From Pantoea sp. SOD02 (GTDB taxonomy: Bacteria; Pseudomonadota; Gammaproteobacteria; Enterobacterales; Enterobacteriaceae): DNA of 64,000 bases. Each line of letters starts with the position of its first letter. Position 1 is the stretch's first letter. A model generated the notes under the pieces. It had not been told where the DNA came from and did no database searches. It worked only from the letters and a program-made list of their open reading frames with translations. The position numbers and the translations under genes were made by a program. The stretch covers positions 1,488,001 through 1,552,000 of the forward strand of contig NZ_CP102604.1 of NCBI RefSeq assembly GCF_024707505.1, read 5' to 3'. Shown here one piece after another: positions 1 to 64,000 of the stretch.

Positions 1-427
1 CATTCGCCACCATGTGTTCACCGGCCAGCCAGATCAGCGCTACAAAGAACAGCGCGCCAAACAGGTTACCTATATAGACGGTCAACCAATGTCGACCAAG
101 TTGCAGCCAGGTGATTCGGCCGCTGGCTTTTGCCACCACGATCAGAACAGTTGAGGTGAACAGGTCAGCGCCACACACGACCACTAACATTAAACCGAGT
201 GAGAAACAGATACCGCCGATCAGTTTTGCTATGCCGTAGGGCATGGCTCCACTTCCGGTAGTTGCAGTGATATAGAAGACAAATGCAATTGAGATAAATA
301 CGCCAGCAGTAATGGCAAGGAAGAATGTGGTTAAAGGACGTTTAGTAGCTTTATATATGCCGGCTTCTTCTGCAACTTTCGCCATTGCCGCCGGTAATAA
401 TGAATTAAAAGGGTTGTCAGCTTTCAC
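1..427 (-). CDS. focA: formate channel FocA (5' part of gene, truncated by window edge)
   Basis: FocA is a pentameric inner-membrane formate/nitrite channel that moves formate made by pyruvate formate-lyase during fermentation. About 142 N-terminal residues are visible; the rest lies beyond the left edge. The reading starts at a GTG codon (425-427), with a GGAGAG ribosome site 7 bases upstream. The first residues read KADNPFNSLLPAAMAKVAEEAG and match the known FocA N-terminus closely. Hydrophobic segments follow (for example TTFFLAITAGVFISIAFVF), as does the conserved stretch CGADLFTSTVLIVVAKASGR. In relatives focA is co-transcribed with pflB, which would lie just outside the window. An FNR-type promoter sits directly upstream. 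Confidence 0.95.
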   Translation of the reverse strand, partial: MKADNPFNSLLPAAMAKVAEEAGIYKATKRPLTTFFLAITAGVFISIAFVFYITATTGSGAMPYGIAKLIGGICFSLGLMLVVVCGADLFTSTVLIVVAKASGRITWLQLGRHWLTVYIGNLFGALFFVALIWLAGEHMVAN

Positions 428-450
428 ACTAACGCTCTCCAAAAATTGCC

Positions 451-499
451 TGTAAAGATACTAACAAAGGAGTATAGGTCAGAAATTGATGTGGATCAT
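451..499 (-). promoter_or_regulatory. FNR-dependent focA-pfl promoter
   Basis: An FNR-like box TTGAT-GTGG-ATCAT lies at 486-499, nine of ten conserved bases of TTGAT-N4-ATCAA. On the minus strand a -10-like TAGTAT lies at 458-463, which puts the start near 451. The box centre (492.5) is then 41.5 bp upstream, the classical spacing for class II FNR activation. This fits anaerobic induction of the formate channel and pyruvate formate-lyase. The rest of the 357-bp gap (about 500-700) is AT-rich and holds no ORF I would defend. Start position inferred. Confidence 0.75.
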
Positions 500-702
500 A
501 TTTGACCGGAAGGTTACTGATAAGCGAAGCGATAAAGCATGCATTTTGTGATTAAATAATTGAATTATTTAAAATAAATAATTTTTAATTTATACAAAAT
601 AAGTTGAAGTCGGATGCAGTCAAGGCTGGGTTTTGTTAAATATCATTAACGAATGAAGCTTAATTGTTATTCAATAATACGCTTTAATATCTTTGCATGG
701 TC

Positions 703-740
703 AAAATAAAAAAATGGCACTGATTTTTTTCAGTGCCATT
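703..740 (-). terminator. intrinsic terminator of ycaO
   Basis: A perfect 10-bp stem (AATGGCACTG at 713-722, CAGTGCCATT at 731-740) with an 8-base loop. On the minus strand it is followed by a T-rich tract (TTTTTATTTT). It lies 45 bp beyond the ycaO stop. Confidence 0.85.
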
Positions 741-784
741 TACCAATACGCTAATTTCTATGGATAAGACTTAAAGCGTTAAGG

Positions 785-2548
785 CTATTTTTGTGACCAA
801 TAACGACGCTTAGCTGTCTGCAGTTTTTCATAGGCAGCGAGTAATGATTGATGCGCAGGGAATGCTTTGAGGTCCAAATCGACCGCTTGCAATCCATAGA
901 AAGGCGCTTCACCACTGATAGCCGCTGAAGCGGCCTCAACTGCCGCCTGGCCATACATACGGATAAAGGCACGATGATATTGAAGCGGATCGCGTTCCTC
1001 TTCCATTGCCAGCAGCAGCAAGGTTTGCAGGCAGCGATAGTAGTTAGCGCGCTCTTCGCTGAAGATGGACTGGTTAAATTCCATCGTCCATTCAGTCCAG
1101 ATCAGAGCCTGATCCAGGTCGCCACCTGCCAGCGCTAGCATCGCTTTCAGCTCGCCGATACGCAGCGTGTACCAACCATTATCTTTGCCTGATGCCAGAC
1201 CCAGCAGTTCGCGCACGCGAGTAAAGTCATCATGACCTTCCTCATCCAGTTGCACGATCAGCTCGAGATAGGCCTCAGGTTCCCATTGGCTTTCCGGCAG
1301 CGCCAGCAGCGTTTCGCGCAGTGGTGCACCCATGCTGTTATTCGCCAGCAGCAGATCTTCCGCTGGATAAATATCAGACATACCAGGAACGATAATGCGG
1401 CAAGCGTAAACGCTCAGATGTTCATAGTCAGCGATATAGACTTCTTTATCTTCCGCACGGAAGATCGCCATCAGCGTATCAAACTCTTCGTGCGTGGTAC
1501 CCGCAAAGCTCCAGTCGACGAAAGGATAGTCAGCATCGTCTTTGAACATATCCCATGAAATCAGACCGCTTGAATCGATGAAATGCGTTTCCAGGTTAGC
1601 GTGTTCCGCCACTTCTTCATCATCAAACGTCGGCGGAGTAAACACGTCGAGATCTTTCAGACCACGGCCCTGCAGCAGTTCAGTAACTGTACGCTCCAGT
1701 GCGACGCCAAAGTCCGGATGTGCACCAAATGAAGCGAAACAGGTACCATTTGCTGGATTGAACAGCACTACGCAGATAACCGGATATTTACCGCCCAGTG
1801 AAGCATCGTAAGAGAAGATTGGGAAACCTTCTGCTTCCAGACGATCAATCGCTTCAATTACGCCAGGATAACGTTGCATCACCTCTGCTGGAATTTCTGG
1901 CAGGCTGATGGATTCGGCGATGATGCGATTCTTGATATGGCGCTCAAAAACCTCAGACAGGCCCTGTACGCGCGCTTCGTTCGCGGTGTTACCGGCTGAC
2001 ATACCATTCGAAACGTACAGATTACCGATGATGTTCATCGGGATATAAACCGTTTGCTGGTCAGATTGACGGGTAAATGGCAGGCCACAAATCCCACGCT
2101 CGTCATTGCCGGATTGCAGATCAATCAGCTCAGAAGCACCCAGGCTCTCATCAGGATCATAGAACTTGCGCAGGCGCGCATCCAGAATGCCTTCTGGCAG
2201 GCTGTCGTCTTCAGTGAGCGGGAACCACTTTTCATTCGGATAGTGAACAAAATCGCCATTAGCGATGGATTTACCTAACCAGAAATCGGCGAAGAAATAG
2301 TTAGTAGAGAGGCGCTCAAAATATTCGCCCAGTGCTGAAGCCAGAGCGGCTTTTTTGCTAGCACCTTTGCCATTTGTAAAGCACAACGGGCAGTCGCGAT
2401 CGCGAATGTGTACTGACCAGACGTGTGGCACCGGATTCAGCCAGGAAGCTTCTTCAATATTGAAACCAAGGTCTTGCAGTTTCTGCTGAAAGCGAGCAAT
2501 GGAATCTTCCAGTGCGGCGTCTTTTCCGGGGATAAACGTTTGCGTCAT
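785..2548 (-). CDS. ycaO: YcaO, ATP-dependent YcaO-domain protein
   Basis: Founding member of the YcaO family, ATP-using enzymes that activate amide backbones. In E. coli the protein is linked to beta-methylthiolation of ribosomal protein S12 together with RimO; its exact chemistry is unsettled. At 587 residues it matches the E. coli length (586) and aligns end to end. The Mg-ATP-binding glutamate pairs are visible at Glu75/Glu78 (SALGEYFERLS) and Glu199/Glu202 (GLSEVFERHIK). The C-terminal third (about 430-587) is helical and looks TPR-like. No azoline-type cyclodehydratase or precursor peptide is adjacent, so this is the stand-alone non-azoline type. ATG start with a GAGAG-type site. The ycaP gene found upstream in E. 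coli is absent here. Confidence 0.96.
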   Translation of the reverse strand: MTQTFIPGKDAALEDSIARFQQKLQDLGFNIEEASWLNPVPHVWSVHIRDRDCPLCFTNGKGASKKAALASALGEYFERLSTNYFFADFWLGKSIANGDFVHYPNEKWFPLTEDDSLPEGILDARLRKFYDPDESLGASELIDLQSGNDERGICGLPFTRQSDQQTVYIPMNIIGNLYVSNGMSAGNTANEARVQGLSEVFERHIKNRIIAESISLPEIPAEVMQRYPGVIEAIDRLEAEGFPIFSYDASLGGKYPVICVVLFNPANGTCFASFGAHPDFGVALERTVTELLQGRGLKDLDVFTPPTFDDEEVAEHANLETHFIDSSGLISWDMFKDDADYPFVDWSFAGTTHEEFDTLMAIFRAEDKEVYIADYEHLSVYACRIIVPGMSDIYPAEDLLLANNSMGAPLRETLLALPESQWEPEAYLELIVQLDEEGHDDFTRVRELLGLASGKDNGWYTLRIGELKAMLALAGGDLDQALIWTEWTMEFNQSIFSEERANYYRCLQTLLLLAMEEERDPLQYHRAFIRMYGQAAVEAASAAISGEAPFYGLQAVDLDLKAFPAHQSLLAAYEKLQTAKRRYWSQK

Positions 2549-2858
2549 GGTGGCGCTCTCTTAAGTCAAAGGGGTGGGCGTAAAGCGCGCAATAATACGG
2601 GTTTTATGCGTGCTTCGCTATTCAGTCAGCCAAATTTATCTCAGTCTGGTTAAGGTTTTTACGCTATTCCGCTCCCCGCTTTTTCTTTCTGGAACTACCT
2701 CACAAAATTCCACAGCTTAATGCATTTATGACATAAGCTGCGGTGGAGCTGGCTCTGGAAATGTGATCGCTGCCGGATTAATGATTGCAGCCATCTGGAG
2801 GCAATGATAAAACCGGTGGGGTATTCATAACCGTTCGATATGACAGTGGTGAGGGGAA
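2549..2858. promoter_or_regulatory. 310-bp divergent ycaO/serC intergenic region with dyad
   Basis: The gap separates divergent ycaO and serC and must hold both promoters. The clearest structure is an inverted repeat CAGCTTA (2713-2719) / TAAGCTG (2734-2740), flanked by CCAC and GTGG that extend the symmetry imperfectly. A TGTGA half-site lies near 2761. In E. coli serC-aroA responds to Lrp and CRP; I cannot place those sites confidently. No ORF is convincing. Confidence 0.4.
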
Positions 2859-3944
2859 ATGACTCAGGTTTATAATTTTAGCTCTGGCCCGGCTATGCTG
2901 CCGGTAGAAGTGCTCCGTCGCGCAGAACAAGAACTGACAAACTGGCACGGATTAGGCACCTCGGTGATGGAGATCAGTCACCGCAGTAAAGAGTTTATTG
3001 CTGTTGCAGAAGCGGCAGAACAAGATTTTCGCGATCTACTAAAGATCCCATCCAACTACAAAGTTTTATTCTGCCACGGCGGTGCGCGTGCACAATTCGC
3101 GGCCATCCCCGGCAACCTATTGGGTGACGCAAAAACCGCAGATTATATTGACGGCGGTTACTGGGCTCACAGCGCAATTAAAGAAGCCGAAAAATTCTGC
3201 TCGCCAAATACCATTGATATAAAAACCACTCGTGATGGTAAACGTGCTTTATTACCAATGCGTGAATGGCAGCTGAATGATGATGCGGCTTACGTCCATT
3301 TCTGCCCGAACGAAACGATTGATGGCATTGCTATCGATGAAGAGCCAGATTTTGGCGATAAGATCGTCGTTGCCGATCTCTCTTCTACTATTTTGTCTCG
3401 TCCAATCGATGTGAGTCGTTATGGCGTAATCTACGCTGGCGCGCAAAAAAATATTGGCCCGGCGGGCTTAACCTTAGTGGTTGTGCGCGAAGACCTGCTG
3501 GGTAAAGCACAGCGTTATGTGCCTTCTATCCTTGATTACAAGGTGCTGGCCGAAAACGAATCGATGTTCAACACCCCGCCAACTTTCGCATGGTATCTCT
3601 CTGGCCTTGTATTCAAATGGCTGAAAGAGAAGGGCGGCGTGGCCGAGATGGACAAGCTGAATCAGGCAAAAGCCGACTTACTGTATGGCGTGATTGATAA
3701 CAGCGCGTTTTATCGCAACGATGTCGCGAGCGAAAACCGTTCACGTATGAACGTTCCATTCCAGTTAGCCGATTCATCTTTGGACAAAGTGTTCCTGGAA
3801 GAGTCTCTCAAGGCTGGTCTGCATGCGTTGAAAGGCCATCGCGTGGTTGGCGGTATGCGTGCATCGATCTACAATGCGATGCCGCTGGAAGGCGTTAAAA
3901 CACTGACTGAGTTCATGGTTGACTTCGAACGTCGCCACGGTTAA
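2859..3944 (+). CDS. serC: phosphoserine/phosphohydroxythreonine aminotransferase SerC
   Basis: PLP enzyme that transfers the amino group from glutamate to 3-phosphohydroxypyruvate (serine synthesis) and to the analogous erythronate-derived substrate in pyridoxine synthesis. 361 residues, the usual length. It opens with [11 protein letters not shown], the family signature. The PLP-binding lysine is Lys197 in [10 protein letters not shown], and the HGGARAQF phosphate-binding segment lies near residue 73. ATG start preceded by GAGGGG. It is the first gene of the serC-aroA operon, with 81 bp between the stop and the aroA start. Confidence 0.98.
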
Positions 3945-3975
3945 TTGCTTTTTTCATGCCAGCTTGTCTGGTATC

Positions 3976-3999
3976 AGACCCCGTCACATGATGGGGTCT
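3976..3999 (+). terminator. serC-aroA intergenic hairpin (attenuator-like)
   Basis: A 7-bp perfect stem AGACCCC (3976-3982) / GGGGTCT (3993-3999) with a 10-base loop, followed by CGTATTTTCT, which is only weakly T-rich. It lies inside the operon. A partial terminator here could lower aroA expression relative to serC; the alternative is a processing or stability element. Confidence 0.55.
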
Positions 4000-4025
4000 C
4001 GTATTTTCTGGAGATTTGGTTTCAC

Positions 4026-5312
4026 ATGCAGGACTCCCTGACTCTACAACCGATTGCTCGCGTTGACGGCACGGTAAATTTACCGGGTTCAAAAAGCGTC
4101 TCGAACCGCGCTCTCTTGCTGGCCGCGCTGGCAAAAGGCACCACTCGCCTGACTAATTTGCTCGATAGCGATGACGTTAAGCACATGCTGAACGCCCTGA
4201 AAGCGCTGGGTGTCAGCTACACGCTCTCTGACGATCGCACCGTATGCGAAGTAGTAGGTAACGCGGGACCTTTGCGCGCTGAAAAGTCACTTGAGCTGTT
4301 TCTGGGTAACGCAGGCACTGCGATGCGTCCATTGGCCGCTGCGCTGTGTTTGGGCCAGCAGTCAATTGTCCTGACTGGCGAGCCACGCATGAAAGAGCGT
4401 CCGATTGGTCACCTGGTTGATGCACTGCGTCAGGGCGGAGCAAAGATCGACTATCTTGAGCAGACCGATTACCCACCAGTACGCCTCAATGGCGGTTTTG
4501 TTGGAGGCGAAGTCAGCGTTGATGGCAGCGTTTCCAGCCAGTTCCTGACGGCGTTGTTGATGACCGCGCCGCTGGCGCAGCAAGACACCATCATCACCAT
4601 TAAAGGCGATCTGGTTTCTAAGCCTTATATTGACATTACCTTGCACCTGATGCGCTGCTTTGGTGTGGACGTTGATAACCAGAACTATCAGCGTTTTGTG
4701 GTCAAAGGGCAGCAACAGTATCAGTCTCCGGGCGATTACCTGGTGGAAGGTGATGCGTCTTCTGCTTCTTATTTCCTCGCTGCGGCTGCCATTAAAGGTG
4801 GTACCGTGCGTGTAACCGGTATCGGCCGTAACAGCGTGCAGGGCGATATTCGTTTTGCTGATGTGCTAGAAAAGATGGGCGCAGTGATTGAGTGGGGCGA
4901 TGATTACATCTCCTGTACGCGTGGATCGTTGACGGCAATCGATATGGATATGAACCATATTCCCGATGCGGCAATGACCATTGCAACCACAGCACTGTTC
5001 GCACAAGGCACCACGCTGATGCGCAACATCTATAACTGGCGTGTAAAAGAGACCGATCGTTTGGCTGCGATGGCGACTGAGTTGCGTAAAGTCGGTGCTG
5101 AAGTGGAAGAAGGACACGACTTTATTCGTGTGACACCGCCGGCTCAGTTGCAACATGCGGATATCGGTACCTATAACGATCACCGCATGGCGATGTGCTT
5201 CGCGCTGGTGGCTCTGTCTGATACGCCGGTAACCATCCTTGATCCAGGCTGTACCGCGAAAACCTTCCCAAGCTATTTCCAGCAGTTGGCGAAAATCAGT
5301 CATACTTCCTGA
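4026..5312 (+). CDS. aroA: 5-enolpyruvylshikimate-3-phosphate synthase AroA
   Basis: Sixth step of the shikimate pathway: shikimate 3-phosphate plus phosphoenolpyruvate gives EPSP and phosphate. The 428 residues contain PGSKSVSNR at 20-28 and the class I PEP-site stretch [12 protein letters not shown] at 91-102, one position offset from E. coli. Other conserved segments are [13 protein letters not shown] and [11 protein letters not shown] chose the ATG at 4026 because the protein then begins [15 protein letters not shown], matching the family start. The frame stays open upstream to an ATG at 3945, but that 27-residue extension runs through the intergenic hairpin and has no homologue. The GGAG ribosome site is about 12 bases upstream. 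Confidence 0.98.
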
Positions 5313-5319
5313 TCGTCTA

Positions 5320-5347
5320 ACCCGGCGCACTACGCCGGGTTTCTTTG
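5320..5347 (+). terminator. intrinsic terminator after aroA
   Basis: Eight-bp stem ACCCGGCG (5320-5327) / CGCCGGGT (5333-5340), loop CACTA, followed by TTCTTTG. It lies 8 bp after the aroA stop. Confidence 0.8.
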
Positions 5348-5510
5348 CTCTCCTTTGGCCTTATCAGGCGGAAATTGTTCTGAATCTGTCTATATTTCTA
5401 GCGATGTCTACGCTAAAGGGTAACTAACCTGATGCAGGCAGCGTATAATGCCGCGCAATCCAGGCGGCCTGGAAGGGCTGACAATAAGCACGCAGCAACA
5501 GGAGAGAACA

Positions 5511-6191
5511 ATGACGGCAATCGCCCCGGTTATTACCATCGATGGGCCAAGTGGCGCAGGTAAAGGGACTTTATGTAAAGCGATGGCGGAGTCGTTGCAG
5601 TGGCACTTACTGGATTCTGGCGCTATTTATCGCGTTTTAGCATTGGCTGCACTTCACCATCAGGTGGATATTGAGTCTGAAGAAGCATTGGTTCCGATTG
5701 CCGCGCATCTTGATGTGCGTTTTCTGTCGGTTGACGGTGAAATGCAGGTGGTGCTTGAAGGTGAAGACGTTACCGGTGAAATCCGCACGCAAGAAGTGAG
5801 CAACACCGCATCGCGCGTCGCCGCTTTCCCGCGGGTGCGTGAGGCGTTGCTTCGTCGCCAACGTGCATTCCGCGAAGAGCCCGGTTTAATCGCTGATGGA
5901 CGAGATATGGGAACCGTGGTTTTCCCAGATGCACCAGTGAAAATTTTCCTTGACGCCAGCTCGGAAGAGCGTGCGCATCGCCGTATGCTACAGTTGCAGG
6001 AGAAGGGCTTTAATGTTAACTTTGATCGCCTTTTATCCGAGATAAAGGAACGCGACGACCGCGATCGTAATCGTGCCATCGCACCTTTAGTGCCTGCCAC
6101 AGATGCTCTGGTACTGGATTCAACCAGTATGTCGATTGAGCAAGTGATTGAAAAGGCACTTGATTATGCTAAGCAAAAGCTCGGCATTTAA
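5511..6191 (+). CDS. cmk: cytidylate kinase Cmk
   Basis: Phosphorylates CMP and dCMP to the diphosphates with ATP, feeding nucleotide recycling. 226 residues with the P-loop GPSGAGKGT at 12-20, the CMP-binding segment [21 protein letters not shown], and the lid-type RDDRDRNR. I start at 5511 ([12 protein letters not shown]), preceded by AGGAGAG. An upstream in-frame methionine at 5448 gives an extension without homology. It sits directly upstream of rpsA, the conserved enterobacterial order. Confidence 0.97.
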
Positions 6192-6312
6192 TCTTTCGGC
6201 AACCGAATTGCTGTAACCCTGTACCAAGGACCCGGTGCAGGGCATGTGAAACAACCCCATCCGACAATGAAGTCAGGTGGACGTTAAATTGAAGAATCCT
6301 AAGATTATCAAT
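6192..6312 (+). promoter_or_regulatory. rpsA leader without canonical Shine-Dalgarno
   Basis: The 121 bases between cmk and rpsA carry no purine-rich ribosome site in the usual window: the bases before the ATG read CCTAAGATTATCAAT. In E. coli, rpsA is translated from a structured leader lacking a good Shine-Dalgarno and is repressed by S1 itself. The strong match of the final 25 bases to my memory of the E. coli leader suggests the same control here. Confidence 0.6.
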
Positions 6313-7989
6313 ATGACTGAATCTTTTGCTCAACTCTTTGAAGAGTCCCTGAAAGAAATCGAAACCCGTCCGGGTTCCATCGTTCGTGGCGTTGTTGTCT
6401 CTATCGACAAAGACGTAGTTCTGGTTGATGCGGGTCTGAAATCTGAATCTGCAATTCCTGCAGAGCAGTTCAAGAACGCAGCCGGCGAACTGGAAATCCA
6501 GGTAGGCGACGAAGTTGACGTTGCGCTGGACGCAGTAGAAGACGGCTTCGGTGAAACCCTGCTGTCCCGTGAGAAAGCTAAACGTCACGAAGCTTGGATC
6601 ACGCTGGAAAAAGCTTACGAAGACGCTGAAACTGTTACCGGTGTTATCAACGGCAAAGTTAAAGGTGGCTTCACAGTTGAGCTGAACGGTATTCGTGCGT
6701 TCCTGCCAGGTTCACTGGTAGACGTTCGTCCGGTTCGCGATACTCTGCACCTGGAAGGCAAAGAGCTTGAATTCAAAGTAATCAAGCTTGATCAGAAACG
6801 TAACAACGTCGTGGTTTCACGTCGTGCAGTTATCGAATCTGAGAACAGCGCTGAGCGCGATCAGCTGCTGGAAAACCTGCAGGAAGGCATGGAAGTTAAA
6901 GGTATCGTTAAGAACCTCACTGACTACGGTGCATTCGTGGATCTGGGTGGCGTTGACGGCCTGCTGCACATTACCGATATGGCTTGGAAACGCGTTAAGC
7001 ATCCGAGCGAAATCGTCAACGTGGGCGACGAAATCACTGTTAAAGTGCTGAAGTTCGACCGCGAGCGTACCCGTGTATCTCTGGGCCTGAAACAGCTGGG
7101 CGAAGATCCTTGGGTGGCTATCGCTAAGCGCTATCCAGAAGGCACCCGCCTGACTGGTCGTGTAACCAACCTGACTGATTACGGCTGCTTCGTAGAAATC
7201 GAAGAAGGCGTTGAAGGTCTGGTACACGTTTCTGAAATGGACTGGACCAACAAAAACATCCATCCGTCTAAAGTTGTAAACGTAGGCGACGTGGTTGAAG
7301 TAATGGTTCTGGACATCGATGAAGAGCGTCGTCGTATCTCCCTGGGTCTGAAGCAGTGCAAATCTAACCCATGGCAGTTGTTCGCTGAGACCCACAACAA
7401 AGGCGATCGCGTTGAAGGTAAAATCAAGTCAATCACTGACTTCGGTATCTTCATCGGCCTGGACGGTGGCATCGACGGTCTGGTTCACCTGTCTGACATC
7501 TCCTGGAACGCGACTGGCGAAGAAGCCGTTCGTGAGTACAAAAAAGGCGACGAAATCGCTGCCGTTGTACTGCAGGTTGATGCAGAGCGTGAGCGCATCT
7601 CTCTGGGCGTGAAGCAGTTGGCTGAAGATCCATTCAACAACTACATCACCCTGAACAAGAAAGGCGCTATCGTGACTGGTAAAGTCACTGCAGTTGACGC
7701 TAAAGGTGCTACAGTAGAATTAGCTGACGGCGTAGAGGGTTACCTGCGCGCTTCTGAAGCTTCTCTGGACCGCATCGAAGACGCAACTCTGGTTCTGAGT
7801 GTTGGCGACGACGTTGAAGCTAAATTCACCGGCGTTGACCGTAAGAACCGCGTTGTGAGCCTGTCTGTTCGTGCTAAAGACCAGGCTGATGAGAAAGAAG
7901 CTATCAACACTGTTAACACCAAACAGGATGAAGGCAGCAACTTCTCTAGCGCGATGGCTGAAGCGTTCAAAGCGGCTAAAGGCGAGTAA
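6313..7989 (+). CDS. rpsA: 30S ribosomal protein S1
   Basis: Largest small-subunit protein; it captures and unfolds mRNA at the ribosome. 558 residues made of six S1/OB repeats: two divergent N-terminal repeats that anchor to the ribosome (about 20-170), then four RNA-binding repeats. The latter are recognisable by recurring blocks such as [34 protein letters not shown] and [23 protein letters not shown]. The start at 6313 gives [13 protein letters not shown], the family start. An in-frame codon at 6277 would add twelve residues from the leader and is not supported. The codons look biased to highly expressed choices. Confidence 0.98.
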
Positions 7990-8001
7990 TCGACCTAAGG
8001 C

Positions 8002-8028
8002 ACCGGACGATGAAAATCGTCCGGTTTC
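8002..8028 (+). terminator. hairpin after rpsA
   Basis: Ten-bp perfect stem ACCGGACGAT (8002-8011) / ATCGTCCGGT (8016-8025) with loop GAAA. It is followed only by TTCGG, so the T tract is poor. Read-through into ihfB 50 bp later is plausible, as is a role as a 3' stability hairpin. Confidence 0.6.
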
Positions 8029-8075
8029 GGTAAAAGCTGTCATACCTTTCCCAATAAGGATTAACCGGAGGTTAC

Positions 8076-8360
8076 ATGACCAAGTCAGAACTGATTGAAA
8101 GACTTGCTGGCCAGCATACTCATATTCCGGCGAAAGTCGTTGAGGATGCGGTCAAAGAGATGCTTGAGCACATGGCCACTACGTTGGCCCAGGGCGAGCG
8201 CATTGAAATCCGGGGATTCGGCAGCTTTTCTTTGCATTACCGTGCACCGCGTACGGGTCGTAACCCGAAAACGGGTGACAAAGTGGATCTGGAAGGTAAA
8301 TACGTTCCTCACTTTAAGCCGGGCAAAGAATTGCGTGACCGTGCGAACATCTACGGCTAA
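8076..8360 (+). CDS. ihfB: integration host factor subunit beta
   Basis: Beta subunit of the IHF heterodimer, a sequence-specific DNA-bending nucleoid protein used in recombination, replication and promoter architecture. 94 residues, exactly the usual length. The DNA-binding arm [15 protein letters not shown], carrying the proline that intercalates into DNA, is intact. Start at ATG 8076 with GGAGG 6 bases upstream. It follows rpsA after a hairpin and is closed by a strong terminator. Confidence 0.98.
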
Positions 8361-8377
8361 GCCGTTACCGAACGATA

Positions 8378-8407
8378 AAAACGACACTTTAGGGTGTCGT
8401 TTTTTTT
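8378..8407 (+). terminator. intrinsic terminator of ihfB
   Basis: Stem ACGACAC (8381-8387) / GTGTCGT (8394-8400) preceded by AAA and followed by seven T. Confidence 0.9.
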
Positions 8408-8565
8408 GCTTGCAGTATGCAGAATTGCGAGCTGCTTTCCAAAATGAAGTCCCACCAATGTAATCTCTGCAAAATTCTCTGAATCCATCGCGACACACAC
8501 TCTTTTCACTGAAGCAAATCCCCCATCTTCACTGCAAACTCTTCCCCCAATGAGGGAGATTACTA

Positions 8566-10824
8566 ATGCATATGAACTGGATTGTTCTGGCGAGATTGAT
8601 GATTGCCTCGGCGTTGCCGTTGGGCATATTGCCGCACATACCCGCCGCCAGCGTAATACTCATCATGGTTGGATTCGCGGTGTTACTCGGGTTGATGCCA
8701 ATCACGTTTCTGCGGATATTAGGGATTGCTCTGTTAATGTTGGCCTGGACATTGAATGAAGCTCGGCAGATGGTTAATAGCATTGAGGAACTGGCTGCCG
8801 CGTCTATTGAAGCCACGGTGCGTATCACTGAAGTGCGTGAACAGAAGCAGCAGCTGACAGCGCAAATCCTGCGTGTCGGTCAGCGTTATCAATTTCCTCC
8901 TCTATTTGTCACGCTCAATAATGCTTCTACAGACCAACCATTTTGTGCCGGTCAGCGCTGGCAGATGAAATTGCGGCTGCGTGCCGTGCACGGCAGACTG
9001 AACGAAGGGGAGTTCGATCTGCAACGCTTTGCTTTGTCGAATCACACTCCGCTGCAAGGTCGCATCATCAGTCAGCAGGCGGAATCGCTAACCTGCAACT
9101 GGCGCACGCGTTTTATTGATTATCATTTACCTAAATTTGATACGCTCCAGCAACCCGCAATCATGCAGGCTTTAGCGTTTGGTATACGTACCAACATGAC
9201 CGAAGAGCAGCGACAGTTGCTGCGGGAAACAGGCACCGCCCACTTGATGGCCATCTCAGGCATGCACATTGCGTTAGCTGCCAGCGTTGGATGGCTATTA
9301 TCACGTGCAATCCAGGTGACTTTACCTGCTCATTTGATTGGCTATTTGTTTCCGCTGCTGATTAGCATCATAACCGCAGCCATTTACACATGGGTTTCTG
9401 GCAGCCATGCACCGGCCCAGCGCGCGATTATCGCGCTCATGCTTTGGACAGGTATTCGTAGCGTTGGTTGGCAACTCAGTGGCTGGCAAGTCTGGACGTT
9501 GTGTATTGGCGCATTGCTGGCCCTTGATCCTTTAACCGTTCTGTCAGAAAGCATTTGGTTGTCAGCGCTGGCGGTCGCGATGCTGATTGTCTGGTATCAA
9601 TGGTTTCCATTGCCGCATCGCTTGCGCGCAAAGCGTCGATGGCTGCTACTGCAATTGCTGCATCTGCAGCTTGGCATGATGATCCTCATGGCTCCGCTAC
9701 AAATCTTCTTGTTTCAGGGAATAAGCCTGAGTGCTTTATTGGCAAATCTGATCGCGGTGCCGGTTGTGTCATTTGTCACGGTGCCACTGATATTGCTGGC
9801 AATGCTCTTGCCTGTGCCGCCGATTTCAGCGGGACTGTGGTATCTGGCGGATCTTTCAATAAACAAAATATTGCTCGTGCTGCAGTGGTTACCCGCGGGC
9901 TGGTGGGCATGGAGCGATACCTTACCCGCGATCGTGCTGCTGTGGGTGGGATTACTTCTTTGGCGTAGCAAGCTGATATATCGCAGCCTTATGCCGTGTT
10001 TTAGCCTGGTACTCGCGATCATCCTTTGGCGCAGCACTACTCAGCGTGATGATTGGCAAATCGACATGATTGATGTGGGGCACGGCCTGGCTATTGCCAT
10101 TACGCAAGGCAATGAAGTGGTGTTATATGATGTTGGACCGGGCTGGAAGCAAGATGATGCCGGTTCACGCGTCATCCTGCCATGGCTGCAGTATCACGGC
10201 AGAAGCCTTCATTCTCTGATACTAAGCCACAAGCATCTGGATCACCGTGGTGGGCTACACTCATTGCTCAAAGTAAATCCAGCGGTAGCAATTCGAAGTG
10301 CCTTAGCGGAAAAGGGACATCTGCCATGCTTCCGTGGCCAGCAGTGGCAATGGGGCAAATTGCAATTTACCGCCTTGTGGCCGCCAAAGAGTCAGACCCA
10401 GGGACAAAATAACGATTCGTGTGTGGTGCGAGTCGATGACGGGCAATTTAGCGTATTGCTCACCGGTGATATTGAGTTAGAAGCCGAGAGAAAAATTGTC
10501 GCGCTGGAAAAAGATGCGCTCAACGCGACGATTTTGCAGGTGCCGCATCATGGCAGTCGCACTTCGTCAGGCGCGTTACTGTTACGTAATGTTGCTGGTA
10601 AGGCGGCATTCGCTTCGGTGGCGCGTTATAACGCCTGGCGTATGCCTGCACCAGCCGTGGTGCAGCGCTATCGTCAGCAAGGGTATATGTGGCACGACAC
10701 GGCACAATCGGGGCAGATTCATGTGGGTATCAGACAAGGTCATTGGCAAATTAAGGGCTTAAGAGAGCAAATAAAGCCTCGCTGGTACCATCAGTGGTTT
10801 GGCGTCAAACGCGATTCCAGGTAG
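8566..10824 (+). CDS. comEC: ComEC/Rec2 family DNA uptake channel protein
   Basis: Polytopic inner-membrane protein (YcaI in E. coli) expected to form the channel for single-stranded DNA entering the cytoplasm during transformation. 752 residues. An N-terminal hydrophobic part is followed by an OB-like soluble segment (about 70-190). The competence core comes next, containing GTAHLMAISGMHIAL near residue 220 and many membrane helices to about 490. The C-terminal part is a metallo-beta-lactamase-like domain with DVGHGLAIAI, SHKHLDHRGG, LLTGDIE and VPHHGSRTSSG. Start with GAGGGAG upstream; a second ATG two codons on is an alternative. Sxy, the competence activator, is encoded 53 kb downstream. 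Confidence 0.95.
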   Translation: MHMNWIVLARLMIASALPLGILPHIPAASVILIMVGFAVLLGLMPITFLRILGIALLMLAWTLNEARQMVNSIEELAAASIEATVRITEVREQKQQLTAQILRVGQRYQFPPLFVTLNNASTDQPFCAGQRWQMKLRLRAVHGRLNEGEFDLQRFALSNHTPLQGRIISQQAESLTCNWRTRFIDYHLPKFDTLQQPAIMQALAFGIRTNMTEEQRQLLRETGTAHLMAISGMHIALAASVGWLLSRAIQVTLPAHLIGYLFPLLISIITAAIYTWVSGSHAPAQRAIIALMLWTGIRSVGWQLSGWQVWTLCIGALLALDPLTVLSESIWLSALAVAMLIVWYQWFPLPHRLRAKRRWLLLQLLHLQLGMMILMAPLQIFLFQGISLSALLANLIAVPVVSFVTVPLILLAMLLPVPPISAGLWYLADLSINKILLVLQWLPAGWWAWSDTLPAIVLLWVGLLLWRSKLIYRSLMPCFSLVLAIILWRSTTQRDDWQIDMIDVGHGLAIAITQGNEVVLYDVGPGWKQDDAGSRVILPWLQYHGRSLHSLILSHKHLDHRGGLHSLLKVNPAVAIRSALAEKGHLPCFRGQQWQWGKLQFTALWPPKSQTQGQNNDSCVVRVDDGQFSVLLTGDIELEAERKIVALEKDALNATILQVPHHGSRTSSGALLLRNVAGKAAFASVARYNAWRMPAPAVVQRYRQQGYMWHDTAQSGQIHVGIRQGHWQIKGLREQIKPRWYHQWFGVKRDSR

Positions 10825-10858
10825 AATGAGCGGCTATTTCAAACAGCGTGAATAAATA

Positions 10859-12607
10859 ATGCATCAAGATAAAGATCTCTCAACGTGGCAGACATTCCGT
10901 CGACTCTGGCCGATGATTGCGCCCCACAAGGCTGGCCTGTATGTGTCAGCGGTGGCGCTGATACTCAATGCGGCAGGCGATACCCTGATGCTCTCTCTGT
11001 TGAAACCTTTACTGGATGATGGTTTCGGTAAAGCTGACAGATCCGTAATGTTGTGGATGCCGTTAGTGGTAATCGGCCTGATGCTGGTGCGTGGCGTGAC
11101 CAGCTATATCTCCAGTTACTGCATCTCATGGGTTTCCGGCAACGTGGTCATGAACATGCGTCGCCGTCTGTTCGGGCATATGATGGGCATGCCGGTAACC
11201 TTCTTTGACCAGCAATCAACGGGTACGCTGCTATCGCGCATCACCTACGATTCTGAGCAAGTTGCCTCTTCTTCTTCAAGCGCATTGGTTACCGTGGTGC
11301 GTGAAGGGGCCTCGATCATTGGCCTGTTCATTATGATGTTCTATTACAGCTGGCAGCTCTCTTTAATTCTCATTGTGCTGGCACCGATCGTCTCCTTTGC
11401 TATTCGTACCGTTTCCAAGCGTTTCCGCAGCATTAGTAAGAACATGCAGAACACTATGGGACAGGTCACCACCAGCGCCGAGCAGATGCTGAAAGGGCAT
11501 AAAGAAGTGCTGATTTTTGGTGGTCAGGAAGTTGAGGCAAACCGTTTTTCTCAGGTCAGCAATAAAATGCGTCAGCAAGGCATGAAACTGGTGTCGGCGT
11601 CTTCAATTTCTGATCCTGTGATTCAGTTGATTGCCTCACTGGCACTGGCATTTGTGCTTTATGCCGCCAGCTTCCCAAGCGTGATGGAGACATTAACAGC
11701 CGGTACTATCACCGTGGTCTTCTCATCGATGATCGCCCTGATGCGTCCGCTGAAGTCACTGACCAACGTGAATGCGCAGTTCCAGCGCGGTATGGCGGCA
11801 TGTCAGACGCTGTTCTCGATTCTCGACAGTGAGCAGGAAGTGGATAACGGCAAGCGTGAGATGGATCGCGCTAAAGGTGATGTTGAATTCCGTAACGTGA
11901 CCTTTACCTATCCAGGCCGTGAAATCCCTGCGCTGCGCGATATCAATCTGTCGCTGCCTGCCGGTAAAACGGTTGCACTGGTCGGTCGTTCCGGCTCAGG
12001 TAAATCCACCATGGCCAGTTTGTTGACGCGCTTCTACGACATCGACAGCGGTGAAATCTTGCTGGATGGTCATGATTTACGTGAATACACCCTGCGCTCA
12101 CTGCGTAACCAGGTCGCGCTGGTTTCTCAGAACGTACACCTTTTCAACGACACCATTGCTAACAACATTGCTTATGCCCGCAATGGTCAATACACGCGCG
12201 AGCAAATCGAGCAGGCTGCGACTATGGCGCATGCGATGGACTTTATCCAGAAGATGGATAAAGGCCTCGATACCGTTATTGGTGAGAATGGGGTGCTGCT
12301 CTCCGGTGGTCAGCGTCAACGTATTGCAATTGCGCGTGCGTTATTGCGTGACTGCCCGATTTTGATTCTCGATGAAGCCACATCAGCGCTGGATACCGAA
12401 TCTGAGCGTGCGATTCAGGCCGCACTTGATGAGCTGCAAAAAAACCGTACTTCACTGGTGATTGCGCACCGTCTGTCGACCATTGAAAAAGCTGATGAGA
12501 TCGTCGTGGTTGAAGATGGTCGCATTGTCGAACGCGGTACCCACAGCGTGCTGCTGGAACAGAAGGGCGCCTATGCGCAGCTTCACAAGCTGCAGTTCGG
12601 TCAATGA
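10859..12607 (+). CDS. msbA: lipid A export ATP-binding/permease protein MsbA
   Basis: Homodimeric ABC exporter that flips core lipid A from the inner to the outer leaflet of the inner membrane. 582 residues, identical in length to E. coli. Six transmembrane helices lie in the first 320 residues. The nucleotide-binding domain has Walker [10 protein letters not shown] at 376-384, the signature LSGGQ at 481-485 and Walker [13 protein letters not shown] near 501-512. Its stop overlaps the lpxK start by 4 bases (ATGA), so translation is probably coupled; both proteins serve lipid A biogenesis. Confidence 0.98.
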
Positions 12608-13605
12608 TTGAACGCATCTGGAGCGGGCGCTCGCCGTTATGGCTACTACTATGGCCGCTGAGTCTGCTTTATGGGGCGATCACCTCGCTGATTCGCCTCA
12701 GCTTCCAGCGCGGATGGCGAAAAAGCTGGCGCGCGTCTTGCCCGGTGATTGTGGTGGGGAACCTCACTGCAGGCGGGAATGGTAAAACGCCCGTAGTGAT
12801 TTGGTTGGTGCAGGCGCTGCAACAACGCGGTTTACGTGCTGGCGTGGTGTCGCGGGGTTACGGCGGAAAAGCTGAACGATATCCGCTGCTGGTTACCGCT
12901 GAAACGCCCACGGCGCAGGCTGGCGATGAACCTGTTTTAATCGCTCAGCGTACGCAGGTGCCAGTCGCGGTTGCACCGCAGCGGCGTCTGGCGGTAGAAG
13001 GTCTGCTCGCTGCGCACGATCTGGATGTGATCATTACCGATGATGGCCTGCAGCATTACGCGCTGCAGCGCGATCGTGAAATCGTGGTGGTGGATGGTAT
13101 GCGTCGTTTTGGCAATGGGTGGTGGTTACCGGCTGGGCCGATGCGTGAACGTGCCTCGCGACTTAAGACGGTGAATGCGGTGATCGTGAATGGTGGTGAT
13201 GCGCAGGCGGGCGAAATTGCGATGACATTGCAGCCCGGTCTGGCGGTAAACCTAATCAGCGGCGCAACCGTAGCCTTAGCGCAGTTGCCGGAAATTGTCG
13301 CGATGGCCGGTATTGGTCATCCGCCGCGCTTCTTCAACACGCTCAAACAGCAAGGTATTCAGCCGGTGGCAGAAATTGCCTTCGCCGATCACCACGCTTA
13401 CAGCGAAGACGAATTGCAACGTCTGACTCAGGCAGAACAGTGCTTGCTGATGACGGAAAAAGATGCGGTGAAATGCCGTGGCTTTGCTCGCCCAAACTGG
13501 TGGTATCTGCCGGTAGATGCGCATCTGCAGGGCACGACGGTGGCAACCTTGTTAGACGATATCACTCATCTCTGCAGCAACGCGCGCGACGCCCGTTCGC
13601 GCTAA
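12604..13605 (+). CDS. lpxK: tetraacyldisaccharide 4'-kinase LpxK
   Basis: Adds the 4'-phosphate to the tetraacyl disaccharide precursor, giving lipid IVA. 333 residues. An N-terminal membrane-associated hydrophobic segment (about 11-32) is followed by the P-loop stretch [12 protein letters not shown] at 52-63. Further conserved segments are [16 protein letters not shown] and TDDGLQHY. It overlaps msbA by 4 bases and ends 22 bp before ycaQ. Confidence 0.97.
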
Positions 13606-13627
13606 CCTCCGAAAAGGGAACTGAGTC

Positions 13628-14845
13628 ATGAACCGCGTCGCTTCCCTCTCGTTACAAACTGCTCGTCACCTTCATCTGGCTGCTCAGGGACTGTTACGTC
13701 CTCTGGGCCGCCGAGCGCGCTTTAGCGATATTCACGCCACTGTGCGTCAAATGTCTTTGCTGCAAATCGATACCATCAATGTGGTGGCTCGCAGTCCTTA
13801 TCTGGTGCTGTTTAGCCGCCTTGGCGCATACCAGGCCAATTGGCTGGAACAGGCGCTGACATCTGGCGCGTTATTTGAATATTGGGCGCATGAAGCCTGT
13901 TTTATACCTGTCGAAGATTACCCATTGCTGCGCCATCGCATGCTGGAACCGCAGCGACTTGGCTGGAAGTACAACCAACAGTGGGTTGAGGAACATCAAC
14001 AGGAAATCACTGACCTTCTGCAACACATCTCCGCCAATGGTCCGGTACGTGCTGCCGATTTCAGCAATGATAAACAGACCAAACCAGGCTGGTGGGCGTG
14101 GAAGCCGCATAAGCGTCATCTGGAGAATTTGTTCAGTGCCGGTCAGTTGATGGTGGTGGAGCGGCGCAACTTCCAGCGGGTTTACGATCTGCACAGCCGC
14201 GTAATGCCGGACTGGATTGATGAACAGCATGCACTGAGTGAAGACGAAGCCGTCATAAAAATGTTGAGTCACAGCGCACGCAGCCTCGGCATTTTCCGTG
14301 ATAGTTGGCTAGCTGATTACTATCGCCTCAAACGCGCACCACTCAAGTCGTGGCTCATGGATGCCGCCGCACGCGGAGAGATAGTTCGCATTGAGGTCGA
14401 GCAGCTGGGTGAAATGTGGCTACACCACGCGTTATTGCCGCTGCTGGAAAAGCCACTCTCGGCTACGCATACCGCGCTGTTGTCACCCTTTGATCCGGTG
14501 GTATGGGATCGTCGTCGTGCGCTGGAGCTGTTTAATTTTGATTACCGCATCGAGTGCTACACGCCAGCAGAGAAGCGCAAATATGGTTATTTTGTCCTTC
14601 CAGTGCTACATCGCGGCGTATTGAAAGCGCGCATCGACGCCAAAATGGAGCGTCAGGCACAACAATTGGTCATTCGTGCATTCTGGCTGGAAGAAGGCAT
14701 GCGCGTTAGTAACACTTTCCTTAGTGACGTACAAAAAGCCATCAATCGCTTTGCTGCGTGGCAAGGTGCCAATGAAGTGATTATCGAAAATGCGCCGGCA
14801 GAACTGCTGGCTGCCTGGTCAAATCGCTGGTCGATTGGTGAATAA
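13628..14845 (+). CDS. ycaQ: YcaQ-type interstrand crosslink DNA glycosylase
   Basis: Winged-helix DNA glycosylase family (HTH_42, called AlkX/YcaQ), which in E. coli unhooks alkylated interstrand crosslinks. 405 residues against about 410. The family's catalytic-type Q-x-D motif is seen as LQIDTINVVARSPYLVLFSR near residues 42-60, followed by FEYWAHEACFIP. A conserved LLSPFDPVVWDRRRALELF lies in the C-terminal half. ATG start after GGGAACTGA. Its place between lpxK and ycaR is the conserved order; there is no evident functional link to lipid A. Confidence 0.93.
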   Translation: MNRVASLSLQTARHLHLAAQGLLRPLGRRARFSDIHATVRQMSLLQIDTINVVARSPYLVLFSRLGAYQANWLEQALTSGALFEYWAHEACFIPVEDYPLLRHRMLEPQRLGWKYNQQWVEEHQQEITDLLQHISANGPVRAADFSNDKQTKPGWWAWKPHKRHLENLFSAGQLMVVERRNFQRVYDLHSRVMPDWIDEQHALSEDEAVIKMLSHSARSLGIFRDSWLADYYRLKRAPLKSWLMDAAARGEIVRIEVEQLGEMWLHHALLPLLEKPLSATHTALLSPFDPVVWDRRRALELFNFDYRIECYTPAEKRKYGYFVLPVLHRGVLKARIDAKMERQAQQLVIRAFWLEEGMRVSNTFLSDVQKAINRFAAWQGANEVIIENAPAELLAAWSNRWSIGE

Positions 14846-14935
14846 AGCCGCCATTTGTCTGGCTTGAGTGCGCCATTCACGCGCACGCTATTATGATATG
14901 CTAACCGCCTGAATCGGTCCTGAATGGAGAAGATT

Positions 14936-15118
14936 ATGGATCACCGTTTACTCGAAATCGTTGCCTGCCCGGTATGCAACGGAAAACTCTACTTCAACAA
15001 AGAGCAGCAAGAGCTGATCTGTAAACCGGATGGCCTGGCTTACCCTGTACGTGACGGCATTCCAGTGCTGCTGGAAGTGGAAGCGCGTACGCTGTCTGTT
15101 GAAGAGATCCATCCATGA
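14936..15118 (+). CDS. ycaR: UPF0434/Trm112-like protein YcaR
   Basis: Small 60-residue protein beginning [18 protein letters not shown]. It has a CPVC pair and a single later cysteine, so a complete four-cysteine zinc site is not present in one chain. I chose the ATG at 14936 because GGAGA precedes it and the family starts there; an in-frame codon at 14924 would add four residues. It overlaps kdsB by 4 bases (ATGA). The molecular role is not established; it resembles the Trm112 fold family. Confidence 0.92.
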
Positions 15119-15864
15119 GTTTTGTTGCCATTATTCCCGCGCGTTACGCTTCAACGCGTCTGCCCGGCAAACCGCTGGTGGATATTCAGGGTAAACCGAT
15201 GGTGCTGCACGTCATGGAACGCGCGCGTGAATCGGGTGCCGATCGCGTGATTGTCGCCACCGATCATCCGGATGTGGCGGCGGCGGTAACCGCAGCGGGC
15301 GGCGAAGTGTGCATGACGCGGGTCGATCATCAGTCTGGCACCGAGCGTTTGGCAGAAGTGGTCGAGAAGTATCAGTTTGCCGACGACACCATCATCGTTA
15401 ACGTGCAGGGCGACGAGCCGATGATCCCGGCGGAGATTGTACGTCAGGTGGCAGTTAATCTGGCGCAATCTGAAGCCGGAATGGCGACGCTAGCGGTGCC
15501 GATCACCGATGCAGAAGAAGCCTTTAACCCGAACGCGGTGAAAGTGGTGATGGACGCCAAAGGTTATGCGCTTTACTTCTCACGCGCCACCATTCCCTGG
15601 GATCGCGAGCGTTATGCTCAATCGCGCGAGCAGATTGGCGACACGCTGCTGCGCCACATTGGTATCTACGCTTATCGCGCCGGTTTTATCCGTCGCTATA
15701 TCGCGTGGGAACCTTGCCCGCTGGAGCACATTGAGCTGCTCGAACAGCTGCGCGTGCTGTGGTACGGTGAAAAGATTCACGTCGCGGTGGCAAAAGCTAT
15801 CCCAAGTGTTGGGGTGGATACGCCGGAAGACCTTGAGCGGGTTCGTCTCGCTATGCAGGGTTAA
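15115..15864 (+). CDS. kdsB: CMP-Kdo synthetase KdsB
   Basis: 3-deoxy-manno-octulosonate cytidylyltransferase: activates Kdo with CTP to CMP-Kdo, the donor for the inner core of lipopolysaccharide. 249 residues. It opens with the nucleotide-binding signature [16 protein letters not shown], followed by VQGDEPMIP and [11 protein letters not shown]. Start overlaps the ycaR stop. Together with msbA and lpxK it makes this part of the window a lipopolysaccharide supply cluster. Confidence 0.98.
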
Positions 15865-15873
15865 TCTCCGACC

Positions 15874-15894
15874 GGCCAGCGGCTCTCGCTGGCC
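15874..15894 (+). terminator. hairpin after kdsB
   Basis: Eight-bp stem GGCCAGCG (15874-15881) / CGCTGGCC (15887-15894) with a 5-base loop, 10 bp past the kdsB stop. The following bases TTAAAGTTT are weakly T-rich, so termination efficiency is uncertain. Confidence 0.6.
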
Positions 15895-15974
15895 TTAAAG
15901 TTTGATCTGGCGCTAAGCTTTGCGCCGCCATCACCTCCAGCATATTCCAGCCCTTTGACTTCGGAGGATATTGC

Positions 15975-16868
15975 ATGGAACAGCTCCGTTCAGAACTCGC
16001 ATTGGTGCTCGGTGAATGCATCAGCCGTCTCGAAACCATTAGCGAGAATACGCACACGCGGTTGTATGCGCTATACGATAACGCCGGTAAACCGATGCCG
16101 CTGGTGGTAAAGTATTTTCGTCATCAGGGACGTGCTGCGCTGGAAGCCAAAAAGCTGACCATGCTCGGCCATGATGGCTTAATTGCCGTGCCCGCAGTGT
16201 TTGGTCTGGTGCTCAGCCAGCAAAAGCCGGTACATGAAATGTTGCTGATGGCGCGCTTTAACGGCGTCTCGGCGGAAGCTCCGGCACGCAGCGCAGCACG
16301 CTGGGAACAGCTGTGCGAGCAGATCGTCGAAGGCGTATTGGCGTGGCATCGCATCGACAGCCATGGCTTAGTCGGCAGCGTGGACAGCGTGCAGGAGAAT
16401 AGCTGGCCCGCATGGTATCGCCAGCGGGTGGATGTATTGTGGTCAACGCTGGGTTATCTGTCACCGCCGTTTTTCACACTGGAAGACCGTCAAATTCTGT
16501 TTCGCAGCCGTCAGCTATTACCGCGTCTTTTCAACGGCTTTGACGATCCCTGCGTGCTGATGCATGGCAATTTGCGCTTAGCCAGCATGCTGAAAGATGC
16601 GCACAGCGATCAGCTGATTGCGATGATGCAGCCGGGCAACATTCTCTGGGCACCACGCGAATATGATCTGATGCGCCTGGCGGATAGCGGCGCAGAAGCG
16701 TCATTGCTGCAACACTATCTGCAGCGTGCGCCCGTGGCGGAAGGTTTCCTCTGGCGACGCTGGTTGTATCAACTGTGGGATTGCGTCGACACGCTGGTCA
16801 GCAGCGGACAGTTTGACCGCCCGCGCTTCGATCATGCTCGTGCGCAATTACTCCCTTGGCTGGGTTGA
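15975..16868 (+). CDS. ycbJ: YcbJ, aminoglycoside-phosphotransferase-like protein of unknown substrate
   Basis: 297 residues, same length as E. coli YcbJ and similar throughout. The protein-kinase-like phosphotransferase fold is suggested by CVLMHGNLRLASML, where HGN sits at the catalytic-loop position. The usual catalytic HGDxxxxN is altered, so activity and substrate are unknown. Conserved blocks include APARSAARWEQL, LAWHRIDSHG and APREYDLMRLAD. GGAGG-like site upstream of the ATG. The 3' end overlaps the convergent elyC by 21 bases. Confidence 0.92.
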   Translation: MEQLRSELALVLGECISRLETISENTHTRLYALYDNAGKPMPLVVKYFRHQGRAALEAKKLTMLGHDGLIAVPAVFGLVLSQQKPVHEMLLMARFNGVSAEAPARSAARWEQLCEQIVEGVLAWHRIDSHGLVGSVDSVQENSWPAWYRQRVDVLWSTLGYLSPPFFTLEDRQILFRSRQLLPRLFNGFDDPCVLMHGNLRLASMLKDAHSDQLIAMMQPGNILWAPREYDLMRLADSGAEASLLQHYLQRAPVAEGFLWRRWLYQLWDCVDTLVSSGQFDRPRFDHARAQLLPWLG

Positions 16869-17633
16869 GGTGAGATCGTCACCGCGCAGCTTCTGCCAGA
16901 TCTGTCCTAGCGTTTCATAGATCGCTCGCTCACTGTGACCGAGCCACAGCGGTGACGGAATCGCGCGTTCCCACCAGTTGAGCGGCGATGTCACCGCCAG
17001 CTGGTTCGCCGGTGCAGCCAGAGGATTCATGCCAGCACTTTGGAAGAATTGCATCGCACGTGGCAGATGGTTAGCGGAGGTCACCAGTAAAAACGGATGT
17101 TCCCCAATCGTCTGTTTCACCGCGCGTGCTTCACCAATCGTATCCCGTGGTTGATCCAACTGAATAATCGCTTCTGATGGCACACCCAGACTTTCTGCCA
17201 CTTCAGCCGCCACGCTGGCGCTGCTGCGTGGGTTTTCGCCGGCTGCTGCGCCTGTAAAGATCATTTTCGCTTGCGGATAGCGCCGCCACTGACGCACGCC
17301 TTCAGCCACGCGCGGCAAGCTATTACTGATTAAATTTGAACTCGGCGCCCAATTCGGATTGAAGGTATAGCCGCCGCCAAGCACAACGATATAATCGACC
17401 GGCTCGTTACCGTTCCAGGTGGGATAATGATTTTCCAGCGGTGACAGCAGGCGATCGGCAACCGGCTGCAGGCTTAACACCAGCAGTAGCAGCCAACTGC
17501 AAGAGATAAGGATTTTGCCGCTTTTTTGCCAGCGGCTGAACCAGAGCAGCAAAAGTCCTGCCGCCATCAGCAATAACAGCAGCGGCAAGGGGAGCAACAT
17601 CCCGCCAATGACTTTTTTAAATGCGAAAAACAT
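16848..17633 (-). CDS. elyC: envelope biogenesis factor ElyC (DUF218)
   Basis: Inner-membrane DUF218 protein (YcbC) tied in E. coli to peptidoglycan synthesis at low temperature and to envelope integrity. 261 residues. Two N-terminal membrane helices (about 10-30 and 37-57) precede a periplasmic domain carrying VDYIVVLGGGYTFNP, IFTGAAAGENPRSSASVAAEVAE, and LLVTSANHLPRAM with its conserved histidine. It is convergent with ycbJ, sharing 21 bp, and divergent from cmoM. Confidence 0.95.
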   Translation of the reverse strand: MFFAFKKVIGGMLLPLPLLLLLMAAGLLLLWFSRWQKSGKILISCSWLLLLVLSLQPVADRLLSPLENHYPTWNGNEPVDYIVVLGGGYTFNPNWAPSSNLISNSLPRVAEGVRQWRRYPQAKMIFTGAAAGENPRSSASVAAEVAESLGVPSEAIIQLDQPRDTIGEARAVKQTIGEHPFLLVTSANHLPRAMQFFQSAGMNPLAAPANQLAVTSPLNWWERAIPSPLWLGHSERAIYETLGQIWQKLRGDDLTSTQPRE

Positions 17634-17757
17634 CGAATATGGCCTCTTTTGTCCAAAAAAACAGCTGCCAGACGGTTACTGCGGCATGAAAGGTTCATTC
17701 TTGTTGAGCCTGTGACAAAATAGCACAAGTTGAATGCAGCAAAGCGGAGCCATCATC

Positions 17758-18528
17758 ATGCAGGATCGTAACTTTGACGATCTGGCGGACAAATTCTCAC
17801 AGAACATTTATGGCACGCGCAAAGGGCAAGTGCGCCAGGCGATTGTCTGGGACGAGCTGGAAGCCCTGTTACCGACACTGCCTGCCGGATCTTTGAAGGT
17901 GCTGGATGCCGGCGGCGGCGTGGGACAAGTCTCAAGCGGCTTGGCGGCACGCGGTCATCAGGTAGTGCTGTGCGATCTCTCTGCTGAGATGCTGAAGCTG
18001 GCGGAAGCCCATGCGCTCGCCGCAGGTGTGAGCCACAACATGCAATTCAAACAAATTAGCGCCCAGCAGGTGGGCGAACATTTGGATACGCAGGTTGATC
18101 TGGTATTGTTTCACGCGGTGTTGGAATGGGTCGCGCATCCGGAAGAGGTGCTGCAAGCGCTGTGGCACACGCTCAAGCCCGGCGGCGTGCTGTCGTTGAT
18201 GTTTTATAACGCGCACGGCTTAACCTTCCGCACCCTGACGCTCGGCAATTTCGGCTATATGCGCGCCAATATGAGCAAACGCAAAAAGCGAACGCTGTCG
18301 CCCGATTTCCCGCGCGATCCCGATGATGTGACGCGCTGGCTGACAAACTGCGGATTTGAAATTGAACGGCGTGCGGGCATTCGCGTCTTCTGTGATTACA
18401 TGAAGCCGCAACCCGGCGCAGGGAAGAGCGTTGAGGAAATCATTGAGATGGAACGGCGTTTCTGTCGCCAGGAGCCCTTTTTAAGTTTAGGGCGCTATAT
18501 CCACGTGACCGCGCGCAAACCCAGCTAG
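17758..18528 (+). CDS. cmoM: tRNA 5-carboxymethoxyuridine methyltransferase CmoM
   Basis: SAM-dependent methyltransferase (formerly SmtA) that methyl-esterifies cmo5U34 to mcmo5U34 in certain tRNAs. 256 residues with the Rossmann motif [13 protein letters not shown] near residue 45, LCDLSAEML and LFHAVLEWV. The start at 17758 ([19 protein letters not shown]) matches the family; an in-frame codon at 17734 adds eight unsupported residues. Spaced 11 bp before mukF, so it is probably the first gene of the cmoM-mukFEB operon. Confidence 0.95.
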
Positions 18529-18539
18529 AAGGATCAACT

Positions 18540-19862
18540 ATGAGCGAATTTTCCCAGACGGTCCCCGAATTGGTGGCATGGGCGCGCAAGAACGATTTTT
18601 CGCTTGCGCTGCCGGTAGAACGTCTGGCCTTTTTGCTGGCCATCGCCACCTTAAACGGTGAGCGCATGGACGGCGAGATGAGTGAAGGCGAGCTGATTGA
18701 CGCGTTTCGTCACGTTAGCAAAGCATTCGAACAAACCCACGAAACCGTGCAGGTCCGTGCCAACAACGCCATCAATGACATGGTGCGTCAGCGCTTGCTT
18801 AATCGCTTTACCAGCGAGCTGACGGAAGGCCACGCCATCTATCGTCTGACGCCGCTCGCCATCGGCATTACCGACTATTACATCCGTCAGCGCGAGTTCT
18901 CCACGCTGCGCCTGTCGATGCAGTTGTCGATTGTGGCACAAGAGTTAAAACGTGCCGCAGACGCCGCCGAAGAAGACGGTGACGAATTCCACTGGCATCG
19001 CAACGTGTTTGCACCACTGAAATATTCGGTGGCGGAAATCTTCGATAGCATCGACATGACGCAACGTCTGATGGATGAGCAGCAGCAAGCGGTGAAAACC
19101 GATATTGCCGATCTGCTCAACAAAGACTGGCGCGCAGCGATCTCCAGCTGTGAAATGTTGCTGTCGGAAACCTCCGGTACGCTACGCGAACTGCAGGATA
19201 CGCTGGAAGCGGCGGGCGATAAGCTGCAGGCCAATTTACTGCGCATTCAGGATGCGACGCTAAGCAGCCCGGATCTGGGCTTTGTCGATAAGTTGGTGTT
19301 TGACCTGCAAAACAAGCTCGATCGCATTATCAGCTGGGGCCAGCAGGCTATCGATCTGTGGATCGGCTACGACCGCCACGTACACAAGTTTATTCGTACC
19401 GCCATCGACATGGATAAGAACCGCGTGTTTGCGCAGCGTTTACGCCTGTCGGTGCAAAACTATTTCGATCAGCCGTGGGCGCTGACCTACGCCAATGCCG
19501 ATCGTCTTTACGATATGCGCGATGAAGAGATGACGCTGCGTAATGACGAGGTAATGGGCGAGCTGCCGCCGGAAATGGAATACGAAGAGTTTAATGAGAT
19601 TCGTGAGCAACTGGCCGCGATGATCGAAGAGGCGCTGCAAATTTATAAGCAGGAGCAGAAGCCGCTCCATCTTGCCACGGTGATGCGCGACTATCTGTCG
19701 CAGTATCCGCGCGCGCGCCACTTTGATCTGGCGCGTATCGTCATCGATCAAGCGGTGCGACTCGGCGTGGCCGAAGCTGATTTAGCCGGTCTGCCTGCGC
19801 AATGGCAGGCCATTAATGATTACGGAGCCAAGGTGCAGGCACATGTCATCGACAAATATTGA
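18540..19862 (+). CDS. mukF: chromosome partition kleisin MukF
   Basis: Kleisin subunit of the MukBEF condensin, linking MukB heads and recruiting MukE. 440 residues, equal to E. coli. N-terminal winged-helix dimerisation domain (about 1-120), a helical middle, and a C-terminal winged helix that contacts the MukB head. The last 20 bases are shared with the mukE start. Confidence 0.97.
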
Positions 19863-20577
19863 ACAAGTGATGCCAGTCAAACTGGCATTGGCTCTGGCAA
19901 ACCCGATTTTCCCGGCGCTCGATAGCCAGTTACGCGCGGGTCGCCACATTGGCATTGAAGAGCTGGATAATCATGCCTTCCTGATGGATTACCAGGAATT
20001 TCTCGAAGAGTTTTACGCGCGCTACAACGTTGAGCTGATCCGCGCGCCGGAAGGCTTCTTCTATCTGCGTCCGCGTTCAACCACCTTGATTCCGCGCTCG
20101 GTGCTGTCCGAGCTGGATATGATGGTGGGCAAAATTCTTTGCTATCTCTATCTCAGCCCGGAACGTCTGGCGAATGAGGGGATTTTTACCCAACAAGAGC
20201 TGTATGACGAACTGCTGTCGCTGGCCGATGAGAGCAAATTGCTCAAGCTGGTAAATCAGCGTTCCACCGGTTCCGATCTTGACCGCGCCAAGCTGCAGGA
20301 AAAAATGCGTGCGTCGCTGAGCCGCCTGCGCCGTCTTGGCATGGTGTGGTTTATGGGCAACGACAGCAGCAAATTCCGCATCACCGAATCGGTGTTCCGC
20401 TTTGGCGCCGACGTGCGCAGCGGTGACGATGCGCGTGAAGCGCAGCTGCGCCTGATTCGTGACGGTGAAGCGATGACGCTGGAAAGCGCGCCGGCTGCGG
20501 CAGAAAACGATGAAGCAGATAACGATATTGACGCTGAAAGCGACGCGAGTGATAACGCGGAGGATGAACAAGCATGA
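19843..20577 (+). CDS. mukE: chromosome partition protein MukE
   Basis: KITE-type winged-helix subunit of MukBEF, which binds MukF as a dimer. 244 residues against 234 in E. coli. The extra length is in an acidic tail (about 218-244, rich in Glu, Asp, Ala). The start at 19843 ([16 protein letters not shown]) matches the family; an in-frame methionine at 19816 adds nine residues read from within mukF. The gene overlaps mukF by 20 bp and mukB by 4 bp, so the three are translationally linked. Confidence 0.97.
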
Positions 20578-23500
20578 TTGAACGCGGTAAATTTCGTTCG
20601 CTAACGCTGATCAATTGGAACGGCTTCTTTGCCCGTACTTTTGATCTTGATGAACTGGTCACCACGCTTTCGGGCGGTAACGGTGCGGGTAAATCCACCA
20701 CCATGGCCGCCTTCGTTACGGCGATGATCCCTGACTTAACCTTGCTGCACTTCCGTAACACCACCGAAGCCGGTGCAACTTCAGGTTCGCGTGATAAAGG
20801 CCTGCACGGCAAGCTGCGCGCTGGCGTCTGTTATTCGGTGCTTGATGTGGTCAACTCACGCCATCAACGCGTGATTGTTGGCGTACGTCTGCAGCAGGTA
20901 GCGGGACGCGATAAAAAGGTCGATATCAAGCCATTCAGTATTCACGGCTTGCCGAGCGATTCACAGGCCACCGATATGCTGACCGAAATCCTCAACAACC
21001 GTCAGGCGCGCGTATTGCCGCTGACGGAAGTGAAGGAGCGCGTGGAAGCGCAGGAAGGCGTGCAGTTCAAACAGTACAACTCGGTCACCGATTATCATGC
21101 GGTGCTGTTCGAGCTCGGCGTGGTGCCGCGTCGTCTGCGTAACGCCAGCGATCGCAGCAAGTTCTATCGTCTGATCGAAGCCTCACTGTACGGCGGTATC
21201 TCTAGCGCCATCACCCGCTCGCTGCGCGATTACCTGCTGCCAGAAAACGGCGGCGTGCGTAAAGCCTTCCAGGATATGGAAGCCGCGCTGCGGGAAAACC
21301 GCATGACGCTGGAAGCGATTCGCGTTACCCAATCGGATCGCGATCTGTTTAAGCATTTGATTTCGGAAGCTACCAGCTACGTTTCCGCCGACTACATGCG
21401 CCACGCCAACGAGCGTCGCATTCACCTCGACGGCGCGCTGCAGCTGCGTAATGAGCTGTTTACCAGCCGCAATCAGCTGATTTCCGAGCAGTATCGCCAC
21501 ATTGAAATGGCGCGTGAGTTGTCCGAGCACAACGGTGCCGAGAGCGATCTGGAAAGCGATTATCAGGGCGCCAGCGACCACCTGAATCTGGTGCAAACCG
21601 CCATGCGCCAGCAGGAGAAGATTGAGCGTTACGATGCCGATCTGGAAGAGCTGACTTATCGCCTTGAAGAGCAAAATGAAGTTGTAGCCGAAGCGCGTGA
21701 AGTGCAGGAAGAGAATGAAGCACGCGCCGAAGCGGCTGAAGTGGAAGTGGATGAGCTGAAAAGCCAGCTTGCCGACTTCCAGCAAGCGCTCGACGTGCAG
21801 CAGACGCGTGCCATTCAGTATCAGCAAGCCTTGCAGGCGCTGGAGAAAGCACGTACGCAGTGTCAACTGCCCGATTTATCTATTGATAACGCCGCTGAAA
21901 GGCAGGAAACCTTCCAGGCGCGTGAAGAGGAAGCCACCGAGCGCCTGCTGCGTCTCGAACAGAAGCTGAGCGTCGCCGAAGCGGCGCACAGCCAATTTGA
22001 GCAAGCGTTAGCGTTAGTCACCAGCATCGCCGGTGACGTCGGTCGTCAGGATGCGTGGCAAGTGGGGCGTGATTTACTGCGTGACGCCGGCAATCAGCGC
22101 CATCATGCCGAACAACTCTCCTCGCTGCGTCTGCGCCTCAATGAATTAGAAACCCGTCTGCGTGAGCAGCATGATGCCGAGCGTCTGCTGGCGGATTTCT
22201 GCAAACGTCAGGGCCAGCAATACGATGCGGATGCGCTGGACGGCTTGCAGCGTGAACTTGAAGCGCAGATTGAACAGCTGAATAGTAGCGTCGCCGATGC
22301 CGGCGAACGCCGCATGTTGATGCGTCAGGAGCTGGAGCAGCTGCGTGAACGCATCACCGCGTTGACTGCGCGTGCGCCACACTGGCTGGCGGCGCAGGAA
22401 ATTCTGACGCAGCTGAGCGAGCAAACCGGTCAGGAGCTGACCAGCAGCCAGCAGATCACTGAATTTATGCAGCAACTGCTGGAGCGCGAGCGTGAAACCA
22501 CGGTTGAACGCGACGAGCTGGCCGCGCGTAAGCGTGAAGTTGAACAGCAGATTGAACGGCTGAGCCAGCCGGGCGGCGCGGAAGATGCGCGCCTGACGCA
22601 GCTGGCAGAACGTTTTGGCGGCGTACTGCTGTCGGAAATTTATGATGACGTTACGCTGGATGACGCGCCGTACTTCTCGGCGTTATACGGCCCATCGCGC
22701 CACGCCATCGTGGTGCCGGATCTGTCGCTGGTGCGCGACTTGCTCGACGGTTTAGACGAGTGCCCGGAAGATCTCTATTTGATTGAAGGTGATCCGCAAG
22801 CCTTTGACGACAGCGTATTTAGCGTCGAAGAGCTGGAAAAAGCGGTGGTAGTGAAAGTGGCTGAGCGTCAGTGGCGCTACTCCCGCTTCCCGAAAGTGCC
22901 GCTGTTTGGTCGCGCGGCGCGTGAAAACCAGCTTGAGTTGCTGAACAACGAACGTGAACAGCTGGCTGAGCGTTATGCCACGCTGTCGTTTGATGTGCAG
23001 AAAACCCAGCGTCTACATCAATCCTTCAGCCGCTTCATCGGCAGCCATTTAGCAGTGGCGTTTGATAAAGATCCAGAAGCGCAGATTCGTCAGCTTAACA
23101 GCCGCCGTGGCGAGCTGGAGCGGGCGCTGGCGCAGCATGAAAACGACAATCAGCAGCAGCGTGCGCAGTTTGAGCAGGCAAAAGAGGGCGTCAGCCAGCT
23201 TAACCGCCTGTTGCCGCGCGTTAATCTGCTGCTCGACGACACGCTTGGCGATCGCTGTGAAGAGATCCGCGAGCGCGTGGAAGAAGCGCAGGAAGCCGCG
23301 CGCTTCCTGCATCAGCACGGCAACAAACTCAGCAAGCTGGAGCCGCTGATTTCTGTACTGCAAAGCGATCCGCAGCAGCACGATCAGCTGCAACGTGACT
23401 ATCAGCAGGCACAGCAGCAGCAGCGCGATGCGCGTCAACAGGCCTTTGCCCTGACCGAAGTGGTGCAGCGTCGTGCGCACTTCAGCTATGAAAGTTCGGC

Positions 23501-25040
23501 TGGCATGTTGGGCGGCAACAGCGATCTCAATGAACAGTTGCGTCAGCGTCTGGAACAGGCGGAAGGTGAGCGCAGCCGCGCACGTGAACGTCTGCGTGGA
23601 CATCAGGCGCAGTTGACGCAGTATTCACAGGTGCTGGCTTCGCTGAAAAGTTCTTACGATGCCAAACGCGACATGCTGAAAGAGTTGCAGCAAGAGATGC
23701 AGGACATCGGCGTGCATGCCGATGCCAGCGCAGAAGAGCGTGCGCGCATTCGTCGTGATGAGCTGTACAGCGCGTTGAGCCACAACCGTGCGCGTCGCAA
23801 CCAGCTGGAAAAACAGATCACCTTCTGTGAAGCCGAAATGGACAGCCTGCAGAAGAAACTGCGCAAGTTGGAACGCGATTATCATCAGATTCGTGAGCAG
23901 GTTGTCAGCGCGAAAGCCGGCTGGTGCACGGTGTTGCGTCTGGTTAAAGAGAACGGCGTTGAGCGTCGTCTGCATCGTCGCGAGCTGGCCTATCTCAGCG
24001 GCGATGAGCTGCGTTCGATGTCGGATAAGGCGCTGGGTGCGCTGCGTCTGGCGGTAGCGGATAACGAGCATCTGCGCGATGTGCTGCGCATGTCGGAAGA
24101 TCCGAAACGTCCGGAACGTAAGATTCAGTTCTTTATCGCGGTGTATCAGCATCTGCGCGAACGTATTCGTCAGGACATCATTCGTACCGACGATCCAGTT
24201 GAAGCCATCGAGCAGATGGAAATCGAGCTGAATCGTCTGACCGAAGAGCTGACGGCGCGTGAACAGACGCTGGCAATCAGCTCACGCAGCGCGGCGAACA
24301 TCATTCGCAAAACCATTCAGCGCGAGCAGAACCGTATTCGTCAGCTGAACCAGGGCTTGCAGGCGGTGAGCTTTGGTCAGGTGCGCAGCGTGCGCCTCAA
24401 CGTGAACGTGCGTGAAGCGCACTCAACGCTGCTGGATACGCTGTCGGAAGAGCATGAACAGCATCAGGATCTGTTTACCAGCAACCGCTTAACCTTCTCG
24501 GAAGCGCTGGCGAAACTCTATCAACGCCTAAATCCGCAGATCGATATGGGCCAGCGTACGCCGCAAACCATTGGTGAAGAGCTGCTCGACTACCGCAACT
24601 ATCTTGAGATGGAAGTGGAAGTGAATCGTGGCTCTGATGGCTGGTTGCGTGCAGAAAGTGGCGCGCTTTCGACCGGTGAAGCGATCGGTACCGGGATGTC
24701 GATTCTGGTGATGGTTGTGCAGAGCTGGGAAGAGGAATCACGTCGTCTGCGCGGCAAAGATATCTCGCCGTGTCGTCTGCTGTTCCTTGATGAAGCGGCA
24801 CGTCTGGATGCGCGTTCAATTGCCACGCTGTTTGAGCTATGTGAACGTCTGGAGATGCAGCTGATCATCGCGGCACCAGAGAATATCAGCCCGGAAAAAG
24901 GCACCACTTACAAACTGGTGCGTAAAATGTTCAATAACACCGAACACGTGCATGTGGTTGGTCTGCGCGGCTTCTCGGCGGATCCTGCACCGAGCAAGGA
25001 TCAAAGTCCTAAGGTCGGTCTTGAATATGAGAATTCATAG
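20574..25040 (+). CDS. mukB: condensin-like ATPase MukB
   Basis: SMC-like ATPase that compacts and orients chromosomes by loop formation. 1488 residues. Walker [10 protein letters not shown] at 34-42; long coiled coils (about 300-650 and 800-1230, rich in Glu/Gln/Arg/Leu heptads) flanking a hinge around 650-800 ([13 protein letters not shown]). The C-terminal head has the signature-type [15 protein letters not shown] and Walker [14 protein letters not shown]. Overlaps mukE by ATGA. MatP, which displaces MukBEF from the terminus in E. coli, is encoded at 59 kb. Confidence 0.98.
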
Positions 25041-25083
25041 CGCTTAATCTGGTTAAAAAACAGCACTACGTTTAATCTGTATG

Positions 25084-25120
25084 CGGCATCTGCACTTAGA
25101 GGCAGATGCCGTTTTTTATT
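25084..25120 (+). terminator. intrinsic terminator of the cmoM-mukFEB operon
   Basis: Ten-bp perfect stem CGGCATCTGC (25084-25093) / GCAGATGCCG (25102-25111), 8-base loop, then six T. Confidence 0.92.
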
Positions 25121-25196
25121 CGTATACTCAACATTAAGAGTATGGCTGTACATGGCGATCACAGGGCGCTATGTCATTGGTGAGAAGGGGGCAGGG

Positions 25197-27026
25197 ATGT
25201 TGCTAAACAATAAGCGCAAAATGAGCCGTGCTGCAGTAGCACTCGGTTTGTCATTGGTATTATCGCCGCTGGCTGTCAGCCATGCGGCCATCACCTCCAC
25301 GCTACCCAACTCGACGCATCATAGTTCGATGTCGGTTGCTGCCAGTCAGCAACAGATTCAGCAGGCGTTTAGCGCCACTGAACAACCCTTCTACCTGCCA
25401 GGCTTGGCCGGCATTTATGCGTCACGTGACATGGCGCCGCTGTGGCAGGACCAGCAAGCGGTGCAGGCTTTCCAGCAGCAGCTTGCGGAAGTGGCGCTCT
25501 CAGGCGTGCAGCCGCAGTTCACTCGCTGGGTGGAGCGGCTAACCAATCCGAACATTAAAGGCCTGGCGCGCGATATCGTGCTCAGTGATGCAATGCTTGG
25601 CTATCTGCAATTTGTTGCCAATGTGCCGACGCAGGGTGAAACCTGGCTTTACAGCAACGTGCCGTACAAGCTGACCATGCCATCGCTGGCCGCCATCAAT
25701 CAATGGCAGAATGCGGTGAACGGCGGCGGAAGCCGTACTTTCGTGGTGTCACTGCAGCCGCAGCATCCGCAATATCTACCGATGCATAATGCATTGAAAA
25801 CGTTGCTAAACGATCATCATCCGTGGCCGCAATTGCGTGATACCGCTACGCTGCGCCCAGGACAAATCAGCAATGATGTGCCTGCGCTGCGTGAGATTCT
25901 GCAACGCACCGGCATGTTGACCGCCAGTCACAGCACTACGCCAACGCCGGCGGAAGATGCAGTACCCACGGCGCCGGTTCCGGTGAGTCAGAGCAATCAG
26001 CCGGTGGCGGTGAGCCCGTCAGCGGCGAACTTTGATGATATTGATGCGGCTCCGGCACTCGCTGCTGCGCCTGAAGTCGCTAATAATGTGGCTGCCAATC
26101 CAGCGGCAACCGGCCCCAACGTCTATGACGCTGCACTGGTGGAAGGTGTGAAACGCTTCCAGCACTGGCAAGGCTTGGCCGATGATGGCGCAATTGGTCC
26201 GCGTACACGTGAATGGCTGAATGTGCCGCCGCAGATGCGCGCCTCGCTGCTGGCGCTCAATATTCAGCGTCTGCGTCTGCTGCCGGATGATATGCATAAC
26301 GGCATCATGGTAAACATTCCCAACTATTCGCTGACCTACTACAACAATGGTGCCACCATTTTGTCATCACGCGTGATTGTGGGTCGTCCCGACCGCAAAA
26401 CGCCGCTGATGCGCAGCGCGCTGAATAATGTGGTGCTGAATCCACCTTGGAATGTGCCAACCACGCTGGTGCGCCAGGATATTGTGCCGAAGGTGAAGCA
26501 AGATCCGAGCTATCTGTATAAACACGGTTATACGCTGCTGTCGGGTTGGAGCGCGGATGCGGAAGTGATCGATCCTTCAATGATTGACTGGCATATGGTG
26601 TCGGCGGCGAGCTTCCCATATCGCATTCGTCAGGCGCCAGGCGCGACTAACTCGCTGGGTCGCTACAAATTCAATATGCCGAGTTCGGATGCGATCTATC
26701 TGCACGATACGCCAAACCATAATCTGTTCCAGCGTGATATTCGTGCGCTCAGTTCCGGATGTGTGCGCGTCAATAAAGCCTCGGAATTGGCCGATCTGCT
26801 ACTGCAGGATGTGGGCTGGAATGACGGCCGTATTTCGGACACATTGAAAGAGGGGAATACCCGTTATGTGCCGATTCGCCATCGTATACCAGTGAACCTT
26901 TACTACCTCACCGCCTGGGTTGCAGATGATGGACTTCCGCAATATCGTACAGATATTTACAATTATGATAACCCTGCGCGTTCCGGCAGTCAGGTGCTGT
27001 ATAAAGCCGGCCAATTGTTACTCTAG
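25197..27026 (+). CDS. ldtD: L,D-transpeptidase LdtD
   Basis: Periplasmic YkuD-family transpeptidase (YcbB) that makes 3-3 meso-diaminopimelate cross-links in peptidoglycan, important when normal 4-3 cross-linking or outer-membrane assembly is disturbed. 609 residues. An N-terminal signal segment [24 protein letters not shown] precedes the mature protein. A scaffold domain and a Pro/Ala/Val-rich linker (about 240-310) follow, then a peptidoglycan-binding repeat ([24 protein letters not shown]) and the YkuD domain with HDTPNHNLF and catalytic Cys522 in SSGCVRV. I start at 25197, with AGAAGGGG upstream; the 25152 start would bury the signal peptide. Confidence 0.95.
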
Positions 27027-27063
27027 TACTTGATTTGGCTGTTTTCTCTTCACATGAATTTAA

Positions 27064-27108
27064 CCAAGACCAGTCTCGAAAATTTGATTTTGAGCTGGTT
27101 TTGGTCTT
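27064..27108. terminator. imperfect hairpin between ldtD and mepK
   Basis: A 10-bp stem CCAAGACCAG (27064-27073) / CTGGTTTTGG (27095-27104) with one G-U pair. A further inner pairing of AAAAT with ATTTT continues the hairpin. The T content after it is low. Probable ldtD terminator, but could be a structural element. Confidence 0.4.
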
Positions 27109-27213
27109 CTGCAACATATTCTGGGTTGACTGAGTCTTAGGCGGACGTTAATGTTCGGCCTTGTGTATTTTTCGCACATATTTTATCCGCTTTAGACTAG
27201 GTAACCTCGCTTC

Positions 27214-27765
27214 ATGGCTAATATTGATTCTCAACGTCGTCGATTACTCTTGATTGGAGGCGCAGCTGCAGGATTATCACTGCTTCCTGGCTCCGCTCTG
27301 GCTTCGCTTTCCACCGCCCGCCCTCGAGTATTGACACTTAGTAACCTTCACACCGGCGAAACCCTTAAAACGGAGTTTTTTAACGGTAAGCGTTATGACA
27401 AGGATGAGTTAGCCCGCTTAAATCACTTTTTCCGTGATTACCGCGCGAATCAGGTGAAGAACATCGATCCCCATCTTTTTGATCAGCTTTACCGCCTGCA
27501 AACGTTGCTCGATACGCGTAAGCCGGTGCAGTTGATCTCGGGTTACCGCACCTTAGCCACCAACACCATGCTGCGTGAATCGGGTCCGGGCGTGGCGAAA
27601 AAAAGCTATCACACCAAAGGACAAGCGATGGATTTCCACATTGAGGGAATTTCGTTGAGCAATGTTCGCAAAGCGGCGTTATCTATGCGCGCCGGTGGTG
27701 TAGGATATTACCCGCGCAGCAACTTCGTACACATAGATACCGGGCCTGCAAGGCACTGGTCCTGA
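27214..27765 (+). CDS. mepK: murein DD-endopeptidase MepK
   Basis: Zinc endopeptidase (YcbK, peptidase M15 family) that cleaves peptidoglycan cross-links, with a preference for the 3-3 links made by L,D-transpeptidases in E. coli. 183 residues. The N-terminus SQRRRLLLIGGAAAGLSLLPG is a twin-arginine export signal. Zinc-site segments are SYHTKGQAMDFHIEG and FVHIDTGPARHW. Placed directly after ldtD, so synthesis and cleavage of the same bond are encoded side by side. Confidence 0.96.
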   Translation: MANIDSQRRRLLLIGGAAAGLSLLPGSALASLSTARPRVLTLSNLHTGETLKTEFFNGKRYDKDELARLNHFFRDYRANQVKNIDPHLFDQLYRLQTLLDTRKPVQLISGYRTLATNTMLRESGPGVAKKSYHTKGQAMDFHIEGISLSNVRKAALSMRAGGVGYYPRSNFVHIDTGPARHWS

Positions 27766-27801
27766 TACCGGCAGCGCTGCGTGTGTCGGTCATGGAGCGC
27801 T

Positions 27802-28434
27802 ATGAATTACCAAATTATTCCGGTTACGGCTTTTTCCCAAAACTGTTCAGTTATTTGGGATGACGAAACCCAACAAGCCGCATTGGTCGATCCCGGCGGC
27901 GATGCAGAAACCATCAAAGCCGTGCTGGCAGAACGTGGTTTAACGCCGTCACAAATCCTGCTCACACATGGACATCTTGATCACGTTGGTGCCGCTGCGG
28001 AACTTGCGGCACATTATCAGGTGCCGATTGTCGGTCCGCATCCGCTTGATGCTTTCTGGTTAGACAATCTGCCTACACAGAGCCGCATGTTTGGATTACC
28101 TGAATGCGCGCCGCTGACGCCTGACCGCTGGCTGGAAGAGGGTGAAACTGTTCAGGTTGGAAATGTCGTGCTGGAAGTACTGCTTTGTCCGGGCCATACG
28201 CCGGGACACATCGTGTTCTTTGATCGTGCTGGACGTCTGCTAATCTCAGGGGATGTGATTTTCAACGGTGGCGTGGGACGCACCGATTTCCCACAGGGTA
28301 GCCACAGCGACCTAATCGATGCGATTAAAGCGAAGCTGCTGCCGCTAGGCGAAGATGTGACTTTCGTGCCGGGTCACGGGCCAATCTCGACGCTAGGTCG
28401 TGAGCGCCTCAGCAATCCGTTCCTGCAAGAATAA
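27802..28434 (+). CDS. gloC: hydroxyacylglutathione hydrolase GloC (type II glyoxalase)
   Basis: Metallo-beta-lactamase-fold hydrolase (YcbL) that completes methylglyoxal detoxification by releasing D-lactate from lactoylglutathione. 210 residues. Metal ligands are visible in [23 protein letters not shown] and VPGHGP. The ATG at 27802 ([16 protein letters not shown]) matches the family and has GGAG just upstream; the earlier GTG at 27781 is not supported. Followed by a two-way terminator shared with aspC. Confidence 0.94.
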
Positions 28435-28458
28435 AAAATGGGCCACTTCGGCCCATTT
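28433..28458. terminator. bidirectional terminator between gloC and aspC
   Basis: Stem ATGGGCC (28438-28444) / GGCCCAT (28450-28456) with loop ACTTC. TTTGTCG follows on the plus strand and a TTTTTTATTC run on the minus strand, so it is strongest for aspC. Confidence 0.85.
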
Positions 28459-28478
28459 GTCGTTATTCGCCGCCTGAT

Positions 28479-29669
28479 TTATAAAACCGCGACAATCGCT
28501 TCACACAGCGCCGACATGTTATCTGGCGTCATGCCTGCCACGTTAACGCGACCAGAATTTACAGCATACACACCAAACTCTTCACGCAAACGTACCACCT
28601 GATCTTTGGTCAGGCCGCTAAACGAAAACATGCCGTTCTGCTTGATGATGAAGCTAAAGTCCTGATTAGCACCTTTCTCCGCCAACGTGTTCACAAATAG
28701 CTGACGCATGCGCTGGATGCGCTGACGCATATCGGTCAGCTCCTGAATCCAGATGGTACGCAGCGCATCGTTGCTGAGGATGGTGGCGACTACTGCCGCG
28801 CCGTGTGACGGCGGGTTTGAGTAGTTGGCGCGAATCGTATATTTCACCTGGCTAAACGCGGTTTTCGCCACGTCGCTGCTCGCAGCAACCAGCGTCAATG
28901 CACCAACACGCTCGTTATACAAACCGAAGTTCTTCGAATAAGAACTGGCAACGATCAGTTCCTGATGTGAAGCGGCAAAAATACGCAACCCTTCAGCATC
29001 TTCGTCCAGACCGCGAGCAAAGCCCTGATAGGCGAAATCAAACAGCGGCAGCCAGCCTTTTTCTAGCGACAGCTGCGCCAGCTGCTGCCATTGATCTGCA
29101 GAAGGATCAACGCCGGTTGGGTTGTGGCAGCAGCCGTGGAACAGCACTACATCGCCCGCTTTGGCTTCCTGCAGTGATGCCACCATCGCGTCGAAATCCA
29201 GGCTGTGGCTCGCTGCATCGTAATAATCGTAATCACACACTTCAAGGCCAGCAGCGTTGAACACGTTGTTATGGTTCGGCCAGCTTGGGTTGCTCACCCA
29301 AACGCGCTTTACGCTGGTCTGGTTTGCCAGAAAATCTGCCGCTACGCGCAGGGCGCCGGTGCCACCTGGCGTTTGTGCGGTGCAGGCGCGACCGGCTGAA
29401 ATCAGTGCGCTCTCTTTGCCGAACAGTAACTCCTGCGTGCAACGTGCGAAATCCGCCAGACCATCAATGCTCAGGTAGTTCTTGGTGGTTTCATTTTCCA
29501 GCAAATACTGCTCAGCTTTTTTGACACTGGTGAGGACCGGCGTTTTACCGGTTTCATCTTTATAAACACCAATGCCAAGATTGATTTTATTCGGCCGGTC
29601 ATCGGCACGAAAAAGGTCAGCCAGTCCCAGAATAGGATCGGCGGGTGCGGCAGAGATCGATTCAAACAT
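28479..29669 (-). CDS. aspC: aspartate aminotransferase AspC
   Basis: PLP transaminase interconverting aspartate/2-oxoglutarate and oxaloacetate/glutamate; it also acts on aromatic amino acids. 396 residues, the E. coli length. PLP lysine is Lys246 in [15 protein letters not shown]. The segments HGCCHNPTG and [10 protein letters not shown] line the cofactor site. Minus strand, ATG at 29669. Lies between gloC and ompF as in E. coli. Confidence 0.98.
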
Positions 29670-29814
29670 GAGTCAGTTCCGTTTGGGTGAACTTTAGCGA
29701 AATGAGCTATCAGGTTAACGTCAGTCGGCACGCTTGCCAACCGCTGATATAAAAAAGAAATATGTCGGCAGGATAAAGTAGAAAAGCTAATTGCGAAGCC
29801 GATCACTGAAATGC

Positions 29815-29841
29815 AAAACGGAGCCCGAAGGCTCCGTTTTT
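29815..29841. terminator. terminator between ompF and aspC
   Basis: Symmetric element AAAACGGAGCC (29815-29825) / GGCTCCGTTTT (29830-29840) with loop CGAA. The A/T flanks make it work in both directions; its position 28 bp past the ompF stop marks it as the ompF terminator. Confidence 0.88.
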
Positions 29842-29868
29842 AGGTATTACGCAAATCTAATCGGGTGA

Positions 29869-31005
29869 TTAGAACTGGTATACCAGACCCAGTGCAACAA
29901 CGTCGTCGGTAGCCAGACCCAGTGGGTTGTCATCGTTCAACTGGTTGATTTTATAATCAACGTAGGTAGCCATGTTTTTGTTGAAGTAGTAGGTTGCGCC
30001 CACTTCAATGTATTTAACCAGGTCAGCATCGCCAACGCCTTCGATGTCTTTGCCTTTAGACTGAACATAGGCGATGGACGGACGCAGACCGAAGTCGAAC
30101 TGATACTGTGCTACAACTTCGAAGTTCTGAGCTTTGTTAGCGAAGCCAGAAACGGTAGTTTGAGTACCATCAGCTAAGGTAGCTTGCGCACCTGAGATTG
30201 GCGTTGAGTTACGGGTTTCACCGTACATTGCAGCCAGGTATACGTTGTTTGCGTCATATTTCAGAGCGGTAGCCCAGTTTTCAGCACGCTTACCTGCACC
30301 GATGTTAGTCGCTACTACATCACCATTGCTATCTACTACTGAACCAGCAGACTGCAGGTTAGTACGGTCGCTGCTGCTATAAGCTGCAGCTACACCAACA
30401 CCGATTGGTGAGGTGTAAGAGGTTGACAGGCCATAGCCGTCACCGTTTGCACGGCGGATATCAGAGCGATCGTTTTTGCCCTGGTACTGTGCTGCGAAGT
30501 TCCAACCGTCAACCAGACCGAAGAAGTTGGTGTTACGGTAGGTCAGCAGACCGGTGCTACGACCGTTCATGAAGTTATCTGAGTAACCTGAGTCGCCACC
30601 GAATTCTGGCAGAACGTCAGTCCAGCCAATTGCGTCATATACAACACCGTAGTTACGACCGTAGTCGATTGAACCCGCATCGCCAAATTTCAGACCTGCG
30701 AAGCCCAGACGGGTTTTGTTGCCGTCTTGCGCATCAGAACCTTCAGAGTTGTTAGCCTGAATGTTGTATTCCCACTGGCCGTAACCGGTCAGTTGGTCAT
30801 TAATTTGGGTTTCACCCTTGAAGCCGAAGCGAACATAAGTCTGGTCGCCGTCGCTGCCAGCGTCATCCGAGAAATAGTGCAGACCAACAGCTTTACCGTA
30901 CAGGTCCAGCTTGTTGCCGTCTTTATTATAGATTTCTGCTGCGTTTGCTGCGCCGGCAGCTAACAGAGCAGGGATAACCACTGCAAGAATGTTGCGCTTC
31001 ATCAT
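29869..31005 (-). CDS. ompF: outer membrane general porin OmpF
   Basis: Trimeric 16-strand beta-barrel porin for small hydrophilic solutes. 378 residues. Signal peptide [22 protein letters not shown], then [24 protein letters not shown]. The constriction-loop L3 signature [17 protein letters not shown] is present, and the terminal phenylalanine in VALGLVYQF fits Bam recognition. Surface loops differ most from E. coli: an insertion around [18 protein letters not shown] and another around [17 protein letters not shown], which may reflect phage or host pressure. Placement between aspC and asnS, and the conserved leader, support ompF rather than ompC. Confidence 0.93.
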
Positions 31006-31205
31006 TTTTTATTACCCTCATTGGAGTTATTTGGACATCTGCCACTGCTGCCAAGAAATCTTTACAGAACCTTGAAAGAAGTTTGATGTCTCCTGTGTCT
31101 GCACGCATCTTTCCATCACAGGGTTGCTAATTCTAGCCCGAAAATGATTCAAATCTCTCGATTAAGTATCAAAAGGAAAATATGTATTACAAAATGTAAG
31201 ATATT
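31006..31205 (-). promoter_or_regulatory. ompF promoter, OmpR-like boxes and MicF-target leader
   Basis: On the minus strand a -10-like TAGAAT lies at 31130-31135, giving a start near 31123 and a leader of about 118 bases. Between 31166 and 31199 the minus strand carries TTACATTTTG and TTTTCCTTTTGATAC, closely following the E. coli OmpR F-box region, 43-76 bp upstream of the start. The ribosome site and start, GAGGGTAATAAAAAATG, nearly equal the E. coli sequence paired by the MicF small RNA. Direct reading plus recall of the E. coli sequence. Confidence 0.75.
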
Positions 31206-31240
31206 GGGAACTTTGTGAGAGAACTCTAAATTTACAAAAA

Positions 31241-31266
31241 TAAAAAAAGGCCGGCTAGGCCGACCT
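31241..31266 (-). terminator. intrinsic terminator of asnS
   Basis: On the minus strand, stem AGGTCGGC / GCCGGCCT (31259-31266 with 31248-31255, one G-U pair), loop of three bases, followed by seven T. It lies 39 bp past the asnS stop. Confidence 0.85.
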
Positions 31267-31304
31267 CTTTATATATATGAATTACTTATAATTAATCGCT
31301 AAAT

Positions 31305-32705
31305 TTAGAAATTCGCATTGCGTGGCGTACGTGGGAAGGGGATAACATCCCTTACATTTTGTACGCCGGTGACATAGGCGATTAATCGTTCGAAACCTAA
31401 TCCAAAACCAGCATGTGGCACGGTGCCGTAACGACGCAGGTCACGATACCACCAATAATCTTCTTTATTGAGACCCATTTCCGCCAGACGCGCATCCAGC
31501 ACATCCAGACGCTCTTCACGCTGTGAACCACCGATGATTTCGCCGATGCCCGGCGCAAGAACATCCATCGCCGCCACGGTTTTACCATCTTCGTTCATAC
31601 GCATATAGAAAGCTTTGATGTCTTTCGGATAGTTTTTCACTACCACTGGCGCTTTGAAATGCTGCTCTGCGAGGTAACGTTCGTGCTCGGATGACAGATC
31701 CACGCCCCATGAAACCGGGTTCTCGAAGGTCTGGCCGCTTTTCAGCAGGATTTCAACCGCATCGGTGTAATCCACCTGAGCAAAGTCGGTAGTCACGAAA
31801 CGCTCAAGACGCGCAATGGCATCTTTATCCACGCGCTCGGCAAAGAATGCCATGTCATCAGCACGTTCGTTGAGAACGGCCTGGAACACGTATTTCAGCA
31901 TGGATTCAGCCAGAGCTGCGGCATCATCCAGCGTTGCGAAAGCAATTTCCGGCTCCAGCATCCAGAATTCCGCCAGATGACGGCTGGTGTTGGAGTTTTC
32001 TGCGCGGAAAGTTGGACCAAAGGTATACACCTTCGACAGCGCACAGGCGTAAGTTTCGGCATTGAGCTGGCCGGATACGGTCAGGAACGCTTCTTTACCG
32101 AAGAAGTCTTTATCGAAATCGATTTTGCCCTGCGGATCGCGCGGCAGGTTTTCCAGGTCCAGCGTTGAAACGCGGAACATCTCGCCGGCACCTTCGGTAT
32201 CCGAAGCGGTGATCAGCGGAGTCGAAACCCAGAAATAGCCGTTTTCGTGGAAGAAGCGATGCAGCGCTTGCGCCAGCGTATGACGCACGCGCGCCACGGC
32301 ACCCACCAGGTTGGTACGCGGACGCAGGTGCGCCACTTCACGCAGGTATTCGATGCTGTGACGTTTCGCCGCCATCGGATAGGTATCCGGATCGTCAACC
32401 CAACCAGTAACTTCAACCTTGGTTGCCTGCATCTCGAAGGCCTGGCCTTCGCCTGGAGATTCGACCACTTTGCCGGTAATGATCACCGAGCAACCGGTTG
32501 TCAGACGCAGCACTTCATCCTGATAATTATTCAGAGAATTATTGACGACGGCCTGAACGGGATTAAAGCAGGAACCGTCGTAAACGGCGATAAAGGAAAG
32601 ACCAGCTTTGGAATCTCTTCGGGTACGCACCCAACCACGTACGGTGACTTCACTGTCAACCGCGACACGGCCGTGCAGTACATCCGCTACAGGCACAACG
32701 CTCAT
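31305..32705 (-). CDS. asnS: asparaginyl-tRNA synthetase
   Basis: Class IIb aminoacyl-tRNA synthetase that charges tRNA-Asn. 466 residues. An OB-fold anticodon-binding domain (about 1-115, [14 protein letters not shown]) is followed by the class II catalytic core: motif 2 around [27 protein letters not shown] and motif 3 [13 protein letters not shown] near the C-terminus. ATG at 32705. Same neighbours as in E. coli (pncB upstream, ompF downstream). Confidence 0.98.
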
Positions 32706-32736
32706 AAAGTTCTCTCTATATATAAAAGAAGGTGGA

Positions 32737-32760
32737 TAAAAACCCTTTTTCAGGGTTTTG
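32737..32760 (-). terminator. terminator in the pncB-asnS gap
   Basis: Stem AAAACCCT (32739-32746) / AGGGTTTT (32752-32759) with a 5-base loop. On the minus strand it ends in TTTT with TATCC after it. It lies downstream of pncB and 32 bp upstream of the asnS start, so it could also act as an asnS leader element. Confidence 0.6.
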
Positions 32761-32829
32761 CTATGTTACTTGCGAGCCGACAGGAAACAAGCAAAATTGC
32801 CGGGTTAATCGGAGATTTGTTGCGTGAAA

Positions 32830-32849
32830 GCAGGGTGCAAGCACCCTGC
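32830..32849 (-). terminator. hairpin directly after pncB
   Basis: GCAGGGTG (32830-32837) pairs with CACCCTGC (32842-32849) around a 4-base loop, 8 bp beyond the pncB stop. On the minus strand it is followed only by TTTCACG, so it may work together with the second hairpin at 32737-32760. Confidence 0.55.
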
Positions 32850-32857
32850 AATAAGAA

Positions 32858-34063
32858 TCAGCTGGCTCTTTTGACCAGCGGCAGATCGAAGGCTTTGCGC
32901 AAGGCGCGCACGAAGGCTTTATCCTGGCAAATGGTTTTGCCGGGACTGTCGGAGAGTTTTGCCACCGGTTTGCCATTGCAGCTCACCAGTTTGATCACGA
33001 TATTCAGCGGCGTCACGCCCGGAATATCGCAGGACAAGCGCGTACCGATACCGAACACCACGTTGGCCCGTTGGCCAAAGTGACGATAGAGTGCCAGCGC
33101 TTTATCCAGATTGAGATTATCTGAGAACACCAGCGTTTTGCTTTTCGGATCGATATCCAGACGCTGATAGTGCGCAATGGCTTTTTCACCCCATTCCACT
33201 GGATCGCCGGAGTCATGGCGCAGGCCTTGATAACGATGAGCAAAGCCTGGACCAAAGTCGCGCAGGAAGGCATCCATGGTGATGCAGTCGGTCAGGGCGA
33301 TACCTAACTGGTCGTCATACTCATCCAGCCAGGATTGCAGCGCCGCACGTTGGCTGTTCGCCAATACCGGACTGATTTGCTGGTGCGCCTGGAACCATTC
33401 GTGTGCTTGCGTGCCCACCGGATTAAGCTGCAGGCGGCGCGCCAAATCGTAGTTGCTGGTGCCAACCAGCCAAGGAAATTCCGCTTTGAGCGTAGCGACA
33501 ATCGCTTCCTGTACGGCTTTGGAGTAGCGACGACGCGTACCAAAATCCATCAGCTGGAAGCGTGACATATCCAAATCGCCGACCTGCTGACGGAAATCCG
33601 TAAGCTTGTGCTGCAAGTGCGCAACCGCCTGATCCACACCCATTTGCGGCGTGCGATGGCGATGCACCACCTCACTGATCAGCGCCAGCAGCGGCACTTC
33701 CCACAGAATCACTTCACGCCACGGCCCGCTGATCTGAATCGTCAGATGGCCGTTGTTGTTACGTACGTTGACTTGTGACGGATCGAGGCGGAACTGGCGC
33801 AGCCAGTTAAGGTAGTCGCTTTGGAAGAAAGGCAGCCCGCTGAGATAGTGATACTCATCGTCGCTCAGGGCGAGCGTTTGCAGGGTTTCAATTTGTGCGC
33901 GGATCTCGTCCGCATAAATACCGAGCAGTTCGTCGCCACGGCAGCGAAATTCCGCCGTAACCGGGACATCATAATAGCGATGATAGACGGCCTGCTGCAT
34001 ATGAAGCTTGTACGCATCGGTATCAAGCAGCGTGGTCAAAATCGGGGAAGCATGTCCAGTCAT
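32858..34063 (-). CDS. pncB: nicotinate phosphoribosyltransferase PncB
   Basis: Makes nicotinate mononucleotide from nicotinate and PRPP with ATP, the entry of salvage to NAD. 401 residues from the ATG at 34063 ([26 protein letters not shown]). The autophosphorylated histidine lies in [26 protein letters not shown] and [11 protein letters not shown] are also conserved. Start choice is uncertain: an in-frame ATG at 34078 adds MLKRT, but the purine tract GAAGAGG abuts it with no spacing. For 34063 the spacing is long (about 15). The homologous protein begins at the position corresponding to 34063. Confidence 0.94.
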
Positions 34064-34316
34064 GGTGCGTTTCAGCATCCTCTTCCGCGGAGCAGAGCCC
34101 GGTGTTCAACAAAGTCATAAAGACGCAGGAGTATAAAACAGTAATGACCGCGATCACACCATAATTGCGGGTGGCAGGTCGAGGGTCATTTGTGCCATTG
34201 TTAATGAATTGTAGCCTTTTCAACGAACGCACGCATTGACCGTGGCAACCGAGGCACAACCCGCTTAGACTTTGACGGGTCAACATATTAACGATTTAAC
34301 GATGCGAGAAGGACTC

Positions 34317-36932
34317 ATGACGCAACAGCCGCAAATTAAATATCGCCACGATTACCGTGCGCCGGATTACACCATTACCGATATCGACCTGACTTTTGAT
34401 CTGGATGCAGCTTCGACGCGCGTTACGGCGGTCAGTCAGCTGAAGCGTCTGGGTGCGCCGGGTGCGGAACTGCGTCTGGATGGCGAAGATCTCACACTGG
34501 TATCGCTGGCGGTGGATGGCAATCCGTGGTCGCATTACCGCGAAGAAGAGGGCGCGTTGTTCATCAGCCAGCTTCCGGACAACTTCACTCTGACCATCAT
34601 TAATGACATTCATCCGGATAAAAACACCGCGCTGGAAGGGTTATACCAATCTGGCGAGGCGCTCTGTACCCAATGTGAAGCTGAAGGTTTCCGCCACATT
34701 ACGTGGTATCTCGATCGCCCGGACGTGCTGGCGCGCTTCACCACCACCATCATTGCCGATGCCGCGCGTTATCCTTATTTGCTCTCCAACGGCAACAAGC
34801 TGGAGAGCGGGCGCAATGAAGATGGCCGCCATTGGGTGAAGTGGCAAGATCCGTTCCCGAAACCGTGCTACCTGTTTGCGCTGGTGGCGGGTGATTTCGA
34901 CGTGCTACGCGATAGCTTTACTACCCGCTCTGGTCGTGATGTGGCGCTGGAGATCTTTGTCGATCGCGGCAATCTCGATCGTGCCGATTGGGCAATGACC
35001 TCGCTGAAAGCCAGCATGAAGTGGGATGAAGAGCGCTTTAACCTCGAGTACGACCTCGACATCTTTATGATCGTCGCGGTTGATTTCTTCAATATGGGCG
35101 CGATGGAGAACAAAGGCCTCAACGTCTTCAACTCCAAATATGTGCTGGCGAAAGCTGAAACCGCCACCGACAAAGATTACCTCGGTATTGAAGCCGTTAT
35201 CGGTCACGAATATTTCCATAACTGGACCGGCAACCGCGTGACCTGCCGCGACTGGTTCCAGCTCAGCCTGAAAGAGGGTTTGACGGTGTTCCGCGATCAG
35301 GAGTTCAGCTCCGATCTCGGTTCGCGCGCGGTGAACCGTATCGATAACGTACGCGTGATGCGCGGTGCGCAGTTCGCGGAAGACGCCAGCCCAATGGCGC
35401 ATCCGATCCGTCCGGATCAGGTGATCGAAATGAACAACTTCTACACCTTAACGGTGTATGAAAAAGGTTCAGAAGTGATCCGCATGATGCACACCTTGCT
35501 GGGCGAAGTGAATTTCCAGAAAGGCATGCAACTCTATTTCGAACGTCACGACGGCAGCGCCGCAACCTGTGATGATTTCGTGCAGGCGATGGAAGATGCG
35601 TCGAATGTCGATCTGTCGCAGTTCCGCCGCTGGTACAGCCAGGCGGGCACGCCGATTTTGACAGTGCGCGATGACTACAATCCAGAGCTGGAGCAATACA
35701 CGCTGCACGTCACTCAGCGCACGCCGGCCACCGCCGAGCAGAAAGAGAAGCTGCCACTGCACATTCCGCTGGATATCGAACTGTACGATAACGAAGGCAA
35801 GGTGATTCCGCTGCAGCATAACGGTCATCCGGTGCATCACGTGCTGAACGTTACCGAAGAGTTCCAGACCTTTATTTTCGATAACGTTTATTTCCAGCCG
35901 GTGCCATCGCTGCTGCGTGAATTCTCTGCGCCAGTGAAGCTCGATTATAAATGGAGCGACGCACAACTTACCTTCCTGATGCGCCACGCGCGCAACGACT
36001 TCGCGCGCTGGGATGCGGCGCAAAGCCTGCTGGCGACCTACATTCGCCTCAACGTGGCGCGCCATCAGCAGGGTCAGCCGCTGTCGCTGCCGCTGCATGT
36101 GGCTGACGCGTTCCGCGCGGTATTGCTGGATGAGCAGGGCGATCCAGCGTTGAAAGCGTTGATTCTGTCGCTGCCGTCTGAGAATGAAATCGCCGAACTG
36201 TTTGATGTCATCGATCCGCTGGCGATCTCGGCAGTACGCGATGCGCTGGTACGTACGCTGGCTAAAGAGTTGAGTGACGAATTCTTCGCGCTCTATCTGG
36301 CCAACCAAAGCGGCGAATACAAAATTGAGCATGCGGAGATTGGCAAGCGCACGCTGAAAAACGTCTGCCTCGGCTATCTGGCGTTTGCCGATGCGGCACA
36401 GGCCGACAAGCTGGTGCAGGCGCAATATCAGCAGGCGAACAACATGACCGACGCGTTAGCGGCGCTGGCTGCAGCGGTAGCGGCGAATCTGCCGTGCCGC
36501 GATTCACTGCTGGCAGCCTATGATGAGCGCTGGCATCAGGATGGTTTGGTGATGGATAAATGGTTTGTGCTGCAAGCCACCAGCCCAGCGGCGGATGTGC
36601 TGAGCAACGTGCGTAAGCTGCTGAATCACCGTTCGTTCACCATGGGCAACCCGAACCGTATCCGTTCACTGATTGGTGCGTTTGCTTCAGGCAATCCAGC
36701 GGCATTCCACGCCAAAGATGGCAGCGGTTATCAGTTCCTGGTGGAGATGTTGACCGATCTGAACACGCGCAACCCGCAAGTGGCTGCACGGATGATCGAG
36801 CCGCTGATTCGCCTGAAACGCTACGATGCCGATCGTCAGGCGCTGATGCGTAAGGCGCTGGAAACGTTGAAAGGGCTGGATAAGCTGTCTGGCGATCTGT
36901 ACGAGAAGATCACCAAAGCGTTGAATGCGTAA
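34317..36932 (+). CDS. pepN: aminopeptidase N
   Basis: Broad-specificity cytosolic M1 zinc aminopeptidase, a main peptide-degrading enzyme. 871 residues: N-terminal beta domain (to about 190), thermolysin-like catalytic domain with GAMEN at 261-265 and zinc site His297/His301/Glu320 in HEYFHNWTGNRVTCRDWFQ, then a small beta domain and a large helical C-terminus. ATG at 34317 with GAGAAGG upstream; a methionine at 34272 adds 15 residues outside the family. Divergent from pncB across a 253-bp gap in which I identified no specific site. Confidence 0.98.
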   Translation: MTQQPQIKYRHDYRAPDYTITDIDLTFDLDAASTRVTAVSQLKRLGAPGAELRLDGEDLTLVSLAVDGNPWSHYREEEGALFISQLPDNFTLTIINDIHPDKNTALEGLYQSGEALCTQCEAEGFRHITWYLDRPDVLARFTTTIIADAARYPYLLSNGNKLESGRNEDGRHWVKWQDPFPKPCYLFALVAGDFDVLRDSFTTRSGRDVALEIFVDRGNLDRADWAMTSLKASMKWDEERFNLEYDLDIFMIVAVDFFNMGAMENKGLNVFNSKYVLAKAETATDKDYLGIEAVIGHEYFHNWTGNRVTCRDWFQLSLKEGLTVFRDQEFSSDLGSRAVNRIDNVRVMRGAQFAEDASPMAHPIRPDQVIEMNNFYTLTVYEKGSEVIRMMHTLLGEVNFQKGMQLYFERHDGSAATCDDFVQAMEDASNVDLSQFRRWYSQAGTPILTVRDDYNPELEQYTLHVTQRTPATAEQKEKLPLHIPLDIELYDNEGKVIPLQHNGHPVHHVLNVTEEFQTFIFDNVYFQPVPSLLREFSAPVKLDYKWSDAQLTFLMRHARNDFARWDAAQSLLATYIRLNVARHQQGQPLSLPLHVADAFRAVLLDEQGDPALKALILSLPSENEIAELFDVIDPLAISAVRDALVRTLAKELSDEFFALYLANQSGEYKIEHAEIGKRTLKNVCLGYLAFADAAQADKLVQAQYQQANNMTDALAALAAAVAANLPCRDSLLAAYDERWHQDGLVMDKWFVLQATSPAADVLSNVRKLLNHRSFTMGNPNRIRSLIGAFASGNPAAFHAKDGSGYQFLVEMLTDLNTRNPQVAARMIEPLIRLKRYDADRQALMRKALETLKGLDKLSGDLYEKITKALNA

Positions 36933-36943
36933 AAGTAACCGTA

Positions 36944-36966
36944 GGGTCGCCATTTATGGCGACCTC
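36944..36966. terminator. hairpin between convergent pepN and ssuB
   Basis: GGTCGCCA (36945-36952) pairs with TGGCGACC (36957-36964), loop TTTA. T tracts are weak on both sides. Position between two convergent stops suggests a shared terminator. Confidence 0.65.
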
Positions 36967-36971
36967 TATCA

Positions 36972-37763
36972 TTAACTCTGCTGCGCAAACTTCAACGGCT
37001 GTTCTGACGAGCCACGCTTCATCACCCGATCCAGTACTTCCGCTTCCAGCTCCGCCAGACGTGCCGATCCACGACGGCGTGGCCGTGGCAAATCGACGAG
37101 CAAATCCAGGCCAATCTGTCCTTCCTCGATGAGCAGCACGCGATCGGCAATCGCCACCGCTTCGCTGACATCGTGCGTCACCAGCAGCACGGTGAAGTTA
37201 TGCTGCTGCCACAGCGACTCAATCAATCCCTGCATTTCGATGCGCGTCAACGCATCCAGCGCACCGAGTGGCTCATCGAGCAGCAGCAAACCTGGACGGT
37301 GAATCAGCGCACGTGCCAGCGCCACACGCTGTTTCTGCCCGCCGGACAACGCAGCAGGCCACTCGTAGGCGCGGTCCGCCAATCCCACGGCTTCCAGCGC
37401 GTCCAGCGCGGCGGCGCGCCATTCGCGACCTTTCAGTCCCAGCCCAACATTATCAATCACCTTTTTCCACGGCAGTAAGCGTGAATCCTGGAACATCAAA
37501 CGCGTATCTTCGCGTGCTTCGGATAACGGCGCATTGCCCGCCAGCAACGCCCCGCGCGTGGTAGATTCGAGTCCCGCCAGCAGACGCAGCAAGGTACTTT
37601 TCCCGCAGCCGCTGCGGCCGACGACGGCGACAAACTGCCCGGACGGAATATGCAGATCGATATTATTCAGGATGGTGCGATCGCCATATTGCTTGCTGAC
37701 GCCATTCACACCAACCGGCGTACCGCGATTTAAACGCGCCGGATTTAGGGTTGCGTTGCTCAT
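36972..37763 (-). CDS. ssuB: aliphatic sulfonate ABC transporter ATP-binding protein SsuB
   Basis: ATPase that powers uptake of alkanesulfonates. 263 residues: Walker [10 protein letters not shown] at 49-57, signature [15 protein letters not shown], Walker [13 protein letters not shown], and the H-loop TH in [10 protein letters not shown]. Last gene of the minus-strand ssuEADCB operon; its start overlaps the ssuC stop by 4 bases. Confidence 0.96.
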
Positions 37764-38551
37764 GCGTTCTCCTTCAATTGGTAGGCTGGATGCCAGCGCA
37801 GCCAGACGCGCTCCAGCAGTTGTGCTGCAACGTCGGCCAGTTTGCCGAGCAGGGCATAGAGAATGATGGCCACCACCACCACGTCGGTTTGCAGGAATTC
37901 ACGGGCGTTCATCGCCAGATAACCAATGCCAGAGTTAGCGGAAATGGTTTCGGCGACAATCAGCGTCAGCCACATCAGGCCAAGGGCAAAACGTACGCCA
38001 ACCATAATAGAAGGCAGCGCACCTGGCAGAATCACCTGAATGAACAGGCTCCAGCCAGACAAGCCGTAGCTGCGCGCCATCTCAACTAAACCCCGATCAA
38101 TGTTACGAATGCCGTGATAAGTGTTGAGGTAAATCGGGAACAAGGTGCCGAGCGCCACGAGGAAAATCTTGGCGGATTCGTCGATGCCAAACCACAGAAT
38201 CACCAGCGGAATCAGCGCCAGATGCGGCACGTTACGCAGCATCTGCACCGAGGTATCCAGCAAGCGTTCACCGACGCGCGAGGTGCCGGTAATCAATCCC
38301 AGAATCAAACCAATCGAGCCGCCGATAGAGAAACCGATGGCGGCACGCCAGCTGCTGATCGCCAGGTTTTGCCACAGTTCACCGCTCACCGTCAGCTTCC
38401 AGAAGGTGATAAGGATGTTTTCTGGCGACGGCAAAATACGCGTCGACAGCCATCCCACTTGCGATGCCAGTTGCCACACCGCAATCAGCACCACCGGTAA
38501 AACCCAGGGCAGTACAGCATTCGTCAGCTTGGTTTTAACGTTCGCCATCAT
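37760..38551 (-). CDS. ssuC: aliphatic sulfonate ABC transporter permease SsuC
   Basis: Inner-membrane permease of the sulfonate importer. 263 residues with about six membrane helices and the BPD-type cytoplasmic loop that contacts SsuB ([31 protein letters not shown]). ATG at 38551; an in-frame second ATG one codon on is equivalent. Eight bp after ssuD. Confidence 0.96.
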
Positions 38552-38559
38552 CGGCTCCT

Positions 38560-39705
38560 TTAGCTCTGCGACACTTTTTGCGGTGTGAAATCGTTGGCCA
38601 CCGCTTCACCGTGCGCCTGTACTACCCGCGGCTTCGGTACTTCCGGAATCGCTAAATCGAGGTGCGGGAACAGCAACTCGCCAACGCGATAAGCCTCTTC
38701 CAGATGCGGATAGCCGGAGAGAATAAAGGTCTCGATGCCGAGATCCTGATACTCCTGCATGCGCGCCGCTACGGTTGGGCCATCGCCCACTAACGCGGTT
38801 CCCGCGCCGCCACGCACCAGACCGACACCGGCCCACAGATTCGGGCTGATCTCCAGCTTGTCGCGACGCCCACCGTGCAGTGCGGCCATGCGCTGCTGTC
38901 CCACTGAATCAGTGCGCGCAAACGCCGCCTGCGCTTTGGCAATGGTGGCATCGTCGAGATGGGCAATCAGGCGATCCGCCGCTTGCCACGCTTCTTCATT
39001 GGTTTCACGCACAATCACATGCAGACGAATCCCGAAGCGCACGGTGCGGCCTTGCGCTGCCGCTTTGGCGCGCACTTGCTCAATCTTCTCTTTAACTAAC
39101 GCGGGCGGTTCGCCCCAGGTGAGATAAACATCAACCTGCTCGGCGGCCAGATCCTGCGCGGCATCCGACGATCCGCCAAACCACAGCGGCGGACGCGGTT
39201 CCTGCACCGCTTTAAACATCAGACGCGCGCCGCGCACCTTCACATGCTTGCCTTCGTAATCGACCGTTTCGCCTTCGCTAACCCGACGCCAGACGCGGGT
39301 AAACTCGGCGGATTCTTCATAGCGTTCGCGGTGATCGAGGAATACGCCATCGCCGGCCAACTCTTCCGGATCGCCGCCGGTAACCAGATTAAACAGCGCG
39401 CGACCATTCGACAGACGATCCAGCGTGGCGGCCTGACGCGCCGCTTGCGTCGGTGAAATCACGCCCGGACGCAGAGCAACGAGGAAACGCAGACGCTGCG
39501 TCACCGGAATCAATGATGCTGCCACCAGCCAGGCATCTTCACAGGAGCGGCCGGTGGGGATCAGCACTCCGCCGAAGCCAAGGCGATCCGCCGCCTGCGC
39601 AATCTGTTGCAGGTACCCATGATCAACCGGGCGCGAACCTTCCGCTGTGCCAAGATAGTGACCATCGCCGTGCGTCGGGAGAAACCAAAATACGGATACG
39701 CTCAT
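38560..39705 (-). CDS. ssuD: FMNH2-dependent alkanesulfonate monooxygenase SsuD
   Basis: Releases sulfite from C-S bonds of alkanesulfonates using FMNH2 and oxygen, yielding the aldehyde. 381 residues, luciferase-like TIM barrel opening [19 protein letters not shown]. Conserved segments are [34 protein letters not shown] and [13 protein letters not shown]. It needs reduced flavin from SsuE, encoded in the same operon. Starts 2 bp after the ssuA stop. Confidence 0.97.
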
Positions 39706-39707
39706 GA

Positions 39708-40676
39708 TTAATTTCCTTTGGGCTGGGCGGATTGTGGATGCCAGATGCGGTCTGCGATATTCACTTTTACCGGCATCAGATGATTGGCATAAAACAGATC
39801 GGCCGTTTGCTGTTGGGCCTGCGCGGTATGGGCGCTGACCGGCGTAATGGTGGTGGGTGGACGATGGTCGAGATAGCTGGCAATTACCGGTTTCGGTAAG
39901 CCCATGGCGTTTGCCAGCAGATCGATACTCTGGTCGCGCTGACTGCGCGTTAATGCATCGGCGTCGCTGAAGGTATTCAGAACCTGCTGCACGAAGGCGC
40001 CGTTAGCTTCGGTGTATTTGCGCGTGGCTAAATAGAAGGAGCCGGTTTGATTGAGTTTGCTGCCGTCGGCCAGCACGCGCACGTTGCCTTGCAGCAGGGC
40101 GGCGGAGTAGTAAGGATCCCAAATCGCCCAGGCATCGACGTCACCTTGCTGGAACGCGGCGCGCGCATCGGCGGGCGTCAGATAGGTTGGCTGAATATCT
40201 TTAAAGCTCAGTCCGGCTTGTTCCAGCGCACGCAACAGCAAGTTGTGCGAGCTGGAGCCTTTCTGGAACGCCACTTTATGGCCTTTCAGTTCGGCCACGC
40301 TGTGAATCGGACTATCTTTCGGCACCAGAATTACTTCGGCCTGCGGCTTGGGTGGCTCCGAGCCGACGTACAGCAGATCGGCACCCGCAGCTTGGGCAAA
40401 CAGCGGCGGGATATCGCCGGTGCTGCCCAAATCGATGCTATCGACGTTAAGCGCTTCGAGCATTTGCGGGCCAGCCGGGAATTCCACCCACTTGATGTTG
40501 GTATGCGGGAAGCGCTGCTCCAGCAGCTTATGGGTTTTCGCCAAAACCATGCTCACCGAACCTTTCTGATATCCGATACGCAACTGTTCGGGTGCGTCGG
40601 CGCCCTGGGCGCTCACGCTCAAGGTGAACAGTGCCGCTACGGCTGGCATGAGTAAACCCGTCAATATCCTTTTCAT
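39708..40676 (-). CDS. ssuA: sulfonate-binding periplasmic protein SsuA
   Basis: Substrate-binding component of the sulfonate importer. 322 residues with signal peptide [28 protein letters not shown] and the NMT1/SsuA-type domain ([52 protein letters not shown]). I start at 40676, where AGGA lies 6 bases upstream and the signal peptide is terminal. The longer frame to 40757 runs into ssuE and would add 27 non-homologous residues. Confidence 0.96.
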
Positions 40677-40686
40677 CTCTCTTCCT

Positions 40687-41238
40687 TTATACCGCTTGTG
40701 CGTAGGGTTGGTGGCGACGATGCAGCGCGTGCCAGAAGGTATCCAGCGCTTCGTCAATGCGTTGCGACAGCAGCGGATCGAGCAGCGGCTGGCGATCGTA
40801 ATCAGTAATCTGGCCGTCAGTGGCGAACACGCCGTGCAACACTTCCTGCGCCTTCAGCGCATTCAGCACCGGCTTCAGCGCGTAATCCACCGCCAGCAGA
40901 TGTGACGCGCTGCCGCCGCTTGCCAGTGGCAGCACCACTTTGTGCTCCAGCGCGCGCTCTGGCAGCAGATCGAGCAGAGTTTTCAGTGCGCCAGAAAACG
41001 AAGCTTTATAAATAGGCGTGGCGACAATCACGCCATCTGCCAGCGCCAAATCAGCTTTCAACGCGGCTAAGGCAGGTGAATCGAAGCGTGCATAGAGCAA
41101 ATCTTCAGGCTGGAAGTTGTGAATATTCCACGGAATCACTTCAACGCCGCGTGCTTCCAGCGCGTGCTGGCAAAGGCTCAGCAGCGCAGTAGAGCGTGAA
41201 GGGTAGCGAGGGCTGCCCGCCAGCGTAATAACCCGCAT
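40687..41238 (-). CDS. ssuE: NAD(P)H-dependent FMN reductase SsuE
   Basis: Supplies FMNH2 to SsuD. 183 residues, flavodoxin-like fold with the FMN phosphate-binding loop LAGSPRYPSRST near the N-terminus and TPIYKASFSGALK, LASGGSASHLLAVDYAL. First gene of the operon. ATG at 41238 with AAGGAG 5 bases upstream; a GTG two codons earlier abuts that site and is less likely. In E. coli the operon is induced by sulfur limitation through the LysR-type regulators CysB and Cbl. Confidence 0.95.
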   Translation of the reverse strand: MRVITLAGSPRYPSRSTALLSLCQHALEARGVEVIPWNIHNFQPEDLLYARFDSPALAALKADLALADGVIVATPIYKASFSGALKTLLDLLPERALEHKVVLPLASGGSASHLLAVDYALKPVLNALKAQEVLHGVFATDGQITDYDRQPLLDPLLSQRIDEALDTFWHALHRRHQPYAQAV

Positions 41239-41249
41239 GGTCACTCCTT

Positions 41250-41264
41250 ATAACTGAAAGTTAT
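41250..41264. promoter_or_regulatory. perfect palindrome upstream of ssuE (LysR-type T-N11-A)
   Basis: ATAACT-GAA-AGTTAT, a perfect 6+3+6 dyad 12 bp upstream of the ssuE start. The inner 13 bases obey T-N11-A, the general box of LysR-type regulators, the class to which CysB and Cbl belong. It overlaps the leader close to the ribosome site, so it may be an operator or an mRNA hairpin. Function is inferred only. Confidence 0.45.
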
Positions 41265-41993
41265 TGATTATCTGATATTCAGAACTGATGTATTCAATAC
41301 TGTCAGAGCAGGCAGCGAGGCTTAAATGATTTATCTGGTAATCCTAAGTCGCAAAATGGGATAGCCAGCGACATATAAAGGAAGGGTAAAAAAGCTGCCG
41401 ATGGGTACTTAGGCATAATCTGAAAAGCGGTGCAGGAAGTAGGCGGTTATATAAATCCTGAGGCCCATTGGACTGAGTTTAATGATTAAGGGTCGTAATG
41501 CATGGGTAAAACAGAGGAGTAACCGGAGAAATATATTTACACAGACCACGTGGATACCGGATAAATGCGGTGGTTACTATTGAAAGATATGGGGAAAAAC
41601 CATCAATTCACCACTATTCATTTTTTTATGAATCGGATTAAACTTAGCAAGCTTTGATTGTTTCCTAATATACCGTGGTTTTTATTTCGCGAAATTTATG
41701 TCGAAACGCGAATAAAGGTTAATAAAATACGTGCCATTCATCTCGCTGGTTACAACTAATGCAAATTTGCGCAGATCAACTTCACACTTCATGCAGTCGC
41801 GCTAAACAATGAATCTCTTAAGTTACGTGTTAATGCTATTAGTGGTTGGAATTACAATCCCCGGCCTGTTTATAATTGGTTGAGCTAATTTCCGCTAGAA
41901 CACGATAACGATATTTCACTTATTTATTTACGCCCGCGTTTTGTGGCGTGAACTGCCGTTGCGGCAAGCTAATTTATTCTTAGGGAGATAAAT
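41265..41993. other. long AT-rich intergenic leader between ssuE and the polysaccharide module
   Basis: About 730 bp with no ORF above 25 codons that I would defend. It is visibly more AT-rich than its neighbours and holds several short dyads, for example TTTCGCGAAA near 41687 and ATTCAT/ATGAAT at 41616-41633. It must contain the ssuE promoter on one side and the promoter of the gene at 41994 on the other. Length and composition are typical of silenced or multiply regulated surface-polysaccharide loci. I looked for a JUMPstart/ops element and a full RcsAB box and did not find convincing ones. Confidence 0.6.
41809..41883 (+). CDS. possible 24-residue hydrophobic peptide
   Basis: ATG at 41809 to TGA at 41881-41883. 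It encodes a peptide beginning MNLLSYVLMLLVVG and ending PGLFIIG, almost entirely Leu/Val/Ile/Met/Gly, enough for one membrane helix. No Shine-Dalgarno sequence precedes it (GCGCTAAACA), and a 24-codon frame can arise by chance. Listed because small single-helix proteins are often missed and this one lies alone in the leader of a polysaccharide module. Confidence 0.2.
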   Translation: MNLLSYVLMLLVVGITIPGLFIIG

Positions 41994-42821
41994 ATGGGTA
42001 GTTCTTCATTTGCTCAGGATTTAACTGAGCAGCAGGTCGTGCCTGCCACCTTCAATCGCATCTCACCCTCACCTAAACCAGAAGAAGAGCTGGTGTGTTA
42101 TTGGCTGCAACCCGATGCCGCAGGCGCGCATCTTACTTCTTCATTGCTACCAACCTTCCCACACAGCACGCCGGCAGAAGATGACTTCCTGCTGTTCAGC
42201 GCGGAGCGCAGCGCCTTGCCGGCCAGCCTGCTGCAGGATGTGGCGAAGCTCAGTGACCAGCGTCCAGAGCTGAACTGCTTTATTATCTCGCTGGCGAAGC
42301 GCGACTTGGCGAACGGCTTACACTCGTCTCTGCAGCTGTTTCAGCAACTGCATGAGCAACGCTGGTGGCAGCAGGGCGGCTTTGCGGTGATCTTGCGTGC
42401 TGGCCTGGCCCGCGTGGGTGCGCCGCTGACACGTATTCAGGATGTGATGCTGGCCGGATTACTGCATACGCAAACGGCGTGGGTGCTCGACTACGCCAGC
42501 GAAGCGTCGCTGACCACCAAAGCCGATGCCGTGCCGCGCTTAACTTATCAGCAATTTATTACTGATTATGAAAAACTCACGCGTTTGTCACACTATATTC
42601 CGGAGCGAAACCGCTATCGGGAAAGTTATTTACGCAGCGGCTTATTACAATTAGTCCAGTACGAGTTAAGTGGCGCGGCGAAATTCTCAGATAATACCCG
42701 CCATGCATTAACCTACTTTGCGGAAAACTTCCCGGCCAAGGGTGCAATGGAAAAACTTATGTTGAAACAACCTGACATCTATTTCTCCATGATGAAAATG
42801 AGAAAAAGGCTGGGCGCTTAG
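41994..42821 (+). CDS. unrecognised cytosolic protein, first gene of polysaccharide module
   Basis: 275 residues, no signal peptide or membrane segment, so probably cytosolic. ATG with AGGGAG 7 bases upstream, so it is a well-formed gene. The middle part (about 94-170, from CFIISLAKRD to TAWVLDYASE) reads like an alpha/beta domain. By eye it resembles the degenerate receiver-like domain of the cellulose regulator BcsE (hydrophobic strand, helix ending LHEQRW, strand VILRAG, then R-x2-D and LLxxG). That resemblance is weak and may be wrong. The C-terminus is basic (MMKMRKRLGA). It stands 97 bp upstream of a flippase and is probably co-transcribed with it, so a role in control or assembly of a polysaccharide is a reasonable guess, not a finding. 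Confidence 0.85.
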   Translation: MGSSSFAQDLTEQQVVPATFNRISPSPKPEEELVCYWLQPDAAGAHLTSSLLPTFPHSTPAEDDFLLFSAERSALPASLLQDVAKLSDQRPELNCFIISLAKRDLANGLHSSLQLFQQLHEQRWWQQGGFAVILRAGLARVGAPLTRIQDVMLAGLLHTQTAWVLDYASEASLTTKADAVPRLTYQQFITDYEKLTRLSHYIPERNRYRESYLRSGLLQLVQYELSGAAKFSDNTRHALTYFAENFPAKGAMEKLMLKQPDIYFSMMKMRKRLGA

Positions 42822-42856
42822 CACCAAGGTTAATTTTAAGAATAACTCCGGTGTGC

Positions 42857-42879
42857 GCGTGAATACTTTTATGTCACGC
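42857..42879 (+). other. hairpin inside the polysaccharide module
   Basis: GCGTGA (42857-42862) pairs with TCACGC (42874-42879) around 11 bases, between the first gene and the flippase, with no T tract after it. It may be an mRNA processing or pausing element. Confidence 0.3.
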
Positions 42880-42918
42880 TTAAGGCCACTGAGATAATCC
42901 CCAGATGCCAAAACACCT

Positions 42919-44436
42919 ATGTCTATAAAACGTAACGCGATTGCCAACTATGTTGGTCAAATCTATCTGACGCTGTCAGGTATTTTGGTTGTACCACTTT
43001 ATATTCAACACTTAGGAATGGAAGCCTACGGTTTAGTGGGCTTCTTTTCGATCTTATTAACCTGGCTGCAATTACTCGATGCCGGCGTTTCCACCACCTT
43101 AATGCGGGAAGCGGCGCGCTATCGTGCCAATCAGTCGGAATTCGTCTGGTTCCCGGCGCTGTTTGCCACGCTGACCAAATTCTTCCTGTTCTCTACCATT
43201 GTGCTGGTGGTGTTGGGCTGGCTGGCAACGCCGTGGATTGCCACGCACTGGCTGGATGCGCGTCATCTTCCGGCGGGTGATGTGGTGATTGCCGTGGCGA
43301 TTATGGTGATTACCGCCGCGATTCGCTGGCGCACCAGTCCGTATCGCAGCGTGATTGTCGGCTTCGAACATCAAGTCTGGCTGAACGGCGTCAACCTGGT
43401 CATCACCACCTTACGCACCTTCGGCGCAGTGCTGGTGATTCAGTTCTTCTCCAATCCGGTATTGGCGTTCTTTATCTGGCAGCTGCTGGTGTCGATTGCC
43501 GAAGCGGCCTGCTGTATCTACAAGTCCTGCCAGCTGATTCCAAAGGCGGCACGCAAAGAGAAGCGCGGCGATCTGAAAGAGGTACTGAAACCCTTTATTC
43601 GTTTTGCCCTCAGCGCGGCATTCTCCAGTGCGGTGTGGACCTTTATTTCGCAAATCGACCGATTGGTACTTTCTAAGACGCTGCCGCTAAGCGAATACGG
43701 TTCGTTTACCGTGGTGGCGACGGCTGCGACCGGCATTCTGTTGCTCAGTAGTCCGATAATGCAGGCGATTGTGCCACGTATGACCGGCATGAAAACTCGT
43801 AAAGAGGGCGATGCGGAGTCGCTGAAACTCTATCGCTACACCACGCAGGCGGTGGCGATCTTTATGGCACCGCTCAGCATCACTATCGCCTGTTACGCCG
43901 GCCCGCTGCTGTGGGCGTGGACGCAGAAGAGTCAGATTGTTGATGAGATGTCGTTTGTTCTCAGCCTGTACGCGTTGGGCAGCGGCATTCAGGCCATCTG
44001 TGGCTTGCTCTATCACCTGCAATACATCAACGGCAACCTCAAGCTGCACATGAAAGGCTTCACCTGCTTTGCCGTGCTGCTGGTGCCGCTCAACATCTGG
44101 TGCGCTATTCACTACGGCGCGTTGGGCACCGGTTGGTTGTGGCTGGGGCAAAACATCTTCTATTTGGTGGGTTGGGCGTGGCTGGTGCATCGCCGTTTCG
44201 CGCCTGGCATTCATTTCACCTGGTTAACCCGCGACGTAATGCTGATTTGGGCGGTATCCGCCGCCATCGCCTGGTTAAGCACTTTCTTGCCGATCGAGTG
44301 GAATCAAAATCGTTGGATCAACCTGCTGTGGCTCGGCTTGATTGGCGCGTTCAATCTTGGTGTCTGCTGCCTGCTGCACAGCGTGGTGTTGAAGCGTCTC
44401 AAAATTCCGTTGTTTAACGTTGAGGAAAGAGGATGA
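42919..44436 (+). CDS. Wzx-type polysaccharide flippase (MOP superfamily)
   Basis: 505 residues with roughly 12-14 membrane helices. The N-terminus NAIANYVGQIYLTLSGILVVPLYIQHLGMEAYGLVGFF is typical of polysaccharide-translocating MOP proteins, with the conserved helix 2 region LLDAGVSTTLMREAARYRA and later FISQIDRLVLSKTLPLSEYGSFTV. Such proteins flip undecaprenyl-diphosphate-linked oligosaccharides across the inner membrane. Specificity cannot be read. No clear Shine-Dalgarno precedes ATG 42919, suggesting coupling or weak initiation. The stop overlaps the glycosyltransferase start by 4 bases. No polymerase or initiating transferase is nearby, so it probably serves a repeat unit made by another locus. 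Confidence 0.88.
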   Translation: MSIKRNAIANYVGQIYLTLSGILVVPLYIQHLGMEAYGLVGFFSILLTWLQLLDAGVSTTLMREAARYRANQSEFVWFPALFATLTKFFLFSTIVLVVLGWLATPWIATHWLDARHLPAGDVVIAVAIMVITAAIRWRTSPYRSVIVGFEHQVWLNGVNLVITTLRTFGAVLVIQFFSNPVLAFFIWQLLVSIAEAACCIYKSCQLIPKAARKEKRGDLKEVLKPFIRFALSAAFSSAVWTFISQIDRLVLSKTLPLSEYGSFTVVATAATGILLLSSPIMQAIVPRMTGMKTRKEGDAESLKLYRYTTQAVAIFMAPLSITIACYAGPLLWAWTQKSQIVDEMSFVLSLYALGSGIQAICGLLYHLQYINGNLKLHMKGFTCFAVLLVPLNIWCAIHYGALGTGWLWLGQNIFYLVGWAWLVHRRFAPGIHFTWLTRDVMLIWAVSAAIAWLSTFLPIEWNQNRWINLLWLGLIGAFNLGVCCLLHSVVLKRLKIPLFNVEERG

Positions 44437-45440
44437 GCATGATGTCATCTCACCGTATCCCTACGGTTTCGGTCATCATTCCGAACTGGAATTGCGCGCC
44501 CTGGCTGCCAGAAGCGATGAGTTCTTTGTTGCGGCAGTCATCGCCGCCGGAACAGATCATTGTTATCGACGATGGCTCCAGCGATAGCAGCGTGGCCTGG
44601 CTAACGGCATTTGCGGCCCAGCATCCGCAGGTGATGCTGCTGAGCGGTGAGCGCGGTGGCGTCAGTGCCGCGCGTATGAAAGGGCTCTCAGTAGCAACCG
44701 GCGATTTTGTTTACTTCATGGATGCGGATGATTTTGTCTCCACTGACTTGTTCGCCGACTTCCGTCGCGTGCAGGCGCGCCATGAGGATATTGACCTGTT
44801 CTGCTTTGGCGCAAAAATGTTCTTCGATCTGCCCGCCGCGCAGCGTCACTATCAAACCATTCATCAGCGTCACGTCAGTGGATTATTGCCCGGCGGCAGC
44901 ACCAGCTTGCGTACGCTGATGCAGCATCAGTCGGCGCACCGCGTGGTGTGGAGCAGCATCATTTCGCGTCGCTTAATTGATCAACTGGCGCTGCAGTTTC
45001 TGCCGATCCAGAACCATGAAGATGCACCGTACATGTTTGCGCTCTATCTGCAGGCGCGTAACATCTATTGCACTAGCCAAAGCTATTATTACAAGCGCTT
45101 TATGCTGACTTCGCTGTCGCAAAGCACGCGCGATTTTTCCTACGTGAAAAACTACTTTATTGCGCGTGAAAGCAGCGAACAGTTCCTGCGTGACCAGCAA
45201 TTGCCGGTGGATGCAGCCTTGCTGGATAGCTATTACCAAACGGTGATGCACAGCTGCCTGGCGCAGATCCGCAAAAATCACATGGTGATTCCGACAGATT
45301 GGCAGCCGCAGGTGAATCAGCTGGTGCGCAATGTGTTGCAGCACAGCGCGCGTCTGAAGCTGATGTGGTACTGCCCGACGATTTACAGTGGCCTGCAGGC
45401 GTGTCGTGAACAGCTTGGCCGCTATTCTGCACGACGCTGA
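44433..45440 (+). CDS. family 2 glycosyltransferase
   Basis: 335 residues, GT-A fold. VSVIIPNWNCAPWLPEAMSSLLRQS opens the nucleotide-sugar domain; IDDGSSD lies at 45-51; the metal-binding DADD is at 97-100 in YFMDADDFVS; the helix GGVSAARMKGL precedes it. The C-terminal half (about 180-335) is less typical and probably forms the acceptor site. No membrane helices, so it would act on the cytosolic face, adding one sugar to a lipid-linked acceptor. Overlaps the flippase by ATGA, with GAGGA 6 bases upstream. Donor and acceptor are unknown. Confidence 0.88.
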   Translation: MSMMSSHRIPTVSVIIPNWNCAPWLPEAMSSLLRQSSPPEQIIVIDDGSSDSSVAWLTAFAAQHPQVMLLSGERGGVSAARMKGLSVATGDFVYFMDADDFVSTDLFADFRRVQARHEDIDLFCFGAKMFFDLPAAQRHYQTIHQRHVSGLLPGGSTSLRTLMQHQSAHRVVWSSIISRRLIDQLALQFLPIQNHEDAPYMFALYLQARNIYCTSQSYYYKRFMLTSLSQSTRDFSYVKNYFIARESSEQFLRDQQLPVDAALLDSYYQTVMHSCLAQIRKNHMVIPTDWQPQVNQLVRNVLQHSARLKLMWYCPTIYSGLQACREQLGRYSARR

Positions 45441-45478
45441 TAACGATCAAATTGTGATGCAGTAGAACAATTTACTTT

Positions 45479-45508
45479 TGCGCCAGAGCACCTTACCATT
45501 CTGGCGCA
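45479..45508 (+). terminator. hairpin between glycosyltransferase gene and pyrD
   Basis: Nine-bp perfect stem TGCGCCAGA (45479-45487) / TCTGGCGCA (45500-45508), 12-base loop, followed by CATTTTCCC. It probably ends the polysaccharide module; because it lies 52 bp from pyrD it could also belong to the pyrD leader. Confidence 0.6.
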
Positions 45509-45559
45509 CATTTTCCCGTGCACCCCGACTTCCCTGGTTTCCGTCATTGAGGAGAGTGC

Positions 45560-46570
45560 ATGTTATATCCTATCGTCCGGCCGGCGCTGTTTAAGCTTGA
45601 TCCTGAGCGTGCGCACGAACTCACCTTTCAACAACTGCGTTTTATCAGCGGCACCCCGCTGGAAGGGCTGATTCGCCAGTCGCTGCCATCCCGTCCGGTC
45701 ACCTGCATGGGATTAACCTTCCCGAACGCGCTCGGCTTAGCGGCCGGCCTCGACAAAAATGCCGAGTGCATTGATGCCTTCGGCGCGATGGGCTTTGGTT
45801 TTGTCGAAGTGGGAACGGTAACGCCGCTGGCGCAACCGGGAAATGATAAACCGCGTATGTTCCGCTTAGTGCCTGCGGAAGGGATTATTAACCGCATGGG
45901 GTTTAATAATCACGGCGTTGATCATCTCATTGCCAACGTCAAAAAGTCGCGCTTTAAAGGCATTCTCGGCATCAATATTGGCAAAAATAAAGATACGCCG
46001 GTGGAAAATGGCAAAGACGATTATCTGATCTGCATGGAAAAGGTATATGCCCACGCCGGTTATATTGCCATCAATATTTCCTCACCGAACACGCCAGGAT
46101 TACGTACGCTGCAATATGGTGAAGCGCTGGACGATCTTCTCTCTGCCATCAAATTAAAACAGCAAGAGCTGCAAGAACGGCACCTTAAATATGTGCCGGT
46201 GGCGGTAAAGATCGCGCCGGATCTTACCGAAGAAGAATTGATCCAGGTTGCTGACAGTTTGCTGCGCCACAATATTGATGGTGTGATTGCCACCAATACC
46301 ACGCTCGATCGTTCGCTGGTGACCGGCCTTAAATATGCCGAAGAAGCGGGTGGATTAAGTGGTCGTCCGGTGCAATCACGCAGCACCGAAGTGATTCGCC
46401 GCCTGGCGCAAGAGCTGCAGGGCCGCTTACCTATTATTGGCGTCGGTGGTATTGATTCGCTGGTTTCTGCGCGCGAGAAAATTGCCGCAGGTGCAACATT
46501 AGTGCAGATATACTCCGGATTTATTTATAAAGGCCCAGGCTTAATTAAAGATATCGTGACCCACCTCTAA
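45560..46570 (+). CDS. pyrD: dihydroorotate dehydrogenase (quinone) PyrD
   Basis: Class 2 membrane-associated flavoenzyme, oxidising dihydroorotate to orotate with quinone as acceptor in pyrimidine synthesis. 336 residues. The N-terminal helical extension ([24 protein letters not shown]) is the class 2 quinone-tunnel element. [31 protein letters not shown] is the core signature; catalytic Ser175 lies in [15 protein letters not shown] after GAGGAGAG. Confidence 0.98.
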
Positions 46571-46590
46571 GACATTTCCCACTTTACTGC

Positions 46591-46625
46591 GCCGAGGGGT
46601 TTATTTATCCCTTCGGCTCGTTTAT
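46591..46625 (+). terminator. terminator after pyrD
   Basis: GCCGAGGGG (46591-46599) pairs with CCCTTCGGC (46609-46617) with one G-U pair and a 9-base loop, followed by TCGTTTAT. Confidence 0.65.
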
Positions 46626-46718
46626 ATTTTGTCCTGCTGGTGCATTTTTCAGCTTTTTCTCAGCTTTATTTTTTTAATTAAGCGCCATTTAGCGCAGCGA
46701 TAAACCACAGGGCAGATC

Positions 46719-47261
46719 ATGAAAATCAAACCTGATGACAACTGGCGTTGGTATTTCGACGCAGAGCATGACCGCATGATGCTGGATTTAGCCGACGGCA
46801 TGTTATTTCGCTCGCGCTTCTCGCGCAAAATGCTGACGCCTGATGCATTTAATATCAGCGGCTTTTGCGTTGATGACGCCGCGCTCTATTTTACTTTTGA
46901 AGAACGTTGCCGTCAGAGTGGATTAAAAGGCGATCAGCGTGCCGAATTAGTTTTAAACGCGCTGGTGGCCAGCCGTTTTCTCAAACCCTTGATGCCTAAA
47001 AGCTGGCACTTTACTAATCACGCGCACAGCTGGCAGCCGGCTGCGGGCGATATGGTGGCGGTGACGCTGGCCGATAGCGGCGAGCAGGCACGACTGTTTG
47101 TGGTTGAAAGCGGTGAAAATGCGGCGCTGTGCTTATTAGCGCAAAATGCGTTAACCGTGGCGGGTAAAGGTATGCAGTTGGGTGATGCGATCAAGATCAT
47201 GAACGATCGTTTACGTCCACAGCAGCAGGAACAAACCGCCCACTTTGCGCGGGCGGTGTAA
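46719..47261 (+). CDS. zapC: cell division protein ZapC
   Basis: Cytosolic Z-ring-associated protein that promotes FtsZ bundling. 180 residues, identical in length to E. coli, with the conserved opening [31 protein letters not shown] and [29 protein letters not shown]. Convergent with ycbX, whose stop lies 5 bp beyond. Confidence 0.95.
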
Positions 47262-47266
47262 TCGGC

Positions 47267-48376
47267 TTACGCCAGTTCGATATCGCCTGCCGGAATACAG
47301 CTGCAGCTTAAGATCGTGCCATCTGCGCGCACAGCGCTTTTCTTCAGTGCTTTCACTTCACCCGCGACCAACGTCACTTTGCAGCTGCCACAAAGTCCGG
47401 CGCGGCATGAGTAGGGAATGCGGAAACCCTGCATCTCCAGCTGTTCCAGCAACACTTGCTGATTGTCGCCGCTAAAGCGCGCACCCTGATAATCAATGGT
47501 TACTGTACTGTGACTGCTGGCGGCCGGCGCCAGCGTTTCGACCACGGCACCCGCACCGTAAGCGCGCGGCGTTTGCTTCTCTAAAATGGTCACCGCATCG
47601 CCGACGCGAATAATGCCGCTGTTGAGCGCAATCAAATTCAGACCGAAATCGATGTCGCCGCTGCCATCCTGCGCGCTGCGGAAACCCTGCAAGGTGGTAA
47701 GCGGTTCGCCATTAGGATGTTTACGGCCGGTTTCGGTGCCGACAGTGGTAAACACGCAGCGGCTGCACGGCTTCGGCATCTCAAAGGTGATCTCGCCAAT
47801 TTGCAGACGCTTCCAGCTATCTTCTTCCCACGCGGCCGCGCCGCTTACTACCAGATTGGGTCGGAACTGCTCAACGCGCACGCTGGCCGGACAGCGCTGT
47901 TGCAGATCCTGCAATGAGGCCATGTTCACCAGCAGGTAGGGAAAACCGTCGGCAAAGCTCAGCGGCACGTGATCAAAACGTTTCACGCGGCGCGTCGGTT
48001 CCGCGCCGGTCCAGCGCAGTTGCACCGGACGCGGGAAGAAGGTGCTCAACCAGCTATTGATCGTTTCCGGTGCAATACGCGCGGTAAAATGATTGCCCCA
48101 TACTTCGGTAGGTGACTGCTCAGCGGTGAAATCACTGAAGCGAATCAGCGCCTGCGATCCATCCGGTGCTTGTAAAAACAGGCCATCCGGCAGCAGCGCA
48201 GGTGTGAAACGCACCATTTCCGGAAACTGGCGCGCGGTCACAAACGTGCCGTCCAGTTCGGTCACCATAAAGATGCGATCAAAGCCCAGACCGCTTTCCA
48301 GCACCTGCGCATGTGACAGTTGCAGACCGCGCATAGATTTAACGGGATGGATGTAAAGGCGTGAAAGCGTAATCAT
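47267..48376 (-). CDS. ycbX: YcbX, MOSC and 2Fe-2S domain protein
   Basis: Molybdenum-cofactor sulfurase C-terminal (MOSC) domain protein that in E. coli detoxifies N-hydroxylated base analogues such as 6-hydroxylaminopurine. 369 residues. N-terminal beta-barrel ([14 protein letters not shown]), MOSC domain with the conserved cysteine in [11 protein letters not shown], and a C-terminal plant-type ferredoxin domain with [13 protein letters not shown] and a final cysteine (LSCSC). I start at ATG 48376, five bases after GGAG; two GTG codons upstream are less well placed. Confidence 0.94.
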
Positions 48377-48484
48377 CACCACTCCAGAAATAGGGTCATA
48401 AGTTTAAAAGAAGCTAACTTTATGACATAGCACGCTGATTCGCTATAATGCGCAGCAATTTAAGCAAGAGTAAAAAGTGACGAT

Positions 48485-50602
48485 ATGAATTCTCTGTTTG
48501 CCAGTACGGCGCGTGGGCTCGAAGAGCTGTTGAAAAGTGAGCTAGACGCGCTGGGTGCGCAGGATTTGCAGGTGGTGCAGGGCGGCGTCCACTTTCAGGC
48601 CGACGACCATGTAATGTACCAAAGCCTGCTGTGGAGCCGTCTGGCTTCGCGCATTTTGCTGCCGCTGGGAGAATTTGGCGTCTGGAGCGATCTCGATCTT
48701 TACGTGGGTGCGCAAAGTATTCCATGGACCGAGATGTTCGACAGCAACACCAGTTTTGCCATCCATTTTAGCGGCACCAACGAGGTGATCCGCAACAGCC
48801 AGTTCGGTGCGCTGCGTATCAAAGATGCCATCGTGGACAGCTTTACCCGTCAGAACCTGGAACGTCCGAACGTTGATCGTGAACAGCCGGGCATCCGCAT
48901 CAATGCGTGGCTGAACAAAGATCGCGTCAGCATCGCGCTGGATCTGAGCGGTGATTCACTGCATCAGCGCGGCTATCGCCAGCAAACCGGCGCCGCGCCG
49001 TTAAAAGAAACCTTAGCGGCGGCGATTGTGATGCGTTCCGGATGGCAGAGCAGCACGCCGCTGGTCGATCCGATGTGTGGTTCCGGTACGCTGCTGCTGG
49101 AAGCGGCGTTGATCGCCTGCGATCGCGCGCCTGGCCTGTTGCGTACCCATTGGGGCTTCAATCGCTGGAAGAAACACAATCAGGCGGTGTGGCAGGAGGT
49201 TCATGCTGCCGCGAAAGAGCGCGCACGCGTCGGCACCGCCGCTGCGACCGCCCGTTTCTATGGCTACGATAATGACAGCCGCGTGCTGGAATCGGCGCGC
49301 GCCAATGCTCGTCGTGCAGGCGTGTTCGAGCTGTTCACCTTCGCGCAGCAGGATGTGATCAAGCTGAAGAATCCGCTGGCGGGTAAAGAGATCACCGGTA
49401 CGGTCTTGAGCAACCCGCCGTACGGTGAGCGTCTGGAAAGCGAACCAGCGCTGATTGCTTTGCACAGCCAGCTGGGCCGCATCATGAAGCAGAATTTCGG
49501 CGGCTGGAATCTGTCGCTGTTCAGCGCTTCGCCAGAGCTGCTGAGCTGCTTGCAACTGCGTGCCGATCGCCAGTTTAAAGCCAAAAACGGCCCGCTTGAG
49601 TGCGTGCAGAAAAACTATCAGCTGGCTGCAACCAGCGCAGAAGGCGGCGCGCAGATCGCGGAAGATTTTGCTAACCGTCTGCGCAAGAACCTGAAGAAGC
49701 TGGATAAATGGGCGCGTCAGTCGAATATCGACTGCTATCGTCTGTATGACGCCGATCTGCCTGAGTACAACGTGGCGGTCGATCGTTACGCTGATTGGGT
49801 GGTGATTCAGGAGTATGCGCCGCCGAAAACCGTGGACGCCAACAAAGCGCGTCAGCGTCTGTTCGATGTGATCAGCGCCACGCTGAGCGTGCTGGAGATT
49901 CCGGCGAATCGTCTGGTGATGAAAACCCGCGAGCGTCAGAAAGGTAAAAGCCAGTATCAAAAGCTGGGCGAGAAGGGCGATTTCTTCGAAGTACAGGAAT
50001 TTGATGCGCGCCTGCTGGTGAATCTCACCGATTATCTGGATACTGGTTTGTTCCTCGATCACCGTATCGCGCGCCAGATGCTGGGCAAAATGAGCGCAGG
50101 CAAAGATTTCCTCAACCTGTTTGCCTATACCGGCACCGCCAGCGTGCACGCCGGTTTGGGTGGCGCGAAAACCACCACCACCGTAGATATGTCGCGTACT
50201 TATCTCGAGTGGGCCGAGCGCAACCTGCGTCTTAACGGTTTAACCGGCCGTCAGCACCGCCTGATGCATGCGGATTGCCTGAGCTGGCTGCGCGAGAGTG
50301 ACGAACAGTTCGATTTGATCTTTATCGATCCACCGACGTTCTCTAACTCAAAGCGCATGGAAGACGATTTCGACGTGCAGCGCGATCACATGATGCTGAT
50401 GCAGAACCTGAAACGTCTGCTGCGTCGCGGTGGCACCATTATGTTCTCCAACAATAAGCGCGGCTTCAAAATGGATCTCGACGGCTTAGAACGTCTGGGT
50501 CTGCAGGCGCAGGAAATTACCCAAAAAACGCTGTCGCAGGATTTCGCGCGCAACCGTCAAATTCACAACTGCTGGCTGGTTAGCCACGCCGGTAAGGAAT
50601 AA
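48485..50602 (+). CDS. rlmL: bifunctional 23S rRNA methyltransferase RlmKL
   Basis: Two fused SAM methyltransferases: the N-terminal half (RlmL) makes m2G2445 and the C-terminal half (RlmK) m7G2069 in 23S rRNA. 705 residues. THUMP domain (about 45-155), then the RlmL catalytic motif [13 protein letters not shown] and SNPPYGERL near residue 310. The C-terminal Rossmann domain has [19 protein letters not shown] and [12 protein letters not shown]. Five bp before uup. Confidence 0.97.
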
Positions 50603-50607
50603 GTTTT

Positions 50608-52518
<1,911 letters not shown>

Positions 52519-52533
52519 TCGGAAGGAGTCAGC

Positions 52534-53817
52534 ATGTGTGCAGCGGATCAAGCGCATCAGTGGAGTCTTTGTCCACAATGTGATTTAACAGTAAAGCTGC
52601 CCGCTGTACCGGTCGGCAGCCGTGCGCGTTGCCCGCGTTGTCACACCACGCTGCAAGCCAACTGGCAGGAGCCGCGTCGACGTCCGACCGGCTACGCCCT
52701 TTCGGCGCTGTTTATGCTGGTGCTGGCCAATCTGTTTCCTTTCATCAATATGCACGTCGCGGGATTGAGCAGCCAGATATCGCTGCTCGAAATTCCGCAG
52801 GTGATGGATCGTGAAGATTACCGCAGCCTGGCAACGCTGTTTCTGCTGTTTGTGCAGGGCATTCCCGCCTTCTGCATGATCACCATTATCCTGCTGGTCA
52901 ATAACGTTCGCATGCCGCATAACCTGCGGCTTGGGTTGGCGCGCGTGCTGTTTCAGCTGCGTAGTTGGGGCATGGCGGAAATCTTTATGGCTGGCGTGCT
53001 GGTCAGTTTCGTTAAGCTGATGGCGTACGGTGAAATTGGCCTCGGCAGCAGCTTCTGGCCGTGGTGTCTGTTCTGCGTGCTGCATCTGCGGGCGTTTCAA
53101 TGTGTTGATCGCCGCTGGGTGTGGCAACGTATCGATCCGTTACCGCCACTGCCGAAAGTGCCGCTGGCCGGTATTAGCGGCTTAAAACAGGGTTTGCGTA
53201 GTTGTCCTTGTTGTACTGCTATTCTGCCCGCCGACCAACTGGCGTGCCCGCGTTGTGGTGTGAAGGCGCATGCGCGCCGTAAGAACAGTCTGCAATGGAC
53301 GCTGGCGCTGCTGATCACCTCGGTGATGCTCTACATTCCCTCAAATATCATGCCGATCATGGTGACCGAAACACTCGGTTCGCAATATCCCTCGAACATT
53401 ATGGCCGGGGTGATTTTGCTGTGGAGCGACGGTTCGTGGCCGGTAGCGCTGGTGATCTTCATCGCCAGCATCATGGTGCCTTCGCTGAAAATGCTGGCGA
53501 TCGCCTGGCTGTGCTGGCACGGCAGCGGACGCGGCGGGCGCGATGATGAAAAGATGCACGTGATTTATGAGGTGGTTGAGTTCGTTGGCCGCTGGTCAAT
53601 GATTGATGTGTTTGTCATCGCCGTTCTCTCTGCGCTGGTGCGGATGGGAAGGCTGATGAGTGTGTATCCTGCGCCGGGTGCGCTGCTGTTTGCCATGGTG
53701 GTGATTCTCACGATGTTCGCCGCCATGACCTTTGATCCGCGCCTGCTGTGGGATCGACAACGAAAAACTGAACGTAAGGAGCCGCGTCTTGACGGACAAC
53801 CATCACGGGACTGCTAA
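52534..53817 (+). CDS. pqiA: PqiA intermembrane transport membrane protein
   Basis: Inner-membrane partner of the MCE protein PqiB in a lipid-transport system between the two membranes (paraquat-inducible in E. coli). 427 residues in two similar halves. Each half begins with a zinc-ribbon-like pair of CxxC motifs (CPQCDL...CPRCHTTL near 11-40; CPCCTAIL...CPRCGVK near 225-250) followed by about four membrane helices. The 3' end overlaps the pqiB start by 29 bp. Confidence 0.95.
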   Translation: MCAADQAHQWSLCPQCDLTVKLPAVPVGSRARCPRCHTTLQANWQEPRRRPTGYALSALFMLVLANLFPFINMHVAGLSSQISLLEIPQVMDREDYRSLATLFLLFVQGIPAFCMITIILLVNNVRMPHNLRLGLARVLFQLRSWGMAEIFMAGVLVSFVKLMAYGEIGLGSSFWPWCLFCVLHLRAFQCVDRRWVWQRIDPLPPLPKVPLAGISGLKQGLRSCPCCTAILPADQLACPRCGVKAHARRKNSLQWTLALLITSVMLYIPSNIMPIMVTETLGSQYPSNIMAGVILLWSDGSWPVALVIFIASIMVPSLKMLAIAWLCWHGSGRGGRDDEKMHVIYEVVEFVGRWSMIDVFVIAVLSALVRMGRLMSVYPAPGALLFAMVVILTMFAAMTFDPRLLWDRQRKTERKEPRLDGQPSRDC

Positions 53818-55432
53818 GGTCGACCAGATTAAACGCTGGTCACCGGTCTGGATTGTACCCATCATCACGCTGTTAATAGGCGGATGGATTCTTTTTTATC
53901 ACTTCAGCCATCAGGGCCCGGAAGTCACGCTGATTACCGAGAATGCGGAAGGCATTGAAGCCGGTAAAACCACCATTAAAAGCCGCAGCGTTAACGTCGG
54001 CGTGGTGGAAAGCGCGGTTCTGACCGACGATCTACATCACGTCGAGATCAAAGCGCGTCTCAACTCCGGCATGGAAAAGTTGCTGCAAGGCGATAGCGCA
54101 TTCTGGGTGGTCAAACCGCAAATTGGCCGCGAAGGTATTTCCGGTTTAGGTACCTTGTTGTCGGGTGCTTACATCGAACTGCAGCCGGGCGCGAAGGGCG
54201 ATAAGCCAGAGAGATACCAACTGCTGGATGCGCCGCCGTTAGCGCCGCCGGATGCCAAAGGCATTCGTGTCACGCTTGACAGTAAGAAAGCGGGACAGCT
54301 GAATCCGGGCGATCCGGTGTTGTTCCGTGGTTATCGTGTCGGCTCGGTTGAAACCAGCACCTTTGATACCGATAAACGCATGATGGCTTACCAGCTGTTT
54401 ATCTCGGCGCCTTATGATCGCCTTATTACCACCAACGTGCGCTTCTGGAAAGACAGCGGCATTGCGGTGGATATGTCGGCTTCCGGCATGCGCGTAGAGA
54501 TGGGATCGCTCACCACGCTGTTCAGCGGCGGCGTCAGTTTTGACGTGCCGGACGGCGCTGAGTTGGGCCGTGCTGCGGAGAACAAAGCGGAATACCATCT
54601 GTACGACGATCAGCGCAGCATCCAGGATTCGCTCTACAGTGCTCACACCGATTTCCTGCTGTTCTTCACCGATTCGATTCGTGGCTTGCAGGTTGGCGCA
54701 CCGGTTGAGTTCCGCGGTATTCGTCTGGGTACGGTTTCACAAGTGCCTTACATGATTCCTGGTGTGAATCAGGCGCTGAATACTGACTATCGTGTGCCGG
54801 TGCTGATTCGCATTGAGCCGGACCGTTTTGTTAATCGTCTGGGCGGGGATTTCAATCTTGAGCAGCATCTGCAAGAAGGCAAAAAACGCGGTCTGCGTGC
54901 GACGCTGAAGACCGGTAACCTGCTGTCTGGCGCGCTGTTTATCGATCTTGATTTCTACGACAACGCACCGGCGTATAAAGGCCCGAACGAAGTGGCGGGA
55001 CTGGAAGTGATTCCGACCGTCAGCGGCGGCCTGGCGCAGATTCAGCAGAAATTGATGGCGGCGCTGGATAAGATTAATGGTTTGCCACTCAATCCTGTGC
55101 TGAACGAAGCCACCGGTACCTTGAAAGAGAGCCAGCGCACGCTGCAGCAGCTGCAAAAAACGCTGGATAACCTCAATCAGGTAACGGCGAATCCGGCGAT
55201 GAAAACGCTGCCTTCAGATATGCAGCAAACCCTGCGCGAACTGAATCGTATTATGAAAGGGCTGCAGCCAGGTTCGCCGGCTTACAGCAAACTGGTAGGC
55301 GACATGCAGCGGCTTGATCAGGTGCTGCGTGAACTGCAGCCGGTGCTGAAAACGCTGAATAGCAAAAGTAACGCGCTGGTGTTTGAAGCCAAGCCGGGCC
55401 AGGATCCACAGCCAAAGAGGGCGAAACAGTGA
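53789..55432 (+). CDS. pqiB: PqiB MCE-domain intermembrane transport protein
   Basis: Anchored MCE protein forming a hexameric needle across the periplasm for lipid traffic. 547 residues: one N-terminal membrane helix (about 20-38, WSPVWIVPIITLLIGGWILFY), three MCE domains in series, and a long C-terminal coiled coil (about 415-530). The start appears to be TTG at 53789: AAGGAG lies 7 bases upstream and the protein then begins TDNHHGTAKVDQIKRWSPVW, in register with the 546-residue E. coli protein. The nearest upstream ATG (53732) lies deep in pqiA. Confidence 0.93.
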   Translation: MTDNHHGTAKVDQIKRWSPVWIVPIITLLIGGWILFYHFSHQGPEVTLITENAEGIEAGKTTIKSRSVNVGVVESAVLTDDLHHVEIKARLNSGMEKLLQGDSAFWVVKPQIGREGISGLGTLLSGAYIELQPGAKGDKPERYQLLDAPPLAPPDAKGIRVTLDSKKAGQLNPGDPVLFRGYRVGSVETSTFDTDKRMMAYQLFISAPYDRLITTNVRFWKDSGIAVDMSASGMRVEMGSLTTLFSGGVSFDVPDGAELGRAAENKAEYHLYDDQRSIQDSLYSAHTDFLLFFTDSIRGLQVGAPVEFRGIRLGTVSQVPYMIPGVNQALNTDYRVPVLIRIEPDRFVNRLGGDFNLEQHLQEGKKRGLRATLKTGNLLSGALFIDLDFYDNAPAYKGPNEVAGLEVIPTVSGGLAQIQQKLMAALDKINGLPLNPVLNEATGTLKESQRTLQQLQKTLDNLNQVTANPAMKTLPSDMQQTLRELNRIMKGLQPGSPAYSKLVGDMQRLDQVLRELQPVLKTLNSKSNALVFEAKPGQDPQPKRAKQ

Positions 55433-55995
55433 AAAAAGGGCTAATTATCGGGGCGCTGTTGCTGCTGGCAGGCTGCAGTAGCACCATTGAAAATACCTAT
55501 TATCAGCTGCCGGCGGGCAATAATGTGGCGCGCGTTGAAAGTGCCGCTGGCACTGGACAGCCGATGATTTGGGTCGAGCAGGTGACAGTGCCGGATTATA
55601 TGGCGGGCAATGGCCTGGTGTATCAGACCAGCGATGTGAAGTACGTGATTGCGGCCAATAACCTGTGGGCCAGTCCGCTTGATCAACAGCTGCAGCAAAC
55701 GCTGATCAGTAATCTCAGCAAAGCGCTGCCTGGTCGTTTGGTTGCTGGTGCTCCGCTGGGCGATAGCCACGATACGCTTTCCGTCAATGTCACCGGTTTC
55801 CAGGGACGTTACGATGGGCAAGTGGTGGTGAGTGGCGAATGGTTACTGCAGCATCAAGGGCGCCTAATCAAACATGGCTTTAATCTGACGCTGCCGCAAA
55901 CTGAAGATGGCTATGATGCGTTGGTGCGTACTCTGGCTCTCGGCTGGCAGCAAACGGCGCAACAAATCGCAAATAGTGTCGTTTCGCTAAATTAA
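55429..55995 (+). CDS. pqiC: PqiC outer membrane lipoprotein
   Basis: Outer-membrane lipoprotein that docks the PqiB needle. 188 residues with lipobox LLLLAGCSS (Cys16) after a short basic N-terminus, then an ABC-type transport auxiliary (DUF330) domain. The start is a GTG overlapping the pqiB stop (GTGA). Last gene of pqiABC; a long hairpin terminator follows. Confidence 0.95.
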   Translation: MKKGLIIGALLLLAGCSSTIENTYYQLPAGNNVARVESAAGTGQPMIWVEQVTVPDYMAGNGLVYQTSDVKYVIAANNLWASPLDQQLQQTLISNLSKALPGRLVAGAPLGDSHDTLSVNVTGFQGRYDGQVVVSGEWLLQHQGRLIKHGFNLTLPQTEDGYDALVRTLALGWQQTAQQIANSVVSLN

Positions 55996-56016
55996 GATTT
56001 GTTCGATGCTTATGCT

Positions 56017-56067
56017 AAGTCCTTGATTTGCTGTAGTGTGATCGCAGTCAAATCAGGGGCTTTTTTT
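56017..56067 (+). terminator. intrinsic terminator of pqiABC
   Basis: A 14-bp stem AAGTCCTTGATTTG (56017-56030) / CAAATCAGGGGCTT (56049-56062) with two G-U pairs, 18-base loop, and T tract 56061-56067. Confidence 0.88.
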
Positions 56068-56156
56068 ATTGTCTAATCAGCCAGATAGACATTCCACTGA
56101 CAATTCCACATGGCACTTTAACGTCAAAAACATGACATTGGCGTGAATTTTGCGCA

Positions 56157-56192
56157 TTGACCTTTCTTCTGCATCGGGTTAGAACATTACTG
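56157..56192 (+). promoter_or_regulatory. probable rmf promoter
   Basis: TTGACC at 56157-56162, a 17-base spacer, and TAGAAC at 56180-56185. The start would be near 56192, giving a leader of about 75 bases. In E. coli rmf is induced by ppGpp on entry to stationary phase; nothing here proves that. Confidence 0.5.
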
Positions 56193-56266
56193 TGGTTGAA
56201 CATTATATCGCCACTCTTTCTTTCCACCCAGATTCCACCAGACCTGAAAAATGAGGGAAACGAGGC

Positions 56267-56434
56267 ATGAAGAGACAGAAGAGAGACCGCCTGGAACGAG
56301 CACATTCACGAGGCTACCAAGCCGGGATTACAGGGCGTTCAAAAGAGATATGCCCTTATCAATTGATCGATGCACGGTCTCACTGGTTGGGAGGTTGGCG
56401 TCAAGCCATGGAGGACAGGTCAGCGGTGGCCTAG
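56267..56434 (+). CDS. rmf: ribosome modulation factor Rmf
   Basis: 55-residue basic protein that pairs 70S ribosomes into inactive 100S dimers in stationary phase. The translation begins MKRQKRDRLERAHSRGYQAG and runs through GRSKEICPY, HWLGGWRQAMEDR, ending SAVA and TAG at 56432-56434. Length equals the E. coli protein and most residues match. GAGG lies just upstream of the ATG. Confidence 0.95.
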   Translation: MKRQKRDRLERAHSRGYQAGITGRSKEICPYQLIDARSHWLGGWRQAMEDRSAVA

Positions 56435-56462
56435 CACTGCTGGATGTCTATCATTAAGGAAG

Positions 56463-56493
56463 AAACCTCCGCTGCGTGCGGAGGTTTTCGTTT
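56463..56493. terminator. terminator between convergent rmf and fabA
   Basis: Ten-bp perfect stem AAACCTCCGC (56463-56472) / GCGGAGGTTT (56478-56487), 5-base loop, followed by TCGTTT on the plus strand and TTCTTCC on the minus strand. Confidence 0.85.
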
Positions 56494-56500
56494 GGAAGGA

Positions 56501-57019
56501 TTAGAAAGCTGAAGTGTCTTTGAACAGACCTACTTTCAAATCAGTCGCAGAGTAAATCAGGTTCCCGTCAACGAAGACTTCGCCATCTGCCACGCCCATC
56601 ACCAGTTTACGGTTGATCACACGCTTGAAGTGAATTTTGTAGGTCACTTTCTTCGCGGTAGGCAGGACTTGTCCAGTGAACTTCACTTCACCCACGCCCA
56701 ATGCGCGGCCTTTACCTTCTGCGCCCAGCCAGCCGAGGTAGAAACCAACCAGCTGCCACATCGCATCAAGGCCAAGACAACCCGGCATCACCGGATCGCC
56801 AATGAAGTGGCAGTCAAAGAACCACAGGTCAGGGCGGATATCCAGTTCGGCTTCTACGAAACCTTTATCGAATTTACCGCCATCTTCGGTCATTTTGACC
56901 ACGCGGTCCATCATCAACATGTTGTTGGATGGAAGCGGCGGTCCATTTTCGCCAAACAGTTCGCCGCGACCCGAGGCAACCAGGTCTTCTTTACTATAGG
57001 ATTCGCGTTTATCTACCAT
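56501..57019 (-). CDS. fabA: 3-hydroxydecanoyl-ACP dehydratase/isomerase FabA
   Basis: Dehydrates beta-hydroxydecanoyl-ACP and isomerises the trans-2 to the cis-3 double bond, the branch point to unsaturated fatty acids. 172 residues, single hot-dog domain. Active-site His71 ([11 protein letters not shown]) and Asp85 (GLDAMWQL) are present. ATG at 57019. Upstream control sites resemble those for FabR and FadR. Confidence 0.98.
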
Positions 57020-57052
57020 GTTCTCAATATGCCTTCTTTTAGTGAAGCCCGA

Positions 57053-57092
57053 ATATTAGCGAACAGTTGTACGCTGAGCAATCTTATCAGCT
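57053..57092 (-). promoter_or_regulatory. fabA promoter with FabR-like and FadR-like sites
   Basis: AGCGAACA-GT-TGTACGCT at 57058-57075 is an 18-bp palindrome with one mismatch, the form of FabR operators in front of fabA and fabB. On the minus strand TAATAT (57053-57058) can serve as the -10. Directly upstream, 57077-57092 reads AGCTGATAAGATTGCT on the minus strand, a degenerate FadR-type site at the E. coli position. It overlaps the lonH stop codon. FadR would activate and FabR repress. Confidence 0.65.
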
Positions 57093-58832
57093 GTGGTTGA
57101 ACCAGTTGAGCCAACGTAATGGCCATGGACGCAGGCGAGCTTCCTGCTGGTTCAACTGGGTAATGCGTTCCTGAATGGTGCTAAGCAATGATTCGCCGCT
57201 TTCACTCTGCCAGGCAATACCGGTCAGCAGCGGCAGCGCTTCATCTACGCTCTCAATGGCCCAGAGATGGAATTGTCCGGCTTTAACCGCCTCCACTACA
57301 TCCTGATTCAGACTGAGATGACGCGCGTTACTGGCAGGGAAAATCACACCTTGCTTGCCGGTCAGTTCACGTGAGTTACAGATGTGGAAGAAGCCTTCAA
57401 TTTTTTCGTTCAGGCCGCCGACGGGCTGCACGTTACCAAACTGATCGACTGAACCGGTTACCGCAATCTGCTGATTAACCGGCTGATTAGCCAGCGCACT
57501 GATTAACGCACACAGTTCGGCCAGTGAGGCGCTATCGCCATCTACTTCGGAATAGGATTGTTCAAACACCAGCGAAGCCGAGAAGGGCAGCTGTTGTTCC
57601 AGTTCCAGCTCGGCAATCAGGTAGGCTTGCATAATCATCATGCCTTTCGCATGAATGTTGCCACCCAATTCAGCTTTACGCTCCACATCGGTGAACTCGC
57701 CATCGCCCGGATGAACCACACAGGTAATGCGTGAAGGTTCGCCCCACGGACGCGGATGACCAGGGAACTCAACCACTGAAAGGCCATTGATTTGGCCAAC
57801 CACTTCGCCTTCGGTCTCAATCATGATCTGATTAAGCAGAATTTCATCGCGCATGCGATCGGCGAGGAAGCCTTCACGCCACTGGCGTGCTTCCAGCGCT
57901 TCTTTTAACGCTTCGCCATTGATGCTGTCGCCATGCAGCGCCGTTTCCTGCAGCTGACGACGGAGCCAGCGTGGGCAAAGCGGTAAGGTGTCTTGATCAC
58001 CGGTCATGCGTGCCGCTTCGGTGATCAACAATGGCCAGAAATCCGCTTCAGGCTGCGCTAATCCGGCTTGTTCAGCTTGGGTTAGCGTCCATTGGCACCA
58101 TGACGTCATGTCGTCTTCGTCGAGAATCTGTAAGCTCTCTTCAAATTCGCTATACAGCGCCATCTCATGAACTTCGACGTCCATTTCCTGGAAGGCGGCC
58201 AGTGCATCACGATCGCCACACAGTACCAGACGCACTTGCAGCGGTAGCGAGGGAATGGCGACGGGCAGCGGTTGACGCTCATCCTGTGAATACCAATCGA
58301 AGCGACCTTGCTCAATGCACTTACGCAGACGTAGCCACAACAGCGGCTGTGCCAGCAAAGTATTGACCGCAAGTATTAACGTGCCGCCATTGGCGCGATG
58401 CAGTAAGCCTGGTTCAGGCTGCACACGGTCTTTATATTGACGTACGCAACCGAACAGTTGCTCAGCTTCAATCCAGTCGGCGAAATGCACGCCGCCCTGG
58501 CTGGTAAACGGACGATTGATATCGGTGGGCGCGAGTAGGCTAACGTTGTCGCCCATCACATGATAGTCACCACCGTAGAGAGCAATCTCATCCGGCTGGA
58601 AACGCTGCGCTGCATCGGCGATGCAGGCCAGGTAATCGCTATTTTCCTGACTGCGCAATAACAGCAGTGGAAAACCCAGGGTTTGATGATGCAAATGCGC
58701 CAGCGCATTCAGCAGACGCGGCTGAACCGCGGCAAGACTATCGCAATCTTCCAGTGAGACGTTCGAGAAAATGGATTGGTAGCGGTCGCTATCCGGCTGC
58801 AGGGCTTGCCACGTAATTTGAGTGCTGGTCAA
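57087..58832 (-). CDS. lonH: Lon-like protease LonH (YcbZ)
   Basis: Lon-family protein with a degenerate AAA-like N-terminal half and a C-terminal serine-lysine protease domain. Catalytic-type Ser lies in SEVDGDSASLAEL and Lys in GGLNEKIEGFFHIC. Target unknown. About 581 residues if translation begins at TTG 58832, which gives LTSTQITWQALQPDSDRYQSIF in register with the E. coli start (MTITKLAWRDLVPDTDSYQEIF). No ATG lies in frame nearby; the frame is open to an ATG at 58949, but that extension is Cys/Asn-rich and overlaps the matP promoter area. The start therefore remains uncertain. Confidence 0.88.
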   Translation of the reverse strand: MTSTQITWQALQPDSDRYQSIFSNVSLEDCDSLAAVQPRLLNALAHLHHQTLGFPLLLLRSQENSDYLACIADAAQRFQPDEIALYGGDYHVMGDNVSLLAPTDINRPFTSQGGVHFADWIEAEQLFGCVRQYKDRVQPEPGLLHRANGGTLILAVNTLLAQPLLWLRLRKCIEQGRFDWYSQDERQPLPVAIPSLPLQVRLVLCGDRDALAAFQEMDVEVHEMALYSEFEESLQILDEDDMTSWCQWTLTQAEQAGLAQPEADFWPLLITEAARMTGDQDTLPLCPRWLRRQLQETALHGDSINGEALKEALEARQWREGFLADRMRDEILLNQIMIETEGEVVGQINGLSVVEFPGHPRPWGEPSRITCVVHPGDGEFTDVERKAELGGNIHAKGMMIMQAYLIAELELEQQLPFSASLVFEQSYSEVDGDSASLAELCALISALANQPVNQQIAVTGSVDQFGNVQPVGGLNEKIEGFFHICNSRELTGKQGVIFPASNARHLSLNQDVVEAVKAGQFHLWAIESVDEALPLLTGIAWQSESGESLLSTIQERITQLNQQEARLRPWPLRWLNWFNHS

Positions 58833-59002
58833 AATATTCGCATTAGTCTGATTTAGGAAAAGCGCGATTATACAGGAATCAACCCGGTTAATCACGGCGG
58901 AGTTCCGGCCCGGATTGTGACGGCTGCAACATGTTTTTCCTTGCTGCATCCAGGAAAAAAGCTGTTATTCTTAGTTTGTTACGTGATCACGATGAGATTC
59001 CG

Positions 59003-59470
59003 ATGAAATACCAGCAACTCGAAAATCTTGAAAGTGGATGGAAGTGGAAATACCTGGTGAAAAAGCATCGGGAGGGTGAACTGATCACCCGTCATCTTGA
59101 GCTTAGCGCGGCGCAAGCTGCGGTTGATACGCTGCTATCGATGGAAAATAGCCCGGTTGAGGTTAACGAGTGGATCGCCCAGCACATTCATCCTGATTTG
59201 GAGAATCGTCTCAAGCAGACGATACGTGCGCGCCGTAAGCGTCACTTTAATGCCGAGCATCAACATACGCGTAAGAAATCGATCGATCTGGAATATCTGG
59301 TGTGGCAGCGTCTGGCAGGATTGGCGCAGCGTCGGAGTAATACGCTGTCAGAAACTATCGTCCAATTGATTGAAGATGCCGAACGCAAAGAGAAGTATGC
59401 CAGCCAGATGTCTACGCTGAAGCAAGATCTGCAGGCGATCCTCGGGAATGGTGGCTCGGAAAAAGAGTAG
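59003..59470 (+). CDS. matP: macrodomain Ter protein MatP
   Basis: Ribbon-helix-helix DNA-binding protein that recognises matS sites and organises the terminus macrodomain, excluding MukBEF. 155 residues. A four-helix bundle domain ([26 protein letters not shown]) is followed by [32 protein letters not shown] and a C-terminal coiled coil. ATG at 59003; an earlier in-frame ATG at 58931 adds 24 unsupported residues. Divergent from lonH; shares a terminator with ompA. Confidence 0.97.
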
Positions 59471-59502
59471 AATTCTTTTCGTTCTCATTACATTCAGCCA
59501 TA

Positions 59503-59531
59503 AAAAAACCCCGCCTTAGCGGGGTTTTTTA
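59503..59531. terminator. bidirectional terminator between matP and ompA
   Basis: CCCCGC (59510-59515) / GCGGGG (59520-59525), loop CTTA, flanked by six A on the left and six T on the right, so it functions in both directions. Confidence 0.93.
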
Positions 59532-59543
59532 CTGCGTGATAAC

Positions 59544-60614
59544 TTAAGCCTGTGGCTGAGTTACAACGTCTTTGATACCTTTCACGTCGATTTCAACGCG
59601 ACGGTCTGGCGCCAGGCAGTCGATCAGGGCATTACGGCCTTTCACGCTGTCACAGGTGTTGCCAGTAACTGGGTTAGATTTGCCCATACCGCGTGCAGAG
59701 ATCTTGTTAGAAGGGATACCTTTAGATACCAGGTAATCAACTACAGACTGAGCACGTTTCTCAGACAGTTTCTGGTTGTACTGCTCTGAACCGATGCGAT
59801 CGGTGAAGCCCAGTACTACAACAGAACCGTCTTTCGGATCCATTGAGCTCAGCTGGCTGTACAGCTGATCCAGAGCCTGCTGACCTTCTGGCTTCAGAGT
59901 TGCCTTGTTGAAGGTGAACAGAACGTCAGACTTCAGAGTGAAACGCTTGGTTTCAACAACTGGCGCTGGAGCTGGAGCCGGAGCTACAACTGGCGCTGCA
60001 TCTTCTTCCTGACCGAAACGGTAAGAAACGCCGACGCTCAGCATGCTGTTGTCTGGACGCGCACCAACGGTACCTGCGTCACCGATGTTGTTAACCCACT
60101 GATAGTCCAGGCGAGTCGCCCAGTTTTTGGTCAGTGCGTATTCAACACCAACAGCAGCCAGCGGAGAAACGCCGGTGTCGTGGTCGCTGATGCGGCCAGT
60201 AGTTGGGTTGGTCTGAGTAGAGTCAGCACGCCATACCATACCACCCAGACGGGTATAGACATCAAAGTCTTCGGTGATTGGGTAGCTCAGTTTAGCAGCC
60301 AGCTGAACGCCTTGTGCTTTGAACGCGCCATTGGTCACGCTGCCTTTGTTAGGCATACGGCCTAACCAGTCGTAGCCCAGCTCGAAGCCCAGGTACGGGT
60401 TAGCCTGGTAGCCCATGAATGCACCAGCACCCAGCTGAGATTCGTGAGTTGGACCGTTGTTGTTCTCGTAACCGTTACCGTAGTAACCAGTATCGTGATA
60501 CTGAGACCAGCCCAGTTTAGCACCGGTGTACCAGGTGTTATCTTTAGGTGCGGCCTGCGCTACGGTAGCGAAGCCAGCCAGTGCCACTGCAATTGCGATA
60601 GCTGTCTTTTTCAT
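59544..60614 (-). CDS. ompA: outer membrane protein OmpA
   Basis: Abundant structural outer-membrane protein tethering the membrane to peptidoglycan. 356 residues, ten more than E. coli. Signal peptide [21 protein letters not shown], 8-strand barrel (to about residue 205) with loop 1 enriched in Gly/Tyr/Asn ([12 protein letters not shown]). A Pro/Ala/Val linker ([12 protein letters not shown]) leads to the OmpA-C peptidoglycan domain with [22 protein letters not shown] and a disulfide pair (CDS...DCL). Mature start APKDNTWY. Confidence 0.98.
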
Positions 60615-60776
60615 TTTTGCGCCTCGTTATCATCCAAATAGGCAATGAGCAAAAAGGTTGCTCTTTGTGTTAATCCTTCGCCGGGTCTAAACGCTCGCTT
60701 TTGACTCTACCGAAAAAACGGAGGTTATTGAGCACCCTGGCGAGCTAAAGTCTACAACGAGATTGGAAACTTACAA
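60615..60776 (-). promoter_or_regulatory. ompA promoter and long 5' leader
   Basis: On the minus strand TTGTAA (60771-60776), a 16-base spacer, and TAGACT (60749-60754), with a start near 60742 and a leader of about 128 bases. The leader ends GATGATAACGAGGCGCAAAAATG, almost identical to my recollection of the E. coli ompA leader, which gives mRNA stability and is the MicA target. The rest of the 350-bp gap (60777-60964) is AT-rich and holds no gene I can support. Confidence 0.7.
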
Positions 60777-60964
60777 GTATGATGTGACGCCGGGCAGCAA
60801 AAAAACAGCGATTTATACACACATTTTAACAAATCACCTGGCTAAATCTTCGGTATTAGAAAACAAAAAAGCTTCTAAGCCATTGTCATAGCTGGCGGGA
60901 AAAGAATCAGTAGCTTAGATGCAACTTATGCAAAAAAAATGCTGAGAAAATTCCTGGAATTTAC

Positions 60965-61456
60965 TTAATGAAACAATTCAGACGGAATTTTTGCTGAGTT
61001 AGGTTGTCTGGAAGGGGCATATTGACGTCCCTGCGGACGCAAAATCAGACCGAGTGCTTCACCTTCCGCCGCTGCTTGTTCCAATTCTAATCGCTCTTCA
61101 TCACTCAATTCGTACGGAATCCAGGCAAGAACGACGCTGTAATTACCCGTACGTAATGCTTTCACCATACTTTCCACGGTGTTAAAACGCTCAGATTCGG
61201 TGATATGCATACTCTTTTCTAACGGCAATCCCGACTGCTGCATCCAGTTACGATTCAGCTTATGCGCTGGAGTGAGCCACAGCTGCCAGCGTGATTGCTC
61301 ACTAAGCTGTTTTAGTACCGGCAACAGCATAAGTTGCATCATTCCAGGTTGTTCGCTGGAACGCAGTTCAGTGATTCCACCCAGCGAAGGTTGCGCTAAG
61401 CTGGATGAAGCGAAACGATTTGAACGGTCAGCAGAGCCAGAGAATTGAGTACGCAT
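60965..61456 (-). CDS. sulA: SOS cell division inhibitor SulA
   Basis: Binds FtsZ and blocks division while DNA damage is repaired; normally cleared by Lon. 163 residues. The conserved core LMLLPVLKQLSEQSRWQLWLTPAHKLNRNW and VESMVKALRTGNYSVVLAWIPYELSDEE is intact. The C-terminus ends in FH after a short divergent tail, a feature relevant to Lon recognition in E. coli (terminal His). Under a LexA operator. Confidence 0.96.
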   Translation of the reverse strand: MRTQFSGSADRSNRFASSSLAQPSLGGITELRSSEQPGMMQLMLLPVLKQLSEQSRWQLWLTPAHKLNRNWMQQSGLPLEKSMHITESERFNTVESMVKALRTGNYSVVLAWIPYELSDEERLELEQAAAEGEALGLILRPQGRQYAPSRQPNSAKIPSELFH

Positions 61457-61476
61457 AATTTAATCACTCAGTAATG

Positions 61477-61519
61477 AACTGTATGGATGTACAGTAATGA
61501 CTTCCTGGATAAAGATCAA
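61477..61519 (-). promoter_or_regulatory. sulA promoter with LexA operator
   Basis: SOS box core CTGTATGGATGTACAG at 61479-61494 (full match CTGT-N8-ACAG). On the minus strand TTGATC (61514-61519) and TACTGT (61491-61496) are separated by 17 bases, so the operator covers the -10 element as in E. coli sulA. Confidence 0.9.
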
Positions 61520-61678
61520 CCTCAATTTCTGAAAACGCCTCGCAATTTCTGCACAAGATACCGCCCGCCTGCTTTTATTCATTGAACAGCTAAATCGTTT
61601 TTTTTATCTTCTAACCAGATGAATCTGCGAGCTTTTATAGGAAATTTCCCGCGCATGGAATCCATTGAAGGGGGCGTT

Positions 61679-62305
61679 ATGAAGAGATATAACCCGGTAG
61701 TTGAGCAATCGAAAGCGCAGTTGGCAGCATTAGGTAAAATTGAATCGCGCACGCAATTTGGTGGTTATGCACTGACTGTTGAGAAGGTAATTTTTGCGTA
61801 TATCAATGAGGATGCACTCTATCTTCGAGCCAGCGAGGCGCTTCACGTCTATAACGCACAGCGTTCACTGGAACCGCTGGTGTACCGTAAGCGTGGCGTG
61901 CCGGTGACACTGAGCTACTTCAAAGTGGATACGCAATTGTGGCAAAACCCTGAACAGTTATTGCAGCTGTCAGCATGTTCTCTGCGTGCCGCACAGGACG
62001 AAGCGGCTACCAGACTTGTCTCGCTGCGTCTGAAAGATCTGCCGAATTTAAGCCTGCGATTAGAGTTGATGCTGCATAAGGTAGGGATCAGTTCGGTGCA
62101 ATTGCTGTGTGAAACAGGGTCGCGACAAAGCTGGCTGAAACTGCGGGCGGTGAATAAGCACATTGGGTTAAAAACGCTGTTGGCGCTGGAAGGTGCAATA
62201 TCAGGACATCATGAAGCAGCGTTACCCAGCGCAATCAGGCAAGAGCTTTATACCTGGTATCTAAAAATGCTCCGCCAGCACGCGGCGGAGCATCAACCGC
62301 TTTAA
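61679..62305 (+). CDS. sxy: competence co-activator Sxy/TfoX
   Basis: Regulator that lets CRP act at non-canonical CRP-S sites of competence genes. 208 residues with an N-terminal TfoX_N domain (SRTQFGGYALTVEKVIFAYINEDALYLRA) and a C-terminal helical TfoX_C domain (LKDLPNLSLRLELMLHKVGISSV...HHEAALPSAIRQEL). I start at 61679, with GAAGGGGG upstream, which fits the E. coli length (209). In-frame starts at 61619 and 61655 are possible but unsupported. The last 4 bases overlap the convergent yccS. Confidence 0.92.
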   Translation: MKRYNPVVEQSKAQLAALGKIESRTQFGGYALTVEKVIFAYINEDALYLRASEALHVYNAQRSLEPLVYRKRGVPVTLSYFKVDTQLWQNPEQLLQLSACSLRAAQDEAATRLVSLRLKDLPNLSLRLELMLHKVGISSVQLLCETGSRQSWLKLRAVNKHIGLKTLLALEGAISGHHEAALPSAIRQELYTWYLKMLRQHAAEHQPL

Positions 62306-64000
62306 TCGTTGACGAGGGTACGGCGTAGACGGGCGATTTCAGGCAGCAGCGCGACTAACAAGCCCAATTGCTGAATCACTAGTGGTGCGCGTGTATCCGG
62401 GCTGTTTTTCATCTCGCTCATGCGCTGCATTAGCGCCTGCTGCATCTCAGTGGCTTGAGCATCCGTAACCCGGTCGATCTGCAGCACATCTTCAATGAAG
62501 CAGACGGCGTCATCCAGTAAGGTAAGCAAGGTGCTATCCGCGAGATGTTCGCGGTGCGCTCCCAATGCGGAGATATAGCTGAGGAAGGAGTGGTTCAGGC
62601 ACAGCAGTCGAAACGCATTCTCACGTAGCGGTTGTTGTAGCTTGAGTTCACTACGGATGTTTGACACCACTGACGCTAGCTCGGCATCGGCGTTATGCGC
62701 ATCGCGACGTGCCACACGATAAGCGAGACGATTGTCCTTGCCTTGATGGTATTGCTCCATAATCGCATCCAGATAGCGGCAGTTCGCATCCAGTGTACGA
62801 TCGGCAACGGCAGTGATTTTGCGAAAACGCCAGTCTGGCCAGACAAAGGCCACGGCCAGCCACGCCAGACCGCAGCCCAGTAAGGTGTCCACCACGCGCG
62901 GTAGCGCCACTTCAAAACCTTCGCCGAGCAAATTAAAGCACAGCAGAACCAGCAAAGTGATAAACAAGGTGGCTTGAGCATACTGAATCTGGCGGAAGGC
63001 GAAGAACAGCACGCCGCTCAGTACAATCAGCACCAGCTGGCCTTCAATCGAGGGCACTAGCCACAAGACCGGCAGGCCGATGGCAATGCCGGCTAAGGTG
63101 CCGCCAATACGCAATGCCAGGCGTCGTCGGGTGGCGTTGTAGTTGGGCTGGCAGACAAACAGGCTGGTCAGCAAGATCCAGTAACCGCGATCGACGCCGG
63201 TGATTTTAATGAAGGCGTAGCCAACGCACAGCACCAGCGACATACGCACCGCATGGCGGAAGAGAGCAGATTGCGGGCTAAGATGGCGACTGAGCCGCAA
63301 GCGGATATCCGCCCAGCCGCTGAGTCCTTCCCGTGATAGATGGTGATCGCTCTGCGGGGACGGTTCGGCCAGCATCTGTTCTGATTCAATCGACGCCAGT
63401 TGAGCATCAATAGCACGCAGATTACGCAGCAGCCAAAACAGCGCGTGAATGTGTGGATCCTGCGGCTCATTCTGCTGAAGACGTTGCAGCGCGGTTTCCA
63501 GCCGTTCGAAGGTGCGCTCAAAGTGGCTGTCATGATGCCACGGCTGACGCAGCAAAATGGTCTCCGCCAGCTGCCGACAGGCACGCGCTTGCATATTCAT
63601 CAGGCGCTGGAAACGGAACAGCACTTCGTTGTAACGCCAGTTATCACGCAGCAGATGGTATTGCAGATGCGAGGAGCTGGCGCGCTCATGGATATCCTGC
63701 GCGACAAAATAGTAGTGCAGGCTGCGGCGCGTGCTGCGTGAACCGCGATCACCACGCAAACGGCTTTGAATGGTGCTTTTGGTGAGATTCAGCTGTGCCA
63801 CCAACTGACTGTTAACCATCGCCGTGGCAACCAGCGTGGCGTCATCCTGATCGCCGCCATCGGGATCAAACAGGTTCGCTTTGGCTTCGAGATAACGCGC
63901 CAGCTGGGAAAAACTGCCTGCCAGCTGCTCCTGTACCGGGCGCACCGGGAACATCAAATGGCCAATAAAGGTCAGCAAGTTGTACCAGAGGGCACCAATC
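62302..64000 (-). CDS. yccS: YccS, FUSC-type inner membrane protein (5' end beyond window)
   Basis: C-terminal 565 residues of an aromatic-acid-exporter-like (FUSC/YccS) membrane protein; the E. coli protein is about 717 residues, so roughly 150 N-terminal residues lie past the right edge. The first visible residues IGALWYNLLTFIGHLMFPVRP correspond to an internal stretch after the N-terminal helices. A soluble cytoplasmic region (HYYFVAQDIHERASSSHLQYH) is followed by a second membrane block (YWILLTSLFVCQPNYNATRRRL, FFAFRQIQYAQATLFITLLVLLCFNLLGEGFEVALPRVVDTLLG) and a cytoplasmic tail. Substrate unknown. Confidence 0.93.
   Translation of the reverse strand, partial: IGALWYNLLTFIGHLMFPVRPVQEQLAGSFSQLARYLEAKANLFDPDGGDQDDATLVATAMVNSQLVAQLNLTKSTIQSRLRGDRGSRSTRRSLHYYFVAQDIHERASSSHLQYHLLRDNWRYNEVLFRFQRLMNMQARACRQLAETILLRQPWHHDSHFERTFERLETALQRLQQNEPQDPHIHALFWLLRNLRAIDAQLASIESEQMLAEPSPQSDHHLSREGLSGWADIRLRLSRHLSPQSALFRHAVRMSLVLCVGYAFIKITGVDRGYWILLTSLFVCQPNYNATRRRLALRIGGTLAGIAIGLPVLWLVPSIEGQLVLIVLSGVLFFAFRQIQYAQATLFITLLVLLCFNLLGEGFEVALPRVVDTLLGCGLAWLAVAFVWPDWRFRKITAVADRTLDANCRYLDAIMEQYHQGKDNRLAYRVARRDAHNADAELASVVSNIRSELKLQQPLRENAFRLLCLNHSFLSYISALGAHREHLADSTLLTLLDDAVCFIEDVLQIDRVTDAQATEMQQALMQRMSEMKNSPDTRAPLVIQQLGLLVALLPEIARLRRTLVND

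Follow-up and report, generated by a model that had tools for sequence, protein, structure and literature searches.

What do a flippase gene and a glycosyltransferase gene do between ssuE and pyrD, a place that is occupied by elfADCG-ycbUVF in E. coli K-12? We analyzed a stretch of 64,000 nucleotides from Pantoea sp. SOD02 (the window), in which ssuE (40687..41244, minus strand) and pyrD (45560..46570, plus strand), both identified as ORF calls, form the left and right edges of an interval with three plus-strand ORFs: ORF1 (41994..42821, 275 aa), a Wzx-type flippase designated here wzx' (42919..44436, 505 aa) and a GT2 glycosyltransferase (44433..45440, 335 aa). The stop codon of wzx' and the start codon of the GT2 gene share ATGA, so that the two genes overlap. 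A preliminary description of this DNA had reported the three-gene set, the overlap and the gene content of the E. coli counterpart, and all three were borne out by the ORF coordinates and the E. coli K-12 genome. Third-position G+C of the three genes (0.60–0.69) was near that of ssuE, pyrD, ycbX and rlmL (0.54–0.68), consistent with the host-like base composition that had been claimed for the flippase and transferase. The arrangement is no chance event: of 21 related loci from named records (L002-L022), all but L021 (20 of 21) carried the wzx'-GT2 pair in the ssuE-pyrD interval, and the orthologues of ssuE and of pyrD each occurred on the same side in 20 of the 21. The best explanation of the observations below is that the accessory stewartan locus of Pantoea, the place of wceO-wzx2 in P. 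stewartii, hosts at least three interchangeable alleles, of which the window module is one, and the gene set probably finishes and exports a building block of the slime polysaccharide. From sequence comparisons, we consider it fairly likely that the module caps the repeat unit of a stewartan-type polysaccharide and flips it, and that ORF1 has been retained as a component without catalytic activity.

The assignment of wzx' as a flippase of 12–14 helices was supported by a match to Pfam PF01943 (46.5 bits, cut-off 28.2) and by a hydropathy scan, in which 18 partly overlapping stretches were merged by eye to about 12. Judged by its family, wzx' is a Wzx-type flippase of the MOP superfamily, with a predicted role in translocation of a polyprenyl-linked oligosaccharide. 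The third gene was likewise confirmed as a GT2 glycosyltransferase (PF00535, 95.4 bits, cut-off 23.3). It has the catalytic motifs DDGS, GVSAAR, DADD and HEDA, and GT2 motifs were kept in 31/31 wzx' carriers read. None of the three ssuE-pyrD genes had a Pfam match to a GtrA-type small flippase or a polyprenyl-phosphate glucose synthase, as would be found in a Gtr serotype-conversion cluster.

The genome of this organism carries a stewartan-type main cluster elsewhere, a WceF that matches the P. stewartii protein over its full length (6tgf, 1361 bits), an intact Wzx1, and also a lone wceG2-like gene for a second initiating transferase. In another genome (L060), the third stewartan locus, wceO-wzx2, was found in the ssuE-pyrD interval. 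We assign this genome to P. stewartii on the basis of its WceF, of which 306 residues show 100% identity with the solved protein. Thus, the link to P. stewartii, which had been suggested in the preliminary description, is real, and the idea of a satellite locus that belongs to a main exopolysaccharide cluster is largely supported. The likeness extends to the place but not to the allele. When the module was compared with the P. stewartii exopolysaccharide loci, the place and main cluster were shared, but wzx' had no useful BLASTP alignment with either Wzx2 (best E 0.003 over 42 residues) or Wzx1, and the GT2, about 30% identical to WceO, is not WceO; the window therefore contains another allele at the wceO-wzx2 place. 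Both wzx' and Wzx2 matched PF01943. P. stewartii cluster III (wceO and wzx2) and the window locus also have in common a WceO homologue as the first gene, a flippase together with a side-branch transferase well away from the main cluster, a candidate RcsAB box of similar kind, and wceG2 in the genome. However, the window flippase has no recognizable Wzx2 similarity and is followed by an additional GT2, and its WceO homologue has no catalytic motifs.

According to one proposal (Wang 2012, reported in PMC6436433 as not directly confirmed), the specificity of Wzx pairs is for the terminal residue of the side branch. As a rival explanation, the flippase and GT2 could duplicate Wzx1 and WceO as an unspecific spare, using the same sugar and linkage. 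The intact Wzx1 in this genome agrees with such redundancy, as does the statement in PMC6436433 that some Wzx proteins accept several units. However, the lack of useful BLASTP alignment of wzx' with Wzx2 or Wzx1 and the low identity of GT2 to WceO make a spare unlikely, and the exchange of flippase and transferase together as a set (see below) suggests matching specificity.

MOP flippases accompanied by GT2 proteins are common in O-antigen clusters, and an apparent rml/ABC-transporter O-antigen cluster was seen by eye beyond galE in the same genome; both would fit a module that serves another surface glycan, such as O antigen, rather than the stewartan-type polysaccharide. We regard this as quite improbable: the chromosomal place is that of wceO-wzx2, a WceO homologue (ORF1 counted) is located ahead of the pair in 26/28 Pantoea wzx' carriers, and the cluster beyond galE, if ABC-transporter dependent, would need no Wzx. 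In addition, both P. eucrina genomes had lost WceJ and Wzx1 and kept the flippase and GT2, so that among the flippases followed there (Wzx1, wzx', and Wzx2 inside the ssuE-pyrD interval) Wzx1 was gone and wzx' retained. We infer the target of the module to be the repeat unit made by the main cluster. The acyltransferase of the main cluster was considered as a correlate of allele type and rejected, since it occurs only here and there across the genomes of states A, B and C. It was present in 24/61 genomes (E ≤ 1e-20), a count in which one match is of 32% and two copies are broken.

ORF1 had been described as an unrecognized cytosolic protein, which needs correction. Scans of Pfam and NCBIfam to E 1 gave no match for the window ORF1, no PDB sequence matched it, and PF00535 was absent from 11/11 members of its family scanned. 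Weak matches to unrelated Pfam models were observed in one family member at E 0.1 and in another at E 0.2. When compared by hhalign with the WceO alignment, ORF1 gave a probability of 94.7% (E 6e-8, 207 columns), compared to 1.5% for a control with the other GT2 family, and the ORF1 profile matched the broken WceO of genome G241 (E 5e-6); raw ORF1-WceO identity is only 19–29%. The WceO motifs NDGS, GGAGxAR, DxD and EDH are missing from ORF1, and this absence was found in 14/14 ORF1 carriers. As judged from these profile and motif comparisons, ORF1 is a shortened homologue of the WceO-type transferase (a pseudo-glycosyltransferase) that lacks the catalytic motifs of the latter. Purifying selection nevertheless continues to act on it, as judged from dN/dS.

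The selection on ORF1 bears on whether it is simply a decaying, functionless pseudogene that is open because too little time has elapsed. Besides the loss of the motifs, decay would account for a dN/dS of 0.13–0.27, about twice that of WceO (0.06–0.12), for the first 62 residues being almost unconstrained in some pairs, and for ORF1 being broken in G229 and gone in the two P. eucrina genomes. However, the reading frame is intact in 13/14 carriers, including copies only 39–40% identical to that of the window; bootstrap 95% intervals of dN/dS reached at most 0.40 in 7/7 pairs; and invariant residues are concentrated in the C-terminal third (31/92 at positions 184–275, compared to 21/121 at 63–183 and 4/62 at 1–62). 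Decay without function therefore seems improbable, and we favor a retained, non-catalytic ORF1. Its absence from P. eucrina and disruption in G229 imply that the pair does not require ORF1.

The predicted ORF1 model was compared with known structures for signs of a GT-A fold. Foldseek of the predicted ORF1 model against PDB gave 0 matches at E ≤ 0.001, the top rows being unrelated. In VIA-align, the first 10 rows were RmlT, TarP and TarS at Z 7.8–8.9, a range in which chance arrangements also occur (Z 8–9). Lower in this list, at Z 5–6, 14-3-3 proteins formed a block with further helical proteins that covered the C-terminal helices of the model, which was taken to reflect a common arrangement. 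A WceO model intended as the control for this fold comparison was discarded (mean pLDDT 44). An amphipathic C-terminal helix acting as a membrane anchor was also considered for ORF1 and was unsupported, the strongest moments lying at about residues 101–122 and 188–205.

The distribution of alleles was examined in 58 Pantoea genomes. WceO was motif-intact in all 29 wceO-wzx2 genomes, while among the 28 genomes with the wzx'-GT2 pair (28/61 in the genus) it was intact in 12, dead in 14 and gone in 2. In one further genome of the 58, G241, every component was broken. A Fisher test of intact WceO (29/29) versus dead or lost WceO (16/28) gave p 5e-7 without G241 and 5e-6 with it, values that are descriptive only, as the test ignores relatedness and allele spread; G226, G238 and G240, which have neither WceO nor wzx', were excluded from it. 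The 12 genomes with intact WceO beside the pair indicate that the presence of the pair is not in itself enough to eliminate WceO. Their allele, state B (WceO–wzx'–GT2), shares its place and protein families with the window (wzx' 84–86% and GT2 59–66% identical; L014-L020 and L022) and differs in that its WceO has NDGS, DxDD and HEDH motifs in 12/12.

Phylogenetic analyses indicated exchange of these alleles. The flank tree, built from three locus-adjoining genes that may themselves have been exchanged, rejected the allele carriers as a single clade, whereas the cassette tree split the alleles on one branch. This conflict implies that alleles move between lineages, and one apparent exchange lies inside nearly identical flanks. 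The module had been called probably long resident; this holds for the place, which is old, but not for the alleles. Among the matches listed in the literature searched, which includes few subscription papers, neither a wzx'-GT2 allele nor a WceO devoid of its catalytic motifs was described.

At a strict cut-off (E 1e-60), a family-wide search of 198 genomes detected wzx' only in its own genome. A draw at E 1e-30 yielded 10/392, comprising 3 of the same genus, 2 close proteins (72–73%) from another genus group and 5 distant ones (25–35%). Erwinia psidii and two further genomes of another genus, G283 and G353, the latter likely an Erwinia, contained the wzx'-GT2 families (wzx' 70–73%, GT2 49–50% identical to those of the window) at different chromosomal places. 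A WceO homologue preceded the pair in 2 of these 3 genomes: it is intact in G283 and full-length but motif-dead in G353, and none was present in E. psidii. The dead G353 protein is 38.5% identical to the intact G283 WceO versus about 22% to ORF1, and it retains the N-terminal region that is missing from ORF1. The branches are very long, however, and an AU test did not reject one dead-WceO clade (p 0.35), so that the two dead forms may have a single origin. It is possible, though we hold it with considerable doubt, that dead glycosyltransferases recur as working components of such sets. With capping taken over by the wzx'-GT2 pair, WceO would lose catalysis and serve GT2 or the flippase as a structural subunit or as a specificity factor, while the sets spread as exchangeable slime-type alleles. 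The dead-WceO observations themselves come from Pantoea (shortened ORF1) and one likely Erwinia genome (full-length, motif-dead).

The favored explanation can be formulated as follows. The main cluster would build a lipid-linked repeat unit on the sugar placed by WceG1 or WceG2, to which the GT2 of the locus would add its own terminal side-branch residue. wzx' may prefer units capped by this GT2 and move them across the inner membrane, after which they would be polymerized and exported via Wza/Wzc. Once the GT2-flippase pair is present, the WceO transfer reaction may become dispensable, and in the window allele WceO may have turned into ORF1, which would persist as a partner without catalysis, probably of GT2 or the flippase. 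A possible model for the action of ORF1 is provided by the homologous exopolysaccharide transferases PssG and PssI of Rhizobium leguminosarum, which bind each other and the inner membrane; both contribute to synthesis with complementary functions, so that neither is a dead partner (PMC9961541).

These alleles are relevant to the recognition of the sugar-chain end by a flippase: the flippase and terminal transferase appear to have been swapped as a set at a single fixed place, where selection maintains a dead copy of the former transferase. They offer a ready comparison set, in which much the same main cluster is combined with different capping-flipping pairs, and P. eucrina adds a case without the main-cluster flippase and pyruvyl transferase. 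It is also suggested that exopolysaccharide type in plant-associated bacteria might change through a module swap far from the main cluster, which would escape annotation restricted to the cluster.

Finally, an RcsAB-like box was detected on the plus strand at 41410..41423, approximately 570 nt upstream of ORF1, and is a weak candidate for a regulatory site. Its sequence, TAGGCATAATCTGA, differs at 1 position from TRVGAAWAWTSYGA, which we take to be the RcsAB box consensus; 0.03 such matches were expected in the region by shuffling. The upstream regions of wceG1 and wceG2 in the same genome contained only 2-mismatch matches (2 and 1, versus about 0.5 and 0.4 expected by chance). In P. stewartii, RcsA activates wceO, and EPS production requires this gene (PMC4689408, PMC11438254). 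Matches to the box with no more than 2 mismatches occurred at nearly the same distance in 20/23 upstream regions of states A, B and C.

Three genes stand in tandem on the forward strand between ssuE and pyrD in the window (G000:C1:1488001-1552000 of a 5.15 Mb genome): ORF1 (41994-42821, 275 aa), a Wzx-type flippase, here wzx' (42919-44436, 505 aa), and a GT2 transferase (44433-45440, 335 aa). The last two share ATGA as flippase stop and transferase start, and their products matched PF01943 and PF00535, respectively, above the curated cut-offs. The tandem with its overlap, first noted in the preliminary description, was thus borne out by the reading frames and Pfam matches, and the interval indeed corresponds to the place of elfADCG-ycbUVF in E. 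coli K-12. No Pfam model, NCBIfam model or PDB sequence matched ORF1.

The module occupies the place of the accessory stewartan locus of P. stewartii. We took genome G250 as P. stewartii because a 306-residue stretch of the WceF chain (6tgf) was 100% identical there alone (≤96% in other genomes of the genus). Its ssuE-pyrD interval (L060) contained a WceO-type GT2 gene followed by a 433-aa flippase, Wzx2, in agreement with cluster III (wceO and wzx) as described in PMC4689408. Among 61 genomes of the genus searched, the interval was read in 58, and four gene contents were found: WceO-Wzx2 (state A, 29 genomes, with a Wzx2 frame of 433–436 aa in 28 and merely 275 aa in G217), WceO-wzx'-GT2 (state B, 12 genomes), ORF1-wzx'-GT2 (state C, 14 genomes including the window, with ORF1 broken in G229) and wzx'-GT2 without a first gene (state D, 2 genomes). 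Both WceO and Wzx2 were broken in G241, and neither WceO (E ≤ 1e-25) nor wzx' (E ≤ 1e-60) was detected in G226, G238 and G240. No genome searched carried WceO together with ORF1. BLASTP alignments of wzx' with Wzx2 and with the main-cluster flippase Wzx1 were short or insignificant; therefore, the flippases found at this place are not recognizable orthologs.

ORF1 is a homolog of WceO that has lost the catalytic motifs, as profile comparison and the alignments showed. An alignment of 11 ORF1 proteins matched an alignment of 8 WceO-type proteins with a probability of 94.7% (E 6e-8, 207 collinear columns), versus 1.5% for the module's own GT2 family, used as negative control. The ORF1 profile also matched the broken WceO of G241 in the genus search (E 5e-6). 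Pairwise identity between ORF1 and WceO was low (19–29%). In the ORF1 alignments, the NDGS and GGAGxAR segments were absent or substituted and HEDH was lost; DPDD of WceO was AERS in the window's ORF1. NDGS, DxDD and HEDH were present in all WceO proteins of states A (29/29) and B (12/12) and in none of 14 ORF1 proteins, and GT2 motifs were retained in 31/31 carriers, Erwinia included. GGAGxAR was not relied on, because its strict pattern also failed in WceO proteins (13/29 in state A, 1/12 in state B). VIA-align placed the AlphaFold prediction for ORF1 (mean pLDDT 74) closest to GT-A transferases, its first 10 rows being RmlT, TarP and TarS (Z 7.8–8.9). Because Foldseek by itself returned no significant match and the control model of WceO was of low quality, the predicted GT-A fold serves as supporting evidence only.

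ORF1 is still under purifying selection and no mere relic. Its dN/dS was 0.13–0.27 in 7 pairs, with an upper bootstrap 95% limit of at most 0.40 and no bootstrap reaching 1. These values were higher than those of wzx' (0.01–0.06) and GT2 (0.02–0.12), and about twice those of intact WceO (0.06–0.12, 8 pairs). Constraint was uneven: residues 1–62 were nearly free of it in some pairs, and invariant residues numbered 4/62 at the start, 21/121 in the middle and 31/92 in the C-terminal third.

A second motif-dead WceO was found outside Pantoea. Near relatives of wzx' occurred in Erwinia psidii (L021), with no WceO ahead of wzx', and in G283 and G353, the two sampled genomes of one further genus group. 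This group is probably Erwinia, because the neighbors in G353, recognized by eye as aldehyde dehydrogenase and hemB-like genes, resemble those of E. psidii. An intact WceO preceded wzx'-GT2 in G283. The WceO of G353 was full-length, with NDGSTD, DPDD and HEDH replaced by VHRESD, DPAG and YQDA, and was nonetheless matched as GT2 by Pfam (E 1.4e-8). By identity, the G353 protein resembled G283 WceO (38.5%) more than ORF1 (about 22%), pointing to a separate loss in G353, but a single dead clade of ORF1 and the G353 protein was not rejected in the AU test (p 0.35); independent origins of the two dead forms are thus no more than likely.

The alleles move between lineages. In a tree built from the flanking genes ssuE, pyrD and ycbX of 40 loci plus E. 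coli, the states were scattered; state C required 7 changes, 5 of them forced by well-supported branches, and AU tests on the flanks rejected a single clade of C and D carriers and likewise of all wzx' carriers. In the wzx' and GT2 tree, one branch (100/99 support) separated B from C/D alleles. A direct example came from L008, in state C, and L057, in state B: their flanking DNA was ~95% identical, and identity was 98.9% for ssuE, 99.7% for pyrD and 98.7% for ycbX, but only 83.7% for wzx' and 58.3% for GT2. Compared with the window, L008 showed 93.0%, 94.6% and 85.4% in the same flanks and 91.7% and 81.8% in wzx' and GT2. Recombination in the flanks best explains this pattern. Records L003, L008 and L022 are titled Enterobacter ludwigii, Enterobacter cancerogenus and Erwinia sp., respectively; their loci are Pantoea-type, the match place and score of L022's genome equal those of G242 (the window's genus), and these titles may be wrong.

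Upstream of the module, an RcsAB-like box (41410-41423) is a weak candidate for a regulatory site. A box with ≤2 mismatches occurred at nearly equal distance in 20 of 23 upstream regions of states A, B and C; it was nearer the gene in L012 and L013 and had 3 mismatches in L054. Neither state D interval is long enough for a box at that distance, though L011 had a 2-mismatch match nearer wzx'. Shuffling the window region gave 0.03 expected matches at ≤1 mismatch and 0.6 at ≤2. Counting against this reading, the upstream regions of wceG1 and wceG2 in the same genome had only 2-mismatch matches (2 and 1, versus ~0.5 and 0.4 expected). In P. stewartii, wceO is activated by RcsA, according to PMC4689408.

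The rest of the pathway lies elsewhere in the genome. The initiating-transferase family gave two matches, both WbaP-type. One, WceG1, heads a stewartan-type main cluster and is followed by Wza, Wzb, Wzc, an EpsG-type polymerase, a GDSL hydrolase, an acyltransferase, two genes of the GT2 family, another transferase gene, WceF, WceJ, WceK, Wzx1, GalF and GalE; the other is solitary (L035), as is wceG2 of P. stewartii. Names follow the P. stewartii order in PMC4689408. WceG1, WceG2, WceJ (WcaK-type pyruvyl transferase), WceK (WcaL-type) and Wzx1 had NCBIfam matches, the polymerase, hydrolase and acyltransferase had Pfam matches, and WceF matched the P. stewartii structure 6tgf over its full length (1361 bits); the remaining genes were named by eye. 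The hydrolase and acyltransferase genes (G000:C1, L037 2654-4591) lie within the cluster, and the patchy occurrence of the latter (24/61 genomes) suggests strain-dependent acylation of the polymer. Past galE (L038 3235-10551), what appear by eye to be an rml sugar set, two more genes and an ABC-transporter pair are perhaps an O-antigen cluster adjoining the exopolysaccharide cluster.

Place, partner cluster, allele exchange, ORF1 homology and selection were established computationally; from family knowledge, the main cluster would build a repeat unit, GT2 would cap its side branch, wzx' would flip the capped unit and Wza/Wzc would export the polymer. For stewartan, PMC7949094 gives a heptasaccharide bearing glucose ends. 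We favor a role of ORF1 as a non-catalytic partner, for which PssG and PssI (PMC9961541), two exopolysaccharide transferases that are homologous and known to bind one another, may offer a precedent. Such a role would be modulating rather than essential, as argued by P. eucrina (G204, G213), which does without ORF1 and has only wzx' and GT2 in its interval. This kind of locus is already known and the window's version is new; it was surprising that a dead transferase has been kept, that another genus holds a second dead form and that alleles have been exchanged so cleanly.

According to PMC6436433, Wang and co-workers proposed that the two flippases in P. stewartii and in E. amylovora serve units differing in terminal glucose or pyruvate. 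Our data fit this proposal: Wzx1 and WceJ co-occur in the genus, with full-length, stop-free frames of each in one identical set of 55 out of 61 genomes, and in P. eucrina Wzx1 was absent and WceJ was a remnant. Both were broken in G241 and G226, and neither was intact in G238 (Wzx1 a remnant) or G240. P. eucrina retains WceG1, Wzc, WceF, WceK and GalF, and its cluster L063 had no polymerase, hydrolase or acyltransferase gene. As the main case is one lineage, it illustrates the pairing and does not prove it. An EpsG-type polymerase after wzc was not found in 5 of the 11 main clusters read outside the window's genome (L063, L064, L067, L070 and L071, of G204, G244, G228, G213 and G248, respectively), and was reduced to a remnant in L075 (G226). 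In the lineages of G241 and G226 the polysaccharide seems to be in decay, judging by broken genes: in G241 (L053, L073) these are WceO, Wzx2 and a number of main-cluster genes, in G226 (L075) likewise a number of main-cluster genes, and WceJ and Wzx1 are among them in both genomes.
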